Positions 1 through 64,000 of a DNA stretch of 64,000 bases are shown here, one piece after another; position 1 is the first letter of the stretch; every line of letters starts with the position of its first letter. A model generated the notes under the pieces. That model saw nothing but the letters and a program-made list of their open reading frames with translations. It was not told where the DNA came from and searched no databases. Made by a program: the position numbers and the translations under genes. Source of the stretch: Desulfovibrionales bacterium (GTDB lineage: Bacteria; Desulfobacterota; Desulfovibrionia; Desulfovibrionales; Desulfovibrionaceae); the NCBI GenBank assembly GCA_030156255.1, contig JASGMV010000012.1, positions 1 through 64,000 of the forward strand, in the 5' to 3' direction.

Positions 1-43
1 GGGGCGCCCCGGCCCCGCAGGCGGCGCACCGAAGGGATCGAAC

Positions 44-1363
44 ATGAACGACCTGGAGACATGCAAGAGCGACCTCCAGGAGCTGGAGAAAGCCGCCAAA
101 CAGCTTCAGAGGCTCCGGGAGTGCTTCAGCCACTGCCAACTCATCGCGGCGAGCCAGACGTTGGAGCAAATCCTGGACAACCTGGTGGACAACGTCATGC
201 AGAACCTGGGCGCCCAGAACGCCAGCCTGTATCTGGTGGACCAGCGCGGCGAGGAACTTCTGCTTTCGTTGTCCAAGGGGCCAATCGGCTCGCGCCTGCC
301 GCCGGGCCTGCGGCTCAAGAAGGGGCAAGGCCTGCCCGGACGGGTCTTTGCGTCCGGACGGACCGAGCGGGTGGAGGACGCCTCGACAATCGACCCGGCC
401 AAGGATTTGCTCGTGGATACGGCGCCGGGCGAGGCCGTCACCGCCTTATGCATTCCCCTGACGTTCAAAGAGCAGGTGCTGGGCGTGGCCAAGCTGACCA
501 ACAAGGCCGACGGGACCCGGTTCGACGCCGACGACCAGGAAATCTTCGAGTACGCCTGCGCCCAGGCTGCGCTGGCCATCCATCAATCCTACGTTCGGGA
601 GATGGAGGTGGACCGCGAGCGTATGGAGCTGCAACTGGAGAAGGCCGCCCAGGTGCAGCGCGTGCTGCTGCCCGAGTCCGCGCCCGAAGCCCCCGGTTTC
701 GAAATCAGCGCCGGTTCGGTCAGTTGCGACGAGATCGGCGGCGACTATCTGGATTTCCTGTCCGACCCCGAAACCCTGCCCGGAGTTCTGGGCTTGGCCG
801 TGGGCGACGTGGTGGGACACGGCGTTCCGGCCGCCCTGCTCATGGCCACATTGCGCGCCTACATGCGCGCCAACGTCCGGTTGCTGCGATCTCCGGACCT
901 GCTCGTTCAGGAAGTCAACGGACTCTTCACCCGCGACACCTTCAAAGAGGCCCACTTCTGCACCCTGTTCCTCCTGGTCATCGACACAAAGAAACGCCGC
1001 CTGGAGTGGGTCAACGCAGGGCACGACCCGGCCCTGTCCTATAGCCCACGGACTCGTGAATTCACGGAGCTTTCGGGGGCGGGCTTCGCTCTGGGATGCG
1101 ACGAACACGCGTGTTTTCAAGAGTTCGACCACCAGGGCTGCGATCCCGGACAGATATGCCTTCTGGCCACGGACGGCGTCTGGGAGACCTTCAATTCCAA
1201 AGGCGAAATGTACGGCAAGGACCGCGCCAGGGCGCTGATCGAGAGGTGCGCCGGGGAGTCCGCGAAAGACATCCGCCTGCGCCTCATGGACGACATGGTC
1301 CGCTTCCGCCAGGGAGAACGCCAGCGCGACGACGTGACCATCGCCGTGGTCAAGGCGCTTTGA
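44..1363 (+). CDS. GAF domain-containing SpoIIE/PP2C-type serine phosphatase
   Basis: The 439-residue protein has a short N-terminal helical segment, a GAF domain (about residues 30-180, with a typical GxGLPGRVF-like core) and a C-terminal SpoIIE/RsbU-type PP2C phosphatase domain (about 210-438) with the metal-binding DEIGGDY and VGDVVGHG motifs and a final RQRDDVTIAVV. Family members dephosphorylate anti-anti-sigma (STAS) proteins in partner-switching pathways or act downstream of signals bound by GAF. No transmembrane segment is visible, so it is probably cytoplasmic. The ATG follows GAAGGGATCGAAC, a usable Shine-Dalgarno. The left neighbour is outside the window, so the cognate STAS or kinase protein is not known; the STAS-containing protein at 61.1 kb is too distant to assign as partner. 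Confidence 0.9.
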   Translation: MNDLETCKSDLQELEKAAKQLQRLRECFSHCQLIAASQTLEQILDNLVDNVMQNLGAQNASLYLVDQRGEELLLSLSKGPIGSRLPPGLRLKKGQGLPGRVFASGRTERVEDASTIDPAKDLLVDTAPGEAVTALCIPLTFKEQVLGVAKLTNKADGTRFDADDQEIFEYACAQAALAIHQSYVREMEVDRERMELQLEKAAQVQRVLLPESAPEAPGFEISAGSVSCDEIGGDYLDFLSDPETLPGVLGLAVGDVVGHGVPAALLMATLRAYMRANVRLLRSPDLLVQEVNGLFTRDTFKEAHFCTLFLLVIDTKKRRLEWVNAGHDPALSYSPRTREFTELSGAGFALGCDEHACFQEFDHQGCDPGQICLLATDGVWETFNSKGEMYGKDRARALIERCAGESAKDIRLRLMDDMVRFRQGERQRDDVTIAVVKAL

Positions 1364-1386
1364 CGGGACGAGGCCAAGCGAACACG

Positions 1387-2313
1387 TTATGCGGCCAGCC
1401 GCTCTTTGAGCCACAACACCACGCGCTCTCGAACCGCCTCGGCCCCGTCGGCCAACCAGAAGCCGAAGTGCGAACCATTTTGGATCCACACCAGCTCGGC
1501 GCCGGCTATCTCCGCAGCCGCATGCCGGGCGTGGTCCGGCGGGACGTCGTTATCCGCGGTCCCGTGGACGATCAACGTCGGGCAGCGAACGTCGCCCAGC
1601 GGCGGCGAGAAGGAAGCGAACTGCGCCATGTCGTTCTTTGCGCCGGCGACCCGTTTGGCCGCATGGTCGCCGATGGAGTGCATCATGGCCTTGAAATACG
1701 CCAGCTTCAAAGGATCGGCGATGATGTGGTCCACCCTCTTCCCCAGTTGTCCGCGAGCCAGCGTGCTCTCCGTAGCGATCATACCCCGAACCGCGGCCTT
1801 GGTCAGGTAGTCCCCCAACAGCGCGGTCAACTTGAACCCCACGGGATTGATGAAAAGTTTCTGCTCCAGATCGGACACTGGAGGGACGTAATCCTTGGCC
1901 ACGGCGTCCAACGCGACGAGGGCCGCCACTTTTTCCGGCCTCCGGGCGGCCAGTTCGTAAATCGGCCCGCCGCCGGCCGAAACGCCGATGATCCCGGCCT
2001 TGTCGACGCCGAGCGCGTCCAGAAGCGCGCCCAGAGCGTCGGCTTGGCGGACCATGGATTCGCCGGTGGACAAGGGCGTGCCCAGATATCCCGGCCGCGA
2101 GGGAGCGATGATTCGAAAACCGTTCTTGCGGAAAACATCGCCAAGGATCAACGCCTGGTCGTAGCCGCCAGGGCCGCCGTGCACGCACAGCAAAGGCGGG
2201 CCTTCTCCGGCTTCCGCGTACTGCACGGGGCCGAAAGGGGTTTCGGCGACCGACGGTTCGCGCTCCAGGCAAGCCACGATCTCTTCAGGGGTGGAAAGCG
2301 TCACGCCGTTCAT
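1387..2313 (-). CDS. Alpha/beta hydrolase
   Basis: A 308-residue alpha/beta-hydrolase. It shows the oxyanion-hole HGGPGG motif near residue 38, a GVSAGGG nucleophile elbow (serine near residue 105), a late Asp region (HGTADNDVPP) and a C-terminal GSHFGFW histidine, so the catalytic triad appears intact. The substrate cannot be predicted; relatives include esterases, haloalkane-type and proline-iminopeptidase-like enzymes. No signal peptide is seen. The reading frame stays open far upstream, but the ATG at 2313 is preceded by TAGGAGTTGCT, a clear ribosome binding site, and the family-like sequence begins there. The gene is convergent with the phosphatase to its left and divergent from cytochrome c3. 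Confidence 0.87.
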   Translation of the reverse strand: MNGVTLSTPEEIVACLEREPSVAETPFGPVQYAEAGEGPPLLCVHGGPGGYDQALILGDVFRKNGFRIIAPSRPGYLGTPLSTGESMVRQADALGALLDALGVDKAGIIGVSAGGGPIYELAARRPEKVAALVALDAVAKDYVPPVSDLEQKLFINPVGFKLTALLGDYLTKAAVRGMIATESTLARGQLGKRVDHIIADPLKLAYFKAMMHSIGDHAAKRVAGAKNDMAQFASFSPPLGDVRCPTLIVHGTADNDVPPDHARHAAAEIAGAELVWIQNGSHFGFWLADGAEAVRERVVLWLKERLAA

Positions 2314-2622
2314 AGCAACTCCTATACGCTGAGGTTCACCCAGGTCCTTGGCCGGCTCCAACAACGAAGATCGAAGGCCTGCTGCGAAAAGTCGCCAAAG
2401 TCTCCTCCCCACGCGCGCCTTCTTCTTTTGGGAACGCACCCTAAGCCATTCAGCAAAGGATGTCATGGAAAACGCACGGTGACGCCGGCGACGTGTTCGA
2501 ACCACCGAGGACCTTGACTCCGCGGGTGAATCGTCCCACAGTCGCAGATGGATATCCTCTCTGTCGGGCGTCCGCCGAACGGCCGGACGGGGTCGTTTGC
2601 AACCACAAACAAGGAGTGAGGC
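2314..2622. other. Divergent intergenic region, hydrolase / cytochrome c3
   Basis: About 309 bases separate the divergent hydrolase and cytochrome genes and must hold both promoters. No convincing protein gene was found here. A short hairpin (CGTCCG / CGGACG, around 2567-2590) lies about 35 bases ahead of the cytochrome start. I could not pick a confident -10/-35 pair. Confidence 0.5.
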
Positions 2623-3021
2623 ATGCGCACGCTGATTGCGACCCTTGGAGCGGTGCTGTTGCTGGCGGGAGTGGTATGGGCCCAGCAACAAGCGCCGGAG
2701 CAACCTCTCAACCTCGCCTATTTCCCCAAAAAAGCGGTGGAGTTCACCCATACGCCCCACCTCAAGGAGGCGGGGCTCCAATGCGAGGAATGCCACCACA
2801 AAAAAGTCGACGGCAAAATCGTCAAATGCTCCACCTCCGGCTGCCACGACGTCTTCGACCGCAAGGACCGCAGCGAGGCGTCTTTCTACAATATGGTCCA
2901 CGGCCGCGGCTCCAAGGACATGCAAAGCTGCCTGGGCTGCCATAAGGAAGCCGCCAAAGGCAAGTTCAAGAGTATGGGGAGAGAATTGACAAGCTGCAAG
3001 GGCTCGGTCTGCCATCCATGA
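2623..3021 (+). CDS. Periplasmic tetraheme cytochrome c3 (type I)
   Basis: A 132-residue precursor with a signal peptide ending at about Ala20 (VWA-QQ). Four heme-binding motifs occur in the canonical c3 order: CEECH (54-58), CSTSGCH (69-75, four-residue spacer), CLGCH (103-107) and CKGSVCH (125-131, four-residue spacer). Additional histidines at 43, 46, 59 and 93 are good candidates for the distal axial ligands. The family transfers electrons between periplasmic hydrogenases or formate dehydrogenases and membrane redox complexes in sulfate reducers. The mature size, about 112 residues, is typical. The start follows AAGGAGTGAGGC. A strong hairpin follows, so the gene is probably monocistronic. 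Confidence 0.96.
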   Translation: MRTLIATLGAVLLLAGVVWAQQQAPEQPLNLAYFPKKAVEFTHTPHLKEAGLQCEECHHKKVDGKIVKCSTSGCHDVFDRKDRSEASFYNMVHGRGSKDMQSCLGCHKEAAKGKFKSMGRELTSCKGSVCHP

Positions 3022-3044
3022 CCCTTCGGAGATTTCCAAAACCA

Positions 3045-3084
3045 GGAAGGGCCCGCCCCCATGGCTGGGGTGGGCCCTTCCTTT
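3045..3084. terminator. Hairpin terminator between cytochrome c3 and cstA
   Basis: A near-perfect inverted repeat (GGAAGGGCCCGCCCC and its complement) is followed by TTTTA on the plus strand. It lies between two convergent genes and probably ends the cytochrome transcript; it may also serve the minus-strand transporter gene. Confidence 0.8.
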
Positions 3085-3110
3085 TATAGGGTTGAGTGTC
3101 GGAGGCTTTG

Positions 3111-4532
3111 TTAAATGCTGCTGGGAGCAGGGCTCTGGCAGCAGCGGTTCGCATACATCATGAACACGACAATGGCGGCGAGTCCGGAGGCGACCCCGAG
3201 GATGTTGGAGACCATCGCCGGTATGTGAAAACCTATGGGCGCCTGCAAAATAAAGCTGACGCTGACGACGGTCATGAAAGCGGCCGGCATCGTGGCGATC
3301 CAGTGGAAACTGTGGTTTTGTACGAGATAAACCGCCGAAACCCAGAGCGCCATCATGGCCAAGCTCTGATTGAACCAGCCGAAGTAACGCCAAAGAACGC
3401 CGAAATCCTGGGCGGCGAGGAAAAAGGCGACGACGAACAACGGACCGACGAGCAACAGCCGCTTGAAGGCTTTTTGCTGCGGTACGCCGAAGGCGTCGGC
3501 CACAATCAGCCTCGTGGAGCGAAACGCCGCGCCGCCGCTGGCGACGGGGAGCGCCGCCGCGCCGAAAATCGCCAGGAAGCCGCCCACGGGGCCGAACAGG
3601 GAGCTGCAGACCGCCTGGACCACGCCGGCCGGAGAGGCGGTGTCGATCACGGCCTGCATGGCCACGGGGTTGTCGTAAAACGAAAGACCGGCCGTGGCCC
3701 AAATCAGGGAGATAAGGCCTTCGGCGATCATGGCCCCGTAGAAGACGCCCCGGCCGCTGCGCTCGTTTCTGATGCAGCGGGCCATGAGCGGAGACTGCGC
3801 TGCGTGCAAACCGCTGATAGCGCCGCAGGACAAGGTGATGAACAGCAAAGGCCAGCGAGACAGGTCCTTCGGATGCGTGTTGGCGGTAAAATCAAGCGAC
3901 GGAATCTGATAACCGTTGTAAATCAGGCTGACGGCGACGCCCACGGACATGACCAGCAGCAGCACGCCGAGAATCGGATACAAGCGGCCTATCAACGTGC
4001 GAACGGGCAAAATCGCCGCCAGAAAATAGTACAGGAAGATAATCGCAACCAGCAGCCGAACGTCCACGCCCAACACACGCCCCAGCAACTCGGCCGGGCC
4101 GAGCGCGAACACCATGGCCGCCAGGAGCAGCAGGATCATCGAAAAGACGCGCACGACCTGCCGGGCCGTCAGGCCCATGACATCGCCGACGACTTCGGGG
4201 ATGGACCGGCCCTTGGAGCGAACCGAAAGCATGCCGCTCATGTAATCGTGCACGCCGCCGGCGAAAATGCCGCCGAAGACGATCCAAAGCAGGGCCGAAG
4301 GACCATAGAGCGCGCCGAGGATGGGACAGAAGATCAGCCCCAATCCGGCGATGTCCAGCAATTGGATGAAAAAGATCTTCCAGCCGGGCATGGGAGCGAA
4401 GTCGCAGTCGTCGCGGTATTCGAAGCAAGGAGTCGGATATTCGGGCCGGGCGCCGAAAATCTTCTCCACCACCTTGCCGTACACCAAATAGCCGACGACC
4501 AACAGGACCACACATAAAAAGAAAAAGGACAT
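3111..4532 (-). CDS. cstA: CstA-family membrane transporter (short form)
   Basis: A 473-residue, very hydrophobic multi-spanning protein of the CstA carbon-starvation family. It is shorter than the roughly 700-residue enterobacterial CstA and BtsT, but a compact form of this size is common in anaerobes. Family motifs include EYRDDCDF-like and the long conserved GGAAFRSTRLIVADAF region. Known members import pyruvate or peptides. The ATG is preceded by GGAGGAGCGCCTG. The upstream neighbours on the same strand are a LytS/LytTR sensor-regulator pair, an arrangement like BtsS/BtsR-BtsT, which suggests substrate-induced transport. Substrate identity (pyruvate or peptide) is inference. It is preceded by a 209-base gap, so it may have its own promoter under LytTR control. 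Confidence 0.9.
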   Translation of the reverse strand: MSFFFLCVVLLVVGYLVYGKVVEKIFGARPEYPTPCFEYRDDCDFAPMPGWKIFFIQLLDIAGLGLIFCPILGALYGPSALLWIVFGGIFAGGVHDYMSGMLSVRSKGRSIPEVVGDVMGLTARQVVRVFSMILLLLAAMVFALGPAELLGRVLGVDVRLLVAIIFLYYFLAAILPVRTLIGRLYPILGVLLLVMSVGVAVSLIYNGYQIPSLDFTANTHPKDLSRWPLLFITLSCGAISGLHAAQSPLMARCIRNERSGRGVFYGAMIAEGLISLIWATAGLSFYDNPVAMQAVIDTASPAGVVQAVCSSLFGPVGGFLAIFGAAALPVASGGAAFRSTRLIVADAFGVPQQKAFKRLLLVGPLFVVAFFLAAQDFGVLWRYFGWFNQSLAMMALWVSAVYLVQNHSFHWIATMPAAFMTVVSVSFILQAPIGFHIPAMVSNILGVASGLAAIVVFMMYANRCCQSPAPSSI

Positions 4533-4695
4533 CAGGCGCTCCTCCGGGACGGGGTTCGACCCCCTGCGACCGAATCTAGAGGATAACGCCTTTGCGAATC
4601 TCTAGCGATTTCTCGAATGGTAAAATTAAAGGCGCGAATCGACGGCTCAGAGGCGTGAACCGTATGAACGGCGCGAGGTTCGGCCTTGCGTCCCG

Positions 4696-4728
4696 CGAAA
4701 TGCCTGCAGGCGGGCTGCGGGCATTTCG
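4696..4728. terminator. Hairpin downstream of the lytS-like gene
   Basis: CGAAATGCC (4696-4704) pairs with GGCATTTCG (4720-4728). It lies 14 bases past the sensor kinase stop on the minus strand. No T-run follows on that strand, so it may be a weak terminator or a 3' processing hairpin. Just to its left lie two imperfect GTTCA direct repeats nine bases apart on the minus strand that could be a regulator site for cstA. Confidence 0.4.
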
Positions 4729-4741
4729 AGCGTAATATGCT

Positions 4742-6499
4742 CTAAAAATTGAGTTTTGGCTCTAGTGCAGCACTGGAAGCCGGGATTCGGGGAATAGACA
4801 AGCGCACCATGGAGCCCCGCCCGAGTTCGCTCTCAATGGACAAACCGTGCTCCGGTCCGAAAAGATGGGCCAGCCGGGAATTGCAATTACGAAGGCCGAT
4901 GCCTTCCCCCAGGTGCTCGCCGTTGTGGTTCTCGGGCGCCAGGAGCATGGCGATATCCGCAGCAGTCATACCCACGCCGTCGTCCTCCACGGTCACGTAG
5001 AGCACGTCTTCGTGCACGGCGGCCGTCAGGCGAACCACGCCGCCCTCCTCCCGGCCGAGCACCCCGTGCTTGACGCCGTTTTCGACCAAAGGCTGGATGA
5101 TCAGCGGCGGCATGAGCCAAAATTCCGCATCGGAAGAGACGTTCTCTTCGTAACTGATGCGATCGCCGAACCGGGCTTTTTCGATGGATATGTAGGAACG
5201 AACCCGGATCAACTCCTCGGCGAACGGTATGAATCCGCGGGAGCTGTCCAGGCTTTGGCGCATATAGCTGGCGAGATCCAGCAGCAGCTCTCGGGCCTGC
5301 TGGGGCGCCGTGCGGCAGAACGAGGCGATGGTGTTCAGAGAGTTGAACAGGAAGTGCGGGTTGATCTGCGCCTGCAGTCTTCGAATCTCCGCATGGGCCA
5401 AAAGCTGATTCTTGATCTGAATCTCCTCCAGTTCGAGCTGGGTCGAAAACAGATCGGCCAGGCCTTTGGCCAGTTCGAAGCGCGTGTTGTCCAGGGGCTG
5501 CTCGTCGGTTCCGTAAAGCTTGAGGCAGCCGACCGTGCGCGACGACTGCCGTAGCGGCATGATGATCGCCTCGGTCAGCGGACAGTTCTCCACGTCGCAG
5601 GCGATGGCGCTACGGCCCCGCACAAAGACGCCGTCGCCGCCGCCCTCCTCCAGCACCTTCTTCGTCGCTTTGGTATGGATGGGATGGCCGGTAAGATGAT
5701 GGTCGGCGCCCACGCCGACGTGCGCCAGCACCTGCTCCCTGGACGTAATGTCCACGGCGGCCATGGGCGCCAGTTCATAAATGATCTGCGCCGTGGCCGC
5801 GGCCGACTCCGCGTTGAGTCCGCTGCGCAAATATCCCACGGTCCTGTTCGCGATGTCCAAAATGCGCTGCACCTGGCTCGAATCGCGCTTGTCCCGCAAA
5901 CGCATCTGCATGGCCAACAATTCCACGAACAAGGCCGAGCCCACGGTATTGATCACGATCATGGGACCGGAAATGATCCGCACCAATTCGACGGCCTCGA
6001 AAAAAGGACGAGCCATCAACAGCACCAACCCCATGTGCGCGGTCTCCCCGACCAGGGCGATAGCGCCGGCGTAGCGCCAATTGAGGGGATAACCGCCCAG
6101 CCGCCCGCGGATAAGGCCTGCGGCGAGGCCTTCCAAAATGGTCGCCAAAGCGCATGGGGCGGCGCTGAACCCGCCGATGTCGATGAGATAGCGATGCCCC
6201 CCGGCGATGAGGCCGGCGCCCAGGCCCATGGCCGGGCCGCCGAACAAGCCCGCCGTGATCACTCCCATGGCCCGCAGATTGGCGTAGGACTTGAACACCG
6301 AATTGCCGGTGTATGTTCCCAATATTCCGAACAGTCCGAACAACAGCGTCTGAAAAATGAAAACCTTGCGGGAAGGCTTGCGATACAGACTCAAGCGGCC
6401 GATGGGCGTGAAGGTCAAAACGGCGAGTCCTCCGGTGATCAACAGACCGAAACGCTGCGACAGGGCCACGAAAAGATCCGGCAGGTAATCAGGAAGCAT
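4742..6499 (-). CDS. LytS-family membrane sensor histidine kinase
   Basis: A 585-residue kinase. The N-terminal 180 residues form a five-helix 5TM-LYT sensor region with the conserved NxR..G....G...GP core and GGxHR signature (GGHRYLIDIGG). A GAF domain follows (about 215-345), then a His_kinase domain with NPHFLFNSLN (phosphoacceptor His382) and a HATPase with VENGVKHG and DDGVGM. Family members (LytS, BtsS, YpdA) sense pyruvate or membrane-related signals and phosphorylate a LytTR regulator. The open frame begins slightly earlier at a TTG, but the ATG at 6499 sits behind GGAGG at good distance and is preferred. The cognate regulator is immediately upstream, only 12 bases away, so the two form an operon. 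Confidence 0.92.
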   Translation of the reverse strand: MLPDYLPDLFVALSQRFGLLITGGLAVLTFTPIGRLSLYRKPSRKVFIFQTLLFGLFGILGTYTGNSVFKSYANLRAMGVITAGLFGGPAMGLGAGLIAGGHRYLIDIGGFSAAPCALATILEGLAAGLIRGRLGGYPLNWRYAGAIALVGETAHMGLVLLMARPFFEAVELVRIISGPMIVINTVGSALFVELLAMQMRLRDKRDSSQVQRILDIANRTVGYLRSGLNAESAAATAQIIYELAPMAAVDITSREQVLAHVGVGADHHLTGHPIHTKATKKVLEEGGGDGVFVRGRSAIACDVENCPLTEAIIMPLRQSSRTVGCLKLYGTDEQPLDNTRFELAKGLADLFSTQLELEEIQIKNQLLAHAEIRRLQAQINPHFLFNSLNTIASFCRTAPQQARELLLDLASYMRQSLDSSRGFIPFAEELIRVRSYISIEKARFGDRISYEENVSSDAEFWLMPPLIIQPLVENGVKHGVLGREEGGVVRLTAAVHEDVLYVTVEDDGVGMTAADIAMLLAPENHNGEHLGEGIGLRNCNSRLAHLFGPEHGLSIESELGRGSMVRLSIPRIPASSAALEPKLNF

Positions 6500-6511
6500 C
6501 GCAACCTCCAA

Positions 6512-7324
6512 TCAGACCAGCCCCAGCCGTTGTTTCAGCTCTTTGGCGCGCTCGCGCCCCACAGTAATTTCCGTTCGCTCTCGATCGTCCAGGATGATGA
6601 TGTACTTGCCGTTGTAATACGGCGCCACTTCCGCGATGCGATCCAGATTGACCACCGCGGACCGGCTGATGCGGAAAAAACGCCGGCCTTCCAGGCGCTC
6701 CTCCAGAGCGGTCAAGGACTGCACGCCGTGCAGGGGATATCGGCCACCGTCCTCCTCCCCCGCGATCCGGACGAAAATCCGCTTGCCGTCAACCTCGCAC
6801 ACCAGCAAATCCTCAACGGGAGTCAAACGAATACGCCCGCCGCGCTCCACGGGGATTCTGTGCTCGCTGGGCGAGCCCTGACGGCCGAGCGGCGCGCCTT
6901 GCAGGGCGGCCAGCAGTTTCTGCAGCGTCCACGGATCATTCAACGGCTCCTCGTTTTTTACGGCCAGGCGTTGGCGGGCGCGGTCCAGGCAGGCGGCGAG
7001 CCGTTGTTCGGACACGGGTTTGAGCAGATAGTCCAGCGCCTCGGCCTCGAAGGCTTTGACGGCGTATTCGTCATAGGCCGTAATGAACACGAACAAAGGC
7101 GGATCGGGACGTTCAAAGGCTTGCTCAAGGATCTGGAAGCCGTTCTGACCAGGCATCTGGATGTCCTGCAACACGAGGTCGAAGGAGCCGGAGTCGAGCA
7201 TTTCCAAGGCTCTGGCCGCCGTGCCCGCCTGCTCCGCAACGATGTCTTCATGCTCCGCAAGGAGATAGGCCAATTCGTCGCGAGCCGGGGCTTCGTCGTC
7301 GACTATCAGGGCACGGATGGTCAT
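6512..7324 (-). CDS. LytTR-type response regulator
   Basis: A 270-residue regulator with an N-terminal receiver domain (acidic pocket Asp9-Asp10, phosphoacceptor Asp54 in LQDIQMPG, lysine in LKPVSE) and a C-terminal LytTR DNA-binding domain (about 160-268, with the typical FFRISRSAVVNLDRI and YIIILDD blocks). It is the likely partner of the LytS-like kinase whose start follows 12 bases downstream. The frame extends further upstream, but the receiver begins exactly at MTIRALIVDDE, so the ATG at 7324 is chosen although its Shine-Dalgarno is weak. The most likely target is the cstA-family gene in the same cluster (inference from synteny). Confidence 0.92.
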   Translation of the reverse strand: MTIRALIVDDEAPARDELAYLLAEHEDIVAEQAGTAARALEMLDSGSFDLVLQDIQMPGQNGFQILEQAFERPDPPLFVFITAYDEYAVKAFEAEALDYLLKPVSEQRLAACLDRARQRLAVKNEEPLNDPWTLQKLLAALQGAPLGRQGSPSEHRIPVERGGRIRLTPVEDLLVCEVDGKRIFVRIAGEEDGGRYPLHGVQSLTALEERLEGRRFFRISRSAVVNLDRIAEVAPYYNGKYIIILDDRERTEITVGRERAKELKQRLGLV

Positions 7325-7517
7325 ACCGAAGCATAAAGCTGACAAGAACATTTGTCCATGCCGGTGATTTTCCGACATCCACGGCGTAAGAATGAAGCCC
7401 GAATTTTCATCGGCGTCGCGCAACTCGAGAGCCTGTCTGATCAAGCCGGATAAATTATCATTTGGCTTTTCTCAAAGTTACCGTATAGGTTTTGGAAAAA
7501 AATCACCCGACTCCGCC

Positions 7518-10500
7518 ATGAACAAAATTCTGCTGCGCACGCTGCCGGTGATCCTGGTCGCCGTCTTGTGGACGGTTAATTGGACCAGTTACCGCTACGC
7601 CCGGCGGCTTACCCAGGAATTGGGCGCCTCCAACGCCCAGGCTTTGGCCGACGAAGCCGTTTTGCGCCTCGACAACCTCCTGCGCGAGCGGCTCAACGAC
7701 CTCAACCTGCTGGCGGACATCTGGAATATCGCCCCCAAGGGTGAGCGGCTTCAACATTTCATTCACCACGCCGAACCCATCATCCTGCGCGAACCCTCGT
7801 TCCACCTCATCAATTACGTCTCTCCCGGCGGCTATATCCTGATTTCCACCCCTGTCGGCAAAGAGCCGGAGTTGGTCGGCTTGGAGATCGAAAGTCTTCC
7901 AGGGCGCCGCGAACTGCACGCCCGCGTCCGACAATCGCTTCAGCCCATGATGTCGCAGGTCATGGACCTGACGGAGGGCAGCCCAGGCGTACTTTTACTG
8001 CGCCCGATAGCGCCCGGCGAAGACGGCGAACCGGGCGGAATGCTGGCCGGAGTCATCACGCTGGACATTCTGGTCAAGCAGGCGCTGCGAGGACTGGATC
8101 TTCACGACATGCGCCTGGAGCTCCTGCTGAACGGAAAGCCCTTCGCCAGCATCCCTCCGGAGCCGGAGAACGGACAAAGCGACCTCCAAGTCCAGTCCGT
8201 GTACGGCATGAAGGTTCTTGGCCAGTACATGGAGGCCCGGGCGCACCCTGCGCCCGGAGGGCCGCTCCAAGCCATGGCCAACGACAACGGCGCCCGCTTG
8301 GCGGTGAACATGACGATTTCCGCCCTGGCCGCCCTCTTGCTGGCGGCAATGCTGGAGGCGGGGCTGCGGCTCCATGGATCCCGCCGCAAGCTGGCGGTCA
8401 GCGAATACCGCTACCGCACCATCTTCGAAGAAGCGCCTTTGGGCATCTTCCGCTCCGACATGAAGGGCCGCATGCTGACGATCAACCGCCACATGGCCGC
8501 CATGCTCGGATGCGCCTCGCCCGCAGAGGCGTTACGCATCCACAATGATCTCGCCAAGACCTTGTACGCGGACCCGGAACGTCGCCGTGAATTCATCAAC
8601 CTCCTGCAACGGGAGCACAAAGCGGTCAATTTCGAATTCCAGGCCCGTAGCGCCGACAACCGGTTGATTTGGATCAACATGAACGCCCGGCTCCTTCGAG
8701 AGGAACTGGGCGCCCCTTCCTTGATCGACGGCTTCACGGTGGACGTCACGGACCAAAAACACGCGGAGATCGAACTCAAAAACAACCAGATGAAGCTCCA
8801 GGCCATCGTGGACAACGCCTCGGAAGGCATCTTCGTCATTCAGCACGAGCAGTTGGCGCTGAGCAATCCGGCCCTCGCCCAAATCACAGGCTACAGCGAA
8901 GGGGAGCTCTTCCACAAACCGTTCCTGTCCTTCGTCCACCCGGACGACCGGGAGATCGTCGCCCGCCACCACCTGCGGCGCCTGTCGGGAGAACCGGCCC
9001 CGTTGAACTACGACATCAGGCTGCTGCACAAGGGCGGCGCCTTCCGCTGGACGCGCCTGTCCGCGGTGGTCCTGGAATGGGAGGGCCAACCCGCGGTGCT
9101 CGCCCTCGTTGCGGACATAACGGCCCACAAAGAGGCGGAGCAGGCCCTGAAGCAAAGCGAAGAACGCCTGGCTCTGGCCCTGGACGCCGCCAACGATGTG
9201 CTCTGGGATTGGAGCGTCGCCACGGGGGACGTCTACTACAGTCCCCGCTTCGCCCCCATGCTGGGATACGAGCCCGAAGAGCTTCCCCCCCGCATCGAAA
9301 CCTGGCGCCAACTGACGCATCCCGACGACCTGAAAAGTTCGATCGGAAACCTCGAGGCCCACATGGAGCAAGGCCGGCAGCTTGAAACGGAATTTCGGCT
9401 TCGAACCAAGGACGGCGGATACAAATGGTTCCTCGGACGCGGGCGCGTGGTCGAACGCGATGCGTCCGGCCGCCCGCTTCGAATCGCCGGCACGCACATG
9501 GACATTACCGAGCGCAAACGCCTGGAGCAGGAAATCCTGACGGCCAAGCAAAACGCGGAAGCCGCCAGCCTAGCCAAAAGCGAATTTCTGGCCAACATCA
9601 GCCACGAAATCCGCACCCCGCTCAACGGCGCCCTTGGCATGCTCCAGCTACTGCGTCTCTCCAGACTGCCCAAAGAGGAAGCCGGCTATGTGGAGACCGC
9701 GCTCACGGCCGGACGCAGCTTGCTGTATATTCTCAACGACATCCTAAGCCTTTCCCAGATCGAATCCGGAGTGGTGGAGCTCAAGCCGGTGGCCGCCAAC
9801 CTCAGGGAAACCCTGGACTCCGTGCTCAAGGCCTTCACGCCGCAAGCAGCGACCAAAGAACTTGAACTCAGCGGCGAGGTGGACGCCTCCGTTCCCGAAC
9901 AAATTATGGTGGACGAAGGGCGCCTCCGGCAAATTCTGTTCAATTTGGTGGGCAACGCCATCAAATTCACGCCGCAAGGCAGCGTGCGCGTGGAAATCTC
10001 CGCCCTGCCCCACGTCAAGGCCGACGGCTCGCGGCTCTACCTCTGCTCCGTGCAGGACACCGGCCCGGGCATTCCTCCAGACAAGATCGACTCCTGCCTG
10101 CAGCCCTTCACCCAACTGGAGCCGACCCTCTCCAAGACCCACGAAGGCGCCGGGCTGGGGCTGCGCATCGTCAGCCGTCTGGTGGAGCTCATGGAGGGCG
10201 CCATGAGCATCGAGACCGCCCCGGGCGAAGGGGCGAACTTCATGGTCACTTTCCGGGCCCTTCCGGTGCGCAAAAAGACCCCCCAGGACGAACCGTCGCA
10301 ACGACATTCCTGGACCGCCCGTATCCTTCTTGCCGAGGACGATCCCGTGAACCGGGCGGCGACCAAGATCATGCTCGAAAAACGCGGACACGAAGTCGTC
10401 TGCGTCGAAGACGGGCGGCAGGCCCTGGATGCGCTTTCCGGGTCGGCGTTCGACCTCGTGCTCATGGACGTGCAGATGCCGGGCATGGACGGAGTGGAGG

Positions 10501-10694
10501 CCACGCGGAAAATACGGCAGGGCTGGGCCGGCCAGTCGGATATTCCGATCATCGGCCTCACGGCCTACGCCCTGACCGAGGAGCAGGAAGACTTCGCCAA
10601 GGCCGGTATGGACGCGGTGCTGTCCAAACCCGTGGACATGGATCACTTGGCCCAGGCGATAGCCCGGCGCATCGGGCCGGATGCGCACCCATAA
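7518..10694 (+). CDS. Hybrid sensor histidine kinase with three PAS domains
   Basis: A protein of about 1058 residues. An N-terminal transmembrane helix (about 5-20) and a second one (about 265-285) enclose a periplasmic sensor region of Cache-like size. Three PAS domains follow (about 297-410, 427-545 and 552-670; the last two end in TAHKEAEQ and [11 protein letters not shown] signatures), then HisKA ([12 protein letters not shown], His696), HATPase ([23 protein letters not shown]) and a C-terminal receiver (Asp984 in [11 protein letters not shown]). It is a single-polypeptide phosphorelay component; an HPt partner is needed but none is adjacent. The frame is open to 7392, but the membrane anchor starts right after the ATG at 7518; the ribosome binding site there is poor, so the start is uncertain. 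It is divergent from the LytTR regulator. Confidence 0.9.
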
Positions 10695-10759
10695 AGCACA
10701 ACGCTGAAAGACTCCTGCAGGTTCAATACAAGCACAGAGAAAATGCGGTTTTTCCCTAC

Positions 10760-10786
10760 GGCCCGGCGCCGGACGGACGCCGGGCC
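10760..10786. terminator. GC-rich hairpin between convergent genes
   Basis: GGCCCGGCG (10760-10768) pairs perfectly with CGCCGGGCC (10778-10786). It lies between the hybrid kinase stop and the stop of the minus-strand Mor-like gene. Neither strand has a convincing T-run after it, so its terminator function is only probable. Confidence 0.45.
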
Positions 10787-10794
10787 GGCGTCCG

Positions 10795-11037
10795 TCATAA
10801 CGCTCCGTCGTCGAACCGGCGTCGCAGCCTGTGCGCCCAACTAAGGGAAAGGCCATAGCGCTTGGCGACCTCACGATAACCGGCGCCGTTTTTGAAATCC
10901 TCGACCACGGCCAGCCGGCGTTTATACGCCGCCATGCTGGAGCGGGCAGGCACCCGGATGTCCTCGCCTCCACGCTCGGACACCAACAATTCCGCAGACT
11001 CGCCCCCCAATATCTCGGTCAGTTCCGTGAACGTCAT
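10795..11037 (-). CDS. Small Mor-like HTH transcriptional activator
   Basis: An 80-residue protein with a C-terminal helix-turn-helix of the Mor/C type (REVAKRYGLSLSWAHRLRRRF, about residues 52-74) preceded by an N-terminal helical part with ELLVSERGGEDIRVP, which resembles the dimerisation region of Mor (middle operon regulator of phage Mu). It is shorter than Mu Mor (129 residues). Its ATG overlaps the stop of the upstream M15 peptidase gene as ATGA, so the two are translationally coupled. Together with the S24 repressor at 12 kb this suggests a Mu-like prophage remnant. The family assignment is from sequence pattern only. Confidence 0.7.
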   Translation of the reverse strand: MTFTELTEILGGESAELLVSERGGEDIRVPARSSMAAYKRRLAVVEDFKNGAGYREVAKRYGLSLSWAHRLRRRFDDGAL

Positions 11038-11471
11038 GGCCGCACCACCTTGATTCCCCATTCTTTTTTGTCATGGTTCGCCACGTCGAAATGCACCCAG
11101 CCCATGCCGTGGAAATCTTCGATGCGCGTGATGTGCTCGAAGGTTTCGCTCCACGGGCGGGAGAGAATGTCCGCACGCACTTCGGCCGGGTCCGCCTTCC
11201 GGAACTTACAGTCGAACGCCCTGCCGAACTTGTGCTGGGACAAGGCCGCGCCCACCCTGCTGTCCATGGGCCGAAGCCCTGAAAGCCTGAAGCCGCCGCC
11301 GGATTTCCAATCGTTGACGACGATGGGCCCGTAACGCTCGCGCAACCTGTCCAACGTGAGCAACGCCCGTGGGTCGAAACACATCCACAACCGATCGCCG
11401 GCGTCCGAAAACGCCTCGAACAATTCCGGATACGCCAATTCCTCCAGTTGAAAAAACCTCGCCTTGTACAT
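11034..11471 (-). CDS. M15 family peptidase (phage endolysin-like D-Ala-D-Ala carboxypeptidase)
   Basis: A 145-residue protein with the zinc peptidase M15 signature: SxHxxGxAxD (His80 and Asp87 in SQHKFGRAFD) and the C-terminal WVHFD (His127). These supply the metal ligands, so the active site looks intact. Proteins of this size are typical phage endolysins cutting peptidoglycan peptide cross-links. No signal peptide is seen, which again fits a phage lysin needing a holin; no holin was recognised nearby. The ATG lies behind AAAGGAGGTCGG, an excellent ribosome binding site. It is the first gene of a two-gene unit with the Mor-like regulator, an unusual pairing of a lysis enzyme with a regulator. 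Confidence 0.82.
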   Translation of the reverse strand: MYKARFFQLEELAYPELFEAFSDAGDRLWMCFDPRALLTLDRLRERYGPIVVNDWKSGGGFRLSGLRPMDSRVGAALSQHKFGRAFDCKFRKADPAEVRADILSRPWSETFEHITRIEDFHGMGWVHFDVANHDKKEWGIKVVRP

Positions 11472-11994
11472 CCGACCTCCTTTGGCCTGAATTCTCGCCA
11501 TCATGCGGACCGGGCTTGCCAGTCGGCTGCGCCTCGGATATGCAGAAAACTATGTTCCCCTTCCTTCCCGCCGATATCCCTCGCAACGATAAGCAACGAC
11601 TCGACTCGCTCGACGCGCAGCAAACCCTCCGCCTCTTTTTCGATCACGGCGCCCCGTTATTTTTCCCGCCTTTCAGCCCACCCGTCCTGCGAACGCCCGA
11701 GACGCTGGCGGGCCGCATCGTTGAGGCAGTCGCCTGATCCTTCTTCGCCTGCGGACGACGGCCGCAACCGCCGCCGCGCGGAATCCGAACCACCCGTAAG
11801 CCGCCAATTCCGGCCGCCGGGATATTTCGTGCGGCCTTCCTCGGCTCCGACAGCAATCATTCTATGTTTTACGTCATACGATGTCAACAAGCTTATGTTT
11901 AAAAAATTTATGACTTAGTTCATATTTTGTGCTTGAATAACCTAAAACGCCAGCAGGCTGCCGCTTGGCGAGACATCAACCAGCGGGAGGACGC
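11472..11994. promoter_or_regulatory. Divergent control region of the phage-like module
   Basis: About 520 bases lie between the divergent M15 peptidase and S24 repressor genes. The right third (about 11855-11945) is sharply AT-rich (TATGTTTTACGTCAT, then a TTTAAAAAATTTATGAC stretch) and is the natural place for repressor operators and the repressor promoter. The left two thirds are GC-rich; short open frames exist there but none has a ribosome binding site or recognisable sequence. Exact operators could not be defined. Confidence 0.5.
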
Positions 11995-12738
11995 ATGGGC
12001 TTTCATGAAGATTTTCGACGCGGGCTGGAGCGGGCTGCGACGGGAAAGTTCCGGAACACGACCAACCTCGCCCGCCAAGCCGGCGTGCAGCAGGCCTCGT
12101 TGTCGCGTTATTTCACCAAAAATACGGGTATCAACATCGACGCCGTGGCCAGACTGGCGGACGCCATGGGCGCCAAGCTGGTCTTCCCCGAAGACGAGCA
12201 GGAGCACACCGTCAAGGATGTCCAGTTCATCTCCGCCCAAAAGGTTTCCGCGCCGCGATCGACGCTCGGCCCCAACGAGGACGACTATCTCGCCGTACCG
12301 TTGGCGGCCACGCCTGTGGCGGCCGGTCCGGGATTGATCCCCGAAGACAAAATCCGCGGCTGGATTCTGGTCTGGCGACATCAGGAAGCCGTGCTCTGGC
12401 GCAGCAATCTGGTCGCGGTGGAGATCGGGCGGGGTGAAAACTCCATGGCGCCGACCCTGCATCCGGGGGACATCGTGCTGGTGGACCGCAACGACCGCGA
12501 GCCGGAGCCGGCGGGAAAAATCATGCTGGTGTCCGAGCCCGGCCCCGACGGCGGCGCCATGATCAAACGCGTGGCGACCCAGCGCCTGGACAACGACGTG
12601 GAATTGGTCTTCTACTCCGACAACTCGCGCGAATTCCCTCCCCGCACCTTCCGGCTCGGCCGCGACTATGAGGGGGATCTGACCCGCGCCATCGCCGGCC
12701 GCGTCATCTGGGCCTGGAGCGACATGTCGCACAAGTAG
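11995..12738 (+). CDS. S24-family phage-type repressor (HTH + LexA-like protease)
   Basis: A 247-residue protein with an N-terminal XRE-like helix-turn-helix (about 20-60: NTTNLARQAGVQQASLSRYF) and a C-terminal S24 LexA/CI-type domain (about 115-240). The self-cleavage dyad is present: Ser150 in GENSMAPTLHPGD and Lys191 in GGAMIKRV. Such proteins repress phage or stress genes and are inactivated by RecA-stimulated autocleavage or, in some Mu-like phages of sulfate reducers, act as C-type repressors. The ATG at 11995 follows CAGCGGGAGGACGC; in-frame codons further upstream lack a better site. It is divergent from the lysin/Mor pair, consistent with a phage immunity region. Confidence 0.88.
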   Translation: MGFHEDFRRGLERAATGKFRNTTNLARQAGVQQASLSRYFTKNTGINIDAVARLADAMGAKLVFPEDEQEHTVKDVQFISAQKVSAPRSTLGPNEDDYLAVPLAATPVAAGPGLIPEDKIRGWILVWRHQEAVLWRSNLVAVEIGRGENSMAPTLHPGDIVLVDRNDREPEPAGKIMLVSEPGPDGGAMIKRVATQRLDNDVELVFYSDNSREFPPRTFRLGRDYEGDLTRAIAGRVIWAWSDMSHK

Positions 12739-13551
12739 AAAGGGCTTCTTTCCATCCGCTCGCGGACACAAGCGCTACGTCTGAATCCGTAGAGACGCTT
12801 GCGCCCACCCCGTCCGACCGTCTCTCCAAGCGAGCGACGCCAAAACTGCGCCGACAGTGTTGCAGACGCCTGCGCCCTGTCCCGTTCAGACGCAGGCGAG
12901 CTCACAGCTCGCTTCGCGCCACGTTCGCCCAGCCAGGGTTCGATGCATGGATACCGCCGCCCCAAAGGGCGCCGGCGAGCTTTGCATTGGAGGCCTCCCG
13001 GCGAAGACTGCCCCCCTTCCAAAATCGCCCTTCCGATACGGGACGTTTTTCACGCAAGAGCGACCGCATGCGCAAAAGCGATCGCTGAGGCGTCATCTCT
13101 CGTTCCGTCGCCGCACCCGGGCGGCATGTTCGCCGCGACGCAGAAGTATAGCGATCCAACAGCCGCAGACGTCCCAAGCCCTGTATCAATCGCCAAAAGA
13201 CACAACTTTCTTGAGCAGAACAACGCCGCTGCCCATCCAATGCTTGATATTATTGCGCAACAACACAGCATTTCGTACAAAATAATAAAAAAAACGATTC
13301 ATTCCATGTAATTGTATAGTACAAAAACAATATAAAACTTTAACAACGACATAAAGTATAAAACTTTAAAAAATACGAATCTTCTTTAGGAAACGCAAAT
13401 ATGTACTATCCTACAAAATAAATACGGAAATACGTTGACAAATAAAATACTAAATATTAATTCGAGATCGAACCAACCAAAGATGACTGTTTAACAGTCT
13501 ATTTTTGTGTAAACTTATGCTACAGTCTCGACTTTAATTGAACACGAAAGG
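12739..13551. other. Long non-coding stretch with abrupt GC-to-AT change
   Basis: No gene could be supported in these 813 bases. The left 500 bases are GC-rich and contain open frames on several frames without ribosome binding sites or family features. From about 13240 the DNA becomes strongly AT-rich. It holds two identical 13-base direct repeats (TATAAAACTTTAA at 13331-13343 and 13357-13369) inside an inverted pair ATAGTACA (13316-13323) / TGTACTAT (13402-13409), and a TTGACA box at 13434-13439. This resembles a regulatory or phage-junction region. Confidence 0.5.
13331..13369. repeat. 13-base direct repeats in AT-rich region
   Basis: Two exact copies of TATAAAACTTTAA start 26 bases apart. 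They could be regulator-binding iterons or simple AT-rich duplication. An ATAGTACA/TGTACTAT inverted pair flanks them at 13316 and 13402. Confidence 0.6.
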
Positions 13552-13755
13552 ATGAAAAATCATATGCGACTCGCTCCCATCTTTATTTTCCCCGAAGAAA
13601 ACGGCAGGTTGCCCTCAGCATTGCTCATGCGTAGGCTCGGTTTTAAAATTTCCGACGCTGTGCAGCCAGCAGACGCCCAGGATAACCAGCGAAGTACGCC
13701 GAAGCACGAAGACGATGCATCTCTTCCAGAACAGGTCAAGCATCCGATAAAGTAA
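13552..13755 (+). CDS. Possible small protein, unrecognised (67 aa)
   Basis: An open frame of 67 codons starts at the ATG behind GAAAGGATG and ends at TAA before 13756. The N-terminal half is moderately hydrophobic (RLAPIFIF) and the C-terminal half is charged and helix-breaking. A possible promoter with TTGACA at 13434 or a TTGTGT-TATGCT pair near 13503-13520 lies upstream. I do not recognise any family. It may be a chance frame; the main points in favour are the ribosome-site-like purine tract and the position directly after an AT-rich promoter-like region. Confidence 0.3.
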   Translation: MKNHMRLAPIFIFPEENGRLPSALLMRRLGFKISDAVQPADAQDNQRSTPKHEDDASLPEQVKHPIK

Positions 13756-14331
13756 AAAGAAAGTAAAACTAAAAGAGATAGATAGCTTTGCAAAGAGGAG
13801 CAACAAGCCACGACGGGAGAAGAAGCGGCTCAGGCATGGAGTCGCACCCGCGCCGAACCGTCAAAACAGCGTCGCCGTGCGCAGCATTGGCGCAGCGGCA
13901 AGGACGGCCGCTCCGCCCCAACGGTGCTGCGTCTCCACGGATTGAAGATCGGCGAGCGGGCGTCGCGGCAACCATGGCGATGCGGGGACGGTATTATCGC
14001 ATAGATAGGCCGCATAAGACGGCAAGCAATTTATTCGACAATTTTAAATGATAAAAAACATTAAAAATATTTCATTCAAAGATTATAGCCATAAGCATAC
14101 CAGCCGCCTGCATTCTTGCGGGACGCCGGGTTCGGCGCTTATCCCCACGCCATGGGCTGGCCGGGGTCCATGGCTTGCGAGGCGGCGAGGAGAAACGGCC
14201 CGCCGCTTGCGCCGCCGATCCGCGAAAAGTCTTGCCTGATGCGGCGCAAGCCTTGCGGATATCCAGAAAAAGGCTTATATCTGAGATAGCCAAAAATTTG
14301 ATGCGAACTTGCCGCATTGACGAGGATCGCC
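13756..14331. other. Intergenic stretch without recognisable genes
   Basis: About 575 bases of mixed composition, with an AT-rich patch at about 14020-14100 (TTATTCGACAATTTTAAATG and following). Open frames here lack ribosome sites and family features. It is probably the right end of the atypical region that begins with the phage-like genes. Confidence 0.45.
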
Positions 14332-14724
14332 GTGAACAGTTTCGACCAGCTTTATACGTCGGCGCAGGCGTTGGCCGCTTTGAGCGTCTCCATCAACGCC
14401 CACGCCCACAACATCGCCAACGTCAGCACGGACGATTTCCAGCCCCAGCGGGCCGCCTTCGAAACCGGCCCCGGAGGGAGGGGCGTCCGCATCTCGGAGC
14501 TGATCACCAGTCAGGCGAAGGGCTTCGAGTCGCTCGTGGTCGAGGCGGAGGACGATCCTCCGGGGGCGATCATCGCAAGCCAGAGGAGCCTCCTCAACAA
14601 CGGCGTCGATCTCGCCGAAGAATCCACACTCCTGAGCCTTGAAGCCGCTGCGTTCAGAGCCAACGCGGCGGCCTTGCGCACCGAGCACGAGGCCATCGGC
14701 TACGTCATGAGCGTCCTGGCCTGA
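14332..14724 (+). CDS. Flagellar basal-body rod protein-like (FlgB/FlgC-type), orphan
   Basis: A 130-residue protein with the N-terminal flagellar rod/hook signature (about residues 3-35: YTSAQALAALSVSINAHAHNIANVSTDDFQP, matching the ANNIANxxTxGFK pattern) and a C-terminal coiled-coil-like end (about 90-130: SLEAAAFRANAAALRT...) as in FlgC and FlgG. It lacks the central domain of larger rod or hook proteins and is close to FlgB/FlgC in size. The GTG at 14332 is chosen because GAGGATCGCC precedes it at good spacing. No other flagellar gene is in the window, so it may be a stand-alone variant with a special role. Its right neighbour is an unrecognised gene 84 bases away. Confidence 0.7.
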   Translation: MNSFDQLYTSAQALAALSVSINAHAHNIANVSTDDFQPQRAAFETGPGGRGVRISELITSQAKGFESLVVEAEDDPPGAIIASQRSLLNNGVDLAEESTLLSLEAAAFRANAAALRTEHEAIGYVMSVLA

Positions 14725-14808
14725 CTTGCCTTCCCGGCCCGGTCCGGGTATTCCCGCCTTTCACGCCGGCGCGGCTTTGGCGCCGACTTCGACCCATCAG
14801 GAGACGCC

Positions 14809-15336
14809 ATGCCGACCTATCCGCTCATCAAGGAAGTCCATCCCACGCCCGAATTCGACATCCAGCAGTTCGCCCAAATTTACGGCGAAACCCGCCTCGC
14901 CCAGGATATGATGGAGCGCCTCGGCGAGAAATGGGCGCAGTGGTCCGAAAAGGTGATCGCGCGCCACGTCATCGACGCCGAGCAGCCCAAGCTCCGCGGC
15001 GCCTTGCTCGTCTACCTGGATACGGAGTTGGAGGACGAAGTGGACGCCGTCTGGCGGGAGTCGCCCACGGAAGGGCACGCCCTGCACAGCTTGGCCGTGG
15101 CGCTGGTCATGGCCTCGGCCGCGAGCCTGGCGCCGGAGCTGGCCGACGGCCACTGCGCCCCCGTGCCCAAGCCCAACGCCGCCATGCGGGCGCTGATGGA
15201 GGAGCTCGGCCTCCGGTGGAATTCCGAGGAAGGAACCCTGAACCGCAAGTACGCCGTGCTGACGCCGGCGCCCTATCGCGGCGGTTGCGAGATCTGTTTT
15301 CTGAGCCACAAGTGCCCCAAGGCGCTATACAGCTGA
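14809..15336 (+). CDS. Unrecognised soluble protein with C-terminal cysteine cluster
   Basis: A 175-residue protein without signal peptide or membrane segment. It is mostly alpha-helical and acidic in the middle, with a cysteine at about 115 and a C-terminal CEICFLSHKCP cluster (about 159-169) that could bind a metal or an iron-sulfur centre. I cannot name a family. The start ATG follows CAGGAGACGCC, a strong ribosome binding site, and codon use is like that of the neighbours, so the gene is very likely real. It could be cotranscribed with the rod-like gene upstream; it is convergent with the RND pump operon downstream. Confidence 0.8.
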   Translation: MPTYPLIKEVHPTPEFDIQQFAQIYGETRLAQDMMERLGEKWAQWSEKVIARHVIDAEQPKLRGALLVYLDTELEDEVDAVWRESPTEGHALHSLAVALVMASAASLAPELADGHCAPVPKPNAAMRALMEELGLRWNSEEGTLNRKYAVLTPAPYRGGCEICFLSHKCPKALYS

Positions 15337-15388
15337 GTCGCAGAAACGTCCCGCCGCAGCCCTGCCGGCCGGCCCTTGCCTCACCGCC

Positions 15389-18300
15389 CTACTCCGCCGC
15401 CCGCCTCTTCCCGAACCGCTCCTGGGCCGCGGTGAGCAAATCCCACAGCACCGGGACCACGAAGATGGTCAGGAAGGTGGCCGTACACAGCCCGGTCACG
15501 AAGGTCATGGCCATGGAGCCCCAGGTCAGGGAGTACTCCGGAATGCCCAAAGCCATGGGCGCAAGCCCCAAAGTCGTGGTCAACGTGGTCAAGAGAATGG
15601 GACGCAGGCGCACGTCGACCCCTTCCATGATCGCCTCGCGGCGCGAGCGGCCCTTGCGGTAAGCCCGGTTGATGAAGTCGATGAGCACCAGCGAGTCGTT
15701 GACCACCACCCCGGCCACGCCCACCGTGGCCACGAAACTGTTCACCGTAAACACGCTCCGGCTGAAAAAGGCCCCAAAAACCACCCCCTCCAATGCAAAG
15801 ACGATGGCCGACAGGATAATCGCCGGCTGGGCGTAGGATTTGAACTGCGTGGCCAGAATCATGTAGATGAGAAACACCGCGATGGCGAATGCGTAGGCCA
15901 ACGAGACGTATGAGCGCCGGGTGGACTCGAAGGCGCCGGCGAAGTTGACGTCCGCCCCGGGAAAATCGTCCCGTATTTGCCGGTAGCGCTCCCGCACCAG
16001 CCGCACGATCTCCGGAGCGCCCACGGGCGCGCCCTGTTTGATGTCCGCGGAAATGGCGATTTCCCGAGAGCCGTCGTAGCGGGTCAGGTAGGCCGGCTCC
16101 AGGTAGGACTCCACCGTGCATACGTCCCCAAGGCGAACCGGTCCGGCGTGGTGCTGGAACAGCGGAATGTCCAAGGCGTCCTGGGGATTGTCGAAGGTAT
16201 GGGGCGAAAGTTTGACCCGCAGGTCCACCTCTTCGTCGCGCGCCTTGAACTTGCCGGCCAACCTCCCGTCCAACACGGACGCGGCCAGCGTTCCCACCTG
16301 GGCCGGCGTTGCGCCGTGCTCGGCCGTTTGCCGGGCAAGCGGCTTGAAACGAAACACCTGGCTCGGCCGGCCCTGGTTGTCGCCCAGATTGACGAGACAG
16401 GCGCCGAACTTCGGGTTGGCGTTCATCCAGGACATCAACGACGCGGCCAGCCGCCGTACGGATTCGGGATTCGAACCCACCACTCTGACGTTCAGGTCCT
16501 TGCCTGCGGGCGGTCCGCCTTTTTCGCGCCGGATGCGCAGCCTGAAACCGTCCGTGGAGAAGCGCGCCAGCTTGGCGCGCATCCAATCCAGGTGCGCCAA
16601 CGGATCGTTGGCCGGATAATCCGCGAACCTGCGCTTCTCCTTGACCGGCGTCTCCACCATGATGTTGCCGGAGTTGCGGCCGAACACGGCCTGGTAGTCC
16701 TGGTTGACGTAAAAACCGGCCTTGGCCGTACAGGAGGCGGCCATGCCGGGTCCCATGCCCATGATGGCCGTGGATATTTCGCGCAGCCGTCTGGAGACTT
16801 CCTCGATGGGAGCGCCCGTGGGACCGAGCAGCTCGACATAGTAGTAGTCGTATTCGTCGGGGAAGAAATCGATTCGGATCAGGCTGGCCTTGCCGCTCAT
16901 GGACACCCCGAGAATGGCCACGGCCGCGACGAAGCCCGCGCCCACGGCGGCCAGAGTCAAAAACCGCGCCCGCAGGCACAGGCTCACCAATCTCTTCGTC
17001 CATCGTTTCAGCCAGGAGATGATCCGGCCGTCGGGCCGCACGCCGTCATGGCCGGCCAAACGCTTCGCTCCGGGCCAGTCCATGAAATGCGACGGCAAGA
17101 TAAGAAGGCACTCGATCAGGGAAGCCATGATGGCCGCGGAGACCGCCTTGGGTATCTCGGCGAAAAAGTCCCCGGTGGAGCCGCTCATGATGAGCATGGG
17201 AAGAAAGGCGGCGCAGGTGGTGGTGGTCGCCGCGACCACGGGCAGGAAGACCTCCGAGGCCCCCTCGACCACGGCCCGGCGCAGCGGAAGCCCGGACTGG
17301 ACGTGGCGATGGATGTTCTCCACCACCACAATGGCGTCGTCCACGATAATGCCCGAAACCAACACGAAGGAGAACAGCGTGATCTCGTTCAGGGAGGCTC
17401 CCGCAGCGTACATCAGGACCATGGTCACAAGAAAGGAAAAGGGAATGCCGGCCGAGGCCAGCATCGCATTGCGAAAGCCCAGAAACATCCACAAGACCAC
17501 GCAGACCAGCACCACGCCCGCCACCATGTTTGAGAGCAGGGTGGACACTGCGTCGCGCACCTTGATCCGCTGGTCCTGGGTCGGCACGGCCGTAACGCCT
17601 TCGCGTTCGAGCCGCGGCTTGAAAGAGTCCACCGCCTGGAGCACTGCGGGAACGATGTCCATGACGTTGCCGTCCGGGGACTTGATCACCTTCAAAGTGA
17701 CGCACGGCTGGCCGTTCACCGAGGCGATGACGTACGGGTCCCGGTAATCCATGGCCGCGTGGTCCAGCACGTCGCCTACCGTGACGAAGGAGCCGTGGGA
17801 GTCCTTGCGGATTACCGCCTGCGCGACCTGCTCGGGGTTGTGCAGCCGTTCGTCCATGCGCAGGATGAACTCCCCGCCCGTGGCCGAGGCGAAGTCTCCG
17901 GCCGGAATGGAGACGTTGGCCCGCTTGATCGCCTCCACCACGTCGTCGAAAGTCACGCCGTAGCGGATCAGCCGCTCCGGGTCCAGGACGATGTGAAACT
18001 CCCTGGAGTGTTCGCCCTCGAGCTCCACTTCCTTGACCCCGGGTATGCGGCGCAAGGCGAGCTTCATCTCATCGGCCATGAGGGACAGGGCGCGGTTGGA
18101 GCGGTCCCCCACCAGGTTCACGGACACGGCCGGCAGCCACTCGGCCACCTCGATCTTGGTGAACGCCGGAGGATCAACGCCCTCGGGCAGTTCGCCCAGA
18201 ACGCCGAGCACCCTGAAGCGCAGCTCCTTGTAGCCGGTCTCGTAATCCACGTCGTCGATGAATTTGACCAAGACGCTTGAGCGTTCGGCGTAGGAGGTGG

Positions 18301-18550
18301 ACTGGATGTACTCCACGTTCTCCAGGTCTTCGAGGGCGTCCTCGATCTCCCGCGTGACCAGACGCTCCACATCCTCGGGAGACGCGCCAGGGTAGACGGC
18401 GGTGACCAGCACCTTGCCCATCTGCACGTTCGGATAGCGCTCCATGGGCAGGCTCAAAAGCGCGAAAAACCCCACGGCCATCAACAGGAAAAAGACCAGG
18501 TTCACAAAAACCGTATTGTCGAGCATCAGCTCGATGAGCCGCTTGATCAT
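15389..18550 (-). CDS. RND efflux transporter permease (AcrB-like)
   Basis: A 1053-residue inner-membrane proton antiporter of the RND superfamily with the usual 12 helices and two large periplasmic loops. Helix 4 carries GIIVDDAIVVVENI, with the Asp-Asp proton-relay pair. Helix 10 carries GVVVNDSLVLIDF, i.e. Asn in place of the Lys seen in AcrB, common in a large clade of uncharacterised RND pumps. Length is normal and no frameshift was seen. It is the last gene of a tetR-adaptor-permease operon on the minus strand, with 39 bases from the adaptor stop to this start. No outer-membrane channel gene is included, so a TolC-like partner must be elsewhere. Substrate is unknown. Confidence 0.93.
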   Translation of the reverse strand: MIKRLIELMLDNTVFVNLVFFLLMAVGFFALLSLPMERYPNVQMGKVLVTAVYPGASPEDVERLVTREIEDALEDLENVEYIQSTSYAERSSVLVKFIDDVDYETGYKELRFRVLGVLGELPEGVDPPAFTKIEVAEWLPAVSVNLVGDRSNRALSLMADEMKLALRRIPGVKEVELEGEHSREFHIVLDPERLIRYGVTFDDVVEAIKRANVSIPAGDFASATGGEFILRMDERLHNPEQVAQAVIRKDSHGSFVTVGDVLDHAAMDYRDPYVIASVNGQPCVTLKVIKSPDGNVMDIVPAVLQAVDSFKPRLEREGVTAVPTQDQRIKVRDAVSTLLSNMVAGVVLVCVVLWMFLGFRNAMLASAGIPFSFLVTMVLMYAAGASLNEITLFSFVLVSGIIVDDAIVVVENIHRHVQSGLPLRRAVVEGASEVFLPVVAATTTTCAAFLPMLIMSGSTGDFFAEIPKAVSAAIMASLIECLLILPSHFMDWPGAKRLAGHDGVRPDGRIISWLKRWTKRLVSLCLRARFLTLAAVGAGFVAAVAILGVSMSGKASLIRIDFFPDEYDYYYVELLGPTGAPIEEVSRRLREISTAIMGMGPGMAASCTAKAGFYVNQDYQAVFGRNSGNIMVETPVKEKRRFADYPANDPLAHLDWMRAKLARFSTDGFRLRIRREKGGPPAGKDLNVRVVGSNPESVRRLAASLMSWMNANPKFGACLVNLGDNQGRPSQVFRFKPLARQTAEHGATPAQVGTLAASVLDGRLAGKFKARDEEVDLRVKLSPHTFDNPQDALDIPLFQHHAGPVRLGDVCTVESYLEPAYLTRYDGSREIAISADIKQGAPVGAPEIVRLVRERYRQIRDDFPGADVNFAGAFESTRRSYVSLAYAFAIAVFLIYMILATQFKSYAQPAIILSAIVFALEGVVFGAFFSRSVFTVNSFVATVGVAGVVVNDSLVLIDFINRAYRKGRSRREAIMEGVDVRLRPILLTTLTTTLGLAPMALGIPEYSLTWGSMAMTFVTGLCTATFLTIFVVPVLWDLLTAAQERFGKRRAAE

Positions 18551-18589
18551 GCCATCGCACTCGAAACGTTTGAAAAGACGAAGACGCCG

Positions 18590-19624
18590 CTACGGCTTCG
18601 CATCGAGCCGCACCATGTCCCCCGCCTTGAGCCGGGAGGACATGACGCGAACCATGCCGTCGTCCGCAGCGCCGGCGTAAACGACCTTGATCAACTCCCC
18701 GCTCCGGCTGAGGACGAAGTGTTCCTCATAGCGCTCCATCAGCGCCTGGCGGGGCAGCAGGACAACGCCGGCCGGGTCCGGGGAGCGCAAGTTCAACTCC
18801 AGGCGGATTCCACCGCGCATCTCCGGCAGGCCGCCCAAAATCTCCAGCTCCACCTCGATCTTGCGCGTCTGCGGATCGAAGTCCGGCGACACCCGGCCGA
18901 TCCTGGCGGGAATCGTCCCCCCGCCGGCGGGAAAATGCAGACGCAACCCGTTGGCGCGTCCCTTGATCCACTCGTACTCCTCCTCGGTCAGGGCGAAGGG
19001 AACGAGAAGCGTCCTGAAATCTCCGATCGTCCCGACTTGCTGCCCGATGGAAATCCACTCGCCGGGCTCGGCGAAACGCTCGATGACCCGCCATCCGGCC
19101 GGGCCCTTGATGTCGTAACGCGTCAAATGCTCGCGCAGAATCATCTCCTGCACCCGAAGCGCCTGCAGTTCGTCCTTGGCCACGGCCTGCAACCGCATGA
19201 AGTCGTCCAAATCCTGCTGCGCCGCCGTCTTGCCCCCGACCAGCGTCTTGTAGCGGCCGACCTGCTTGTCGTAGTAGTTGGCCTCGCTCTCGACCCGGGA
19301 CTGCTCGGCCTCGACCTTCTTGATGTCCAGAAGGACGAAGGTGGGGTTCAAGCGGACGAACACGCCGCCTTCGCCCAAAAAGTCGCCCACATCCGCCAAC
19401 ACCTCCAAACAGCGGGCCGACTCTTCGGACACCAGCTGCATCACCCGCCTGGGCCGGGTGAAACCGGTCAGCCGAACCCCGTGGTAGGCGGCTTTGGCCT
19501 CGACCAGCTCGGGCGTTTGGGCCGGCGCGCCGGCCCAGCAAAACGCCGAGGCCAGCAACACGAACACGGCGCAGCACCAAGCGGCCGCGAACGGCCGACG
19601 CCGGTCATTCGAAACCGATTGCAT
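18590..19624 (-). CDS. RND periplasmic adaptor (membrane fusion protein)
   Basis: A 344-residue protein with an N-terminal signal sequence (hydrophobic core about 15-31, cleavage near WAGA) and the HlyD/MFP layout: a split lipoyl domain, a coiled-coil hairpin (about 95-160: EAEQSRVESEANYYDKQVGRY...) and beta-barrel and membrane-proximal domains. It links the inner-membrane pump to an outer-membrane channel. The ATG at 19624 follows GAGGAAAATCTG; the longer open frame upstream has no better site. It stands between tetR and the RND permease in one operon. The coiled-coil hairpin is short compared with AcrA, which may mean a non-AcrB-like outer-membrane partner (inference). Confidence 0.9.
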   Translation of the reverse strand: MQSVSNDRRRPFAAAWCCAVFVLLASAFCWAGAPAQTPELVEAKAAYHGVRLTGFTRPRRVMQLVSEESARCLEVLADVGDFLGEGGVFVRLNPTFVLLDIKKVEAEQSRVESEANYYDKQVGRYKTLVGGKTAAQQDLDDFMRLQAVAKDELQALRVQEMILREHLTRYDIKGPAGWRVIERFAEPGEWISIGQQVGTIGDFRTLLVPFALTEEEYEWIKGRANGLRLHFPAGGGTIPARIGRVSPDFDPQTRKIEVELEILGGLPEMRGGIRLELNLRSPDPAGVVLLPRQALMERYEEHFVLSRSGELIKVVYAGAADDGMVRVMSSRLKAGDMVRLDAKP

Positions 19625-19708
19625 CAGATTTTCCTCGTCCTGTTCAAAACCCGAAGCGCGTAAGTGCTCGCTCCGCACATAGGCGCCGCGCTCCCCTCTC
19701 GCGAAGAG

Positions 19709-20314
19709 TCAGACATTGCGCATGGTAAAGGCCACGACAGCGTCCACCATCTGGTCCACCTCCCCTTCGGGGCAGAGGGGAGCGAGCTTCCCCCGCACCA
19801 AAAGCGAAGCGAAACCGTGGAGCGTGGACCACAACGACAAGGCCGCGGGCAAAGGATCGCCCCGAGGCGCCACGCCCGCCTCCATGCACTCGCCGATGAG
19901 CCCGAGCAGCAAATTGAAAGCCTTGCGCGGCGGAGAGTCGTCGTCGGGGTCGCCCTCCGGCCGAACAGCCCCGGCCAAATGGAACATCAACTCATAATCC
20001 ACCGGGTTCTCCATGGCGAAGCGGATGTAGCCCCTCGCTCCGGCGATCAATTTCTCGTGCACGTCGCCAATGGCGTAATGCGGCGCCATGGCCGCGTTGA
20101 ACTTGGCGAACCCCTGCGCCTTCAACGCATGGAAGATGTCCAACTTCTTTGGGAAATAACGATAAATAGCCGCCGGAGAATAGCCGATGCGCTTGGCGAT
20201 GGCGCGCATGGTCACGCCGGAGACGCCTTCTTTCGCAAAAAGCTCAAAAGCTTCCCGAAGGATGAACCGCCGCATGTCGCCGACGGTTTTGCGGGGGGCG
20301 TGCGTCGATCTCAT
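19709..20314 (-). CDS. TetR-family transcriptional repressor
   Basis: A 201-residue regulator with an N-terminal TetR helix-turn-helix (about 15-60: REAFELFAKEGVSGVTMRAIAKRIGYSPAAIYRYF) and a C-terminal ligand-binding helical domain of the TetR_C type. It heads the efflux operon, so it very likely represses its own operon in response to a pump substrate. The ATG at 20314 has a weak ribosome site; the frame extends to 20401 but the extra residues cross the palindrome and are unlikely to be coding. An imperfect palindrome 31 bases upstream is the likely operator. Confidence 0.9.
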   Translation of the reverse strand: MRSTHAPRKTVGDMRRFILREAFELFAKEGVSGVTMRAIAKRIGYSPAAIYRYFPKKLDIFHALKAQGFAKFNAAMAPHYAIGDVHEKLIAGARGYIRFAMENPVDYELMFHLAGAVRPEGDPDDDSPPRKAFNLLLGLIGECMEAGVAPRGDPLPAALSLWSTLHGFASLLVRGKLAPLCPEGEVDQMVDAVVAFTMRNV

Positions 20315-20344
20315 CGACAAATCATACCGAAGCTTACACAACTT

Positions 20345-20359
20345 GTAAACTAAGTTCAC
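20345..20359. promoter_or_regulatory. Likely TetR operator palindrome
   Basis: GTAAAC TAA GTTCAC is an inverted repeat with one mismatch (GTAAAC versus GTGAAC on the other strand), extended by TT/AA-rich flanks. Its size and place, just ahead of tetR, are typical of autoregulatory TetR operators. Confidence 0.55.
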
Positions 20360-20394
20360 TTGCAACGGCGCTCCATTTATTTGAGAGGGATATC

Positions 20395-20425
20395 TTGACA
20401 AACGAGTGACGAAGGATCATATTAT
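20395..20425 (+). promoter_or_regulatory. Sigma-70-like promoter facing right
   Basis: A perfect TTGACA (20395-20400) is followed by an AT-rich CATATTATAGG; the best -10 (TATTAT at 20420-20425) is 19 bases away, CATATT is 17 away. The promoter points away from tetR toward a region without a protein gene but with a perfect terminator. Confidence 0.5.
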
Positions 20426-20429
20426 AGGT

Positions 20430-20680
20430 GACGGCTGAGGCGGCGGGCGCGTCCCGCAAAAAGAACTTTGTCAGGAGGGAAGGCCGCGTTGATGTTTACC
20501 TCCCATAACGGACCACAAGAAGGGTCCCTCGACGAATAACATTTGGCCGCGCATGATCAGGACGAAAGCGTTCCGACGGCCGGATCTCCGGCAAGCGCGG
20601 CGGCCTTAAAAGTCAGCAACAAAATTTCATCAACCTCTTTCCAATCCATCCGGCCCGGGTTCTCCGGGCCGGCTTTTTTA
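20430..20680 (+). ncRNA. Candidate structured non-coding RNA (about 250 nt)
   Basis: A promoter-like TTGACA lies just upstream and a perfect intrinsic terminator ends the unit, but no credible ORF lies between. The sequence can form several hairpins, such as GGACC-ACAAGAAG-GGTCC near 20510-20530 and a long pairing of GGCCGCGC (about 20544) with GCGCGG near 20597. The CCACAAGAA hairpin and a downstream GCCTTAAAA are reminiscent of blocks in E. coli 6S RNA, but their spacing differs, so this is only a hint. Alternative: a leftover of a decayed gene with its terminator. Confidence 0.4.
20650..20679 (+). terminator. Perfect intrinsic terminator
   Basis: CCGGCCCGG (20650-20658), a five-base loop, CCGGGCCGG (20664-20672) and then a C followed by six T residues. 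No plus-strand protein gene ends before it, which supports a non-coding transcript. Confidence 0.85.
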
Positions 20681-21019
20681 TGTCGAATCGCCTCCAAAGA
20701 TAACTCTGCGAGTATGCCCCCGCATGCCCGGAAAGCATCTTCTCGTTACCCCTCGCCGCTGGCGCGAAAGCCCAGCATCGCACAGCCTTCACTGGCCTAC
20801 TTGCTTCCCCCTCCTCTCTTCAGCACGGGCCGCAAGACGCCGCACCCCCACATATTCACGGAACAAGCAGCCATAGAAGCCGCCTAACAGTCTTTACAAA
20901 CAAAAAAAGATAAGATAAACGAGGCATAAATTCATAAACTGTGCGCACTTACATGGTGTAATACAATATAATGGCAATAATATATGTAAATTTCTGACTT
21001 AGAAACTTAGGAGACACCC
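20681..21019. other. AT-rich leader ahead of the secreted-protein operon
   Basis: After the terminator the DNA turns AT-rich from about 20885. A TATAAT hexamer lies at 20967-20972 about 48 bases ahead of the next start; no good -35 at normal spacing was found. No gene is supported here. Confidence 0.4.
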
Positions 21020-22417
21020 ATGCAACGAATATTAAAAATATTGTTGTGCTTGATAATTACTATAAGCTACGCACCAGCTTACGCAGGCGAAGTTTACGAC
21101 AGCGATACGATGGATCCTACCTGCATAGGAGGATTAGAGAAATCTGAATCAACTGGAAACAATAGTGGAAGAGCCATCATAGATTTCGAGCACAACATTT
21201 TCAATGGTGCGAGCGGCAGCCTGACAATGGAATGGAAAGTCGGTTCACTGATGCAGGAGCCCGTCGTCTGGAGCCGCGCCAAATGGACATTAACCAGCGT
21301 CAACGTCCGGCATCCGCGCACGGGCGAAAATGTGATCCTTTACGCCAAGGACCTGCCTTCCGACGTATTAGACGCCGTCACGATCTGGAATCTCAAAATA
21401 TTCTCCTCCTTCGACCGCGGCGAGGTCGGTTATCGCTTTGATCAAGGGGCCATGGCCAAAGCCGGCGGCGGCTGGAGCTTCACGGTTCCGGGCTCTCCCA
21501 AAGACTGGGACCACTTTTTCGTTACGACCGATTCTCAGCATTACTCCAAGTCCCAAGACGTTCCGGAAGAGGCAAAGACGCCGATTGCCGGGCCGTTGTC
21601 CGATGCGCAATCCACCCGCCAGCCTGAAAGGTACGCATGGAGATTTGCATCCAAAGAACACGCCAAACAATGGGTGGCCGAGGGCCTGCGCTTCACGAAC
21701 CACAAACTCGTCACCATCGGCTTCGACTTGAACGCCGTGAAGGCCTGGTTGTGGGAAAAAGACTCCAAAGAGGCCAAGCAGCGCAAACAACAGATTGACA
21801 CCGCCTACAAAGCATCCATAAAAAAGCTTGAAAAAGAGCGTAATACCTTCATAAAGCAAGAAAATAAGAAAAGCGCCGAGCAGCAGGCCGAAGAATTTTT
21901 CGATTCCTTTGATGCAGAAGACAGCGCGCGCGATCTGCAACTCAAATCTTTCGACGATCGAAAGAGGGAAATCACGAACCAGCATGAAGAGCAGTTGCGA
22001 GCGATGAAAAACTCTGACTATCTCAAAACACTCCAGCGGGATTCCGAGCGCAAGAGCAAGCTTGCTGCGGAGCATGGTTTGTACGCCGGGTTCAGAGAAA
22101 AATGCGAACAAGGAAGTCAACATTATTTCAAACGGGAATTTAAGGCGAAATATGGAGGAGAACCGCGTTGGGGAAGGGTTTTTTGCCTTGGTGAAGGCGG
22201 TGGTGGCTGCTGGCAATGTTGGAATGAAGAATCGACTGGAAATCACGCCACAACGCAGAGTGAATGTGACGTCTACCAGCTGAAATGGAATACAAGATAT
22301 GATGCGGCGCACCAGGATTTCTTAAAAAATGGAAAAGAAAAATACATCAATGAATGCGTCACCAAGGAAATAAAAAAGGCGATGCAGGCGTTCACGCAGC
22401 AAGGGAGCCGGCCGTGA
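21020..22417 (+). CDS. Unrecognised secreted protein with central coiled coil and Cys-rich end
   Basis: A 465-residue protein. Residues 1-22 form a signal peptide (hydrophobic ILLCLIITISYAPAYA, cleavage near AYA-GE). Residues 30-180 look beta-rich with many Trp and Gly; residues about 245-355 are a highly charged coiled coil rich in Lys, Glu and Gln (KEAKQRKQQIDTAYK...); the last 100 residues contain seven cysteines (including CLGEGGGGCWQC), probably disulfide bonded. Start follows TTAGGAGACACCC. The stop overlaps the GTG start of the next gene (GTGA), so the two are coupled. I know no family for it. Its base composition is AT-richer than the rest of the window, a sign of transfer. Confidence 0.85.
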   Translation: MQRILKILLCLIITISYAPAYAGEVYDSDTMDPTCIGGLEKSESTGNNSGRAIIDFEHNIFNGASGSLTMEWKVGSLMQEPVVWSRAKWTLTSVNVRHPRTGENVILYAKDLPSDVLDAVTIWNLKIFSSFDRGEVGYRFDQGAMAKAGGGWSFTVPGSPKDWDHFFVTTDSQHYSKSQDVPEEAKTPIAGPLSDAQSTRQPERYAWRFASKEHAKQWVAEGLRFTNHKLVTIGFDLNAVKAWLWEKDSKEAKQRKQQIDTAYKASIKKLEKERNTFIKQENKKSAEQQAEEFFDSFDAEDSARDLQLKSFDDRKREITNQHEEQLRAMKNSDYLKTLQRDSERKSKLAAEHGLYAGFREKCEQGSQHYFKREFKAKYGGEPRWGRVFCLGEGGGGCWQCWNEESTGNHATTQSECDVYQLKWNTRYDAAHQDFLKNGKEKYINECVTKEIKKAMQAFTQQGSRP

Positions 22418-24117
22418 ATTTTAAAAATTTCCTGATCATTCACCCGCTGTTTATCCTGCTGCTGTCGCAACTCTGCTCTTGCGGTCCGCTGCTCTATCCA
22501 CAGACCTGGAGCGCAATAAACGCAGAGCGGGACGAGGTGGAGAACACGGAAAGCGGCGACCCCGAGGCGATGTACGCCGTCTTCGACAAACTCAATCAAC
22601 CGATCGCTTCCCGCTCCTCTTCCCACATGGTCGCCGAGGCCCGCAATGAAGCGACATACGAGCATCGCTCGCTTTTTTTCGGCATATTGCTGGATAAAGC
22701 TCATCAAAAAGACCCGTACGCCCTGATGCTTCTGAGCATCATCTACCGGGATCCCTCCAGCATGCTTCATAGGTTTTGCGGGTCGAGCGATCGCAACGTC
22801 ACCATGAAGATCGGCCTGGATTACGGATGGGAAGCCCTGCAGCATGGCGTCGAATTCCCGGAATCCAGCAATTACAATCCCACAATGCTCTTGCGGCTAT
22901 GTGAGGATTTCACGAAATTCAAAGAATACGACAGAGCCATTTTCGCTCTCGAAAAACTGCAGGGCGCTCTTGATGTCGAAAAAATGGCGACCGCCGCGCT
23001 CACCCTCACGGACGCCATGCTGCAAATGCAGGACGCCGACATCGTGTTTGCAAAAATCTCTTTCCTGAAGGATGACAACATAAAACGCGCCTGTCTCAGG
23101 CTTTGTATTGAGGATTCCGTCAAAAAGAAAAATTTCAAGACGGCGACTGCGCTCCTTATCCAGAACAAACAGCTGCTCTCCGAAAACTACATCGCCGATC
23201 TCATACCGACATTGACGCGGCGAATCGTTCAAACGGAAGGCTGCCGGGCGGGATTTTTCTTTCTCGACCAGTTCGATTCGCAAGAGATGCAACGAGCAGT
23301 TCTGCTGACGCTGACGACGCTTCTCGTCGAGAAAAAACAATTTTCCGAGTTGAACGAGTTGCTACCGCCCCGCCGGCGCTTGCTCGATGCGCAGATCGTC
23401 GAGACGCTGATTGTTGCGAACAGCCAGCGCGATGCGGTCTACGGCGAGTTGCTGACGGGAATCGCCCTCCCGTGGGTCAGGGACGGACGCCTTGATAGTC
23501 GGTGCGCGGCGATGCTTCTTCCGGAGCTCGTCAACCAAAGACAGATTGAAGGCGCCGCCCGTTTGTATCGGGAGCAGCCCCATGACGATCCCGCCAAATT
23601 CCAATTTCTCGCCATCTATTGCAGCAAAATCGGCGACTACCCCCAGGCGCTTGCGTGGGAGTCGAAGCATCTGCACGACACATCGCTGACCGCCAGCCCC
23701 ACTCTCGTGTTCTTCGCCGCCAAAGCAGGCGAATTGGAGCTCGCCCAAGCGCGCATGGCCGCACTCGACGAGCATACGAAAGCGAACCTTATTCCCCTGT
23801 TGCAGCAAGCCGAAGCAATCAAAACTTCCGAGAGTGATCGCAAACTGACGGCCAAGGATCGCCTGCATACGTATCTCGACAACGCGAAAGCATACTACCA
23901 GAAGAAACAGTATGCGATCGCCAACCTGTATTTCAATGCATTAGAACGCATCGGAGTCGATCTTCCAACATCGTTCCACTATTATTACGCACTCTCGCTT
24001 TTGCACAGCAACGAAGCCTATCAAGCCCGCCAGGAGTTGTTCAAATATCTCGGCGCGTCGGCGGGAAAAAAAGACAAACATTACCAGGACGCGCTCCGAC
24101 TGCTCGACAGCATTTAG
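22414..24117 (+). CDS. Helical-repeat (TPR-like) lipoprotein or membrane-anchored protein
   Basis: A 567-residue protein starting at a GTG that overlaps the previous stop; AAGGGAGCCGGCC provides the ribosome site. The first 25 residues form a signal sequence ending in LLSQLCSCG, which could be a lipobox (modified Cys near 21 or 23). The rest is a chain of short helix pairs with Sel1/TPR character: DPEAMYAVFDKL, KDPYALMLLSIIY, and a C-terminal TPR-like DNAKAYYQKKQYAIANLYFNALERIG (about 500-525). Such solenoids usually hold partner proteins. Coupling to the secreted Cys-rich protein suggests the two form one envelope complex. No specific family was recognised. Confidence 0.82.
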   Translation: MNFKNFLIIHPLFILLLSQLCSCGPLLYPQTWSAINAERDEVENTESGDPEAMYAVFDKLNQPIASRSSSHMVAEARNEATYEHRSLFFGILLDKAHQKDPYALMLLSIIYRDPSSMLHRFCGSSDRNVTMKIGLDYGWEALQHGVEFPESSNYNPTMLLRLCEDFTKFKEYDRAIFALEKLQGALDVEKMATAALTLTDAMLQMQDADIVFAKISFLKDDNIKRACLRLCIEDSVKKKNFKTATALLIQNKQLLSENYIADLIPTLTRRIVQTEGCRAGFFFLDQFDSQEMQRAVLLTLTTLLVEKKQFSELNELLPPRRRLLDAQIVETLIVANSQRDAVYGELLTGIALPWVRDGRLDSRCAAMLLPELVNQRQIEGAARLYREQPHDDPAKFQFLAIYCSKIGDYPQALAWESKHLHDTSLTASPTLVFFAAKAGELELAQARMAALDEHTKANLIPLLQQAEAIKTSESDRKLTAKDRLHTYLDNAKAYYQKKQYAIANLYFNALERIGVDLPTSFHYYYALSLLHSNEAYQARQELFKYLGASAGKKDKHYQDALRLLDSI

Positions 24118-24514
24118 GAGAAAGCGTCCGTCAGCGGTTTCACCTTGTCTTTAGGCGTCCGTGCAATGCGCAAAATTCTCCGGACGCAAGCGGTCATACT
24201 CGGCCCAAATCCTCGAAAAGCGATGGCGGTAGGCGGCGCTTCGAGATATAGCCCGCTGCCGCAACCGCCAGAAATCGCCTTGCACCGTCTGGAAAAAATT
24301 TCGAATCTCGGGTAGGAAGAAGGTTAGGAGCGATGCACCAGCACGCTCCCTGGACGCTTTGGCTCAAGAGACAATGCAACAAGGCAGCAAAAGGGGCAGA
24401 GAGAGAGATCACACCACGGAAACGATAGTCGCCTTGCAGACAATCCAAGTTGTCCGAGAACAATCACAGTGCAGCAGTATCCTTTGCAAATAATTCCATA
24501 CCCAAGGACAGGCC
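24118..24514. other. Gap before the glycosyltransferase gene
   Basis: About 397 bases without a supported gene. A hairpin GCGTCCG (24155-24161) / CGGACGC (24181-24187) shortly after the lipoprotein stop may terminate transcription, though no T-run follows. A minus-strand frame at 24194-24463 has no ribosome site or recognisable domain and is treated as chance. Confidence 0.45.
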
Positions 24515-25648
24515 ATGTTTTATACTGGAATATGCGCCATTGCGAAAGATGAAGAGCACACAATCGAAACGTGGGCAAAATATCATCTTTCGATTGGATT
24601 CGAGCACATTACCATCTTTGACAACAACAGCGCTTTTCCAATAAAAAAGCTATTGTCGGACTATATACATCTTGGATTGGTGAACGTCATCGATATCCCC
24701 GAAGACACGAATCAGCAATTATCTTCCTATTATACGTTCTTAAAAACTTTTAGCGAGCAATCGCGGTGGGTTGCCTTCATTGATATCGACGAATACATCG
24801 TTCCAAAAGCCAAAGATAACATTCGGGACTTCCTGCAGGACTTCGAGGAATTTGCCGGGATCGCCGTCAACTGGGTGACGTTCGGCTCGAATGGACACCT
24901 GAAAAGGCCTGCAACAAACATCCTTCAGGCGTACACAACCTCTATCTATAAAAGCCATACCGTAAAATCCATCATCCAGCCCTCCCGGGTTTCACATCCG
25001 CTATCTCCACACCACTTCAAATACATCGATGGGTCTTATTGTGTAAATGAAGACAAATTCCCTGTCCCGGGTCCTTTTTCATACCATACATCCCGCAGTA
25101 TTCAAATCAATCATTATTATTATCAATCGCAACAAGATTTCTGCAAAAAAATAGAGCGCGGATTTGCAACACCTGTCAGCCGCAGAGACGGTTATTCCAT
25201 GGAAGAATTTTATAAGCAGGCGACTCAAGAGAGTTTTACGGATCATTTTATACTACAACATTATAAAAAACTTAAACTTCTAAACAAAAAATCATTCAAT
25301 GTTTTTGCTCAAATAATTCTGGAAGACTGTTCAATAAGTTGCTCGTCCTACATTAAAAAAATTGCAGAAAAAATTACTGCTTCAGATGTTGACTCCGCAG
25401 TTCGCCTATATAAAAATGCTTGCAGATATTATTGCAACATCCACTTGGACCTTGTCGGAATTGTACTCTATGGATTGCTTGACGAACATGAAATCGTCAT
25501 GTCCATATTCCGCAATGCACTGTTGCGATATGAACAATGTCCATCGGAGCGAACGATCATCTATCGAGAGCTTTCCAAATACTACAAATCCATCGGCAGG
25601 GACGAAGAGGCGAGCTGCATAGAGGAGGAAGCGCCGCAAAAGGCGTAG
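24515..25648 (+). CDS. Glycosyltransferase, GT2/GT92-like
   Basis: A 377-residue protein with a GT-A fold start (ICAIAKDEEHTIETWAKYHLSIGFEHITIFDNNS, about 6-38) and a metal-binding FIDIDEY motif (about 90-96), the pattern of the Glyco_tranf_2_4 / GT92 group that transfers sugars to glycans or proteins. The conserved NHYYYQSQQDFCKK block (about 195-208) is also typical. The C-terminal 130 residues are helical. No membrane segment is seen. It is markedly AT-rich, unlike the flanking genes, suggesting acquisition, and could modify a surface polysaccharide. The ribosome site is ACCCAAGGACAGGCC. Acceptor and donor are unknown. Confidence 0.83.
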   Translation: MFYTGICAIAKDEEHTIETWAKYHLSIGFEHITIFDNNSAFPIKKLLSDYIHLGLVNVIDIPEDTNQQLSSYYTFLKTFSEQSRWVAFIDIDEYIVPKAKDNIRDFLQDFEEFAGIAVNWVTFGSNGHLKRPATNILQAYTTSIYKSHTVKSIIQPSRVSHPLSPHHFKYIDGSYCVNEDKFPVPGPFSYHTSRSIQINHYYYQSQQDFCKKIERGFATPVSRRDGYSMEEFYKQATQESFTDHFILQHYKKLKLLNKKSFNVFAQIILEDCSISCSSYIKKIAEKITASDVDSAVRLYKNACRYYCNIHLDLVGIVLYGLLDEHEIVMSIFRNALLRYEQCPSERTIIYRELSKYYKSIGRDEEASCIEEEAPQKA

Positions 25649-25699
25649 ACTGCTGCAAAACGGTCAAGTCTGGTGGTTGTCCTCTCCTTCCGACAAAAA

Positions 25700-25736
25700 G
25701 ACGCGGCCCCGTGGGACCGCGTCCTTATCTTTTTTT
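25700..25736. terminator. Bidirectional terminator
   Basis: GACGCGG (25700-25706) pairs with CCGCGTC (25717-25723); a T-run follows on the plus strand (25730-25736) and an A-run precedes it (TTTTT on the minus strand). It separates the convergent glycosyltransferase and helicase genes. Confidence 0.85.
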
Positions 25737-25774
25737 GAGCGAATGGGAGGAATGCCGCCTTCCGCCTTGCCGGC

Positions 25775-27232
25775 TTAGCCGTCGTCGCTTTTCCTGGGCT
25801 TTCTCTTGCGTCGGCCGCTGCGGCGTCGTTGACGCGGCGGATCGGCCGGGTCGTTGCGCTTGGCTTCGGGCGCCGGCGTCGGCTTGTGCAGCGCCTCCAT
25901 GTAGGCGTCGTCCATAAGCATGGCCATCAGGGGCAGCAGGTCCTCGTGCTCGGCCAGGGACTTGGCCAGCGGGATGAACCGCCGCAGGCGCTCGCGGCGC
26001 AGGGCGTCGCGCTTGCGCAGCTGGGTTTCCAACAGCGCCGTCAACCGTTCGGACACCAGTTGCTGAATGTCCTCCTCGCTGGGCGTCGCGCGCTCCACCA
26101 TGTCGATCTCGTAGCGCCCGGCGATGCGCTTCAACTCCGACTTCTGCACCAGGTCCACCAGAGACACGGCCGTGCCGGCGGCGCCCGCGCGGCCCGTGCG
26201 GCCGGAGCGGTGTATGTAGGACTCCGGGTCCTCCGGCAGTTCGTACAAAACCACGTGCGACAGGCTCGGGATGTCGATGCCCCGGCCGGCCACGTCCGTG
26301 GCCACCAGGAAACGCAGCGAGCCGTCCCGCACCTGGGACAACACCCGCTCGCGCTGGTTCTGGGACAAATCGGCCGACAACTCGTCCGCATCGTAGCCGA
26401 ACTGCTTGAGCACGGCCGTGACATAGTGGACGTTGGACTTGGTGTTGCAAAAAATCATGGCCTGGGTCGGACTTTCGACCTCCAGGATGCGCATCAGGGC
26501 GCGATCGCGGCCCATGGCCGGCACTTCGTAGAAAACGTGCTCCACCTCCGAGGCGTGCACCCCGCTTTTGGAAAGGCTGAGCATCTCCGGTTTGGCCATG
26601 AACTCCCCGGCCAGGCGCAGCACGTGCTCCGGGAAGGTGGCCGAAAACATGTAGGTGTTCACGGGGCGGTCCGGCAGATGGCGCTTCAGGTCCACCATGT
26701 CCGGATAGAAGCCGTAGGACAGCATGCGGTCGGCCTCGTCGAAGACCAGCATGGACAGCTTGGCGAAGGACAGGTTGCGGCTGACAAGGTGGTCCAGAAT
26801 ACGCCCCGGCGTGCCGATGACGATCTGGGCGCCGCGTTCGAAGGCCTCCTTTTGCAGGCTGTAGCCCACGCCGCCGTATACGGCCACGGACTCGAGCCCG
26901 GCCTCGCTGCACAGCACCTCGGCTTCCCGGGCGATCTGTTTGGCCAACTCGCGGGTCGGGGTCAAAATCAGCGCCTGGCAGGCCTTGAGTTCGGGATCAA
27001 GCTGCTCCAGCATGGGCAGCAAAAAAGCTCCCGTCTTGCCGCTGCCGGTGCGGGCCTGAACCATCAGCTCCCGTCCGCCCAGCAGATACGGCAGGGACTT
27101 GGCCTGCACGGGCATGAGCTTCTCCCAGCCGGCGCGAGCCGCAGCCTGCCGCAAGGACGCAGGCAAATCTTGAAGTTCGATTTCGGGCAGCGAGTTTTTC
27201 GGCTCCTCGAAATTTTGTTCGGAATCAGACAT
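25775..27232 (-). CDS. DEAD-box ATP-dependent RNA helicase
   Basis: A 485-residue helicase with all family motifs: Q-motif region (MPVQAKSLPYLLGG), ARTGSGKT (I), PTRELA (Ia), TPGR (Ib), DEAD (II), SAT (III), ATDVAGRGID (V) and HRSGRTGRAG (VI). The C-terminus (about 380-485) has a helical part and ends in a very basic Arg/Lys tail (RQRRRSGRRKRKPRK) likely to bind RNA. Roles of such proteins include ribosome assembly and mRNA decay, often in cold adaptation. It is followed by a terminator and preceded by purU on the same strand with only 22 bases between, so the two are probably cotranscribed. Confidence 0.95.
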   Translation of the reverse strand: MSDSEQNFEEPKNSLPEIELQDLPASLRQAAARAGWEKLMPVQAKSLPYLLGGRELMVQARTGSGKTGAFLLPMLEQLDPELKACQALILTPTRELAKQIAREAEVLCSEAGLESVAVYGGVGYSLQKEAFERGAQIVIGTPGRILDHLVSRNLSFAKLSMLVFDEADRMLSYGFYPDMVDLKRHLPDRPVNTYMFSATFPEHVLRLAGEFMAKPEMLSLSKSGVHASEVEHVFYEVPAMGRDRALMRILEVESPTQAMIFCNTKSNVHYVTAVLKQFGYDADELSADLSQNQRERVLSQVRDGSLRFLVATDVAGRGIDIPSLSHVVLYELPEDPESYIHRSGRTGRAGAAGTAVSLVDLVQKSELKRIAGRYEIDMVERATPSEEDIQQLVSERLTALLETQLRKRDALRRERLRRFIPLAKSLAEHEDLLPLMAMLMDDAYMEALHKPTPAPEAKRNDPADPPRQRRRSGRRKRKPRKSDDG

Positions 27233-27254
27233 TCAGTCTCCTTGTCCCGGCGGC

Positions 27255-28121
27255 CTATTTGTCGAAAACGACGGTCTTGGCGCCGTGGACGATGATACGG
27301 TCTTCCAGGTGATGAATCACGGCCCGGGCCAGCACGCGGCGCTCCAGGTCGCGGCCGATCTCCTTGAGGGCTGCGACGTTGTGCCGGTGGCAGACACGGG
27401 CCACGTCCTGGGCGATAATGGGTCCGGCGTCCAGTTCTTCGGTGACGTAATGAGCCGTTGCGCCGATAATCTTCACGCCCCTGTCGAAGGCCTGCTTGTA
27501 GGGGGCGCCTCCGGCGAAGGCGGGAAGAAACGAATGATGGATGTTGACGACCCGGTTTTCCAGGCCCCTCAGAAACTCGCCGGAAAGTATTTGCATGTAC
27601 CGGGCCAGGACCACCACGTCGATCCCGCCGTCGAACAGTCTCAAAATCTCGGCCTCGGCCTCGGTTTTTTCCTCGCCCTTCACGGGAACATGGTGGTACG
27701 GAACGCCAAAGGCGGTCACGGCCTGCTCCAAATCCGGATGGTTGGAGACGACCATGGCGATCTCGCCGGGCAGTTCACCGCGAGCGTTGCGCCACAACAG
27801 CTCCATCAGGCAATGCTCGTACTTGGACACCAGCACGGCGATGCGCTTGGGGCGGGAGGCGTAGCTGATACGCCATTTCATGTCCAGGCGGTCGGCGACC
27901 ACCTGTTGAAACTGGCCCTCCAACGCGGCCGCAGGCAAATCCAGGTACGGAGTCTGAAACTCCAGGCGCATGAACAGCTCCCCGCCTTCAGGGTCGGTGG
28001 AGTGCTGGTCCAGGCCGGTGATGTTGGCGCCGTGAGAAAACAAAAATTGCGTCACGGCCGAAACAATGCCTGGTCGGTCGGCGCAGGTGATCAACAATCG
28101 CGCAGTGGTTTCACGGCTCAT
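27255..28121 (-). CDS. purU: Formyltetrahydrofolate deformylase
   Basis: A 288-residue enzyme with an N-terminal ACT domain (about 7-85: [26 protein letters not shown]) and a C-terminal formyl transferase domain with [43 protein letters not shown] and DAGPIIAQD, which contain the catalytic Asn-His-Asp set. It hydrolyses 10-formyl-THF to formate and THF, balancing one-carbon pools and supplying formate. The frame is open far upstream, but MSRETTAR matches the usual family start; the ribosome site there is weak. It precedes the helicase by 22 bases. Confidence 0.95.
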
Positions 28122-28150
28122 TGCAGTAACAGTTTCACTATAATAAAAAT

Positions 28151-28261
28151 TCTCGCGTACGGTTTGGCGTTTGCTTACCTGAGATCCGTGCAAAAAGCCA
28201 GGGGAGGAGGTCCAAGCGCCGCGGCCCCAAAGGGGCGCCGTCCCACTGGCGCCCTTTTTTT
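28151..28261 (+). ncRNA. Candidate small RNA ending in an intrinsic terminator
   Basis: Between the TATAAT at 28139 and the terminator lie about 110 bases that can fold into a long compound stem: GCCAG (about 28197) with CTGGC (28246-28250), enclosing GGCCCC-AAA-GGGGC. No plus-strand ORF ends here. A terminator facing into an otherwise untranscribed region is hard to explain without a small transcript or an mscS leader. No -35 at normal spacing was found, which weakens the case. Confidence 0.35.
28233..28261 (+). terminator. Intrinsic terminator (orphan)
   Basis: GGGCGCC (28233-28239), an eight-base loop, GGCGCCC (28248-28254) and seven T residues. It does not follow any annotated plus-strand gene. 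Confidence 0.8.
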
Positions 28262-28443
28262 CCGTAATGCTCCCCGCCTCTCGATACTCCAAGGAAGAGC
28301 AGGCGCAACCGCGACCAGGGTATTGTCTGGTCCGACTTTCCGCCGTCGCAGGACTTTGAATCCCTGGCGGAACTATGCTACCCGGAGGTTCCGGCGGCGG
28401 TCGCCGGGAATTCCTGAAGAACGGGTTTCCAAGGAGCGTCTCC

Positions 28444-29619
28444 ATGCCCAACGCAACAGCGAAAAACATTTTATCCGCCGAAGGATTGAAGCAATTCTGG
28501 ACCTTGGTCGTGGACGTCTGGAAAAACGGCGTGCTCGGCGTCAATGTCGGCCACTTCGTCGTGGCGCTCGGCATCCTCATCCTTTTTCTGATCCTGCGGC
28601 GGCTGCTGACCAAGTTCATCATGAACCGGCTGGAGCGGCTGGTGGACGCCAGCCCCACCGCCCCCAGGGCCGACAACAGCATCCTCCGGGCGCTCAAAGA
28701 GCCCGTCCGCTTCATTCCCGTGGTGCTGGGCATCTTTTTCGCCCTGCAATACCTCGACTTCCAGGAACCCCTGGAAAGCTTCGCCGACAACTTCACCAAA
28801 TCGCTCATTCTCTTTGATATTTTCTGGGCGTTCTTCAACCTGGTGACGCCGGTGTCCCTGGCCTTCGAAAAGTTGGAGCGGGTTCTGACCTCCTCGCTGG
28901 TCTCCTGGCTGGTCAAGCTGATCAAATTTCTGGTCGTGCTGGTGGGCGCCGCCAGCATTCTCAAATTGTGGGGGATCGACATCGGGCCCATCCTGGCCGG
29001 CCTCGGGCTCTTCAGCGTGGCCGTGGCCCTGGGCGCCAAGGACCTGTTCCAGAACCTCATCGCCGGCATCTCGATCCTGGCCGAGCGCCGTTTCAGGATC
29101 GGCGACTGGATTCTGGTGGACGGCAAGGTGGAAGGAACCGTGGAGACCATCGGTTTTCGCTCCACGCTGGTTCGGCGTTTCGACAAGGCTCCGGTGTACG
29201 TGCCCAACGCCACCCTGTCCGACAATTGCGTCACCAACTTCTCCATGATGACCCACCGCCGCATCCGCTGGGTCATCGGCGTGGAGTATCGCACCACCGT
29301 GGAGCAGCTGCGCCTGATCCGCGACCGCGTGATGGAGTACATCCAGGACAACAAGGAGTTCGCCCATCCGCCCGAGGTCACGACCTTCATGCGGGTGGAG
29401 GCCTTCAACGACTCCTCCATCGACTTTTTGCTGTACTGCTTCACCAAGACCACGGTCTGGACCGAATGGCTGCGCATCCGGGAGGAGCTCGCCTTCCGCA
29501 TCAAGCAGATCGTGGAGGACGAGGCCGGGACGGCCTTCGCTTTCCCCTCGCAGTCCGTATACGTGGAAACGCTGCCTGGAGAAAATCCGGAAGCATTCAT
29601 TCCGCCGGCGAACGATTAA
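28444..29619 (+). CDS. MscS-family small-conductance mechanosensitive channel
   Basis: A 391-residue membrane protein with several N-terminal helices (about 30-50, 80-100, 115-140, 155-180) followed by the MscS pore helix and beta domain: [25 protein letters not shown] (about 190-215), then RFRIGDWI and the conserved [12 protein letters not shown]. Members open upon membrane tension and release solutes during hypo-osmotic shock. The ATG at 28444 follows AAGGAGCGTCTCC; the frame upstream of it passes through low-similarity sequence. A strong hairpin terminator follows the gene, so it is probably monocistronic. Confidence 0.93.
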
Positions 29620-29707
29620 AGAACGCCGCAGCGCAGGCCGTCCAGGCTTCGCGGGATCTGCAAATTTTTCCGCACCGGCCTTTCGACGTTCATCCGACGA
29701 AAAAAAG

Positions 29708-29746
29708 AGCGTTGCCTTCCGACAAATCGGGACGCAACGCTTTTTT
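29708..29746. terminator. Intrinsic terminator after mscS
   Basis: AGCGTTGC (29708-29715) pairs with GCAACGCT (29734-29741), followed by a T-run; an A-run on the left makes it potentially bidirectional. Confidence 0.85.
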
Positions 29747-29829
29747 GTCTGGTTTGCCGGAAGCTGCGACGCCGCTCCGGCTTCGATGCGACGGTTCGCC
29801 GCATCGCGCATAGCTACTGTTAGCAGGCC

Positions 29830-29942
29830 GTTGAAAAATGGCGATCTGCTTCGTCAGCGAGAAAATCCAGACCGCTTTTGTATGCGCAAGACACCGCGCG
29901 CCCTGTTTTTTTTCACTTCCTCGCATCGCACCATTTTTGAAC
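29830..29942. repeat. Intergenic element with GTTGAAAAATGG-type inverted ends
   Basis: GTTGAAAAATGG (29830-29841) is mirrored by CCATTTTTGAAC (29931-29942) with one mismatch, and an outer CAG-rich pair (AGCAGGCC ... TTTTTCAGCAG) surrounds it. There is no ORF inside. The layout resembles a miniature inverted-repeat or REP-type element. Whether other copies exist in the genome cannot be seen here. Confidence 0.45.
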
Positions 29943-29974
29943 GACCCGCGTCCGATGAGTTTTTCAGCAGTCAG

Positions 29975-30478
29975 TTAGGCCGAGGACGACTGGGACTTCA
30001 GCTGCGACAGTTCCGCCTGCTTGGAGGTGAGTTCGGCTTCCTTGGTCTTCAGTTCGGTCTGGCTCTGCTCGTCCGTCTTGCCCTGCAACTGGCTGATCTC
30101 CTGCTGCAAATCATTGATCTCCTGCTCCAGCTTGTCGATCTGATCCTGAACGGAGTTCGACGAGTCGCTCGAGGAGGACGCAGCGCTTGAGGAGGCCGAT
30201 CCCATGGAGATCGTCGCGCCGCCCGCGGTGTCCTCGGAGCTGTAGAATTCCTCGTCCTCGGTGTTGGTCTCGGCCGCAGCCGCGGTCGACGAGGCCTTCA
30301 AGGTTTGCGCCAGCTCCATCGCTTCGCTCGAAAGGATGACGGTGTCGCCGCTTTCGGAGTCGTCGTCATCGGCGTGGGAGTGAATTTGGAAATCGCTCTC
30401 GGAGCTCGGCGAGAGTTTGGAAAGGCCTGTCTCGATCGCAAGGGAGCCGGCGTAAGTCTCTTCTGTGCTGATGCTCAT
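29975..30478 (-). CDS. Acidic Ser-rich protein with C-terminal coiled coil (FlxA-like)
   Basis: A 167-residue protein without signal peptide. Residues 1-110 are acidic and rich in Ser, Ala, Asp and Glu (including a DDDDSESGD patch) and probably disordered. Residues about 112-160 form a coiled coil with regular leucines and glutamines (QIDKLEQEINDLQQEISQL), the pattern of the FlxA-like family, members of which are linked with flagellar regulons in enterobacteria. The ATG follows GGAGGAACACC. Function here is unknown; low-complexity composition makes the family call tentative. It is transcribed away from the lipoprotein gene to its right. Confidence 0.75.
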   Translation of the reverse strand: MSISTEETYAGSLAIETGLSKLSPSSESDFQIHSHADDDDSESGDTVILSSEAMELAQTLKASSTAAAAETNTEDEEFYSSEDTAGGATISMGSASSSAASSSSDSSNSVQDQIDKLEQEINDLQQEISQLQGKTDEQSQTELKTKEAELTSKQAELSQLKSQSSSA

Positions 30479-30689
30479 GGTGTTCCTCCATTTTCTTGCA
30501 GCGGCTCAAAGTCAGCAACGGCGCAAACTCCGCAGGCCGCCGACAACCATCAGTCCATAATTAGGTAGACGCCGGAGAGCGTCCGATTGTTACTTCGGCG
30601 GAAAATGCAATTTCTTTAGCTCAACCGGGCGTATTGCCTTGAAAAGCCCGTGCAGGTATCATGCCCGAAATCGTCCAGGGAGGTATTCC

Positions 30690-31457
30690 ATGAGATTTCT
30701 TATTTTTTCAATGAGTTGCATTCTTTTGGCTGGATGCGGCCCGGCTATGCAGAAAATTCCCGTCAGCAGCAATCCCGGCGGGGCGCAGGTCTACGCCGAC
30801 GGCGCTCCGGCGTGCGCCGCGCCCTGCGTCGTGGAGCTTTCAAAGGACCAGGACCACATCCTGACCTTCCGGCTGGACGGCTATCGCCAGACGGACGTAC
30901 CGATCAAACGCCAATACCAGACCATGCAGGTCCTGCGTAACTCCGCGGCGTCCGGCATCAACGCAGCCGGCATGATGGGTGGAACGGCCCAAGGCGGCGC
31001 GGCCAACGCCCTGATGAACATGGCCTACCAGGAAGAGAGCGGCGAGGCATACGTGCTCACGCCCACCACCGTCACCGTCGACCTCGCGCCCACGTCCGGG
31101 GCCGCGGTGAAAAAAGGTGAGACTTCAAAAGCCCAGCAGGCCGTTGTCAAGGGAACCGGAGCGCCGGTCATGGGCGAGGATCTTCAGCAACAGGATGCGT
31201 CCGCCGTGGCGAAGGAAGTCCTGGCGACCGGAGCTGCCGTGGGAGCCGCCGCCACGCCCAGCGTCACCGCGAAAACAGGCTCCAGCCACGAGCACACGTC
31301 CGAATCCGTCAGCCCCAGCGGGACCTACACCAAGAAGACGACTTCCACGTCCACCTCGGTCAAGGCCAGCGTAAATCCCGCGGGAGCAGCCCTGGGCGCC
31401 ATGGAGCTCATCGAGCAGCTCACCAAGGACGAAGGCTCTCCGGAAAAATCCGAATAG
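30690..31457 (+). CDS. PEGA-domain lipoprotein
   Basis: A 255-residue precursor with a lipoprotein signal peptide (lipobox LAGC, Cys16) and a PEGA-type beta domain (about 20-75: IPVSSNPGGAQVYADGAPACAAPCVVELSKDQDHILTFRLDGY). The rest is Ala/Gly/Ser/Thr-rich and probably flexible, with a hydrophobic Gly/Met stretch (about 88-112). PEGA domains are common in surface proteins. The ATG at 30690 follows CAGGGAGGTATTCC. It precedes selB by 55 bases on the same strand but has no functional link that I can see. Confidence 0.85.
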   Translation: MRFLIFSMSCILLAGCGPAMQKIPVSSNPGGAQVYADGAPACAAPCVVELSKDQDHILTFRLDGYRQTDVPIKRQYQTMQVLRNSAASGINAAGMMGGTAQGGAANALMNMAYQEESGEAYVLTPTTVTVDLAPTSGAAVKKGETSKAQQAVVKGTGAPVMGEDLQQQDASAVAKEVLATGAAVGAAATPSVTAKTGSSHEHTSESVSPSGTYTKKTTSTSTSVKASVNPAGAALGAMELIEQLTKDEGSPEKSE

Positions 31458-31512
31458 CGGACGAGCGGACGCCGAAGACCGCCCGGGCGCGCCATCGAGC
31501 CAGGAGGGGAGC

Positions 31513-33417
31513 ATGCCCGTCGTGATGGGCACAGCAGGACACATCGACCACGGCAAAACGTCGTTGGTGCGGGCTTTGACCGGCGTGGATTGCGATCGTC
31601 TGGCCGAGGAAAAACGCCGCGGGATCACCATCGAGCTGGGATTCGCCTACCTGGACGCGCCGGACGGCTCCCGCCTGGGCATTGTGGACGTTCCGGGCCA
31701 CGAACGATTCGTGAAAAACATGGTGGCCGGCGCCCAAGGCATCGACTTTGTCTTGCTCACCGTAGCCGCCGACGAAGGGGTCATGCCGCAAACCCGCGAG
31801 CACGTGGAGATATGCGGCCTGCTCGGCGTCCCAAAAGGCCTGGTCGCCCTGACCAAGTCCGACATGGTGGACGCCGAGCTGCTGGAGCTGGCGACGGAGG
31901 ACGTTCGGGAGGAGCTGGCCGGGACGTTCCTCGACGGCGCTCCCATCATTCCCGTATCCTCCCGGACCGGGCAGGGGCTCGAGGACGTTCGCCAGGCGTT
32001 GTTCGACATCGCCGCCAATGTGGCGCAGGCCAAGCGCAGCGACCTCTTCCGGCTGCCCGTGGACCGGGTTTTCACCTTGCGCGGCCACGGTACGGTGGTC
32101 ACCGGAACGCTGCTGGGCGGCGGGCTCGCCGTGGGCGAGGAAGTGGAGGTCTCCCCCCGCGGATTGATGAGCAAAGCCCGCGGCATTCAATCCCACGGCT
32201 CGGCTCTCGAAATCGCGGAGGCCGGCAGCCGCGTGGCCTTGAACCTGCAAGGCCTCGAGGTGGAGGACCTGGACCGCGGAGACGTGATTTGCCGCCCCGG
32301 GACGCTTTTCCCCAGCACGTCCATGGACCTGGAGCTGACCTGCCTGAAGTCGTCCCCGCGTCCCCTGCGCCACCGAAAGGAAATCCACCTGCACCACGGC
32401 GCCAGGGAGACCATGGCCCGTATCTACTTTCTCGACCGCGACAAGCTCGAACCCGGCGAAACGGCCCTGGCCCAGGCCCGGTTCGAGGCTCCCATCCCCG
32501 CGGTGCGCGGGGACCGGGTGGTGCTGCGAGGATTCTCGCCGTTGCGGACCGTGGCCGGCGGCCGGGTGTTGAGCCCTCTGGGCGCCGTGGAGCGCCGTAA
32601 AAGCGAACGCCTGGCCAGGCTCCAGTCGCTCCGGGACGCCGACGCCGCGCGGACCGCCCTCATCCAACTGGAGGGACGCGGCGAGGCAGGGCTTGACCTG
32701 CGCGAATTGGCGGTGCTGACCGGAGCGGATTCCTCCGAACTCTCAAAAATCATGGCCGACCTCTCCAACCGCGGGCAGGTCCTCCGATTCGACCAGGAAG
32801 CCGGGCGATACGTTCACGCGACGGCCTTGGCGAACATCGAGGAGAAGCTGAAGAACTTCGTGGCCCGGCATCATGAAGCCAATCCCTCCAAGCCGGGCCC
32901 AAGCCGGGGAGAATTGGCCCAAGCCGCGGGGTTGGAAACCGCCTCCAAGCTGCTGCAGACCGCCCTCGCCAGACTGGTGCGGAAAAAAGACCTGGAGCAG
33001 GTCCAGGAGGCGTATCGCCTTCCGGGGTTCGAGCCTTCCGCCGTCGGGGACGCGGCGGCGTTGCGCGAGTTGGTCCTCTCCGCCTATACGCAGGCCGGCT
33101 GGACCCCGCCATCGCTCAAGGAAGTGCTGGCCCGGGCCGGAGCGCGCCCCGCGCAAGCGACCGACGTCATGCGTTTGTTGACGCAGCAAAGGGAACTGGT
33201 CAAAGTCAAGGAAGAACTCTTTTTCAGCCGGCGCGCCTGGGAGGAAATCAGAGCAGAAGTCGAGGCGTATTTTGCGGACAACCAAGAACTGGCGCCTTCC
33301 GATTTCAGGGATCTGACCCACTTGTCGAGAAAATACACCATTCCGCTGCTGGAGTTCCTGGACAAGGAACGCGTCACTGTGCGGGTTGGGGACAAACGCA
33401 TTTTGAGGAAACGATGA
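31513..33417 (+). CDS. selB: Selenocysteine-specific elongation factor SelB
   Basis: A 634-residue translation factor. The EF-Tu-like N-terminal part has GHIDHGKTS (G1), the DVPGHE motif (G3), TKSD (G4) and domain II/III sequences; the C-terminal 270 residues hold the winged-helix repeats that bind the SECIS hairpin. It delivers selenocysteyl-tRNA to in-frame UGA codons. Its presence shows that the organism makes selenoproteins, as is usual for sulfate reducers (formate dehydrogenases, [NiFeSe] hydrogenases). No selA, selD or tRNA-Sec gene was seen in the window. The stop overlaps the start of the next gene (ATGA). Ribosome site: CAGGAGGGGAGC. Confidence 0.97.
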
Positions 33418-33707
33418 GCGCACAGCCCCCCGAGGCATTCCAGGAAAAGGCCTCAGGCCAGGACAGGCTCCAGCGGGAGCTCGAAGTCTGGAAAACCATG
33501 TACGACGACCTCTCGCACCAGATGCTGAATCTCGAACGGGAACGCGATCGCCTGGAGAAAGCCCTGGCCCAAAAAGATCGCGAACTGGCGGCGGCGAACC
33601 GAAATCTGGCGGGCGCGGACCGTCTCGCCCAGGACCTCCGCCAGCATACGGAGTCTATCCAGAGCCAACTGGACGCCATGCACCGCAAACTCGACGCCTC
33701 GGAGTAA
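33414..33707 (+). CDS. Small coiled-coil protein coupled to selB
   Basis: A 97-residue, soluble, almost entirely helical protein (about residues 12-95; ELEVWKTMYDDLSHQMLNLERERDRLEKALAQKDRELAAANRNL) with regular heptads. Its ATG overlaps the selB stop codon as ATGA, so translation is coupled. It resembles no named family that I know; homologues could be lineage-specific. Six bases after its stop the RlpA-type gene begins, so selB, this gene and rlpA form a tight unit. Confidence 0.78.
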   Translation: MSAQPPEAFQEKASGQDRLQRELEVWKTMYDDLSHQMLNLERERDRLEKALAQKDRELAAANRNLAGADRLAQDLRQHTESIQSQLDAMHRKLDASE

Positions 33708-33712
33708 GCCTC

Positions 33713-34522
33713 ATGCTCGCAATATTCCTGCGCCCTCTCGCCCTGCTGCTCGCCTTTTCGGCCTTCGCCCCGTCCCTGTGCATGGCCGGCAATCAGACCG
33801 GCGCCGCCTTTGCGCAAAAAGGCCAGGCCTCATGGATCAGCAAAAACTTCAAGGGCGAGCGCACGGCTTCGGGAGAACGCTACGATCCTGCGGCCCTCAC
33901 CGCCGCGCACAATTCCCTGCCGCTGGGAACCCTGGTCCTGGTCACGAACCTGAAAAACAACAAAAACGTTACGGTCTGCGTCAACGACCGCGGTCCGTAT
34001 TCGTCCGAGCGCATCATCGATCTTTCCTGGGCCGCGGCCGAGCGGCTCGGCATCGTCAAGGGCGAAGGCGAGGACCAGGAATTCCTCACGCCGGTGATGC
34101 TGCAAACCGTGGGCAAAATCGATCTCCAAACGCCCGCTCCAGCCGCGCAGCAAGGCGACCAAAGCGCCGCAGCCCCCGTGCAGCCGGAGGCCGTGAATAA
34201 AACCGACGCCGACTCGGCCAAGGCGCCTGACCAGGCCCAGCCCCCTGCCCCGGCCTCCAGGCTCGTTCGGCGCGCCTATTACATCCAGGCCGGCGCCTTC
34301 CAGCGGGACAACAACGCCGCGGCTCTTGTGAAGACGTTTCAGATCAAGGGATTCAGCAATTTTCTCATCGTCGACGATATCCAGAAAGACCGCGACCGGT
34401 TGCGCCTGGTCCAGGTCGGGCCTTTTCACGACTTGCAACAGGCCCGGTCCGCTTTGAAAAAAATCCAGGACGAAGAGCCGGGCGCATTCATTATTTCAAA
34501 AGAGACCAGACGGTTACCGTAA
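33713..34522 (+). CDS. rlpA: RlpA-type septal lytic transglycosylase with SPOR domain
   Basis: A 269-residue precursor with a signal peptide (cleavage near CMA-GN, about residue 25), a double-psi beta-barrel RlpA domain (about 38-120: GQASWISKNFKGERTASGERYD, HNSLPLGTLVLVTN, VNDRGPY, IIDLSWAAAERLGI) and a C-terminal SPOR domain (about 185-262) that binds denuded glycan at the septum. A Pro/Ala/Gln-rich linker connects the two. RlpA cleaves naked glycan strands during daughter-cell separation. It is only six bases downstream of the coiled-coil gene. Confidence 0.92.
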   Translation: MLAIFLRPLALLLAFSAFAPSLCMAGNQTGAAFAQKGQASWISKNFKGERTASGERYDPAALTAAHNSLPLGTLVLVTNLKNNKNVTVCVNDRGPYSSERIIDLSWAAAERLGIVKGEGEDQEFLTPVMLQTVGKIDLQTPAPAAQQGDQSAAAPVQPEAVNKTDADSAKAPDQAQPPAPASRLVRRAYYIQAGAFQRDNNAAALVKTFQIKGFSNFLIVDDIQKDRDRLRLVQVGPFHDLQQARSALKKIQDEEPGAFIISKETRRLP

Positions 34523-34615
34523 AGCAGCCAACCGGGGCGGCCCTTTTCCGACAAGGCTTCCTGCGCCGCGCGCCAAAAGTTGCGAAGGAAATTTCTGGCA
34601 AACCGGCCGAGTGCA

Positions 34616-34644
34616 TTGATACAATCTGTAATTGTGCTTACACT
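34616..34644 (+). promoter_or_regulatory. Sigma-70-like promoter of the VWA-OmpA gene
   Basis: TTGATA (34616-34621), a 17-base spacer and TACACT (34639-34644). It lies about 57 bases ahead of the start codon of the next gene and is the best-formed promoter of the intergenic region. Confidence 0.6.
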
Positions 34645-34700
34645 AGCAGGACTATGCTGCTAACCAAGCCGATTGGAGACGTCCAACCGAAGGAGAGAGT

Positions 34701-35918
34701 ATGATGAGACGCTACGTTGTTCGCATGATCCCGTTATTGGCGACTCTGGCCATGCTGCTGGGCGGCGCCGTCACGGCGCACGCGGCCCTCCAGCCCAAAA
34801 TCGACAACTTTTTCTTCCTGATCGACACCTCGGGCTCTATGGGCGCTGAATACCAGCAGACCGGCAAAACCAAATACCAAATCGCCCTGGAGCTGGCCAA
34901 GCGCATGAATGCGCTCATTCCCGAACTGGGATACGACGGCGCCGTGGCTACGCTGGCCCCCTTTGAGATGGTCCAGCCCCTGCAGCCTTACACCGAAGGC
35001 GGATACAGCCAGTCCCTGGGCAGCCTGCCGAGCAACGTCCGCTACTGGTTCGGCAACCCGACGCCCCTCGGCAAAGGGCTCTCCGAATTGAAGGCCAGCT
35101 TGCCGAGCCCCAGCAAACGCACCGCCCTCATCCTCTTTTCGGACGGCGGCAACAACAAGGGGCCCAACCCCATTCCCGTCGCCCAAGGCGTCTATCAAGA
35201 ATACGGAGGCAACCTGTGCTTCCACGTCGTCAGCCTCGCCGAGACGGCGAAGGAGCAGGCGACCCTGGACGCCATCGCCGCCCTCAGCAAATGCACGTTG
35301 ATGGTCCCCTACGCCGTGCTCAAGGACGACCAGGAGATGAAGCAGTTCGTTCAGGATGTATTTTATAGCGACGTCGTCCTGGACGAGGACCAGGACGGCG
35401 TCAACGACGATCAGGACCGTTGCCCCGGCACGCCGAGGAACGTCCTGGTTGACGTGGTCGGTTGCCCCGTGGACACCGACGGCGACGGTGTGGCGGATTA
35501 CCTGGACAAGTGCCCCGGCACCCCATTGGACCTCAAGGTCGACGCGGACGGCTGCCCGCTGCCCGTGACCTTCAACCTGAACATTGAATTCGACACGGAC
35601 AAGGCCGACATCCGCCCACAATACCGCGGAGAGTTGCAAAAGGTGGCCGACTTCATCAAGTCGCACCCCGGGACCACCGCCGTGGTGGAAGGCCACACCG
35701 ACGCCAGCGGTTCGTCCGACTACAACCTGAAGCTCTCCCAACGCCGCGCCGACAGCGTCATGGACTATCTGGTGGATGAGTTCGGCGTCGAACCGGGCCG
35801 GCTTTCCGCCAAGGGCTACGGAGAAACCAAGCCCATCGCCAGCAACGACACCAAGGAAGGCAAGCAGGCCAACCGCAGGGTTCTGGTCGTCATCTCCGGC
35901 GGCTACAAGCAAAAGTAA
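34701..35918 (+). CDS. VWA-thrombospondin-3-OmpA outer-membrane protein
   Basis: A 405-residue precursor with a signal peptide (cleavage near AHA-AL, about residue 28). Residues about 33-215 form a von Willebrand A domain with the MIDAS signature FLIDTSGSMG. Residues about 228-287 contain thrombospondin type-3-like calcium-binding repeats (DEDQDGVNDDQDRCPGTP and DTDGDGVADYLDKCPGTP). The C-terminal OmpA domain (about 290-400) has the peptidoglycan-binding set (FDTDKADIR, EGHTDASGSSDYNLKLSQRRA, NRRVLV). This combination suggests a calcium-dependent surface or periplasmic adhesin or scaffold fixed to the cell wall. Ribosome site GAAGGAGAGAGT. A perfect terminator follows. Confidence 0.92.
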   Translation: MMRRYVVRMIPLLATLAMLLGGAVTAHAALQPKIDNFFFLIDTSGSMGAEYQQTGKTKYQIALELAKRMNALIPELGYDGAVATLAPFEMVQPLQPYTEGGYSQSLGSLPSNVRYWFGNPTPLGKGLSELKASLPSPSKRTALILFSDGGNNKGPNPIPVAQGVYQEYGGNLCFHVVSLAETAKEQATLDAIAALSKCTLMVPYAVLKDDQEMKQFVQDVFYSDVVLDEDQDGVNDDQDRCPGTPRNVLVDVVGCPVDTDGDGVADYLDKCPGTPLDLKVDADGCPLPVTFNLNIEFDTDKADIRPQYRGELQKVADFIKSHPGTTAVVEGHTDASGSSDYNLKLSQRRADSVMDYLVDEFGVEPGRLSAKGYGETKPIASNDTKEGKQANRRVLVVISGGYKQK

Positions 35919-35936
35919 CCGCCTTCCCCTCAAAAA

Positions 35937-35968
35937 GAACGCCCCGGACCGAATGGTCCGGGGCGTTC
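35937..35968. terminator. Perfect 14-bp terminator stem
   Basis: GAACGCCCCGGACC, loop GAAT, and its exact complement; a short T-containing tail follows on the plus strand and an A-run precedes. It separates the convergent OmpA-type and receiver genes. Confidence 0.85.
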
Positions 35969-35999
35969 GTCGTTTCAGGAGGACGCGGAGGGCAGGGCC

Positions 36000-36443
36000 T
36001 CAGTCCGCTCCGAGCAGCTTCTGGATGACCTCCAGAAGCTCCGGCTTGCGCACCGGCTTGGTCATGAAAAAGGAGCAGCCCGCAGCCAGGGCCGCGGCCC
36101 GACTCTCCTCCATGGCGTGGGCCGTGACGGCGATGATCGGGCAAGGCGCCAAGCCCTGCTCCCGCTCGATGCGCCGGATGCGCCGGGCGGCCTCGCAGCC
36201 GTCCATGATCGGCATCTGGATGTCCATGAGCACCAGATCGTAACGGCGCTCCGCGTACATCCTCACGGCCTCGCTCCCGTTGCCGGCCTCGTCGATCGTG
36301 TAGGGAAGATGTTGAAAATAGAGGCGGACCAACAATGTGTTGCTGCTGCAATCCTCGGCGTAGAGGATGCGCAGGGGGCGCGGTTCGCCTTCGGATGGCG
36401 AAGGCTGGTCGTCCCGGCTGAACATGGCGGCAAAAGGAAGCAT
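36000..36443 (-). CDS. Stand-alone receiver (CheY-like response regulator)
   Basis: A 147-residue protein with an N-terminal disordered tail of about 20 residues and a single receiver domain: acidic pair in YAEDCSS, phosphoacceptor Asp in LMDIQMPIMDG and the signalling lysine in MTKPVRK. There is no output domain, so it acts as a phosphotransfer or protein-interaction module, as in hybrid-kinase relays. Three start codons are possible (36485 TTG, 36443 ATG, 36425 ATG); none has a strong ribosome site, and 36443 is a compromise. No kinase gene is adjacent. Confidence 0.85.
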   Translation of the reverse strand: MLPFAAMFSRDDQPSPSEGEPRPLRILYAEDCSSNTLLVRLYFQHLPYTIDEAGNGSEAVRMYAERRYDLVLMDIQMPIMDGCEAARRIRRIEREQGLAPCPIIAVTAHAMEESRAAALAAGCSFFMTKPVRKPELLEVIQKLLGAD

Positions 36444-36663
36444 CTTGTCAAACCGTCCCGTTCGTCGATTTGATTTTGAAAGCAACTCTGTTTAGCCTGA
36501 CAAAAGGCCGTCGCGAGAAGCCGTTGTTAATTTTCGATATTCTTCTCTAACTCCGGCCATTTCTTTTTGCAATAACTTTTTCTTTCCGGCAGTATTTGTT
36601 CAACCATATCAACGAGAAACAAACAGACCGCAACGCGGTCGCAAGGAACCGGGCGAGGTCGCT

Positions 36664-37221
36664 ATGACTACCGAAACGAGTACGGAAATTTTCAAGCTGT
36701 TGCAGGCGGCGGCGGTGGAGCACGACGTGCTGGAGCATCCGCCGGTGGCCGGATGCGAGGATTCCCTCGCCCTGCGCCAAGCCGCCGGCTGGACGGGCGC
36801 CAGCAGCAAGTGCATTCTTTTTCACGCCAAAGGTGTCTTTCACCTGGTGGCGACCACCTCGGAACGCTCCATCAATGCGCGCCGCTTCAAGAAGCAATTC
36901 AAGACGAAAAACATTCGCTTCGCTACGCCGGAGGAGGTGCTGGAGCAAACGGGCTGCACCGTGGGCTCCGTCCCGCCGTTCGTTCCCGGGGCGCACGCCG
37001 TGCGCTGCTATGTGGACGGAGACATCCTGGCCCAGCGGTATTTCATGTTCAATCCGGCCGATCCGACCCGCTCGGTTCGCATCCAAAGCCGGGACCTGCC
37101 CCGGCTGCTGCAGGCGGCCGGCGTTCACGCCGTCTGGTTCACGGACAACGGCGAAGGCTCGTTCGACTTTTCGGAAGAGGCTCCCTCCCCTGAAAGGGGA
37201 CCGGAGGATCAGGCGGGGTAG
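36664..37221 (+). CDS. YbaK/EbsC-type aminoacyl-tRNA deacylase
   Basis: A 185-residue protein of the YbaK/aminoacyl-tRNA-editing family: VEHPPV-like N-terminal strand, the SSKCILFHAKG core with the key lysine and GSVPPFV loop that binds the tRNA 3' end. Family members hydrolyse mischarged Cys-tRNA(Pro) or Ala-tRNA(Pro). The C-terminal 20 residues are a disordered tail. Ribosome site CGAGGTCGCT. The 3' end overlaps the convergent gene to its right by 13 bases. Confidence 0.88.
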   Translation: MTTETSTEIFKLLQAAAVEHDVLEHPPVAGCEDSLALRQAAGWTGASSKCILFHAKGVFHLVATTSERSINARRFKKQFKTKNIRFATPEEVLEQTGCTVGSVPPFVPGAHAVRCYVDGDILAQRYFMFNPADPTRSVRIQSRDLPRLLQAAGVHAVWFTDNGEGSFDFSEEAPSPERGPEDQAG

Positions 37222-37577
37222 TCGGCTTTCAGGCGGCCGATGAAGGCTTCCAGGTCATTGGGCGCCCCTTCCTGGTAATCTTCGGGATACAGCAGCGCCG
37301 ACATGTAGAACAACGAATCCAGGTCCAGAGCTTGGCTCGCGCTTTGCGAAAAGCGGGACAATCTGGCCGACACGCGTTCGCTGAACATCGGATCCGTCTC
37401 TTGCAGCAACGGTTCGGCGCGTCCGGCGAGTCCGGCCAGAATCTCCGCCTTCTCCTGCATCAGCTCGGCGTAGCCTTCCTGGTCCTGCTCCTGGTGCAGC
37501 CGCTTCCGGGCCTGGGCCTCGATGTCGCGGATACGGGCCGCAGCGCCTTCCAACATCTGGATCACGTTGAGGGTCAT
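37209..37577 (-). CDS. Unrecognised small helical protein
   Basis: A 122-residue soluble protein, helical throughout, with a conserved-looking hydrophobic C-terminal end (DLEAFIGRLKADYPA). No domain is recognised. The ATG follows CAGGAGTTGCCC, a good ribosome site, and codon use fits the genome, so it is very likely a real gene. It overlaps the convergent deacylase by 13 bases. Confidence 0.78.
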   Translation of the reverse strand: MTLNVIQMLEGAAARIRDIEAQARKRLHQEQDQEGYAELMQEKAEILAGLAGRAEPLLQETDPMFSERVSARLSRFSQSASQALDLDSLFYMSALLYPEDYQEGAPNDLEAFIGRLKADYPA

Positions 37578-37853
37578 GGGCAACTCCTGCGTCGAACGCG
37601 CCTTATAATATTTAATCAAAACAAAGTGTTGCCGCCTTGATGCGCCGCGCAAGGCACGGTTGCCTTGGCGCGAAGCCGGAATGGCGCAGCCGAAGCAGCC
37701 GGCCGCTCGACACGCCAGCCTATAATTCTTGCTCCCAACACCGCAAGGGGAACGCCGTTTCGCTACATAGCGGCGGGCGGACTCCAGGCGCATGCGAAGC
37801 TAAGGCGCCGACGACGCCCCTGCAAGGGAAGGTGTACGGCGCCCTTTCCCTGC

Positions 37854-38858
37854 TCAACAGATCCGCGGCAACTGCTCGCCTTCAAGCATCCCCAGCAGAC
37901 GCTTGCCGCCCAGGGGCGTTTGAAGCACGACGCGGCCCTGATGCTCGTCCGTGACCGTCCCGATGCGGCAGGCCTCGGCGCCGTAGCGATCTTCGCGCAG
38001 GATGGCCAAGGCCGCCTCGGCGTCCGCTTCGGGCAGAATGCAGAACATTTTGCCCTCGTTGGCCAGATACAAAGGATCGAGTCCCAGGAAAGAGCAGCCG
38101 CCGGCCACCTCGGGACGGATGGGCAGGCTCTGTTCGTCGAGAACGCAGCAGACTTTGGAGGACTCGGCGATTTCGTTGAGCGTGGTGGCCGCTCCCCCGC
38201 GGGTGGGGTCGCGCAGGACGTGGACCTCGGGCAGCTCCCGCACCAACCGTTCGGCCATGCGGTTCAAGGGCGCGCTGTCGCTCTTGACCGGGGCGTCGAA
38301 GGACAACCCCTGACGCTGCGACAGGATGGTCAGGCCGTGGTCGCCCAGAGTCCCGCTGACCAGGATGGCGTCGCCGGGGGCGGCCCGGTCGCCCGAAGGC
38401 GGCGGGGTGACGACGATTTCGCCGAGCCCCGCGGTGTTGATGAAAATCTTGTCCGCGGTCCCCTTGGGTACGACCTTGGTGTCCCCGGTCACCACAATGA
38501 CCCCGGATTCCTTGCAGGCCAAGGCCATGGACGAAACGATGCGCTCCAGGTCGTCGAGGGGCAACCCCTCCTCCAGGATGAAGCCGCAGGACAGGTAGCG
38601 GGGAACGGCGCCGAGCATGGACACGTCGTTGACGGTTCCGTGCACGGCCAGCCGCCCGATGTCGCCGCCGGGGAAAAAGATGGGGTCTACGGTGTAGGAG
38701 TCCGTGGACATGGCCCACTCGCCTCCCAAGGCGAGACGGGCCGCGTCGTTGAGAGCGTTTAGCGTGGGATTGCCGAAATACTTGAGGAAAAGATTGGAGA
38801 CGAGCCGTTGCGAGGCCCGTCCGCCGGAGCCGTCGTCGAGCAAAACCCTGGTTTGCAT
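37854..38858 (-). CDS. hypE: Hydrogenase maturation protein HypE
   Basis: A 334-residue protein of the PurM-like ATP-binding family with LLDDGSGGRASQRL at the N-terminus and the diagnostic C-terminal PRIC, whose cysteine (Cys334) accepts the carbamoyl group from HypF and dehydrates it to a thiocyanate used for the CN ligands of [NiFe] hydrogenases. It is five bases downstream of hypD in a hypC-hypD-hypE operon. HypA, HypB and HypF are not in the window. Confidence 0.96.
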   Translation of the reverse strand: MQTRVLLDDGSGGRASQRLVSNLFLKYFGNPTLNALNDAARLALGGEWAMSTDSYTVDPIFFPGGDIGRLAVHGTVNDVSMLGAVPRYLSCGFILEEGLPLDDLERIVSSMALACKESGVIVVTGDTKVVPKGTADKIFINTAGLGEIVVTPPPSGDRAAPGDAILVSGTLGDHGLTILSQRQGLSFDAPVKSDSAPLNRMAERLVRELPEVHVLRDPTRGGAATTLNEIAESSKVCCVLDEQSLPIRPEVAGGCSFLGLDPLYLANEGKMFCILPEADAEAALAILREDRYGAEACRIGTVTDEHQGRVVLQTPLGGKRLLGMLEGEQLPRIC

Positions 38859-38863
38859 GGTGT

Positions 38864-39958
38864 TCAGTCCGTGTTGTATTTATAGTAGGCGGCGCAGCTT
38901 CCTTCCGTGGAGACCATGCACGGGCCCACGGGATGGGCCGGATCGCAGGCCTTGGCGAAGAGGGGGCATTGCGTGGGGTTGATGCGGCCTTTGAGCACGT
39001 CGCCGCAGCGGCAGCCGGCGAGCGGAGGAGACTCCACGATCTCGATGTCGAAACAGGCCTTGGCGTCGAAGTCGGCGTACTCGGACCGCAAGGCCAGCCC
39101 GCTGTCCGGAATGGCGCCGAGTCCCCGCCACAAGGCGGTCTCGGTACGGAACACGTCGGCCATGACCGCACGGGCGCGAGGGTTGCCGTTGTCGTCCACG
39201 GCGCGCTTGTAGTCGTTGACGACCCTGGGCTCGCCGGCCTCGCGCATGAGCGCGATATCCAGCAAGGCTTGCAGAATGTCCACGGGTTCGAATCCGGCGA
39301 CCACGGCCGAACGCTTCCAACGTTCGGCGATGAAGCCGTACGGAGCAAGGCCGATGATGGTGGAGACGTGCCCGGGCAGAATGAAGGCGTCGATGGCGGT
39401 TTCCGCGTCGGACAACAGGACCTCAAGGGCCGGCGGCACCAGCTTGTGGAAACTCAACAGCTTGAAATTCGTAAGGCCGCGGGCCTTGGCCATCTGCACG
39501 GTGGCCGCGGTGGTGGGCGCCGTGGTCTCGAATCCCACGCCGAGAAACACCACCTGCGCGTCCGGCGTGCGCGCGGCCAGCTCCAGGGCGTCGAAGGCGG
39601 AATAGACCACCTCCACCCGCGCGCCCTCGGCTTGGGCCGCCTTGAGGCTTCGGCGTCCGCCGCCCGGGACCTTCATCAGATCTCCAAAGGTGGCGATGAC
39701 CACGCCGCTGCGGCCGGCGAGGTCCAGATAGGCGTCCACCTCGGACTCGTGGGTCACGCAAACCGGACAGCCCGGTCCGCTCAGGTGAATAATGTTTTTC
39801 GGCAGCAGGGAGCGCAAGCCCGACTGGAAAATGGCCACAGTGTGGGTGCCGCAGACCTCCATGAAGCGCAAAGGCTCGCCGCAGACTTCTTCAAGCCGGG
39901 CCAAAAGCCGCCGACACAAATCGGGGTCCTTGAACTTATTCAGAAAGTCCAAAGTCAA
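38864..39958 (-). CDS. hypD: Hydrogenase maturation protein HypD
   Basis: A 364-residue protein with the HypD signatures: MEVCGTHT (catalytic Cys), GPGCPVCVT, GFETTAP, GHVSTIIG, and a C-terminal [4Fe-4S] cysteine set (CRCGDVLKG...QCPLF...C). With HypC it forms the scaffold on which Fe(CN)2CO is built. The start is taken as the TTG at 39958, within the end of hypC, with AGGAAGG eight bases ahead; this gives the usual family length. The ATG further upstream (40054) lies inside hypC in another frame and is unlikely. Confidence 0.93.
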   Translation of the reverse strand: MTLDFLNKFKDPDLCRRLLARLEEVCGEPLRFMEVCGTHTVAIFQSGLRSLLPKNIIHLSGPGCPVCVTHESEVDAYLDLAGRSGVVIATFGDLMKVPGGGRRSLKAAQAEGARVEVVYSAFDALELAARTPDAQVVFLGVGFETTAPTTAATVQMAKARGLTNFKLLSFHKLVPPALEVLLSDAETAIDAFILPGHVSTIIGLAPYGFIAERWKRSAVVAGFEPVDILQALLDIALMREAGEPRVVNDYKRAVDDNGNPRARAVMADVFRTETALWRGLGAIPDSGLALRSEYADFDAKACFDIEIVESPPLAGCRCGDVLKGRINPTQCPLFAKACDPAHPVGPCMVSTEGSCAAYYKYNTD

Positions 39959-40172
39959 GGTTGAAACCTTCCTGAAAGAGTTGCAGGGTCTCCATGGCCT
40001 CTTCGCGGTCGAGGCGACGCAGGGCGAACCCTGCATGGACAATAACGAAATCACCGACTTCCGGGGAGCGGTCGACGATTTCCAGACGAACTTGGCGCGT
40101 CACGCCGGAAATCCGGACGTCGGCGATCATGTCGTCAATCCTGGTGACTTCCATAGGAACGGCAAGGCACAT
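39936..40172 (-). CDS. hypC: Hydrogenase maturation chaperone HypC
   Basis: A 78-residue HypC/HupF protein starting MCLAVPMEV: the essential Cys2 coordinates the iron centre after methionine removal. The middle has the conserved VGDFVIVHAGFAL. Its last 23 bases overlap the proposed hypD start. Ribosome site GAGGAGAGCG. It is the first gene of the hypCDE unit, whose promoter must lie within the 160 bases separating it from dsrC. Confidence 0.96.
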   Translation of the reverse strand: MCLAVPMEVTRIDDMIADVRISGVTRQVRLEIVDRSPEVGDFVIVHAGFALRRLDREEAMETLQLFQEGFNLDFGLSE

Positions 40173-40272
40173 ACGCTCTCCTCACTTGATCAAGATGGAT
40201 ATCGTTGAAGAAGAACAATTCTTTCTTACACCTAACCAGCCAAACGAACAAGTCAACAAGACGCAGCGCCGT

Positions 40273-40307
40273 AAAAAAAAACGGCGAGCCCGTGAGGGCC
40301 CGCCGTT
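40273..40307 (-). terminator. dsrC intrinsic terminator
   Basis: On the minus strand AACGGCGGGCCC pairs with the matching GGGCTCGCCGTT, then nine T residues follow. It ends the dsrC transcript and insulates hypC. Confidence 0.92.
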
Positions 40308-40332
40308 CGGCTCGCAAAATAAAGATAACTGA

Positions 40333-40650
40333 CTACACGCAGCCGGTGGGCTTGGGAAGGCCAGCCATCTTACAAGCTCCTTTGCCCGGTCCGGACGGAA
40401 ACAGCTCGTAGATGTGCTTCAGCTTGAATCCAGTGACCTTGGAGAGAATGCGCACCATGGGGGCGATGCCGTTCTTCTCGTAGTAGTCGCGGAGGAATTC
40501 GATCACTTTCTTGTGCTCGTCGGAGAGGTCTTTGATGCCTTCGGTGTCTTTGACGTAGTCAACCCACTCTTCCGCCCAGTCCTCGTATTTCAGCAGGAAG
40601 CCGTCCTCATCGACCTCAAACGTCTTGCCTTCGAATTCAACAGTCGCCAT
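40333..40650 (-). CDS. dsrC: DsrC sulfur carrier protein (dissimilatory sulfite reductase partner)
   Basis: A 105-residue DsrC/TusE protein. The flexible C-terminal arm GKGACKMAGLPKPTGCV has Cys93 and the penultimate Cys104, the pair that forms the DsrC trisulfide during sulfite reduction by DsrAB; the protein thus passes electrons from the DsrMKJOP membrane complex. As in other Desulfovibrio-type genomes it is encoded away from dsrAB. A strong promoter and a strong terminator frame it, consistent with very high expression. The ATG follows GAGGAGGAAAACTGAC. Confidence 0.97.
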   Translation of the reverse strand: MATVEFEGKTFEVDEDGFLLKYEDWAEEWVDYVKDTEGIKDLSDEHKKVIEFLRDYYEKNGIAPMVRILSKVTGFKLKHIYELFPSGPGKGACKMAGLPKPTGCV

Positions 40651-40774
40651 GTCAGTTTTCCTCCTCGATCAGTAAAGTTTTGGCGCAAGAAACGCCGCGC
40701 GGCCGCCTACTATTGGCCTCTGGGACGGCGTTTCAGGACCCAAGAGGTCCACCCCCGTCTCAGTCTTGGAGCCC

Positions 40775-40803
40775 TATGTAAAACCTCGCGTCGAGAATTT
40801 CAA
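40775..40803 (-). promoter_or_regulatory. Likely dsrC promoter
   Basis: On the minus strand TTGAAA (40798-40803), a 17-base spacer and TACATA (40775-40780). It would give a leader of about 115 bases before the dsrC start. Confidence 0.55.
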
Positions 40804-40953
40804 GGGAAAAATGGCGATTTCCACACTGCTTGCCGAGCAGCCGTTTTTCCCCTTTTTGCTTTTTCCTTGCCGTGCTGGTATGTTGGGCCAACGCGAGTCG
40901 CAACGGACGCCGGCCGAAGGGGGCGGGCGCCTTATAATTCGCGAGGAGATCGA

Positions 40954-41622
40954 ATGTCCAACGGGCGTAAAAAGGACGGGGTCGCTTTCAAAATCCCTTC
41001 GGTGGAGGCCATGGCCCCGCCCCCCGTCAATTACAGCTTCGGGCGCTACGGCCCCGGCCCGGTGGTCCCGTCGGAAGAGGAATGCTTGGCCATCTGCAAG
41101 GCCTTTGACATGCCCGCGCATATTCTGCGCCACAGCCAAACCGTGGCGCGCGTGGCCTCCTGCCTGGCGAGTCGGGCCGTTCAAGCCGGGCTCGACGTCG
41201 ACGAACAGGCCGTACGGGCCTCGGCCCTGCTCCACGACCTGGCCAAGGGCTACACCATTCAATACGGCGGACACCACAGCCAGCTGGGCGGAGCCTGGGT
41301 GCAGGACCTGACCCATAACCCGCAAATCGCTCAAGGCGTGATCCATCACGTCTACTGGCCTTTTGAAGTGGACCCCCGCCGCTATTTCCTACCCTTGGCC
41401 GTGGGCTATGCGGACAAACGGGTCCGCCACGACGTCATCGTGACCTTGACCGAACGCTTCGAAGACCTTTTCGTGCGCTACGGCGCAACGGGCGATATCC
41501 GGGCCCGCATTCAGGGTACGCTGGACCAGGCGCGGATATTGGAAAAAAAGCTTTCGGAAGCGTTGGAGGTTGACCTGCATGCGTGTGCTTTTGATTGTGG
41601 GGGGCTGGTCGGGGGAGCGTGA
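40954..41622 (+). CDS. HD-domain hydrolase
   Basis: A 222-residue protein with an HD phosphohydrolase domain (about 45-170): RHSQTVARVASCLA, the HD pair in ALLHDLAKGY and a downstream HHSQLGG histidine. Members hydrolyse phosphates of nucleotides. The substrate is unknown. The start ATG follows GAGGAGATCGA; a TATAAT at 40934-40939 is very near. The N-terminal 30 residues are proline-rich and may be disordered. The gene runs into ddl, whose start overlaps its last 44 bases, so the two are cotranscribed. Confidence 0.88.
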   Translation: MSNGRKKDGVAFKIPSVEAMAPPPVNYSFGRYGPGPVVPSEEECLAICKAFDMPAHILRHSQTVARVASCLASRAVQAGLDVDEQAVRASALLHDLAKGYTIQYGGHHSQLGGAWVQDLTHNPQIAQGVIHHVYWPFEVDPRRYFLPLAVGYADKRVRHDVIVTLTERFEDLFVRYGATGDIRARIQGTLDQARILEKKLSEALEVDLHACAFDCGGLVGGA

Positions 41623-42514
41623 GGTCTCCCTGTCCGGCGGAAAACAAATCCAAAAGTCCTTGGAGGAACTGGGGCACGAAGTGGATGTTTTCGACCCCGC
41701 CCTGGAGTTCAAGGAGCTTTTCGCCCGGGCCAAAGCCTGCGGCTTCGCATTCATCAACCTGCATGGGGTCCCGGGCGAGGACGGATTGATCCAGGCGCTG
41801 TTGGAGCAGGCCGGTTGCCCGTATCAGGGAAGCGGCCCCAAGGCGTCCTTTCTCGCAATCAGCAAGGCTTCCGCCAAAATGGCCTTGGAAAGCGCCGGCG
41901 TTCCAACGCCCCGCTGGGAGTTGCTGACGCGCTCAGGCGACGAACTCCCCGCGGATTTTCCCTTCCCCGTCTTCGTCAAACCCGACCGGGGCGGCTCCAG
42001 TCTGGCCGTGGGCCGGGTGGAGACGCCGGATGAGCTGAACCAGGCGCTACGGGCGGTGTTTTCCGGGCACGAAGCGGCGCTGGTCGAATGCGCGGCCGAG
42101 GGCCCTGAAGTCACCTGCTCCGTTTTGGGCGACGAGGCGCTGCCCTTGATCCTCATCAAGCCGGCCCAAGCCCGATTCTTCGACTACCACTGCAAATACG
42201 CGCCCGGCGGAGCCCAGGAAATCTGTCCCGCGCCCATCGATCCCGAAATGACCCGGCGCGTTCAGGAACTTTCTCTGCTCGTACACCACACCTTGGGCCT
42301 TACGGGGTACAGCCGATCCGACTTCATCATCGAAAACGGCGCCCCCATCTTTCTGGAGGTCAACACCCTGCCCGGCATGACCCCCACCAGCCTGCTACCC
42401 CAATCCGCGGCCCAGGCCGGCAGGTCCTTCACGAAACTCATCGGCGAACTCATGGAGCTTGGTCTATCGCACTTCTCCAGCCCTTCAAGACTGCATCCCG
42501 GGAGCCAGGCATGA
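41579..42514 (+). CDS. ddl: D-alanine-D-alanine ligase
   Basis: A 311-residue ATP-grasp ligase: GGWSGEREVSLSGG (N-terminal), PYQGSGPKAS, FVKPDRGGSS, and the metal-binding LEVNTLPGMTPTS. It joins two D-alanines for the peptidoglycan pentapeptide. GGAGG nine bases upstream of the ATG at 41579 supports this start rather than the TTG three codons before. Overlaps the HD gene upstream (44 bases) and waaA downstream (ATGA). Confidence 0.96.
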   Translation: MRVLLIVGGWSGEREVSLSGGKQIQKSLEELGHEVDVFDPALEFKELFARAKACGFAFINLHGVPGEDGLIQALLEQAGCPYQGSGPKASFLAISKASAKMALESAGVPTPRWELLTRSGDELPADFPFPVFVKPDRGGSSLAVGRVETPDELNQALRAVFSGHEAALVECAAEGPEVTCSVLGDEALPLILIKPAQARFFDYHCKYAPGGAQEICPAPIDPEMTRRVQELSLLVHHTLGLTGYSRSDFIIENGAPIFLEVNTLPGMTPTSLLPQSAAQAGRSFTKLIGELMELGLSHFSSPSRLHPGSQA

Positions 42515-43794
42515 CAACCCCTCTTTCCCTCAAGCTGCTTCGGCCGCTTTACGACGCGGCCATGAGCGCAGCCATTCCCCTGCTCAAATCCAACCACCGT
42601 CTGGAGGACGGGTTTGACGAAAGAACGCTATCCGAGGCCCTGCCCGCGGGCGTGGACGTATGGATACAAGGCGCTTCGGCGGGAGAGGCCCACCTGGCGA
42701 TCAACCTTCTGGAGCAGCTGGGCGAATTCCGGCGGGTCCGGGCGCTGGTCACCACCTGCACCCGGCAGGGACGGGACATCCTCGACGCGGCGGCCGCCCG
42801 GATCGGAGGCGACGGCCGCGGCGTCTCCCTGATCTCGGCCTATTTGCCCTTCGACAAGCCGGCCTTGATGCGCCGGGCCGTGGCGCACGTGCGGCCCAAG
42901 GCCATGGTCCTGCTGGAGACGGAGCTCTGGCCCGGATTGCTCTGGGCCCTGCGCCAGGAGAACACGCCCGCCATGGTGGTCAACGGACGGATGCGCACCC
43001 GCAGCCTGTCCCGCTACCTCGCGGCGCGCAGCCTGTTCGAGGCCCTCGCTCCCGCGGAGATTTTGGCCGTTTCGGAAGCCGAAGCCAGACGGTTCCGGAC
43101 CCTGTTCCGCAGATCGAACGTCTCCATCATGCACAACATGAAATTCGAGCGTTTCGCTCTGACCGAGTCCATTCCATACATCAAAAATCCGTTGTCCCAG
43201 GTTTTCCGGCCCAAGGCGCCGCTTCTGGTGCTGGGGTCCATGCGCGAGGAGGAGAAACTCCAAACCGTGGAAATCATCCGCAGGGTCCGCGAGGAACGGC
43301 CGCGCACCATCTGCGCCGTGTTTCCGCGCCACATGCACCACGTGGAGAATTTCGCCCAGGCCTTTCACGAGCATGGCCTGCCGTGCGAGCTGCGCAGCCA
43401 GGTCCAGGGCTTCGCCTCCCCCGGCTCCGTATTGCTCTGGGACGCCTTCGGCGAACTGAACCTGGCCTATTGGCTGGCCAAGGCGGTATTCGTCGGCGGC
43501 TCCCTGGCGCCTCTCGGCGGCCAGAACTTCCTGGAGCCGCTGGCTTGCGGCGTCATTCCGGTCATGGGCCCCCATTGGTTCAACTTCTCCTGGGTCGGCG
43601 AGGAAATCCTGGAGCAGGGCTTGGCTCTGCAGGCCCAAGACGCGGCCCAGGCGTCGGAGTTGCTACTGAAGCAGATGGCGAGCTCCGCCTCCTGGGAGAA
43701 CGTCCGCAAACAGGCGTTCTCGTACGTAGCGGCCCGGCAGGGAGGAGCCCGGCAGGCCGCCGAACGGGTTGCGCGCCGTCTGGGAAGCGTCTAA
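42511..43794 (+). CDS. waaA: 3-deoxy-D-manno-octulosonic acid (Kdo) transferase
   Basis: A 427-residue glycosyltransferase of the WaaA/KdtA family: WIQGASAGE, LLETELWPGLL, NGRMRTRS, and a C-terminal nucleotide-sugar domain with GGSLAPLGGQNFLEPLACG. It adds Kdo from CMP-Kdo to lipid A precursor. The start overlaps the ddl stop (ATGA). kdsB, which makes CMP-Kdo, lies 367 bases downstream on the same strand. Confidence 0.95.
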   Translation: MTTPLSLKLLRPLYDAAMSAAIPLLKSNHRLEDGFDERTLSEALPAGVDVWIQGASAGEAHLAINLLEQLGEFRRVRALVTTCTRQGRDILDAAAARIGGDGRGVSLISAYLPFDKPALMRRAVAHVRPKAMVLLETELWPGLLWALRQENTPAMVVNGRMRTRSLSRYLAARSLFEALAPAEILAVSEAEARRFRTLFRRSNVSIMHNMKFERFALTESIPYIKNPLSQVFRPKAPLLVLGSMREEEKLQTVEIIRRVREERPRTICAVFPRHMHHVENFAQAFHEHGLPCELRSQVQGFASPGSVLLWDAFGELNLAYWLAKAVFVGGSLAPLGGQNFLEPLACGVIPVMGPHWFNFSWVGEEILEQGLALQAQDAAQASELLLKQMASSASWENVRKQAFSYVAARQGGARQAAERVARRLGSV

Positions 43795-44161
43795 AGTGGC
43801 GTTCGCGAGATTGCCCGTGCATGCATTCACTCACGACCGCTTTGCCGAAAGCGCGGCTTTCAGCCGGGCTTGCGCCGCGTTCCGCAGCGTAGCGTTCCTC
43901 CGGGCCGTTGTCGTTTGACATCGCTATCCGTGCATACAATAGTGAACGCGACGCCGGCCTAGCGACCTTCCGAGACTGCATCGCATCGGCCATCGGCGGA
44001 GGAACGATCCGTCACCGCAGAAGCAACGCCAGTCTTGCTTCTTGAGGCAAACGAGTTAGATAATACAGGAAGACCAACACCCATCGCCGGACCGACGATG
44101 GCGGATGGCGCGGGGCAAGGCGTTTCTGGCTCGCCGCAGAGAATCGACATACGGACCGAGG
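43795..44161. other. Gap waaA / kdsB
   Basis: 367 bases without a gene. A TTGACA at about 43916 and TACAAT at about 43936 could be promoter elements, but their spacing (14) is short. A GC-rich block at 43820-43857 resembles one at 51977-52012. Confidence 0.4.
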
Positions 44162-44905
44162 ATGGCTAAACAAAAATTTTTCGCTGTTATTCCGGCGCGA
44201 TACCAGTCATCCCGATTCCCGGGTAAACCGCTGGCCGACATTCTGGGCAAACCGATGATCGCCCACGTCCATCACCGGGCCAGCCAATGCTCCAAGCTGG
44301 ACCGGGTGGTTGCGGCCACGGATGACGAACGCATCCTTACCGTTTGCCGCCGGTTGGGCCTCGAAGCGCTGTTGACCTCCCCCGACCACTCCAGCGGGAC
44401 GGACAGGGTTCTGGAGGCCGCCCGGCTGCTCGGCGCCGGCCCCGACGACGTAGTGGTCAACGTCCAGGGGGACGAACCGGCTCTGGCGCCTGAAATGTTG
44501 GATGAACTCATTGCGCCCTTTGACGATCCGCAGGTCCGGGTCGCGACCCTGGCGACCCGATTGGACCCCTCGCAGGCGGCCAACCCCGACCGGGTCAAGG
44601 TGGTGCTGGACAATCAGGGCTTCGCACTCTATTTTTCTCGCGCTCCCATCCCCTACGACCGGGACGGAGCCGGGGCCGAACGGCTGTTGCACGTCGGGCT
44701 CTACGCCTTCCGCATGGAGGCGCTGGAGCTGTTCGCCAGCCTCCCCCCGGGCCGGTTGGAGCGGCTGGAGCGGCTGGAGCAGCTGCGGCTGCTGGAAAAC
44801 GGCGTCGCCATCCGGGTGGTTCGCACCGAACACCAGAGTTTCGGCGTGGACAGGCCGGAGGATATCGACGCCATCACAACCATCCTTATGGAGAACAAGG
44901 CATGA
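44162..44905 (+). CDS. kdsB: 3-deoxy-manno-octulosonate cytidylyltransferase
   Basis: A 247-residue CMP-Kdo synthetase: [16 protein letters not shown] at the N-terminus, VVNVQGDEP and [10 protein letters not shown] in the core, and a C-terminal [12 protein letters not shown]. It activates Kdo with CTP for WaaA. The first family-like residues follow the ATG at 44162; the ribosome site is poor (GAGG touches the ATG), so an upstream in-frame start at 44105 cannot be excluded. The stop overlaps carA (ATGA). Confidence 0.95.
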
Positions 44906-46026
44906 AAGCCATATTGGCCTTGGAGGACGGCTCCTGGTTCGAGGGCCGGTCCGTCACCACAGACGGCGAGGCCGAAGGCGAGGTCATCTTCAACACGGGC
45001 ATGACCGGCTACCAGGAAATCCTGACCGACCCTTCCTACGCCGGCCAGATCGTGTGCATGACCTACCCCCACATCGGCAACTACGGGATCAATCCCGAAG
45101 ACGTGGAGTCGGCCAAGATTCACGTGGAGGCGTTCGTCGTCAAAGAGTGTTGCAAGACGCCCTCCAACTGGAGATCGGTGAAGTCCCTGCCCGACTACCT
45201 CAAGGAGCAGGGCGTGCTCGGGATCGAAGGCGTGGACACCCGCGCCCTGACCCGCCGGCTGCGCCTGTCCGGCGCCATGCGCGCCATCGTGTCCACCAGG
45301 GAAACCGACCCTGAGGCCCTGGCCGCGCGCGCCCGCCGCATTCCCACCATGGAAGGCCAATCCCTGGGCGACAAGGTCAGCACCGCGAAGCCCTACCGTC
45401 TCAAAGGCTCGACCCCGGAATACACGGACCTCGCCCAAAGCCCCGGTTGGACCGGCCAAGGCCCCCGTCTGGCCGTGCTGGATTACGGGATCAAATGGAG
45501 CATCCTGCACCTGCTGGAGCAAGCCGGCTTCGACCCTCTGGTCTTGCCCGCCTCCTCCACGGCGGCCGAGGTGAAGGCCCTTGAGCCCCAGGCGGTGTTC
45601 CTATCCAACGGTCCCGGGGATCCGGCCGCCCTGCAAGACGCCGTGCAGACCACGGCCGAGTTGGCCGACGCCTACCCCCTGGCCGGCATCTGCCTCGGCC
45701 ACCAACTGCTGGGCCTGGCTCTGGGCGGGAGGACCTACAAACTCAAATTCGGCCACCACGGCCTGAACCACCCGGTCATGGACGTCACCACGGGCCGCAT
45801 CGAAATCTCCTCCCAGAACCACGGGTTCTGCGTGGACGTCTCCAAGCTCGATTTCTGCGAAACCACCCACGTCAACCTCAACGACCAGACACTGGAAGGG
45901 TTTGCGCACAAATCCAAGCCGATCATCGCCATCCAGCACCATCCTGAAGCAGCGCCCGGGCCCCACGACACCCGCTACTTCTTCACCCGCTTCAGAACCA
46001 TGGTCCGCGAAGCCGCAGGAGTATAG
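44902..46026 (+). CDS. carA: Carbamoyl-phosphate synthase small subunit
   Basis: A 374-residue glutaminase subunit: N-terminal CarA domain ([26 protein letters not shown], and NYG), and a class I amidotransferase domain with the nucleophile in [14 protein letters not shown] and the His-Glu pair in [11 protein letters not shown]. It supplies ammonia for carbamoyl phosphate in arginine and pyrimidine synthesis. The large subunit gene is not next to it. Translationally coupled to kdsB, an odd functional pairing. Confidence 0.96.
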
Positions 46027-46053
46027 ATTCCACCTCGATGAAAGGAGCGCGTC

Positions 46054-46857
46054 ATGTCCACTGATCTCCAAAAAGCCCGGAAGCTGCTGGCCGGCATCAG
46101 CGCCCAGACCAAGCAAGGCAAGTCCCTGGCCGCAGCCCAGGCCATGAGAGACGCCATTCTCTCGGCCTTCAAACAACCTCTCATGAAGGCCGAGAGGGAG
46201 GAGATCGTCGAGATGGTGCAAAAGGCCGTGGATTTCCTGAACCACGACAAAAACCTGAGGCAGCACTACCCGCTGATCATTTCCTACGAACCCGGCAAGG
46301 AGAAAGCCCTGCTCTCGACCGTCAAGGACGTCATCTCGGAATTGCAGGCCGTGGTTCAGGAAGGCGTGGAGGGCTACGAAGCGATGATGCTGGAGCGCAA
46401 GGAAAAGGCGCTCAAGAAAGCCGACCTCTACATCGAACAGGAAGAATACGACAAGGCGAAGGCCATCTTCGACCGCCTGTTGCTGGAGTTCAAAAACGAT
46501 TCGGAGCTGGTGGCGGAGATCGCCGACAAGTTCATCCAGTCGGGACGGTACGAATACGCCTTCGACTACCTGGAGGCGGCCTTGGAGAACGATCCTCAGG
46601 CCATCTTCCTGTACAACCGCATCGGGATCGTTCTGCGCAAGATGCAGGACTTCGAAACCGCGGAAAAATATTACAACAAGGCCCTGGAAGTGACCGAGGC
46701 CGACGAGTACCTCTGGTTCAACATCGGTCGGCTCTACATCGACTGGCGCAAGTGGGAGAAGGTCCAGGAGGCCGCGGAGAAGGCCCTGCAAGTCAACCCC
46801 AAATTCCGCGAAGCGGCGAAAATGCTGACCTTCGCCCAAAAAAAGACCGGGGAGTAG
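46054..46857 (+). CDS. TPR-containing protein
   Basis: A 267-residue helical protein. The N-terminal half (about 1-130) is a helical bundle; the C-terminal half (about 130-265) has three to four tetratricopeptide repeats (KKADLYIEQEEYDKAKAIFDRLL, SGRYEYAFDYLEAALENDPQA, NKALEVTEADEYLWFNIGRLYIDW). No signal peptide. Such proteins mediate protein contacts; the function is unknown. Ribosome site GAAAGGAGCGCGTC. The gene starts 28 bases after carA and is followed 13 bases later by the flavoprotein gene. Confidence 0.88.
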   Translation: MSTDLQKARKLLAGISAQTKQGKSLAAAQAMRDAILSAFKQPLMKAEREEIVEMVQKAVDFLNHDKNLRQHYPLIISYEPGKEKALLSTVKDVISELQAVVQEGVEGYEAMMLERKEKALKKADLYIEQEEYDKAKAIFDRLLLEFKNDSELVAEIADKFIQSGRYEYAFDYLEAALENDPQAIFLYNRIGIVLRKMQDFETAEKYYNKALEVTEADEYLWFNIGRLYIDWRKWEKVQEAAEKALQVNPKFREAAKMLTFAQKKTGE

Positions 46858-46869
46858 ACCCGGTTCGCC

Positions 46870-48336
46870 ATGTCGCAGCATCGCTACGCCCAACGGCGCG
46901 TTTGCGATGTTCTCGTGCTGGGCGCCGGACTCGCAGGCCTGCGGGCCGCCATTGCGGCCAAAAGCCGGCGCCCCAGGCTGAAGGTGGCTGTACTCACGGT
47001 CGCCGCCTTGCCTTCCGGATCGTCCTTCGCCAACCTCAACAACGCTCTCGGCGTCCAGGCGCCGGCCACGGACGCCGAAAAAAAATTCTTTGTCGAAGAA
47101 ACGCTCCGCTTGGCCCCTCCCGGCCTGGCCGACCCGCTTCTGGCCGCAACGCTGGCCAAAGAGGCCCACGCCCGCGTCGAGGAGATGATTCAGCTCGGCC
47201 TGAGCTTCCGTCGGGCAAACGACGTCCTGGCGCTCCATCCGGCCTGTTTCAGTCCCGAATCCCGGCAGGCTCTCATTTTCGACAGCCTGGACCGCGCCTT
47301 CCACCGTTTTCTCGCCTGGGCCAAACACACGGGCGTGCTTTTCTGGCCCGGCGTCAGGATCGCCGGCCTTGTCCGGGGAGATGGATTCTCCGTCCTGACG
47401 GAAGACAGGGAAGCCGCCGTCGGCAAAGCCGTGATTTTGGCTCTAGGCGGACCGGCCGGCCTGTTCGCCTGGTCCATGGCCGGCAAACGTCTTGGAGGCG
47501 AATCCTACGGGCTCCTGCGCAAGGCCGGCGCCACGGTCGCCAACGCCGGTTTTTTGCAATTCTTTTGGACCCAGACGCGGTACAAACGCTTCACTCCCCT
47601 CGGTGGACTCTTCCGGCCCGGCGCCGCCATCCTGGAGCAGGACGGCCGATTCTTCGATCCTTTCGCCGACCTTTCCACCGCAGCTTCGAACCGCCTGGCC
47701 AATCTGGCCGTACAACGCGGCTCCCACTGTCCGGCGGCCTACGGACTGCCGGACAGCGTCCTGGACGAGATACTCAAAGCCCGCCTCGACCGGCGCGGGC
47801 TGGCCACCTTCCGGACCTCCGACGGCAGGCGCCTCTCCATTGCGCCCATGGCCCACGCCGGGAACGGTGGAGCGCGCATCGACGAGCACGGAGGAACCGG
47901 CGTCCCGGGACTGTTCGCCTGCGGAGAATGCGCCACGGGCATGTACGGCGCCAACCGGCTCGGCGGCGCCATGGTCGCGGCGACGCAGGTTTTCGGCAAA
48001 CGCGCGGGAGAGGCCGCGGCCGACTTCGCCTCGGGCGCGCGGCAACCGCTCCGGGCAGGCTCGCCGGTCGAGGTCGAGCCCGCGGCCCCGCGCCGACCGG
48101 GCGAGTTGGGTGAATTGAGGCGACGTATGCAAAAAAACGCCGTACTGGGGGGCGGGCCAGGCTTAAGCGAGCTGAAAGCCTGGCTGCAGGAGCGCCGGGA
48201 GCATGCGTCCGGCAGCTGGGAGCTGCAACTGCTATCTGCGGAGACGATCGTGGACGACCTGTTGCAGGCCTGGAAAACGGCGGGCGGCGATCCGCTCACG
48301 GCGGGCGCCGCTGCGGGAAAAGCGCAACCGGATTAA
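46870..48336 (+). CDS. FAD-binding flavoprotein of the fumarate reductase / NadB superfamily
   Basis: A 488-residue protein with an N-terminal dinucleotide-binding motif (VLVLGAGLAGLRAAI, about 14-28) and the late flavoprotein signature VPGLFACGECATGMYGANRLGGAMV (about 343-368) plus PMAHAGNGGARI before it. The catalytic loop differs from true fumarate reductases and L-aspartate oxidase, so the substrate is unknown. A C-terminal helical domain (about 420-485) resembles the one in the succinate dehydrogenase group. The start ATG has only a weak ribosome site. Neighbours give no clear pathway hint. Confidence 0.85.
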   Translation: MSQHRYAQRRVCDVLVLGAGLAGLRAAIAAKSRRPRLKVAVLTVAALPSGSSFANLNNALGVQAPATDAEKKFFVEETLRLAPPGLADPLLAATLAKEAHARVEEMIQLGLSFRRANDVLALHPACFSPESRQALIFDSLDRAFHRFLAWAKHTGVLFWPGVRIAGLVRGDGFSVLTEDREAAVGKAVILALGGPAGLFAWSMAGKRLGGESYGLLRKAGATVANAGFLQFFWTQTRYKRFTPLGGLFRPGAAILEQDGRFFDPFADLSTAASNRLANLAVQRGSHCPAAYGLPDSVLDEILKARLDRRGLATFRTSDGRRLSIAPMAHAGNGGARIDEHGGTGVPGLFACGECATGMYGANRLGGAMVAATQVFGKRAGEAAADFASGARQPLRAGSPVEVEPAAPRRPGELGELRRRMQKNAVLGGGPGLSELKAWLQERREHASGSWELQLLSAETIVDDLLQAWKTAGGDPLTAGAAAGKAQPD

Positions 48337-48343
48337 AAAACGC

Positions 48344-48910
48344 CTACACACCACGAACCGCAGAGCCGGACATCCAACCGGCTGCGATCTCGACCGCCTG
48401 GGCCAGGTCGTCGGCCACGGCGTCGGCCCGGGCGCCGCAGCGCTGCTCGTGCTCCACGCCGTAGCCCGTTCGCACCAGAATCGAACGGGCGCCGATCCCG
48501 CGGCCGAAATCCACGTCGCTGCATTTGTCCCCGATCACGAAAGACCGCGCCAGGTCCAGGCCCAGATCGCGCTCGGCCTGCAAGGCCAAGCCGGGTTCGG
48601 GCTTGCGGCAACCGCAGCCGTCCTCGGGTCCGTGGGGGCAGAAGTACACGCCGTCCAGCGCCACGCCTTCCTTGGCCAGCATTTCGGCGAGGCGGGCGTG
48701 CACGGCCGCCACGGCTTCCAGGCCGAAATAGCCGCGGGCCACGCCGGACTGGTTGGTGACCAGCACCAGCGCCAGCCCCAGCTCGCGCAAACGCCGCAAG
48801 CCTTGGGCCGCGCCGGGCAAAAGCTCCACCAGTTCGGGATCGTGAAGATAGTGGCGCTCCCGGATCACCGCGCCGTCGCGGTCGAGAAACGCCGCGGGCC
48901 GGGCGGTCAT
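48344..48910 (-). CDS. gmhB: D-glycero-beta-D-manno-heptose 1,7-bisphosphate 7-phosphatase
   Basis: A 188-residue HAD-family phosphatase with FLDRDGAVI (catalytic Asp pair), TNQSGVARG, a zinc-binding CPHGPEDGCGCRKP loop and GDKCSDVDFG. It makes heptose 1-phosphate on the way to ADP-heptose for the LPS core. Its start overlaps the pdxA stop (ATGA), so the genes form an operon. The frame is open upstream inside pdxA but the family start is at 48910. Confidence 0.94.
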   Translation of the reverse strand: MTARPAAFLDRDGAVIRERHYLHDPELVELLPGAAQGLRRLRELGLALVLVTNQSGVARGYFGLEAVAAVHARLAEMLAKEGVALDGVYFCPHGPEDGCGCRKPEPGLALQAERDLGLDLARSFVIGDKCSDVDFGRGIGARSILVRTGYGVEHEQRCGARADAVADDLAQAVEIAAGWMSGSAVRGV

Positions 48911-49920
48911 CCGCTTCGCGCTTTGCCGCTCACGAGCCGGGAGGCAAGGGTCACGGCGGAGCGCAGGCTGGAGGTGGACGCTCTGCCCGTACCCACCAGA
49001 TCGAACCCTGTGCCGTGGTCCACGGAGGTCCGCACGAAAGGCAATCCCAGGGTGACGTTGACCGCGTCCGAGAAGTGCAGCGCCTTGAGCGGCGCCAACC
49101 CCTGGTCGTGATACATGGCCAGCACCGCTCCGAACTCGCCGCACGCCGCCAAGTGAAACACGGTGTCGCCGGGCAGCGGCCCCACGGCCTGCAACCCGAG
49201 ACGCTGCGCCTGTTTCACGGCCGGAGCGATGATTTCGATCTCCTCGCGGCCCAACAGCCCGTCTTCTCCGGCGTGGGGATTCAGCCCGGCCACGGCCACG
49301 GGACCGTCCACGCCAAGCTTTTCCAGAAAACGGCAGGTCAAATCCAGGCAGTGGACAATGCGCTCCCCCGTAATTTCCGCCGCCACCTGCGACAAAGGCA
49401 GGTGGGTGGTGACCAGGCTGACGCGCAGCTTCGGGCCGCACAGGTGCATGCATACGTCGTCCTGCGCGAGTCCCGCGCCTTCGGCCAAAAACCCGGTGTG
49501 GCCCGGAAAGTCGAACCCCGCCGCCATGAGGGTGGACTTGCACAGCGGTCCGGTCACAAGCCCCTGGGCGTCGCCGCGGTTCAGGATGTCCAGGGAGGTT
49601 TGCAGGCATTCTCCGGCGACGCGCCCTCCCTCCTCGACGCATTCGGCGGGAGCCGGTTGCGATCCTTTGACGGTCTCCGGTTCGAATCCGTACACGCCCG
49701 GGGCGAGAGTCGAGACGTCGTCCAGGGAGTCCAGCCGGGTATAGACGCTTTCAATCCCCAACCTGCGTTGGTGCATATCCAAGGCCGCCAGGCTTCCGAC
49801 GATCACCAGCCTGCCGGGGAAAAGCCGGGGCTCCGCGGCCAGCAGCCGCACCGCCAACTCCGGTCCGAGCCCGCCGGGGTCGCCCGGCGTCATGAGAAGT
49901 GTTGTAACAGATTGTGGCAT
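48907..49920 (-). CDS. pdxA: 4-hydroxythreonine-4-phosphate dehydrogenase
   Basis: A 337-residue enzyme of pyridoxal phosphate synthesis: TPGDPGGLGPE (N-terminal), GHTGFLAEGAG, NPHAGEDGLLGREE and MYHDQGLAPLKAL, which hold the metal-binding histidines. The protein starts MPQSV at 49920; no strong ribosome site is visible ahead of it. It ends in an ATGA overlap with gmhB. It begins nine bases after the glgB stop, so it may be cotranscribed from the glycogen cluster. Confidence 0.95.
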   Translation of the reverse strand: MPQSVTTLLMTPGDPGGLGPELAVRLLAAEPRLFPGRLVIVGSLAALDMHQRRLGIESVYTRLDSLDDVSTLAPGVYGFEPETVKGSQPAPAECVEEGGRVAGECLQTSLDILNRGDAQGLVTGPLCKSTLMAAGFDFPGHTGFLAEGAGLAQDDVCMHLCGPKLRVSLVTTHLPLSQVAAEITGERIVHCLDLTCRFLEKLGVDGPVAVAGLNPHAGEDGLLGREEIEIIAPAVKQAQRLGLQAVGPLPGDTVFHLAACGEFGAVLAMYHDQGLAPLKALHFSDAVNVTLGLPFVRTSVDHGTGFDLVGTGRASTSSLRSAVTLASRLVSGKARSG

Positions 49921-49929
49921 ATCGATAGA

Positions 49930-51858
49930 TTAGGATGTTTCTCCGTAGGGCTCGTGGCGAAACGCCATGCCAGCCAACGGAGGCAAGGTCATTTGAAGAT
50001 AATAAGGCCAGCCGCCTTCCTGTTCGGACGGTTTGGCGTCGAGCATTCCCGCGTTGCCCACGTTGGAGCCGCTGTACGCCTCGCTGTCGGTGTTCAGAAC
50101 CTCGCTCCACAATCCGGGCGACGGACAGCCGACGCAATAATTTTCGCGCACCACCGGCGTGAAGTTGAAAACCCACAACAGCGGTTCGGCGTCCGCGGCC
50201 TTGCGCAGAAAACTCAAGACGGAGGCCTGGTAGTCGCTGAAGTCCACCCACTCGAACCCGGACCAGTCCATGTCGGCCTTGTGCATGGCCGGCTCGCGGA
50301 CAAGCAAGCCATTCAGATCGCGCACAAGGGCTCGGATGCTGTCATGGTTGGGGTAGGAAAGCAACACCCAATCCAAGGGCCGGCGGGAGGTCCACTCGTT
50401 CCACTGGCCGAATTCGCTGCCCATGAACAAGAGCTTCTTGCCGGGATGCGCCCACTGGTAGGCCAGCAGCAATCGCAAGTTGGCGAACTGCCGCCACATG
50501 TCGCCCGGCATCTTGGAAATGAGCGCGCCCTTGCCGTGCACCACCTCGTCGTGGGACAGGGGCAGCACGAAATTTTCGCTGAAGGCGTAGATCATGGAGA
50601 AGGTGAGCTTGTTCTGGTGGTAGGCTCGATGGACCGGGTCCTTGTGGAAATAGGAAAGGGTGTCGTTCATCCATCCCATGTTCCACTTGAAAGTAAATCC
50701 GAGTCCGCCGGTGTAGACGGGCCGCGAGACTCCGGGCCATGCCGTGGACTCCTCGGCCACCATCATGGCGCCCGGGAAATGGGCGTGGACCACCGTATTC
50801 AGCTCTTTGAGCAGATGGATCGCTTCGAGGTTCTCCCGCCCGCCGTGCTCGTTGGGAATCCACTCGCCTTCCTTGCGGGAGTAGTCCAGATAAAGCATGG
50901 AGGCCACGGCGTCGATGCGGATACCGTCGAAGTGAAACTCCTTGAGCCAATACAGGGCGTTGGCCAGCAGGAAATTGCGGACTTCGTGCCGTCCGTAGTT
51001 GAAGATGAAGGTGCCCCAATCCGGATGCTCGCCGAGGCGCGGGTCCTCGTGCTCGTACAGGGCGGTCCCGTCGAAGCGTCCCAGGCACCACTCGTCTTTG
51101 GGGAAATGCCCCGGCACCCAGTCCATGATCACCCCGATCCCGGCCTGGTGGCATTGGTCGATGAAGTAGCGCAGGTCCTCGGGGGCCCCGAAGCGCGAAG
51201 TGGGCGCATAGTAGTGGCTGGTCTGGTACCCCCAGGATTCGTCCAGGGGATGTTCGGCCAGGGGCATGAACTCGATGTGGGTGAAGCCGAGGTCCTTGAC
51301 GTATGGAATCAATTCGTCGGCCAGCTCCCGGTAGTTCAAAAACGATCCGTACTCCTGGCCCTTCCACCGCCAGGAACCGGCGTGGACTTCGTAGACGGAC
51401 AAAGCGTCTTCCAGTGGCAGCCCGCGCTCCCGGCGGGCGTCCATCCACTCATGGTCGCCCCATTGATAACCGTCCAGGGACCAGGTTTTCGAGGCGTTGC
51501 CCGGCCGAAGCTCCGTATAGAACGAGAAGGGGTCGGCCTTGACGGCGACATAGCCGCTTTCCTGTTCGACCGCGAATTTATACAAAGCGCCCTGCCCGAT
51601 TCCCGGCAAAAAGCCGGCCCAGACCCCGGAGACCCCCACGGAAAACAGAGGGCTTTCCCCTGGCGTCCAGTCGTTGAAATCACCAACGACGGACACGGCC
51701 TTGGCGTTGGGCGCCCAGACGCTGAAGCGGTAGCCGGAGCGGCCTTCCTGCTCATCCGGGTGGCAACCCAGTATGCGATACAAATCCCAATGTTCTCCCC
51801 GTCCGAACAGATACAAGTCGTACGGAGAAATGTAGACCGGAGCGGTCTCGAAACTCAT
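49930..51858 (-). CDS. glgB: 1,4-alpha-glucan branching enzyme
   Basis: A 642-residue GH13 enzyme with an N-terminal CBM48 domain (about 30-120: [23 protein letters not shown]) and the amylase barrel. Catalytic residues are visible: Asp in [12 protein letters not shown], Glu in [12 protein letters not shown] and Asp in [11 protein letters not shown]. It forms alpha-1,6 branches in glycogen. The start follows CAGGGAGCACGC. It belongs to a cluster with glgA, a CBM48-only protein and a SAP miniprotein. Length is normal. Confidence 0.97.
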
Positions 51859-52086
51859 GCGTGCTCCCTGTTGCAGGCTTGTGGATGTGGCGGAGAATGG
51901 CTGCTCGGCGCGCATCGGTTACGCCCCATCGAAGCGCTCCAACAATCCTTGCACCGCCGTACGGGGCCTGCATCCCCATGCATTGGTTCGCGCCCGCTTC
52001 GGCGAAGGCGCGAATTGCGCCGGAACCCGCGTCGACTCTGGCGGCGCGGCGCCGCTTCGGATCGCCGTTGCGTTAGAGCGGTTCTG

Positions 52087-52103
52087 CGCCGATGCAATCG
52101 GCG
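52087..52103. other. Perfect short hairpin between CBM48 gene and glgB
   Basis: CGCCGAT (52087-52093), loop GCA, ATCGGCG (52097-52103). It lies just past the stop of the CBM48 gene on the minus strand and before glgB. No T-run follows, so it may protect or weaken read-through rather than terminate. Confidence 0.45.
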
Positions 52104-52117
52104 AACTCGACGTCGGG

Positions 52118-52423
52118 CTAGACCTCCACCACGGAGTTGTCGGCGCCGAAATCGTTCACCGCGTAGTCGTCGGCCGCATCGTCGTTGATCCATTGTCCGG
52201 CGTCCGTCAAGTAGCGGAACTGATACTGGCGGCCCACAGCCAAGTCCTGGGTAATGGAGTAGGAGCCGTCCTTCTGCTTGCGCATGGGGCGGGCGGTCTC
52301 ACTCCAATCGTTGAATTCGCCCACCAAAAAAACCTTTTTGGCGCCCTGGACAGCCTCAGCGGGAACGGAAAACCCCACCTTGCACATCGGTTTGCTCTTC
52401 AGATACTTCTTGCTCAACGCCAT
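52118..52423 (-). CDS. Stand-alone CBM48 (isoamylase N-terminal) domain protein
   Basis: A 101-residue protein consisting almost only of a CBM48/AMPK-type glycogen-binding fold: KVGFSVPAEAVQGAKKVFLVGEFNDWSETARPMRKQKDGSYS and QYQFRYLTDAGQWINDDAADDYAVNDFG. It lacks any catalytic domain. The ATG follows AAGGAGGAAAGAC. It sits between glgA and glgB, so it is probably a glycogen-binding accessory or regulatory protein. Such small proteins exist in several delta-proteobacteria, but their function is not established. Confidence 0.88.
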   Translation of the reverse strand: MALSKKYLKSKPMCKVGFSVPAEAVQGAKKVFLVGEFNDWSETARPMRKQKDGSYSITQDLAVGRQYQFRYLTDAGQWINDDAADDYAVNDFGADNSVVEV

Positions 52424-52453
52424 GTCTTTCCTCCTTGCGACGCCACGCATAGA

Positions 52454-52654
52454 TTAATGGCAGTGAATGGAGACCTTCATGCAGTCTTCGTAGAACAAAC
52501 AACCGGTTTGGTCGCAGTAACCATTGGCAGCCCGTCCAAAGCAATCAAAATTTCCCTCTGAGCGCTGCAGTTTGCGGATGGCTTCGATTTTTGTCAGCCC
52601 GCCTATGCGAATCCCCATGCTGCGGGCCAACGCCCTCACTTCCTGCATCTTCAT
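52454..52654 (-). CDS. SAP/Rho-N-like miniprotein with four cysteines
   Basis: A 66-residue protein with a Rho-N/SAP-like helical start (EVRALARSMGIRIGGLTKIEAIRKLQRSEG, about 5-34) and a cysteine-containing end FDCFGRAANGYCDQTGCLFYEDC (C37, C47, C52, C58). The pattern, EGN-DCF-CDQ-C-DC, is recurrent in small proteobacterial proteins of unknown role; a bound metal is plausible. Ribosome site GAGGAACGAAGC. It is 30 bases upstream of the CBM48 gene on the minus strand and 83 bases downstream of glgA. Confidence 0.8.
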   Translation of the reverse strand: MKMQEVRALARSMGIRIGGLTKIEAIRKLQRSEGNFDCFGRAANGYCDQTGCLFYEDCMKVSIHCH

Positions 52655-52737
52655 GCTTCGTTCCTCATGCAGACCCCATGCAGTCCGCTATTTTGCCTTT
52701 TAATCATTGCGCGAGGCCGACGCAAGGGAGAGGCCGA

Positions 52738-54201
52738 TTACAATTCAGCCCCCAGATCCTGATACATTGCAATATATTTCTGCGCCGAACTGCTCCAGGT
52801 GAAGTTCTGGCTCATGGCCCGGCGCACCATATTGCTCCAATACTCCCGGTCTTCCCAGACCTCCAGGGCCTCGCAAATGGACTCGTAGAACAATTCGGGT
52901 TCGGAATCGGGGAACATGAATCCCGTAGCCTGCGGGTCGGGATAGGGAATGATGGTGTCGATGAGCCCGCCGCGGGCCGTGGCCACGGGCGGCGCGCCGA
53001 ACCGCAGCGCGTACATTTGCGTCAATCCGCAGGGTTCATAGCGCGAAGGCATCAAAAAGATGTCCGAGGCGGCCTGGATCAAATGGGCCAAATCCTCGGT
53101 GTAGCCCACGTGGACCGAAAGACGTCCCTGATACTCCTCCATCATCTCCCAGAGCTTGGCCTCGAACTCCAGATTGCCTTCGCCCAGGACCATCACCCCG
53201 ATCTCCTTCTCCATGAGCCGAGGCAGGATGTCGATGAGCATGTCGATGCCCTTCTGCTGCCGCAGCCGGCCTATGAATCCCAGGATGGGCCGGTCCTCCA
53301 ACTGGTCGGACATGAAGAAGTGATGGATGAGCGTCTTCTTGCAAATCGCCTTGCCCTCAAGGTTCTCCAGAGAATAATTGGCCGGCAGATACTTGTCCTC
53401 GGCCGGGTCCCAGACGTCGTAGTCCGCCCCGTTGAGTATGCCGAACAACCGGCCGTCGCGGGCGCGCTTGTTCAGAATCCCCTCCAGGCCGCAGCCGAAC
53501 TCCGGCGTCAGAATTTCCCGGGAGTAGGACGGGCTCACCGCCGTCACGGCGTCGGCGTAGGCGATGCCGCCCTTGAGCATGTTGAAGTCTCCGTAGTACT
53601 CCACCCCGTCCATGTTCCAGGCGTCTCGGGGCAAGCCGCAACTCTCGAAAAGCCTGGAGGAAAAGCGGCCCTGGAACGCGAGATTGTGGATGGTCATGGC
53701 CGTGCGGGTGTTGCGCCAAAAGTTGTCCCAACCCCGTCGAAAATGGATCAAGGCCGGCAGCAAGGCCGTCTGCCAATCGTTGGAGTGCAACACTACGGGC
53801 GCTTCGCCGAACCACAACGCGAGTTCAAGCACGGCTCTGCAGAAAAACGTATAACGCTCGCAGTTGTCGAAGTAGTCCCCGTGATGCGTGTTGTAGTAAA
53901 GGCGGCGATCGAAATATTCGCTGCGGCCGATGAAGAAGACTTGCATGCCGTAGTAGTCGGCCATATATATTTCCGCCGTGATGGGCGGCCATGGATACCC
54001 TACGTGGCAATTCTCCGTCACCAGGCGGAGATTGATGCCCCCTGTCGCCAAACGGCCGTAAAAGGGCGTCACCACCGCAGTTTCGATTCCCTGGCGATGC
54101 ATGGTCAACGGCAATGCGCCCATGACATCGCCAAGTCCGCCTGTCTTGGAGAAGGGATACATTTCCGACGTAGCGAACAATACCTTGGGAGGTCTAATCA
54201 T
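52738..54201 (-). CDS. glgA: Glycogen synthase (ADP-glucose type)
   Basis: A 487-residue GT5 enzyme: the substrate-binding [14 protein letters not shown] at the N-terminus, [19 protein letters not shown], and a C-terminal [14 protein letters not shown] and [28 protein letters not shown]. It elongates alpha-1,4-glucan from ADP-glucose (or a related donor). The start at 54201 is behind GGAG at nine bases; an in-frame GTG six codons earlier is less likely. It is the first gene of the cluster glgA, SAP, CBM48, glgB (pdxA, gmhB). Confidence 0.96.
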
Positions 54202-54321
54202 GAATAAAAACTCCGCCACGCTGCTTCCACGAGGATGCGACGCACTCTCTTCGCGGGAGCCCCACCGCGCCGTTCAATCCCACGGACGACGGCTGGCGGC
54301 TCCCACTCTTTGCAGCTATCC

Positions 54322-54780
54322 TTATTTTATATTTAGCGCAACTATCGCTCGGAAAAAATCCGTCAAAATCTTATGATGATCGAAAACCAGCTCCGGCAAT
54401 GCGCTTCGAGCGAAGAAACAAGCCTTGGCCGCGTCGTCGCCCGCAGACAACTGCTCGGGGTCCGGCGCTTGCGCACTGTAAACGACACTCATGGTGTGCT
54501 GTCGGGGGTCGCGATCCGGATCGGAATAGACGCCTACAATGCCGGTCAATTCGACATCGAGCCCTGTTTCCTCTTTGGCCTCGCGGATTGCGGCGTGCTC
54601 GCAGCTTTCTCCATAGTCGACGAAACCGCCGGGCAGCGCCCAGCCGTACGGAGGGTTGGCCCGCTCCACCAAAACGACGCCGCGGCCCGGCGCATAGATC
54701 ACCACGTCCACCGTGGGAACCGGATTTCGGTAAACCGAAATCGACTCCCCGCATTTGGGACACGTTACGCTAGCGGACAT
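54322..54780 (-). CDS. Nudix hydrolase
   Basis: A 152-residue protein with an intact Nudix box [24 protein letters not shown] (about 51-74) and an N-terminal CPKCG half zinc ribbon. Members hydrolyse nucleoside diphosphates linked to other groups (e.g. ADP-ribose, 8-oxo-dGTP). Ribosome site AAGGAGGCGCCGG. It is divergent from the heptosyltransferase gene. Confidence 0.92.
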
Positions 54781-54847
54781 CCGGCGCCTCCTTGCCCGAT
54801 CTTCGACTATACCGTGTTATCACCTTTGTATTGCAGGACTACTTCAT

Positions 54848-55795
54848 ATGATTGCGCATGACAAGACCATCCTGAGCCATCACGGGGCCTTGGGCGATTT
54901 TTTATGCTCCTGGCCGGCCATGCTCGCCGTGGCCTCGGCCGCGCCGCAAACGTCCCTCTTCTTCGACGGACCCGCCTCCCGAATGCGGTGGCTTTCCAGC
55001 CTGGGCTACGCCCCGGCGCCGCCGGAGATCCTTCGCGGCCTGCGACGGCTCCACGTGCAAACGGATTGGCCGAGCGAGTTGCAGCACACCCGGGTTTTTC
55101 GTTTTTACCTGGACGCGCCGCCGGATATGCCGGGGCTCGCGGCCCATCAACGGGACGGCCGGCTGGCGCTCTTGCCCTCCGTGTCCCGCGAAAGCTTCGA
55201 GGCGCCCGGGGAGCTGCACCGCCGCGCGTTGGGCCGTTTGGGCCTGAAATTTCCCGACGACGGGCCGGAATCCTTCCGAAGGCTTTTCGCCTCGAACCGC
55301 CGGGAAGGCCGTCTTGCCCTGATGTTTCCGGGCGCGGGGCACTTGTGCAAATGCTGGCCCCTGGTTCAATTTTTTGGACTGGCCGGGAAACTGGCCGACA
55401 TGGGGCTTTCGCCTCTATTCGTCCTGGGCCCCGCCGAGGTCGAACGCGGCGTTGACACACGGGATTTTCCCTGGACGGCGTCCGACTCCCTGGAGCGGCT
55501 CCAAGAGCTGCTGCTCAGGGCCGCCATTGTGGTGGGAAACGATTGCGGCCCTCTGCATCTGGCGGGAATGCTGGGCGTTCCGGGAGTGGGAATCTTCGGC
55601 CCCACCTCAAGGCGGCAGTGGGGGCCTCCGGGAATATGCGCCGTGGCCGCGGATATCCCCTGCCGCCCCTGCTCGCGCACTACCCGCAAGCTCGACTGCC
55701 CCAGGCCCCGCTGCCTGGAAATGATCAGCGTTGACGAGGTATTGGCCAAGGCGGTCAAGACGCTTCGCAGGACAATCGACGCCCCTCAAAAATGA
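54848..55795 (+). CDS. Family 9 glycosyltransferase (heptosyltransferase-like)
   Basis: A 315-residue GT-B protein with the GT9 layout: an N-terminal SHHGALGDFLCSWPAM strand-loop, and C-terminal GNDCGPLHLAGMLGVPGVGIFGPT, the ADP-heptose-binding site seen in WaaC/WaaF/WaaQ. It probably adds heptose to the LPS core. Unusual are several C-terminal cysteines (CRPCSRTTRKLDCPRPRC), often present in heptosyltransferases of this group. The ATG at 54848 is preceded by a weak AGGA; an upstream frame extension starts in the Nudix promoter region and is unlikely. Confidence 0.9.
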   Translation: MIAHDKTILSHHGALGDFLCSWPAMLAVASAAPQTSLFFDGPASRMRWLSSLGYAPAPPEILRGLRRLHVQTDWPSELQHTRVFRFYLDAPPDMPGLAAHQRDGRLALLPSVSRESFEAPGELHRRALGRLGLKFPDDGPESFRRLFASNRREGRLALMFPGAGHLCKCWPLVQFFGLAGKLADMGLSPLFVLGPAEVERGVDTRDFPWTASDSLERLQELLLRAAIVVGNDCGPLHLAGMLGVPGVGIFGPTSRRQWGPPGICAVAADIPCRPCSRTTRKLDCPRPRCLEMISVDEVLAKAVKTLRRTIDAPQK

Positions 55796-55835
55796 AGCCA
55801 GCTTCCCGGGGACCGCCCCCGAAAAGCTGGCTTCA
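55793..55835. terminator. Hairpin after the heptosyltransferase
   Basis: TGAAGCCAGCTT, beginning at the stop codon, pairs perfectly with AAGCTGGCTTCA (55824-55835). No direct T-run follows. It may act as a terminator or stabilising 3' hairpin. Confidence 0.6.
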
Positions 55836-56036
55836 GCAGAAGAAGGAAGGATGATGCTTTTTGCTAAGCATAAACCGGACCAAAACAATCGAAGCAGCGA
55901 CTGAAAGCATTAACATCTTATTATTACTCAATTAAAATCTGAAGCGATTCTGCGATAGCTGCGCGCCGCACCCGGACGTTTGGTTCAACTTTTTAAACCT
56001 CGCTGGCGGAGCCGGCCGGACGCGGAGCGGCTCTGT

Positions 56037-56666
56037 TCAAATTTTTTCACTTCGACTCCGCTCCACCTGGAAGCCAGCCGCTTGCAAGGCTTCGGCGCTC
56101 ACGGCCCCAGCGCGCAAAATCCGCACGGTCCCGGGGGCTGCGACCTCCACCACCGTAGAGGGGGCCCCGCCTCCCGGCCAAGGCTTGTCCGTCAGCGCGG
56201 CGTCCACCAGGGACGCCAAGGCGGGGTCCAGTTCGTCCGGCCTCGCGGCGTTCGGGCCGCCGGCGAAATTCGCGCTGGTGGCCACCAGCGGACCTCCGGC
56301 CATCAGGCATAACCGCGCAGCCGTGGGATGCGACGTCACCCGGACCGAAGAGAATCCCCTCCCGTCCCGCACCAAAACGGAGTATTCCGGGTCCGATTGG
56401 ATGAGCACGGACAGCGGCCCCGGCCAGAAGGCCCGCGCCAGGGCCAGCACGTCCTCCCCGGGATGCTCCGACACCATGCCCAATTGCCCCATGTCGCCGA
56501 GAATGAGCGGCAGGGGCTTGTCCGGCTTTCTGCCCTTGACGCCGGCCAACCGCGCCACGGCCTCCCGCCGGCGGGCCAGAGCGCCCAATCCGTAAAGCGT
56601 TTCCGTGGGATAGATAACCACCCCGCCCTGCCGCAACAATTTCGCCGCCTGCTCGATGACGCCCAT
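56037..56666 (-). CDS. Threonylcarbamoyl-AMP synthase (Sua5/YrdC/TsaC family)
   Basis: A 209-residue protein with the YrdC fold: VVIYPTETLYGLG (N-terminal), GRKPDKPLPLIL with the ATP/bicarbonate-binding Lys-Arg-type set, FWPGPLSVLI, and the GGPLVATSANFAGG motif. It makes threonylcarbamoyl-AMP for the t6A37 modification of tRNAs reading ANN codons. Ribosome sequence is weak. It lies convergent with the GT9 gene and divergent from the GT2 gene to its right. Confidence 0.93.
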   Translation of the reverse strand: MGVIEQAAKLLRQGGVVIYPTETLYGLGALARRREAVARLAGVKGRKPDKPLPLILGDMGQLGMVSEHPGEDVLALARAFWPGPLSVLIQSDPEYSVLVRDGRGFSSVRVTSHPTAARLCLMAGGPLVATSANFAGGPNAARPDELDPALASLVDAALTDKPWPGGGAPSTVVEVAAPGTVRILRAGAVSAEALQAAGFQVERSRSEKI

Positions 56667-56872
56667 CTTTTTCCCCTACCCCATTTTGACCGTCAATGAA
56701 ATGTCAGGAAGCCAACCACCGCTCCGGCCCTGAGGCCGGGCGAGCGATTCTTTCTTCGAAGGCCTTTTCGGCCGGTTCGCGCATGCGCGCAAAAGTAGGG
56801 CGCCGCAAGCCGGCGGTCAACCGCGAGGCCGCCGATCTTTTCATCACCCGAAATATGACGTACATCGGCCCC

Positions 56873-58540
56873 ATGGACCTTCCGAACGCCATCACTCCCG
56901 CGTTGCTGGACAGGCTGATCCGCCGGTTGCCCCAGTGGGTCCTAAGTTGCGAAGAACCCCATCAACAGCGCGGATTGGCCGGCGCCCTGCTGAACGCCCC
57001 GCCGCGCGATGCGGGCCTGCTTCCAGCCGCGGCGGGCTTGGCTCTTTGGGCGTGGCAGGAGCGCCCTTTGGAGGTCGAAAACCTCCATCTGGTCAAGAGC
57101 GCGTGCTCAAAGCTCAATATCAGCTATCCCGGCATGTCCGCTTTGCTGGAATTTTTGAGCGATGCGCTGTTGCAGGACTTGAAGACCGAGGACTTCGACC
57201 TTCTCGCCCGATCCGGGGAGCACGATCTCTTGCTCAAGCACGGTATGCGGTTGCTGCGCGACAAACGCCAGGGCCTGTTCTGGCTGGCCCGGGCCTTTGC
57301 CCCTTTGCTCGCCGCAGGGCGGTGGGACATTCTCCTCGCCGCAGTGGACGCGGCGTTGCCTCCATCCGCAGCCGGCCCGAAGCGGCTCCTGCGCGACCGG
57401 CTCATCGCCGAGGCGGCCTTTTGCCTGAAGCCGCCGGAGGAGGCGCTGCGCCTTCTCGAAGGCCTCACCCCCCAATTCTGGGGATGGTGGCGCGCCCAAC
57501 GAATGGCCGAACGGTTTCTCGCCCTCGGACGCAAAGACAAGGCGGCGGAGCTCTACACGCAACTCGTCCAGGCCATGCCGTGGCACGTCAACATCCTGCT
57601 CCGGCTGGACAGCCTGCTGCACTACGAGCCGCCGCCTCCCCAGGACCTCTCTTCAACGGCGCTGCTCCTTTACAGCTGGAACAAAGCCGGCCTGCTCGAG
57701 AACACCCTGGATTGCCTGGCCGGGACCGAGGCCGCGCAGGCGCGCTGCATCGTCGTGCTGGACAACGGCTCCACCGACGAAACCCCGCAAGTTCTGGACA
57801 AGGCCGCCCGGGGTCCTCTGGGCTCCAGGCTGCGGCCCGTGCGCACGCGAGTCAACGTGGGCGCTCCGGCCGCCCGCAACTGGCTGTTGTCCCTGGAGGA
57901 GGTTCGGGCTTGCGAATTTCTCGTATTCCTGGACGACGACGCGGCCCTGCAACCGGGTTTTCTTCACGGCCTGGCGGGGGCGGCCCGAAGCAACCCGCAA
58001 TTCGGGACCATCGGTTGCCGAATCAAAGCCTCGGCCGAGCCCGGCTTCCTGCAGTCCGCCGACTACAACCTGTCACCCCCGCAGGCCCGGCGCAGCCCCA
58101 GCCCGGACATCCAGCAGCATGTCCACATCTTCGACAACTGCGCCAACACGCCGGACACCGGGCTGTTCACCTACACCCGGCCCGCGGCCCACGTTTCGGG
58201 GTGCTGCCACTTGCTACGCAGGGAGACCCTCGACACGCTCGGGGGATTCGACGTCCGCTACAGTCCGACGCAATTCGACGATCTGGACCGGGACCTGCGG
58301 CTGCTGGCCTCCGGGTCCTCCTGCCTGTACGTGGGGGAAATCGAGGTCCGGCACGTTCAATTCTCCAGTCTGGCCAAGTCCAAAACGCTCTCCCAGACAG
58401 GGCACATCCTGGGCAACATGGTCAAACTGGCCTCCAAATTCGATCAGGACGAGGCCGAGCGGATGTTTGAAGCCAACCTTGAATCGCTGCACCAACACTG
58501 TCTGCAGGCCGCCAAGAGGGTCGCCTCGGCGGTCCGCTGA
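56873..58540 (+). CDS. Family 2 glycosyltransferase with helical N-terminal domain
   Basis: A protein of about 555 residues. The N-terminal 240 residues are helical and TPR-like (SGEHDLLLKHGMRLL, AAELYTQLVQAMPW); a GT-A domain follows (about 245-500: LLLYSWNKAGLLENTLDCL, VVLDNGSTDETPQVL, VNVGAPAARNWL, FLVFLDDDAAL with the DDD metal site). The last 50 residues are helical. It is a sugar transferase of unknown substrate. The start is uncertain: ATG at 56855 or 56873 or an even earlier one at 56696; none has a ribosome site. Neighbours do not show a pathway. Confidence 0.86.
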   Translation: MDLPNAITPALLDRLIRRLPQWVLSCEEPHQQRGLAGALLNAPPRDAGLLPAAAGLALWAWQERPLEVENLHLVKSACSKLNISYPGMSALLEFLSDALLQDLKTEDFDLLARSGEHDLLLKHGMRLLRDKRQGLFWLARAFAPLLAAGRWDILLAAVDAALPPSAAGPKRLLRDRLIAEAAFCLKPPEEALRLLEGLTPQFWGWWRAQRMAERFLALGRKDKAAELYTQLVQAMPWHVNILLRLDSLLHYEPPPPQDLSSTALLLYSWNKAGLLENTLDCLAGTEAAQARCIVVLDNGSTDETPQVLDKAARGPLGSRLRPVRTRVNVGAPAARNWLLSLEEVRACEFLVFLDDDAALQPGFLHGLAGAARSNPQFGTIGCRIKASAEPGFLQSADYNLSPPQARRSPSPDIQQHVHIFDNCANTPDTGLFTYTRPAAHVSGCCHLLRRETLDTLGGFDVRYSPTQFDDLDRDLRLLASGSSCLYVGEIEVRHVQFSSLAKSKTLSQTGHILGNMVKLASKFDQDEAERMFEANLESLHQHCLQAAKRVASAVR

Positions 58541-58599
58541 AAGAACGTCCTCCGAGCAACGCCCAAGCGGCTCCTTCCCACCCACGCGCCCACTGCGTC

Positions 58600-59190
58600 T
58601 TACTTCATGAGCCAGTGGCCGGCGATCTCCTCCAACTCGTCGGGAGAGAGGGAGGGCGCGTCGTACATGCCTTTGGCGCTGCGCTGGCGCCAGGCCTCGT
58701 AAAGCATCAAGGCGGCGGCCACCGAGACGTTGAAGCTCGGGATCATCCCCTGCATGGGGATGTACAGCTCCTCCGGCGCCAGCTCCACCAGCTCCGGGCT
58801 GACGCCGCGATGTTCGTTGCTCAGGATGAAGGCCGTGGGCTGCGTGAGGTCGAACTCGGTCAAGGGCCGCGCCGTTTCGGAAAACCCGGAGCGGATCAGG
58901 CGGAACCCGCGGCCGGAAAGCTCGTCGACCATGGCCCGCCCGTCGCTGTGCCGGCGGCGGCCGAGCCACTTGCGGCCGGAGGCCGAAGACTTCTTGCCCA
59001 GGTAGGGAAACTGCTCGTCCGTGTAGTACAAATGGACCGTCAGCACGCCGAATGCGTCGCAACTCCGCAAGATCGCGGAAACGTTGTGCGGATCCCAGAC
59101 GTTATCAACGATCAATGTCAGGTCCTTCTGCCTTCTGGCGAGCACCTCTCGAATTTTCGCCTCCCGGCGAGGCGTGGGGTGTTTTGACAT
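58600..59190 (-). CDS. SpoU/TrmH-family RNA 2'-O-methyltransferase
   Basis: A 196-residue SPOUT methylase with its three motifs: DNVWDPHNVSAILRSCDAFG (I), FILSNEHRGVS (II) and IPMQGMIPSFNVSVAAALMLYE (III). The sequence is closest to TrmH-type tRNA Gm18 enzymes. The frame extends to 59355, but MSKHPTPRREAK at 59190 is the family-like start. The last residues form a helical tail. RNA target not certain. Confidence 0.92.
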   Translation of the reverse strand: MSKHPTPRREAKIREVLARRQKDLTLIVDNVWDPHNVSAILRSCDAFGVLTVHLYYTDEQFPYLGKKSSASGRKWLGRRRHSDGRAMVDELSGRGFRLIRSGFSETARPLTEFDLTQPTAFILSNEHRGVSPELVELAPEELYIPMQGMIPSFNVSVAAALMLYEAWRQRSAKGMYDAPSLSPDELEEIAGHWLMK

Positions 59191-59459
59191 GAAGAGCCTA
59201 TACAGGGAGCCGACGCTAGATTCAAGCCCAGGGAAAGACGCCGCCCGGAAGTCCAAAAAACCACAAAGAATAACCAGAGATACGACAACAAAATAGAAAA
59301 AAAATTCAACAGATCGTAACGCTCGACGCTTTATCTTCGATTGAAAATAAGACAACTACGTGTGTCGTATTCCCACATATAAGAATCTCCGACTTGCGGC
59401 GTCGTCAATCGGGGCCGGGCACGTCCCACATAAGGTAAATCTCGCCAAGGAGCAGAACA

Positions 59460-60167
59460 ATGCTTCCATCCGTTCGAATCAAGTTGATCGCGAGCCTGCG
59501 GGGGGTCATTCTTATCCCGCGGGTCGCCATCTATTGCATCGTGGTCGCCAACGTGAAGCAGCTGTCGCTCGGCTCCTACCAGGAGGCGGCCGACACCGAA
59601 ATCCATCTGGTGAAAAGCGCCTTGTCGCTCTTCCTGGAAAACGTCCAGGAAAACGTCAAAGCCTTGAGCCTTCTTCCCGCAGCATCGCTGGAGGTGGTCC
59701 GAAATTCGGCGCAGGCTTCGCAGACGGCCAGCGAAGCGAAAGGCAAGGCCCAAGAAGGCAAGGCCATCGTGCTCAAGACCATCGGGGCCATGCGCGCCAC
59801 CAAGGAAGTCGGCGAATCCATCCGCTCCATTCAGGAAGTGGCCCAGAACAACATTTCCTCCATGGACAGAGCCGTCATCGATCTGGACAACGTCGTGGCC
59901 CTGTCCAACGAATCCGGACAAGTGCTTGAGGAAATCGTGCGCGCCGTGGAGTTCTCCTCGGACCAAATCCAAAGCATCGCAACCGCCGCGGAGGAGCAAT
60001 CCGCCGCCACCGAGGAGATCACCCGCTCCGTGGACGAGATCAACCGCATCGCGACGGACACCTCCCAGGGCGTGGGCCAAACCGTGACCTCGCTCGAAGA
60101 AATGACGGGGCAAATCTTTGAATTGAAAAAGCTGGTCCAGGAGTTGGAGGAAACGAAACCCGCTTAG
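59460..60167 (+). CDS. Truncated methyl-accepting chemotaxis protein (lacks sensor and hairpin tip)
   Basis: A 235-residue protein that begins like a chemoreceptor: membrane helix about 10-30 followed by the first part of a Cache-like periplasmic domain (YQEAADTEIHLVKSALSLF). At about residue 76 it joins straight to the N-terminal arm of a signalling domain, and at about 111 (MRATKEVGESIRSIQEVAQ) to the C-terminal arm. The periplasmic core, the second membrane helix, HAMP and the conserved hairpin tip that binds CheA/CheW are all missing. Reading frame is open throughout; ribosome site AAGGAGCAGAACA. It is either a decayed receptor with two in-frame deletions or an unusual decoy. Confidence 0.7.
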   Translation: MLPSVRIKLIASLRGVILIPRVAIYCIVVANVKQLSLGSYQEAADTEIHLVKSALSLFLENVQENVKALSLLPAASLEVVRNSAQASQTASEAKGKAQEGKAIVLKTIGAMRATKEVGESIRSIQEVAQNNISSMDRAVIDLDNVVALSNESGQVLEEIVRAVEFSSDQIQSIATAAEEQSAATEEITRSVDEINRIATDTSQGVGQTVTSLEEMTGQIFELKKLVQELEETKPA

Positions 60168-60712
60168 GGCAGGCTGGATTTTTCAAAGGCAGCCTGCTCT
60201 GCAAGGAGCTACGGGCAACTCCGCGCCGCGAAACGCTTGAATGGACGCCTTGGCTCCTTTCGCAGCGGCCAAGCCGAGCGGACAGGCCGTTCAAAACGGC
60301 CGCGGATGCGCGACGCAAGAAAGCAACCACGTCGGCGCGCAGGTCGGATGCGCGCGGATGCTTTTTTTCAACAATCCGAGGCGGGCGAAAAGCAGCCCGC
60401 CTCTTTTTTCTCGTCCGGCGCCGCCGCCAGCGGCGCCTTTGTCGCCCCCCGGCGATTGACGCGTTTTTAAAACCATCTATGCTCCTCCGGTATTGCAACG
60501 TTCGGTGGACCGTTGCAATGGACTTTCGTTACTCCCGGCGTTTTCTCCATGAAGACAAAAGAGCGCATTTCCGCTTGAAAAGCCGATCCGGACCATTGCG
60601 TGAACATTATAGGATATTTTTCACGAACATCTGGCAATCGCCCTGAAAATACGTTATTATTATTAGAAAGTCCGATCATAAAAATGCGCCGGCAACCTCC
60701 CAAGGAGACCTC
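60168..60712. other. Long gap with a terminator
   Basis: 545 bases without a supported ORF. A hairpin GCAGGCTG/CAGCCTGC follows the receptor stop, and a strong plus-strand terminator lies at 60378-60409. The right part (60560-60712) is AT-richer and probably carries the promoter of the following chemotaxis-like operon. Confidence 0.5.
60378..60409 (+). terminator. Intrinsic terminator
   Basis: GAGGCGGGC (60378-60386), an eight-base loop, GCCCGCCTC (60395-60403), then six T residues. It lies 210 bases beyond the receptor stop. Confidence 0.88.
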
Positions 60713-61105
60713 ATGCGAGCGCTCGTGGTTGAAGACGAGTTTTTGAGTAGAAAAGTTCTGAAAAGCTTTCTCGCCCCCTTCTTCGACGTGGATGTCGTGG
60801 TCAACGGCGTTGAGGCCGTGGAGGCGTTTCGGCTGGCGCTGGCCGACCATCATCCCTACGAACTCGTGCTCATGGATATCATGATGCCGGAAATGAACGG
60901 AATCGAGGCCTTGAAGGCCATCCGGGGCATCGAGCAGGAAAGAGGGCTCCAGCCCGCCCACTGCCTGATGATCACCGCTTTGAGCGACCCGAAAACCGTG
61001 ATCACCTCCTTCCACGAGGGAGGGGCCTCCGGCTATCTGGTGAAGCCGGTGGACAAACGCAAGCTGTACAGCGAACTCGAAAAACTCGAACTGATCAGTC
61101 GTTGA
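60713..61105 (+). CDS. CheY-like receiver of the split CheA module
   Basis: A 130-residue single-domain receiver: Glu7-Asp8 acidic pair, phosphoacceptor Asp55 in LMDIMMPEMNG, Thr/Ser in MITALSD and lysine in LVKPVDK. Ribosome site CAAGGAGACCTC. Its stop lies eight bases before the start of the HPt-STAS gene, so they form one operon. It is the natural phosphate acceptor from that HPt protein. Confidence 0.93.
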   Translation: MRALVVEDEFLSRKVLKSFLAPFFDVDVVVNGVEAVEAFRLALADHHPYELVLMDIMMPEMNGIEALKAIRGIEQERGLQPAHCLMITALSDPKTVITSFHEGGASGYLVKPVDKRKLYSELEKLELISR

Positions 61106-61113
61106 GGACCGCC

Positions 61114-61857
61114 ATGGCTGAAAACGCCGACGCCCTGGCCAGTGAATTCATGGGGGAAGTGAACGACAAATACTATCCCCAGGTCATGGAAGGCCTCGAC
61201 CTCATGGAGGGAGGCGACCTCTCCCAGGGTCTGGAAATCATCGCCCGCCCCCTGCACACCATCAAGGGCGTGAGCGGGTTCATGAGCGGGTTCGAAGACG
61301 CCTCGACGTTCACGCACAACGTCGAAAGTTTTCTGAAAAAACTTCAATCGGGAGATATGGAGGCGACCCCCTCCATGGTGGGACTGGCCATCGAGGCGGT
61401 GAACACCGTCTTCGGCGTCCTGGAGGCTCTGTACCAGGGCCAGGGGTTTGGCGACACGGACGCCGAAGAAATCCTGGCGCGGATCAACGAAGCCAAAGGC
61501 GAACGCGAGCGTCCGTCCGACCAAACGGAAGACGAGGTGAGCCTGGAGATGGTCGGGGATCGGATCGTCGTGCGCCCGGGAGCGCGCCGCCTGCATCTCA
61601 GCGGACAACGGAAGAAACTCATGGAGACCTTGCGGGCTCTCCCGGAAGGCTCCAACGTCCTGGTGGATTTGAGCGCCGTGGAAAGCATCGGAACCTCCAC
61701 GTTGGAGGAAGTGGAGTCTCTGAGCCACGTCCTGCACATCCGGCTTGCGGGCCTGAGCCCGGCCTGCAAGGAAATCGTGTTCGGCTGGCGGTTCGACCGA
61801 CGGCTGGCCGTCGATGGCGGCTCAGCCGACGCCGGCGCGGAGGACTCCCAAACATGA
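61114..61857 (+). CDS. HPt-STAS protein
   Basis: A 247-residue protein. The N-terminal 110 residues are an HPt domain with the phosphorylatable His48 in RPLHTIKGVSGFM. After a charged linker, residues about 145-240 look like a STAS domain (VSLEMVGDRIVVRP ... VLVDLSAVESIGTSTLEEVE), the fold of anti-sigma factor antagonists. The next gene encodes a CheA core without an HPt, so His48 is probably its trans substrate. The ATG at 61114 follows GAGGACCGCC; the stop overlaps the CheA-like start (ATGA). Confidence 0.85.
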   Translation: MAENADALASEFMGEVNDKYYPQVMEGLDLMEGGDLSQGLEIIARPLHTIKGVSGFMSGFEDASTFTHNVESFLKKLQSGDMEATPSMVGLAIEAVNTVFGVLEALYQGQGFGDTDAEEILARINEAKGERERPSDQTEDEVSLEMVGDRIVVRPGARRLHLSGQRKKLMETLRALPEGSNVLVDLSAVESIGTSTLEEVESLSHVLHIRLAGLSPACKEIVFGWRFDRRLAVDGGSADAGAEDSQT

Positions 61858-63509
61858 GGGATAGCGTCAACCAGTGCATCGAACAGCTCGAAACGCTGGT
61901 CATGGAGCTGGAGGCCTCCCCGTCGCCCGAGGGCGTCCGAAAGGTCTTGAGCGCCCTGGCGTTGTCGAAGGTGCGGCTGCCCTCGGCCCAGGTCATGGCT
62001 CTGTTCGACCTGCTGGAGGACGGCATCACGCCGGTGGACGCCAATCTGGTCACCGCCCTGCTCATGATCTGCGAGTCGTACAAACGCCTGTTGTACTGCA
62101 TGGCCGGGGTCGTCGAACGGCCGCTTCCCGAAATCAAGGCGGAAGTTCAGGCCGCCCGAGAGGCGGAAGCGGCGAAGATCGCCGTTGAACCGCCCGTCGC
62201 CCCCCAGGAGGAGGCCCGGGCCGAAGCCGGTCCGGAAGCCGAAAAAATCGAGCCCGATGCGGCGGGCGACGGAGGGAACGGCAAAAGCGCGGCGCCCCCC
62301 GTTCCTGCGCAGGGAGGCGGCGGCATATCCGCCATCCGCGTGGCGACGCAAAAACTGGATCATCTCATCGAACTGGTGGGCCGGCTCATGGTCACCTACG
62401 CCGTGGTCACCTCCCAGCAGAAGAGCAACGGCGGTCAGATGGCCGGGCTCAAGGAGCTGGACGTCGTCATCGACCAGCTTCGGGGAGAGGTCGAAGCCAT
62501 CCGCCTGGTGCCGCTCAAACAGATCCTCGCGCCCATGCACCGGCTGGTGAAGTCCCTGACCCAGAAGATGGGCAAGAAAATCAAGTTCGAGGTGGTGGGC
62601 GACGACCTCGAATTGGACAAGAAAATCGTGGAGTCCCTGAACGAGCCGCTGGTGCACCTGCTGCGCAACGCGGTCGACCACGGCGTCGAATCTCCGGAGG
62701 ATCGCCAAAGCCGCGGCAAACCGGAGACCGGTCACATCCTGCTCACGGCCGGCCGGCGCGGCGAGCACGCCTTTTTGCGCATCGAAGACGACGGCCGCGG
62801 CCTCGACGCGGAAAAAATCCGGGCCAAGGCCATGGAAAAAGGCCTGTGGGAAAACGGCCGAGAGTACACGGAAGAGGAAATCTACCATTTCATCTTCAAA
62901 TCAGGCTTCAGCACGGCCAAGGAGGTGACGGACGTTTCGGGGCGCGGCGTGGGCATGGACGCCGTGATCAACGCCATACGCGGAGAGCTGGAAGGCGAGA
63001 TCGACATCCAGTCCACCAAGGGAGCAGGCAGCGTTTTCACCATCAACATTCCACTGTCCCGGTCGGTGAACGAAGGCATCGTGGACGCCTTGGTCACGTT
63101 GATCGACGGTGAAATTTTCCTGGCTCCCAGCCGTGAGGTTCTGGAGGTCTTCCAGCTCAAACCGCAAGAAATCGTCCACCTGACGGACGGCGGGGAAGCC
63201 GTTTCCGTCCGCGGCGAGATGCTTGCGCTCATCCGCCTGGGAGACTATCTGGGTCTGGCCGGGAGCAAAGAAGAGCGGAACGCCGAACAGCACGCCATCG
63301 TCGTCAAAGCCGGAGAACGCAAGGCCGCTCTGCTGGTGGACGATGTGCTCCGGCAGCAACAGGCCGTCGTGACCAACTTCACCGTTCCCTTGCAGAATAT
63401 CTACAAAATCCCTATTCTCGGCTTCGGCATGATGGGCGAGTCCGACGCGCTGGTCCTCAATATGGAGACGCTGCTGGAGCAACTCGGCATCGACCAGCAC
63501 ACCGCCTGA
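61854..63509 (+). CDS. CheA-like histidine kinase without an internal HPt domain
   Basis: A 551-residue kinase. Residues 1-100 form a helical domain resembling a degenerate HPt, but there is no histidine before His170. A flexible Ala/Glu/Pro linker (about 100-155) is followed by the CheA dimerisation domain P3 (ISAIRVATQKLDHLIELVGRLM), the kinase P4 (LVHLLRNAVDHGVE, DDGRGLD, GRGVGMD) and a CheW-like P5 domain (about 395-545). It must phosphorylate a separate HPt, most likely the one encoded just upstream. The P5 domain suggests contact with a CheW or receptor. Confidence 0.93.
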   Translation: MRDSVNQCIEQLETLVMELEASPSPEGVRKVLSALALSKVRLPSAQVMALFDLLEDGITPVDANLVTALLMICESYKRLLYCMAGVVERPLPEIKAEVQAAREAEAAKIAVEPPVAPQEEARAEAGPEAEKIEPDAAGDGGNGKSAAPPVPAQGGGGISAIRVATQKLDHLIELVGRLMVTYAVVTSQQKSNGGQMAGLKELDVVIDQLRGEVEAIRLVPLKQILAPMHRLVKSLTQKMGKKIKFEVVGDDLELDKKIVESLNEPLVHLLRNAVDHGVESPEDRQSRGKPETGHILLTAGRRGEHAFLRIEDDGRGLDAEKIRAKAMEKGLWENGREYTEEEIYHFIFKSGFSTAKEVTDVSGRGVGMDAVINAIRGELEGEIDIQSTKGAGSVFTINIPLSRSVNEGIVDALVTLIDGEIFLAPSREVLEVFQLKPQEIVHLTDGGEAVSVRGEMLALIRLGDYLGLAGSKEERNAEQHAIVVKAGERKAALLVDDVLRQQQAVVTNFTVPLQNIYKIPILGFGMMGESDALVLNMETLLEQLGIDQHTA

Positions 63510-63538
63510 ACGCCGCAACCGTACGCCGCCCGCTATTC

Positions 63539-64000
63539 ATGAAAGCCGCCATTCTTCTCGCCGCTTACGGCTCGACCCTTCCCGCCGCCAGGGAGCCTCT
63601 GGAGCGCCTGAGGCGCCGCATCGACGAACTCCGACCGGAAATGGAATGCCGCGTGGCCTGCACCTCGCGCGAGGTCTTGCGCCGGACCCAGCAAGAGACC
63701 GATGCCTGGCCCTCCGTGAAGCAAGCCTTGAACCAGCTCGTCGCGGACGGGTACACGCACGTGGCGATTCAATCCCTGCACGTGATCCCCGGTTCGGAGT
63801 ACCAGGAGATCCTGCGGGCGGCCAGGGTCTTTCGCCAATCGGGCGCGCTGCAGCGGGTCTGCGTCGGCCGGCCCCTGCTTTCCTCCCGGCAGGACGTGAG
63901 CGACGTCGCCAAGGCCTTGCTCGAAATCCTGCCGCCGCTGGAGGACGGGCACGGCGTGGTCGTCGTCGCCCACGGCTCCAGCCACCCGGGGCGGGCGCGC
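63539..64000 (+). CDS. Sirohydrochlorin cobaltochelatase, CbiK type (5' part)
   Basis: The frame runs off the window after 154 codons. The sequence begins MKAAILLAAYGSTLPAAREP and includes CTSREVLRRTQQE, IQSLHVIPGSEYQEI and VVVVAHGSSHPGRAR with the metal-binding histidines of the CbiK chelatase family. It inserts cobalt (or iron) into sirohydrochlorin for cobalamin or siroheme-type cofactors. No signal peptide is seen, so it would be the cytoplasmic form. There is no strong ribosome site before the ATG. Confidence 0.9.
   Translation, partial: MKAAILLAAYGSTLPAAREPLERLRRRIDELRPEMECRVACTSREVLRRTQQETDAWPSVKQALNQLVADGYTHVAIQSLHVIPGSEYQEILRAARVFRQSGALQRVCVGRPLLSSRQDVSDVAKALLEILPPLEDGHGVVVVAHGSSHPGRAR

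Follow-up and report, generated by a model that had tools for sequence, protein, structure and literature searches.

In the analyzed stretch of DNA (the window, 64,000 nucleotides of a Desulfovibrionales contig), three co-directional genes are found at positions 60713-63509 of the forward strand in the order of CheY-like receiver, HPt-STAS protein and CheA core (Table 1). They are, as the first-pass annotation had described them, overlapping or nearly touching, and the start of the CheA gene overlaps the end of the HPt-STAS gene by ATGA. A second possible start of the HPt-STAS gene is the in-frame TTG at 61102; the ATG at 61114 is the likely start, and the residue numbers of the HPt domain (e.g., His48) are counted from it. 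The terminator-like hairpin sits between the operon and an upstream chemoreceptor remnant (59460-60167, forward strand), in which a short sensor-like start is followed by a partial MCPsignal match that covers only 84-171 of 172 and is under the Pfam cut-off. By its sequence, this remnant looks like an internally deleted chemoreceptor, and the relatives scanned for a counterpart have none at that position. The operon contains neither an intact MCP gene nor a CheW gene, and an intact MCP gene was seen next to the operon only in the relative locus L152.

Table 1. Positions of the genes, domains and candidate signals of the operon in the window
Feature	Position	Strand	Basis
Terminator-like hairpin	60378..60413	+	9-pair GC-rich stem, then T run
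Sigma-70-like promoter candidate	60631..60660	+	Just 5' of receiver gene; consensus scan only, 9/12
CheY-like single-domain receiver	60713..61105	+	Pfam Response_reg 1.9e-19
HPt-STAS protein, 247 aa	61114..61857	+	ATG start 61114; Pfam; AlphaFold2 mean pLDDT 91.7
HPt (CheA P1-type) domain, residues 2-131	61117..61506	+	VIA-align, profile search, conservation
STAS domain, residues 139-241	61528..61836	+	AlphaFold2 and VIA-align, Foldseek
HPt-less CheA, 551 aa: P3 dimerization, P4 ATPase, P5 CheW-like	61854..63509	+	Pfam, phmmer
CheA N-terminal four-helix domain without histidine	61854..62123	+	AlphaFold2 pLDDT 86.7 (residues 1-100)

The receiver contains the full set of E7/D8, D55, T88 and K111, together with a CheY-like Tyr108. 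E7, D8 and the phosphoacceptor Asp55 (codon 60875-60877) are invariant among 49 distinct orthologues. The operon thus includes a receiver, as the earlier reading had it. In the CheA core, Pfam identified CheW (2.1e-15), HATPase_c (1.3e-14) and H-kinase_dim (6e-4), while phmmer matched residues 159-538 to the CheA structures 8c5v (8.4e-68) and 6s1k (2.4e-67). The N, G1 and G2 boxes of P4 are invariant in 11 sequences, and the P3, P4 and CheW-like P5 parts are all present. The first histidine of the protein is residue 170, so the core is, as previously proposed, complete in P3-P4-P5 and devoid of a P1 phosphoacceptor of its own. This lack sets it apart from a complete CheA and makes it a bipartite variant.

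The domain search proposed in the first-pass annotation gave firm Pfam assignments for the receiver and CheA and sub-threshold ones for the middle protein, i.e., Hpt (E 5.3e-5, 23.8 bits, just below the cut-off of 24.6) and STAS_2 (E 0.071). An AlphaFold2 model built from 30 sequences of the window and public contigs is confident and has five helices within residues 2-130, followed by a b-b-a-b-a-b-a succession from residue 142. With VIA-align, the HPt part matched the P1 domain of Salmonella typhimurium CheA (1i5n) with a Z of 16.1 over 125 residues, and a profile search matched CheA P1 structures, including 2ld6, at 1e-9. Given these folds and the profile matches, the sub-threshold Pfam calls are solid. 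The putative phosphoacceptor His48 (codon 61255-61257), which had been recognized before, is accompanied by K51, H68 and E71, and the four residues are invariant in 53 of 53 distinct HPt-STAS orthologues. From the profile alignments we take them to be the counterparts of His48, Lys51, His67 and Glu70 in the P1 active site of Escherichia coli CheA. The middle protein thus combines the five-helix fold and the His/Lys/His/Glu set of a P1-type HPt.

STAS domains are normally used in sigma-factor control. The first reading had placed such a fold at residues 145-240, and it was found at residues 139-241: the STAS part superimposed on Bacillus subtilis RsbV from the RsbV/RsbW complex (6m36_B) with a Z of 13.6 and an rmsd of 1.8 over 94 residues (VIA-align), Foldseek ranked SpoIIAA of the SpoIIAB complex (1tid) first, and a profile search matched STAS proteins at 0.016-0.075 across the whole domain. 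Taken together, the P1 and STAS folds, the profile matches and the invariant H48, K51, H68 and E71 show that the middle protein joins an HPt of the CheA P1 type to a genuine STAS domain. Thr194 (61693-61695) opens the second STAS helix and was aligned by eye with the phosphoserine position of SpoIIAA. At this position, 47 of the 52 readable orthologues have Ser and three have Thr; a Ser or Thr is lost in L151 and L152, which belong to one genus. The Asp-Ser motif of SpoIIAA is only half kept, as the Asp is mostly replaced by Gly and otherwise by Asn, Ser or Ala in the same 52 sequences. The Ser/Thr may be a helix cap.

The N-terminus of the CheA core is not simply missing, as residues 1-85 were predicted by AlphaFold2 to fold as a four-helix bundle. 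Its best VIA-align match was the P1 domain of Thermotoga maritima CheA (1tqg) with a Z of 7.5, which is low for a helical bundle. No hhalign match was found between this N-terminus and the HPt-STAS family, and its profile found no CheA among the PDB sequences. A degenerate P1 was consequently rejected on sequence grounds, and the likeness is one of fold only, at a Z below the level that can be trusted for helical bundles. Histidines are absent from the N-termini of the window protein and several relatives and occur at non-conserved places in others, and the HxxKG motif is absent from the N-terminus of every CheA orthologue examined. A hidden phosphoacceptor histidine, the finding that would have overturned the initial reading of this protein, is therefore unlikely.

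In a whole-genome search, HPt-STAS was identified in 83 of the 348 genomes of the order and in 13 of its 59 genera; Salidesulfovibrio brasiliensis and Pseudodesulfovibrio pelocollis are named isolates among the carriers. In a sample of 395 genomes from the phylum, full-length HPt-STAS matches were confined to the family, and the other matches were P1-type stretches inside longer proteins, in many cases CheAs. In a tblastn search of plasmids, the HPt part alone was matched, and incompletely, by sequences that mostly carry a CheA or CheW annotation. The search for the same gene order in other sulfate reducers, suggested at the outset, showed the order of receiver, HPt-STAS and CheA in nearly every locus of the family inspected, in more than 40 loci besides the window, with gaps of a few bases or overlaps between the three genes in most relatives. 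The operon is often flanked by a TrmH-like gene upstream and a CbiK gene downstream, and the pair of HPt-STAS and HPt-less CheA is retained even where the third gene changes. The recurrence of this gene order, together with the invariant H48, K51, H68 and E71, is far beyond chance. A quick tree unites the HPt-less CheAs in a single group (support 89), and L050 is a long branch in it.

Some loci depart from the common form. In genome G669 (L160:7391-8073), the HPt-STAS gene is split into two frames by either a natural break or a sequencing error, while the CheA and receiver genes are intact. In L152 (1002-12110) and in L151 of the same genus, the operon is preceded by a very large hybrid histidine kinase that contains periplasmic-binding-like repeats; in L152 a further receiver gene is also found 5' of the operon and a chemoreceptor gene 3' of it.

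An HPt-less CheA and an HPt encoded by separate genes of one operon constitute a bipartite CheA, an arrangement that has been documented previously (Berry, Andrianova and Zhulin 2023, PMC10782961). As HPt was present in 98.3% of the CheAs in that survey, bipartite CheAs are rare. Given the P1 and STAS folds, the invariant sites and the conserved gene order, the system of the window is a conserved bipartite CheA and a variant of this rare but known arrangement. It differs from the surveyed ones in that the HPt is fused to STAS, a term with 0 occurrences in the survey text (PMC10782961), and in that CheA keeps a four-helix N-terminal domain. CheA3/CheA4 of Rhodobacter sphaeroides (PMC10782961) likewise place the kinase core and P1 on separate cooperating proteins; CheA3 has a P5 domain and a long kinase region that is degenerate, and it lacks STAS, whereas the 247-residue HPt-STAS protein lacks P5.

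Three further known systems come close to the operon. In Shewanella oneidensis, the Che1 chemosensory operon is associated with the partner switch CrsR/CrsA, which consists of a regulator with an anti-sigma domain and a STAS antagonist; there the antagonist is a separate, CrsR-controlled protein, whereas here HPt and STAS are in one protein and CheA is split (PMC9855816). In the HptB-HsbR-HsbA system of Pseudomonas aeruginosa, an HPt relay leads into a receiver-PP2C-kinase protein and an anti-sigma factor antagonist, but HPt and antagonist are separate and the upstream kinases are hybrid kinases rather than CheA (PMC6482189). CheS of Sinorhizobium meliloti is a STAS protein without HPt fusion that binds CheA and alters CheA's handling of CheY, and is similar in that a STAS domain acts on the CheA/CheY relay (PMC12654446). 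Searches of open-licence papers turned up no HPt-STAS fusion.

Genes for partner switching were found next to HPt-STAS in divergent relatives. In L048, from another family of the order, genes for an HD-GYP protein, a SpoIIE phosphatase and an RsbW-like-STAS fusion precede those for HPt-STAS and CheA; in L050, the RsbW-like-STAS gene again precedes HPt-STAS and CheA, and a receiver-SpoIIE gene lies divergently behind them. In Pfam, the RsbW-like parts of the two fusions matched HATPase_c_2 (1e-13 in one, 1.8e-12 in the other), and the phosphatase of L048 matched SpoIIE (3e-37); the HD-GYP name in L048 and the phosphatase of L050 were assigned by reading the sequence and by resemblance to L048. 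The STAS part of the L050 fusion is below Pfam detection and was recognized by alignment with that of L048. In hhalign, 50 columns of the window-type STAS profile aligned with the STAS part of the two fusions (E 4.8e-5, probability 68%), a partial match of middling probability. The HD-GYP, SpoIIE phosphatase and RsbW-like-STAS genes of L141 (8308-11608) are ~80% identical to those of L048, and no HPt-STAS gene was found adjoining them.

A second architecture was identified in six loci of the order (L142, L143, L144, L147, L148, and L149), in which genes for a receiver-SpoIIE protein and an RsbW-like protein are followed by one for an HPt-linker-STAS protein of ~370 residues. The RsbW-like genes are STAS-fused where scanned, and a full CheA gene is directly behind HPt-linker-STAS in three of the six (L142, L143, and L147). 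To the eye the middle linker looks P2-like. The STAS domain of HPt-linker-STAS seems to be without a phosphorylatable serine, whereas the RsbW-STAS of these loci has a DS motif. Together with L048 and L050, these loci make HPt and STAS beside partner-switch genes a recurring theme in the order. No RsbW-like or SpoIIE gene was found in the operon of the window or in any ordinary-type neighborhood scanned for them. The link between CheA-type signaling and partner switching that was drawn in the first-pass annotation is therefore supported in part, by the gene neighborhoods of L048 and L050, where RsbW-like-STAS and SpoIIE-type genes lie next to HPt-STAS and CheA; the window's own neighborhood has no such genes. 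RsbW-like genes are present elsewhere in the window's genome, on contigs C91 and C102. On contig 102 (L051), STAS, RsbW-like and receiver-SpoIIE genes stand in a row at the contig end (C102:110-1949), and the contig also holds a full CheA; it is possible that this RsbW-like cassette supplies a trans partner for the STAS of the window.

The best explanation for these observations, and in our judgement a probable one, is a bipartite CheA relay with the HPt-STAS protein as its hub. The CheA core (P3-P4-P5) would dimerize, couple through P5 to chemoreceptors/CheW and phosphorylate His48 of the separate HPt-STAS protein in trans, from which the phosphate would move to Asp55 of the receiver encoded in the operon. 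By binding a protein partner, the STAS domain would turn the HPt protein into the hub. Judging from the divergent relatives, the likelier class of partner would be an RsbW/SpoIIAB-like GHKL protein, and the kinase activity of the array would thereby reach a second, partner-switching branch in addition to the receiver. We consider a GHKL partner-switch branch plausible, at slightly less than even confidence. A fuller form, in which one protein carries two phosphorylation switches, the histidine being controlled by the chemoreceptor-regulated CheA and the STAS Ser/Thr by an RsbW-like kinase, so that the array would directly set an anti-sigma-type partner switch while driving the CheY-like receiver, appears rather unlikely.

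Alternatively, the STAS domain may do no more than dock the HPt to either the CheA core or the receiver; there would be no partner switch, and the receiver would carry the output, possibly as far as the flagellar motor. The CheS precedent (PMC12654446) makes pure docking a serious rival, to which we give substantial though clearly minority weight. Genus after genus, the ordinary operon consists of receiver, HPt-STAS and CheA alone, without RsbW/SpoIIE genes; consistent with docking are also the loss of the Asp of the Asp-Ser motif, the dispensability of the Ser/Thr in one genus (L151 and L152) and the CheY-like Tyr108 retained by the receiver. Docking alone is opposed by the RsbW-like-STAS and SpoIIE genes that directly adjoin HPt-STAS in the divergent relatives and in the second architecture, and by the Ser/Thr kept in 50 of the 52 readable orthologues. 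Flagellin was found in all system-carrying genomes of the relatives sample, but this co-occurrence says little, because nearly every genome of that sample has flagellin (54 of 59). The initial suggestion of an output other than the flagellar motor is thus neither backed nor contradicted by the receiver residues and the flagellin data.

It is improbable that the three proteins work apart, the CheA core using another P1/HPt and HPt-STAS serving other kinases: the genome does offer alternatives, with 29 HPt places in it and several further proteins of CheA type, but the strict gene order, the overlaps or few-base gaps in most relatives and the retention of the HPt-STAS/HPt-less CheA pair when the third gene changes all argue against it. 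That the locus is a degenerate CheA that lost P1 and is on its way out, as the chemoreceptor remnant just upstream and the broken HPt-STAS frame of G669 might suggest, is very remote and largely refuted, because catalytic residues are invariant over many genera, frames are intact and microsynteny is long-term.

In the published examples considered here, a partner switch under chemosensory or HPt control always works through separate proteins. As a fusion conserved in dozens of species, HPt-STAS provides a compact case in which a possible wiring between a phosphorelay and a partner switch, and the reason for splitting a kinase in favor of such wiring, can be tested directly. In these bacteria, one HPt-STAS protein may link chemoreceptor signaling to another switch of the cell.
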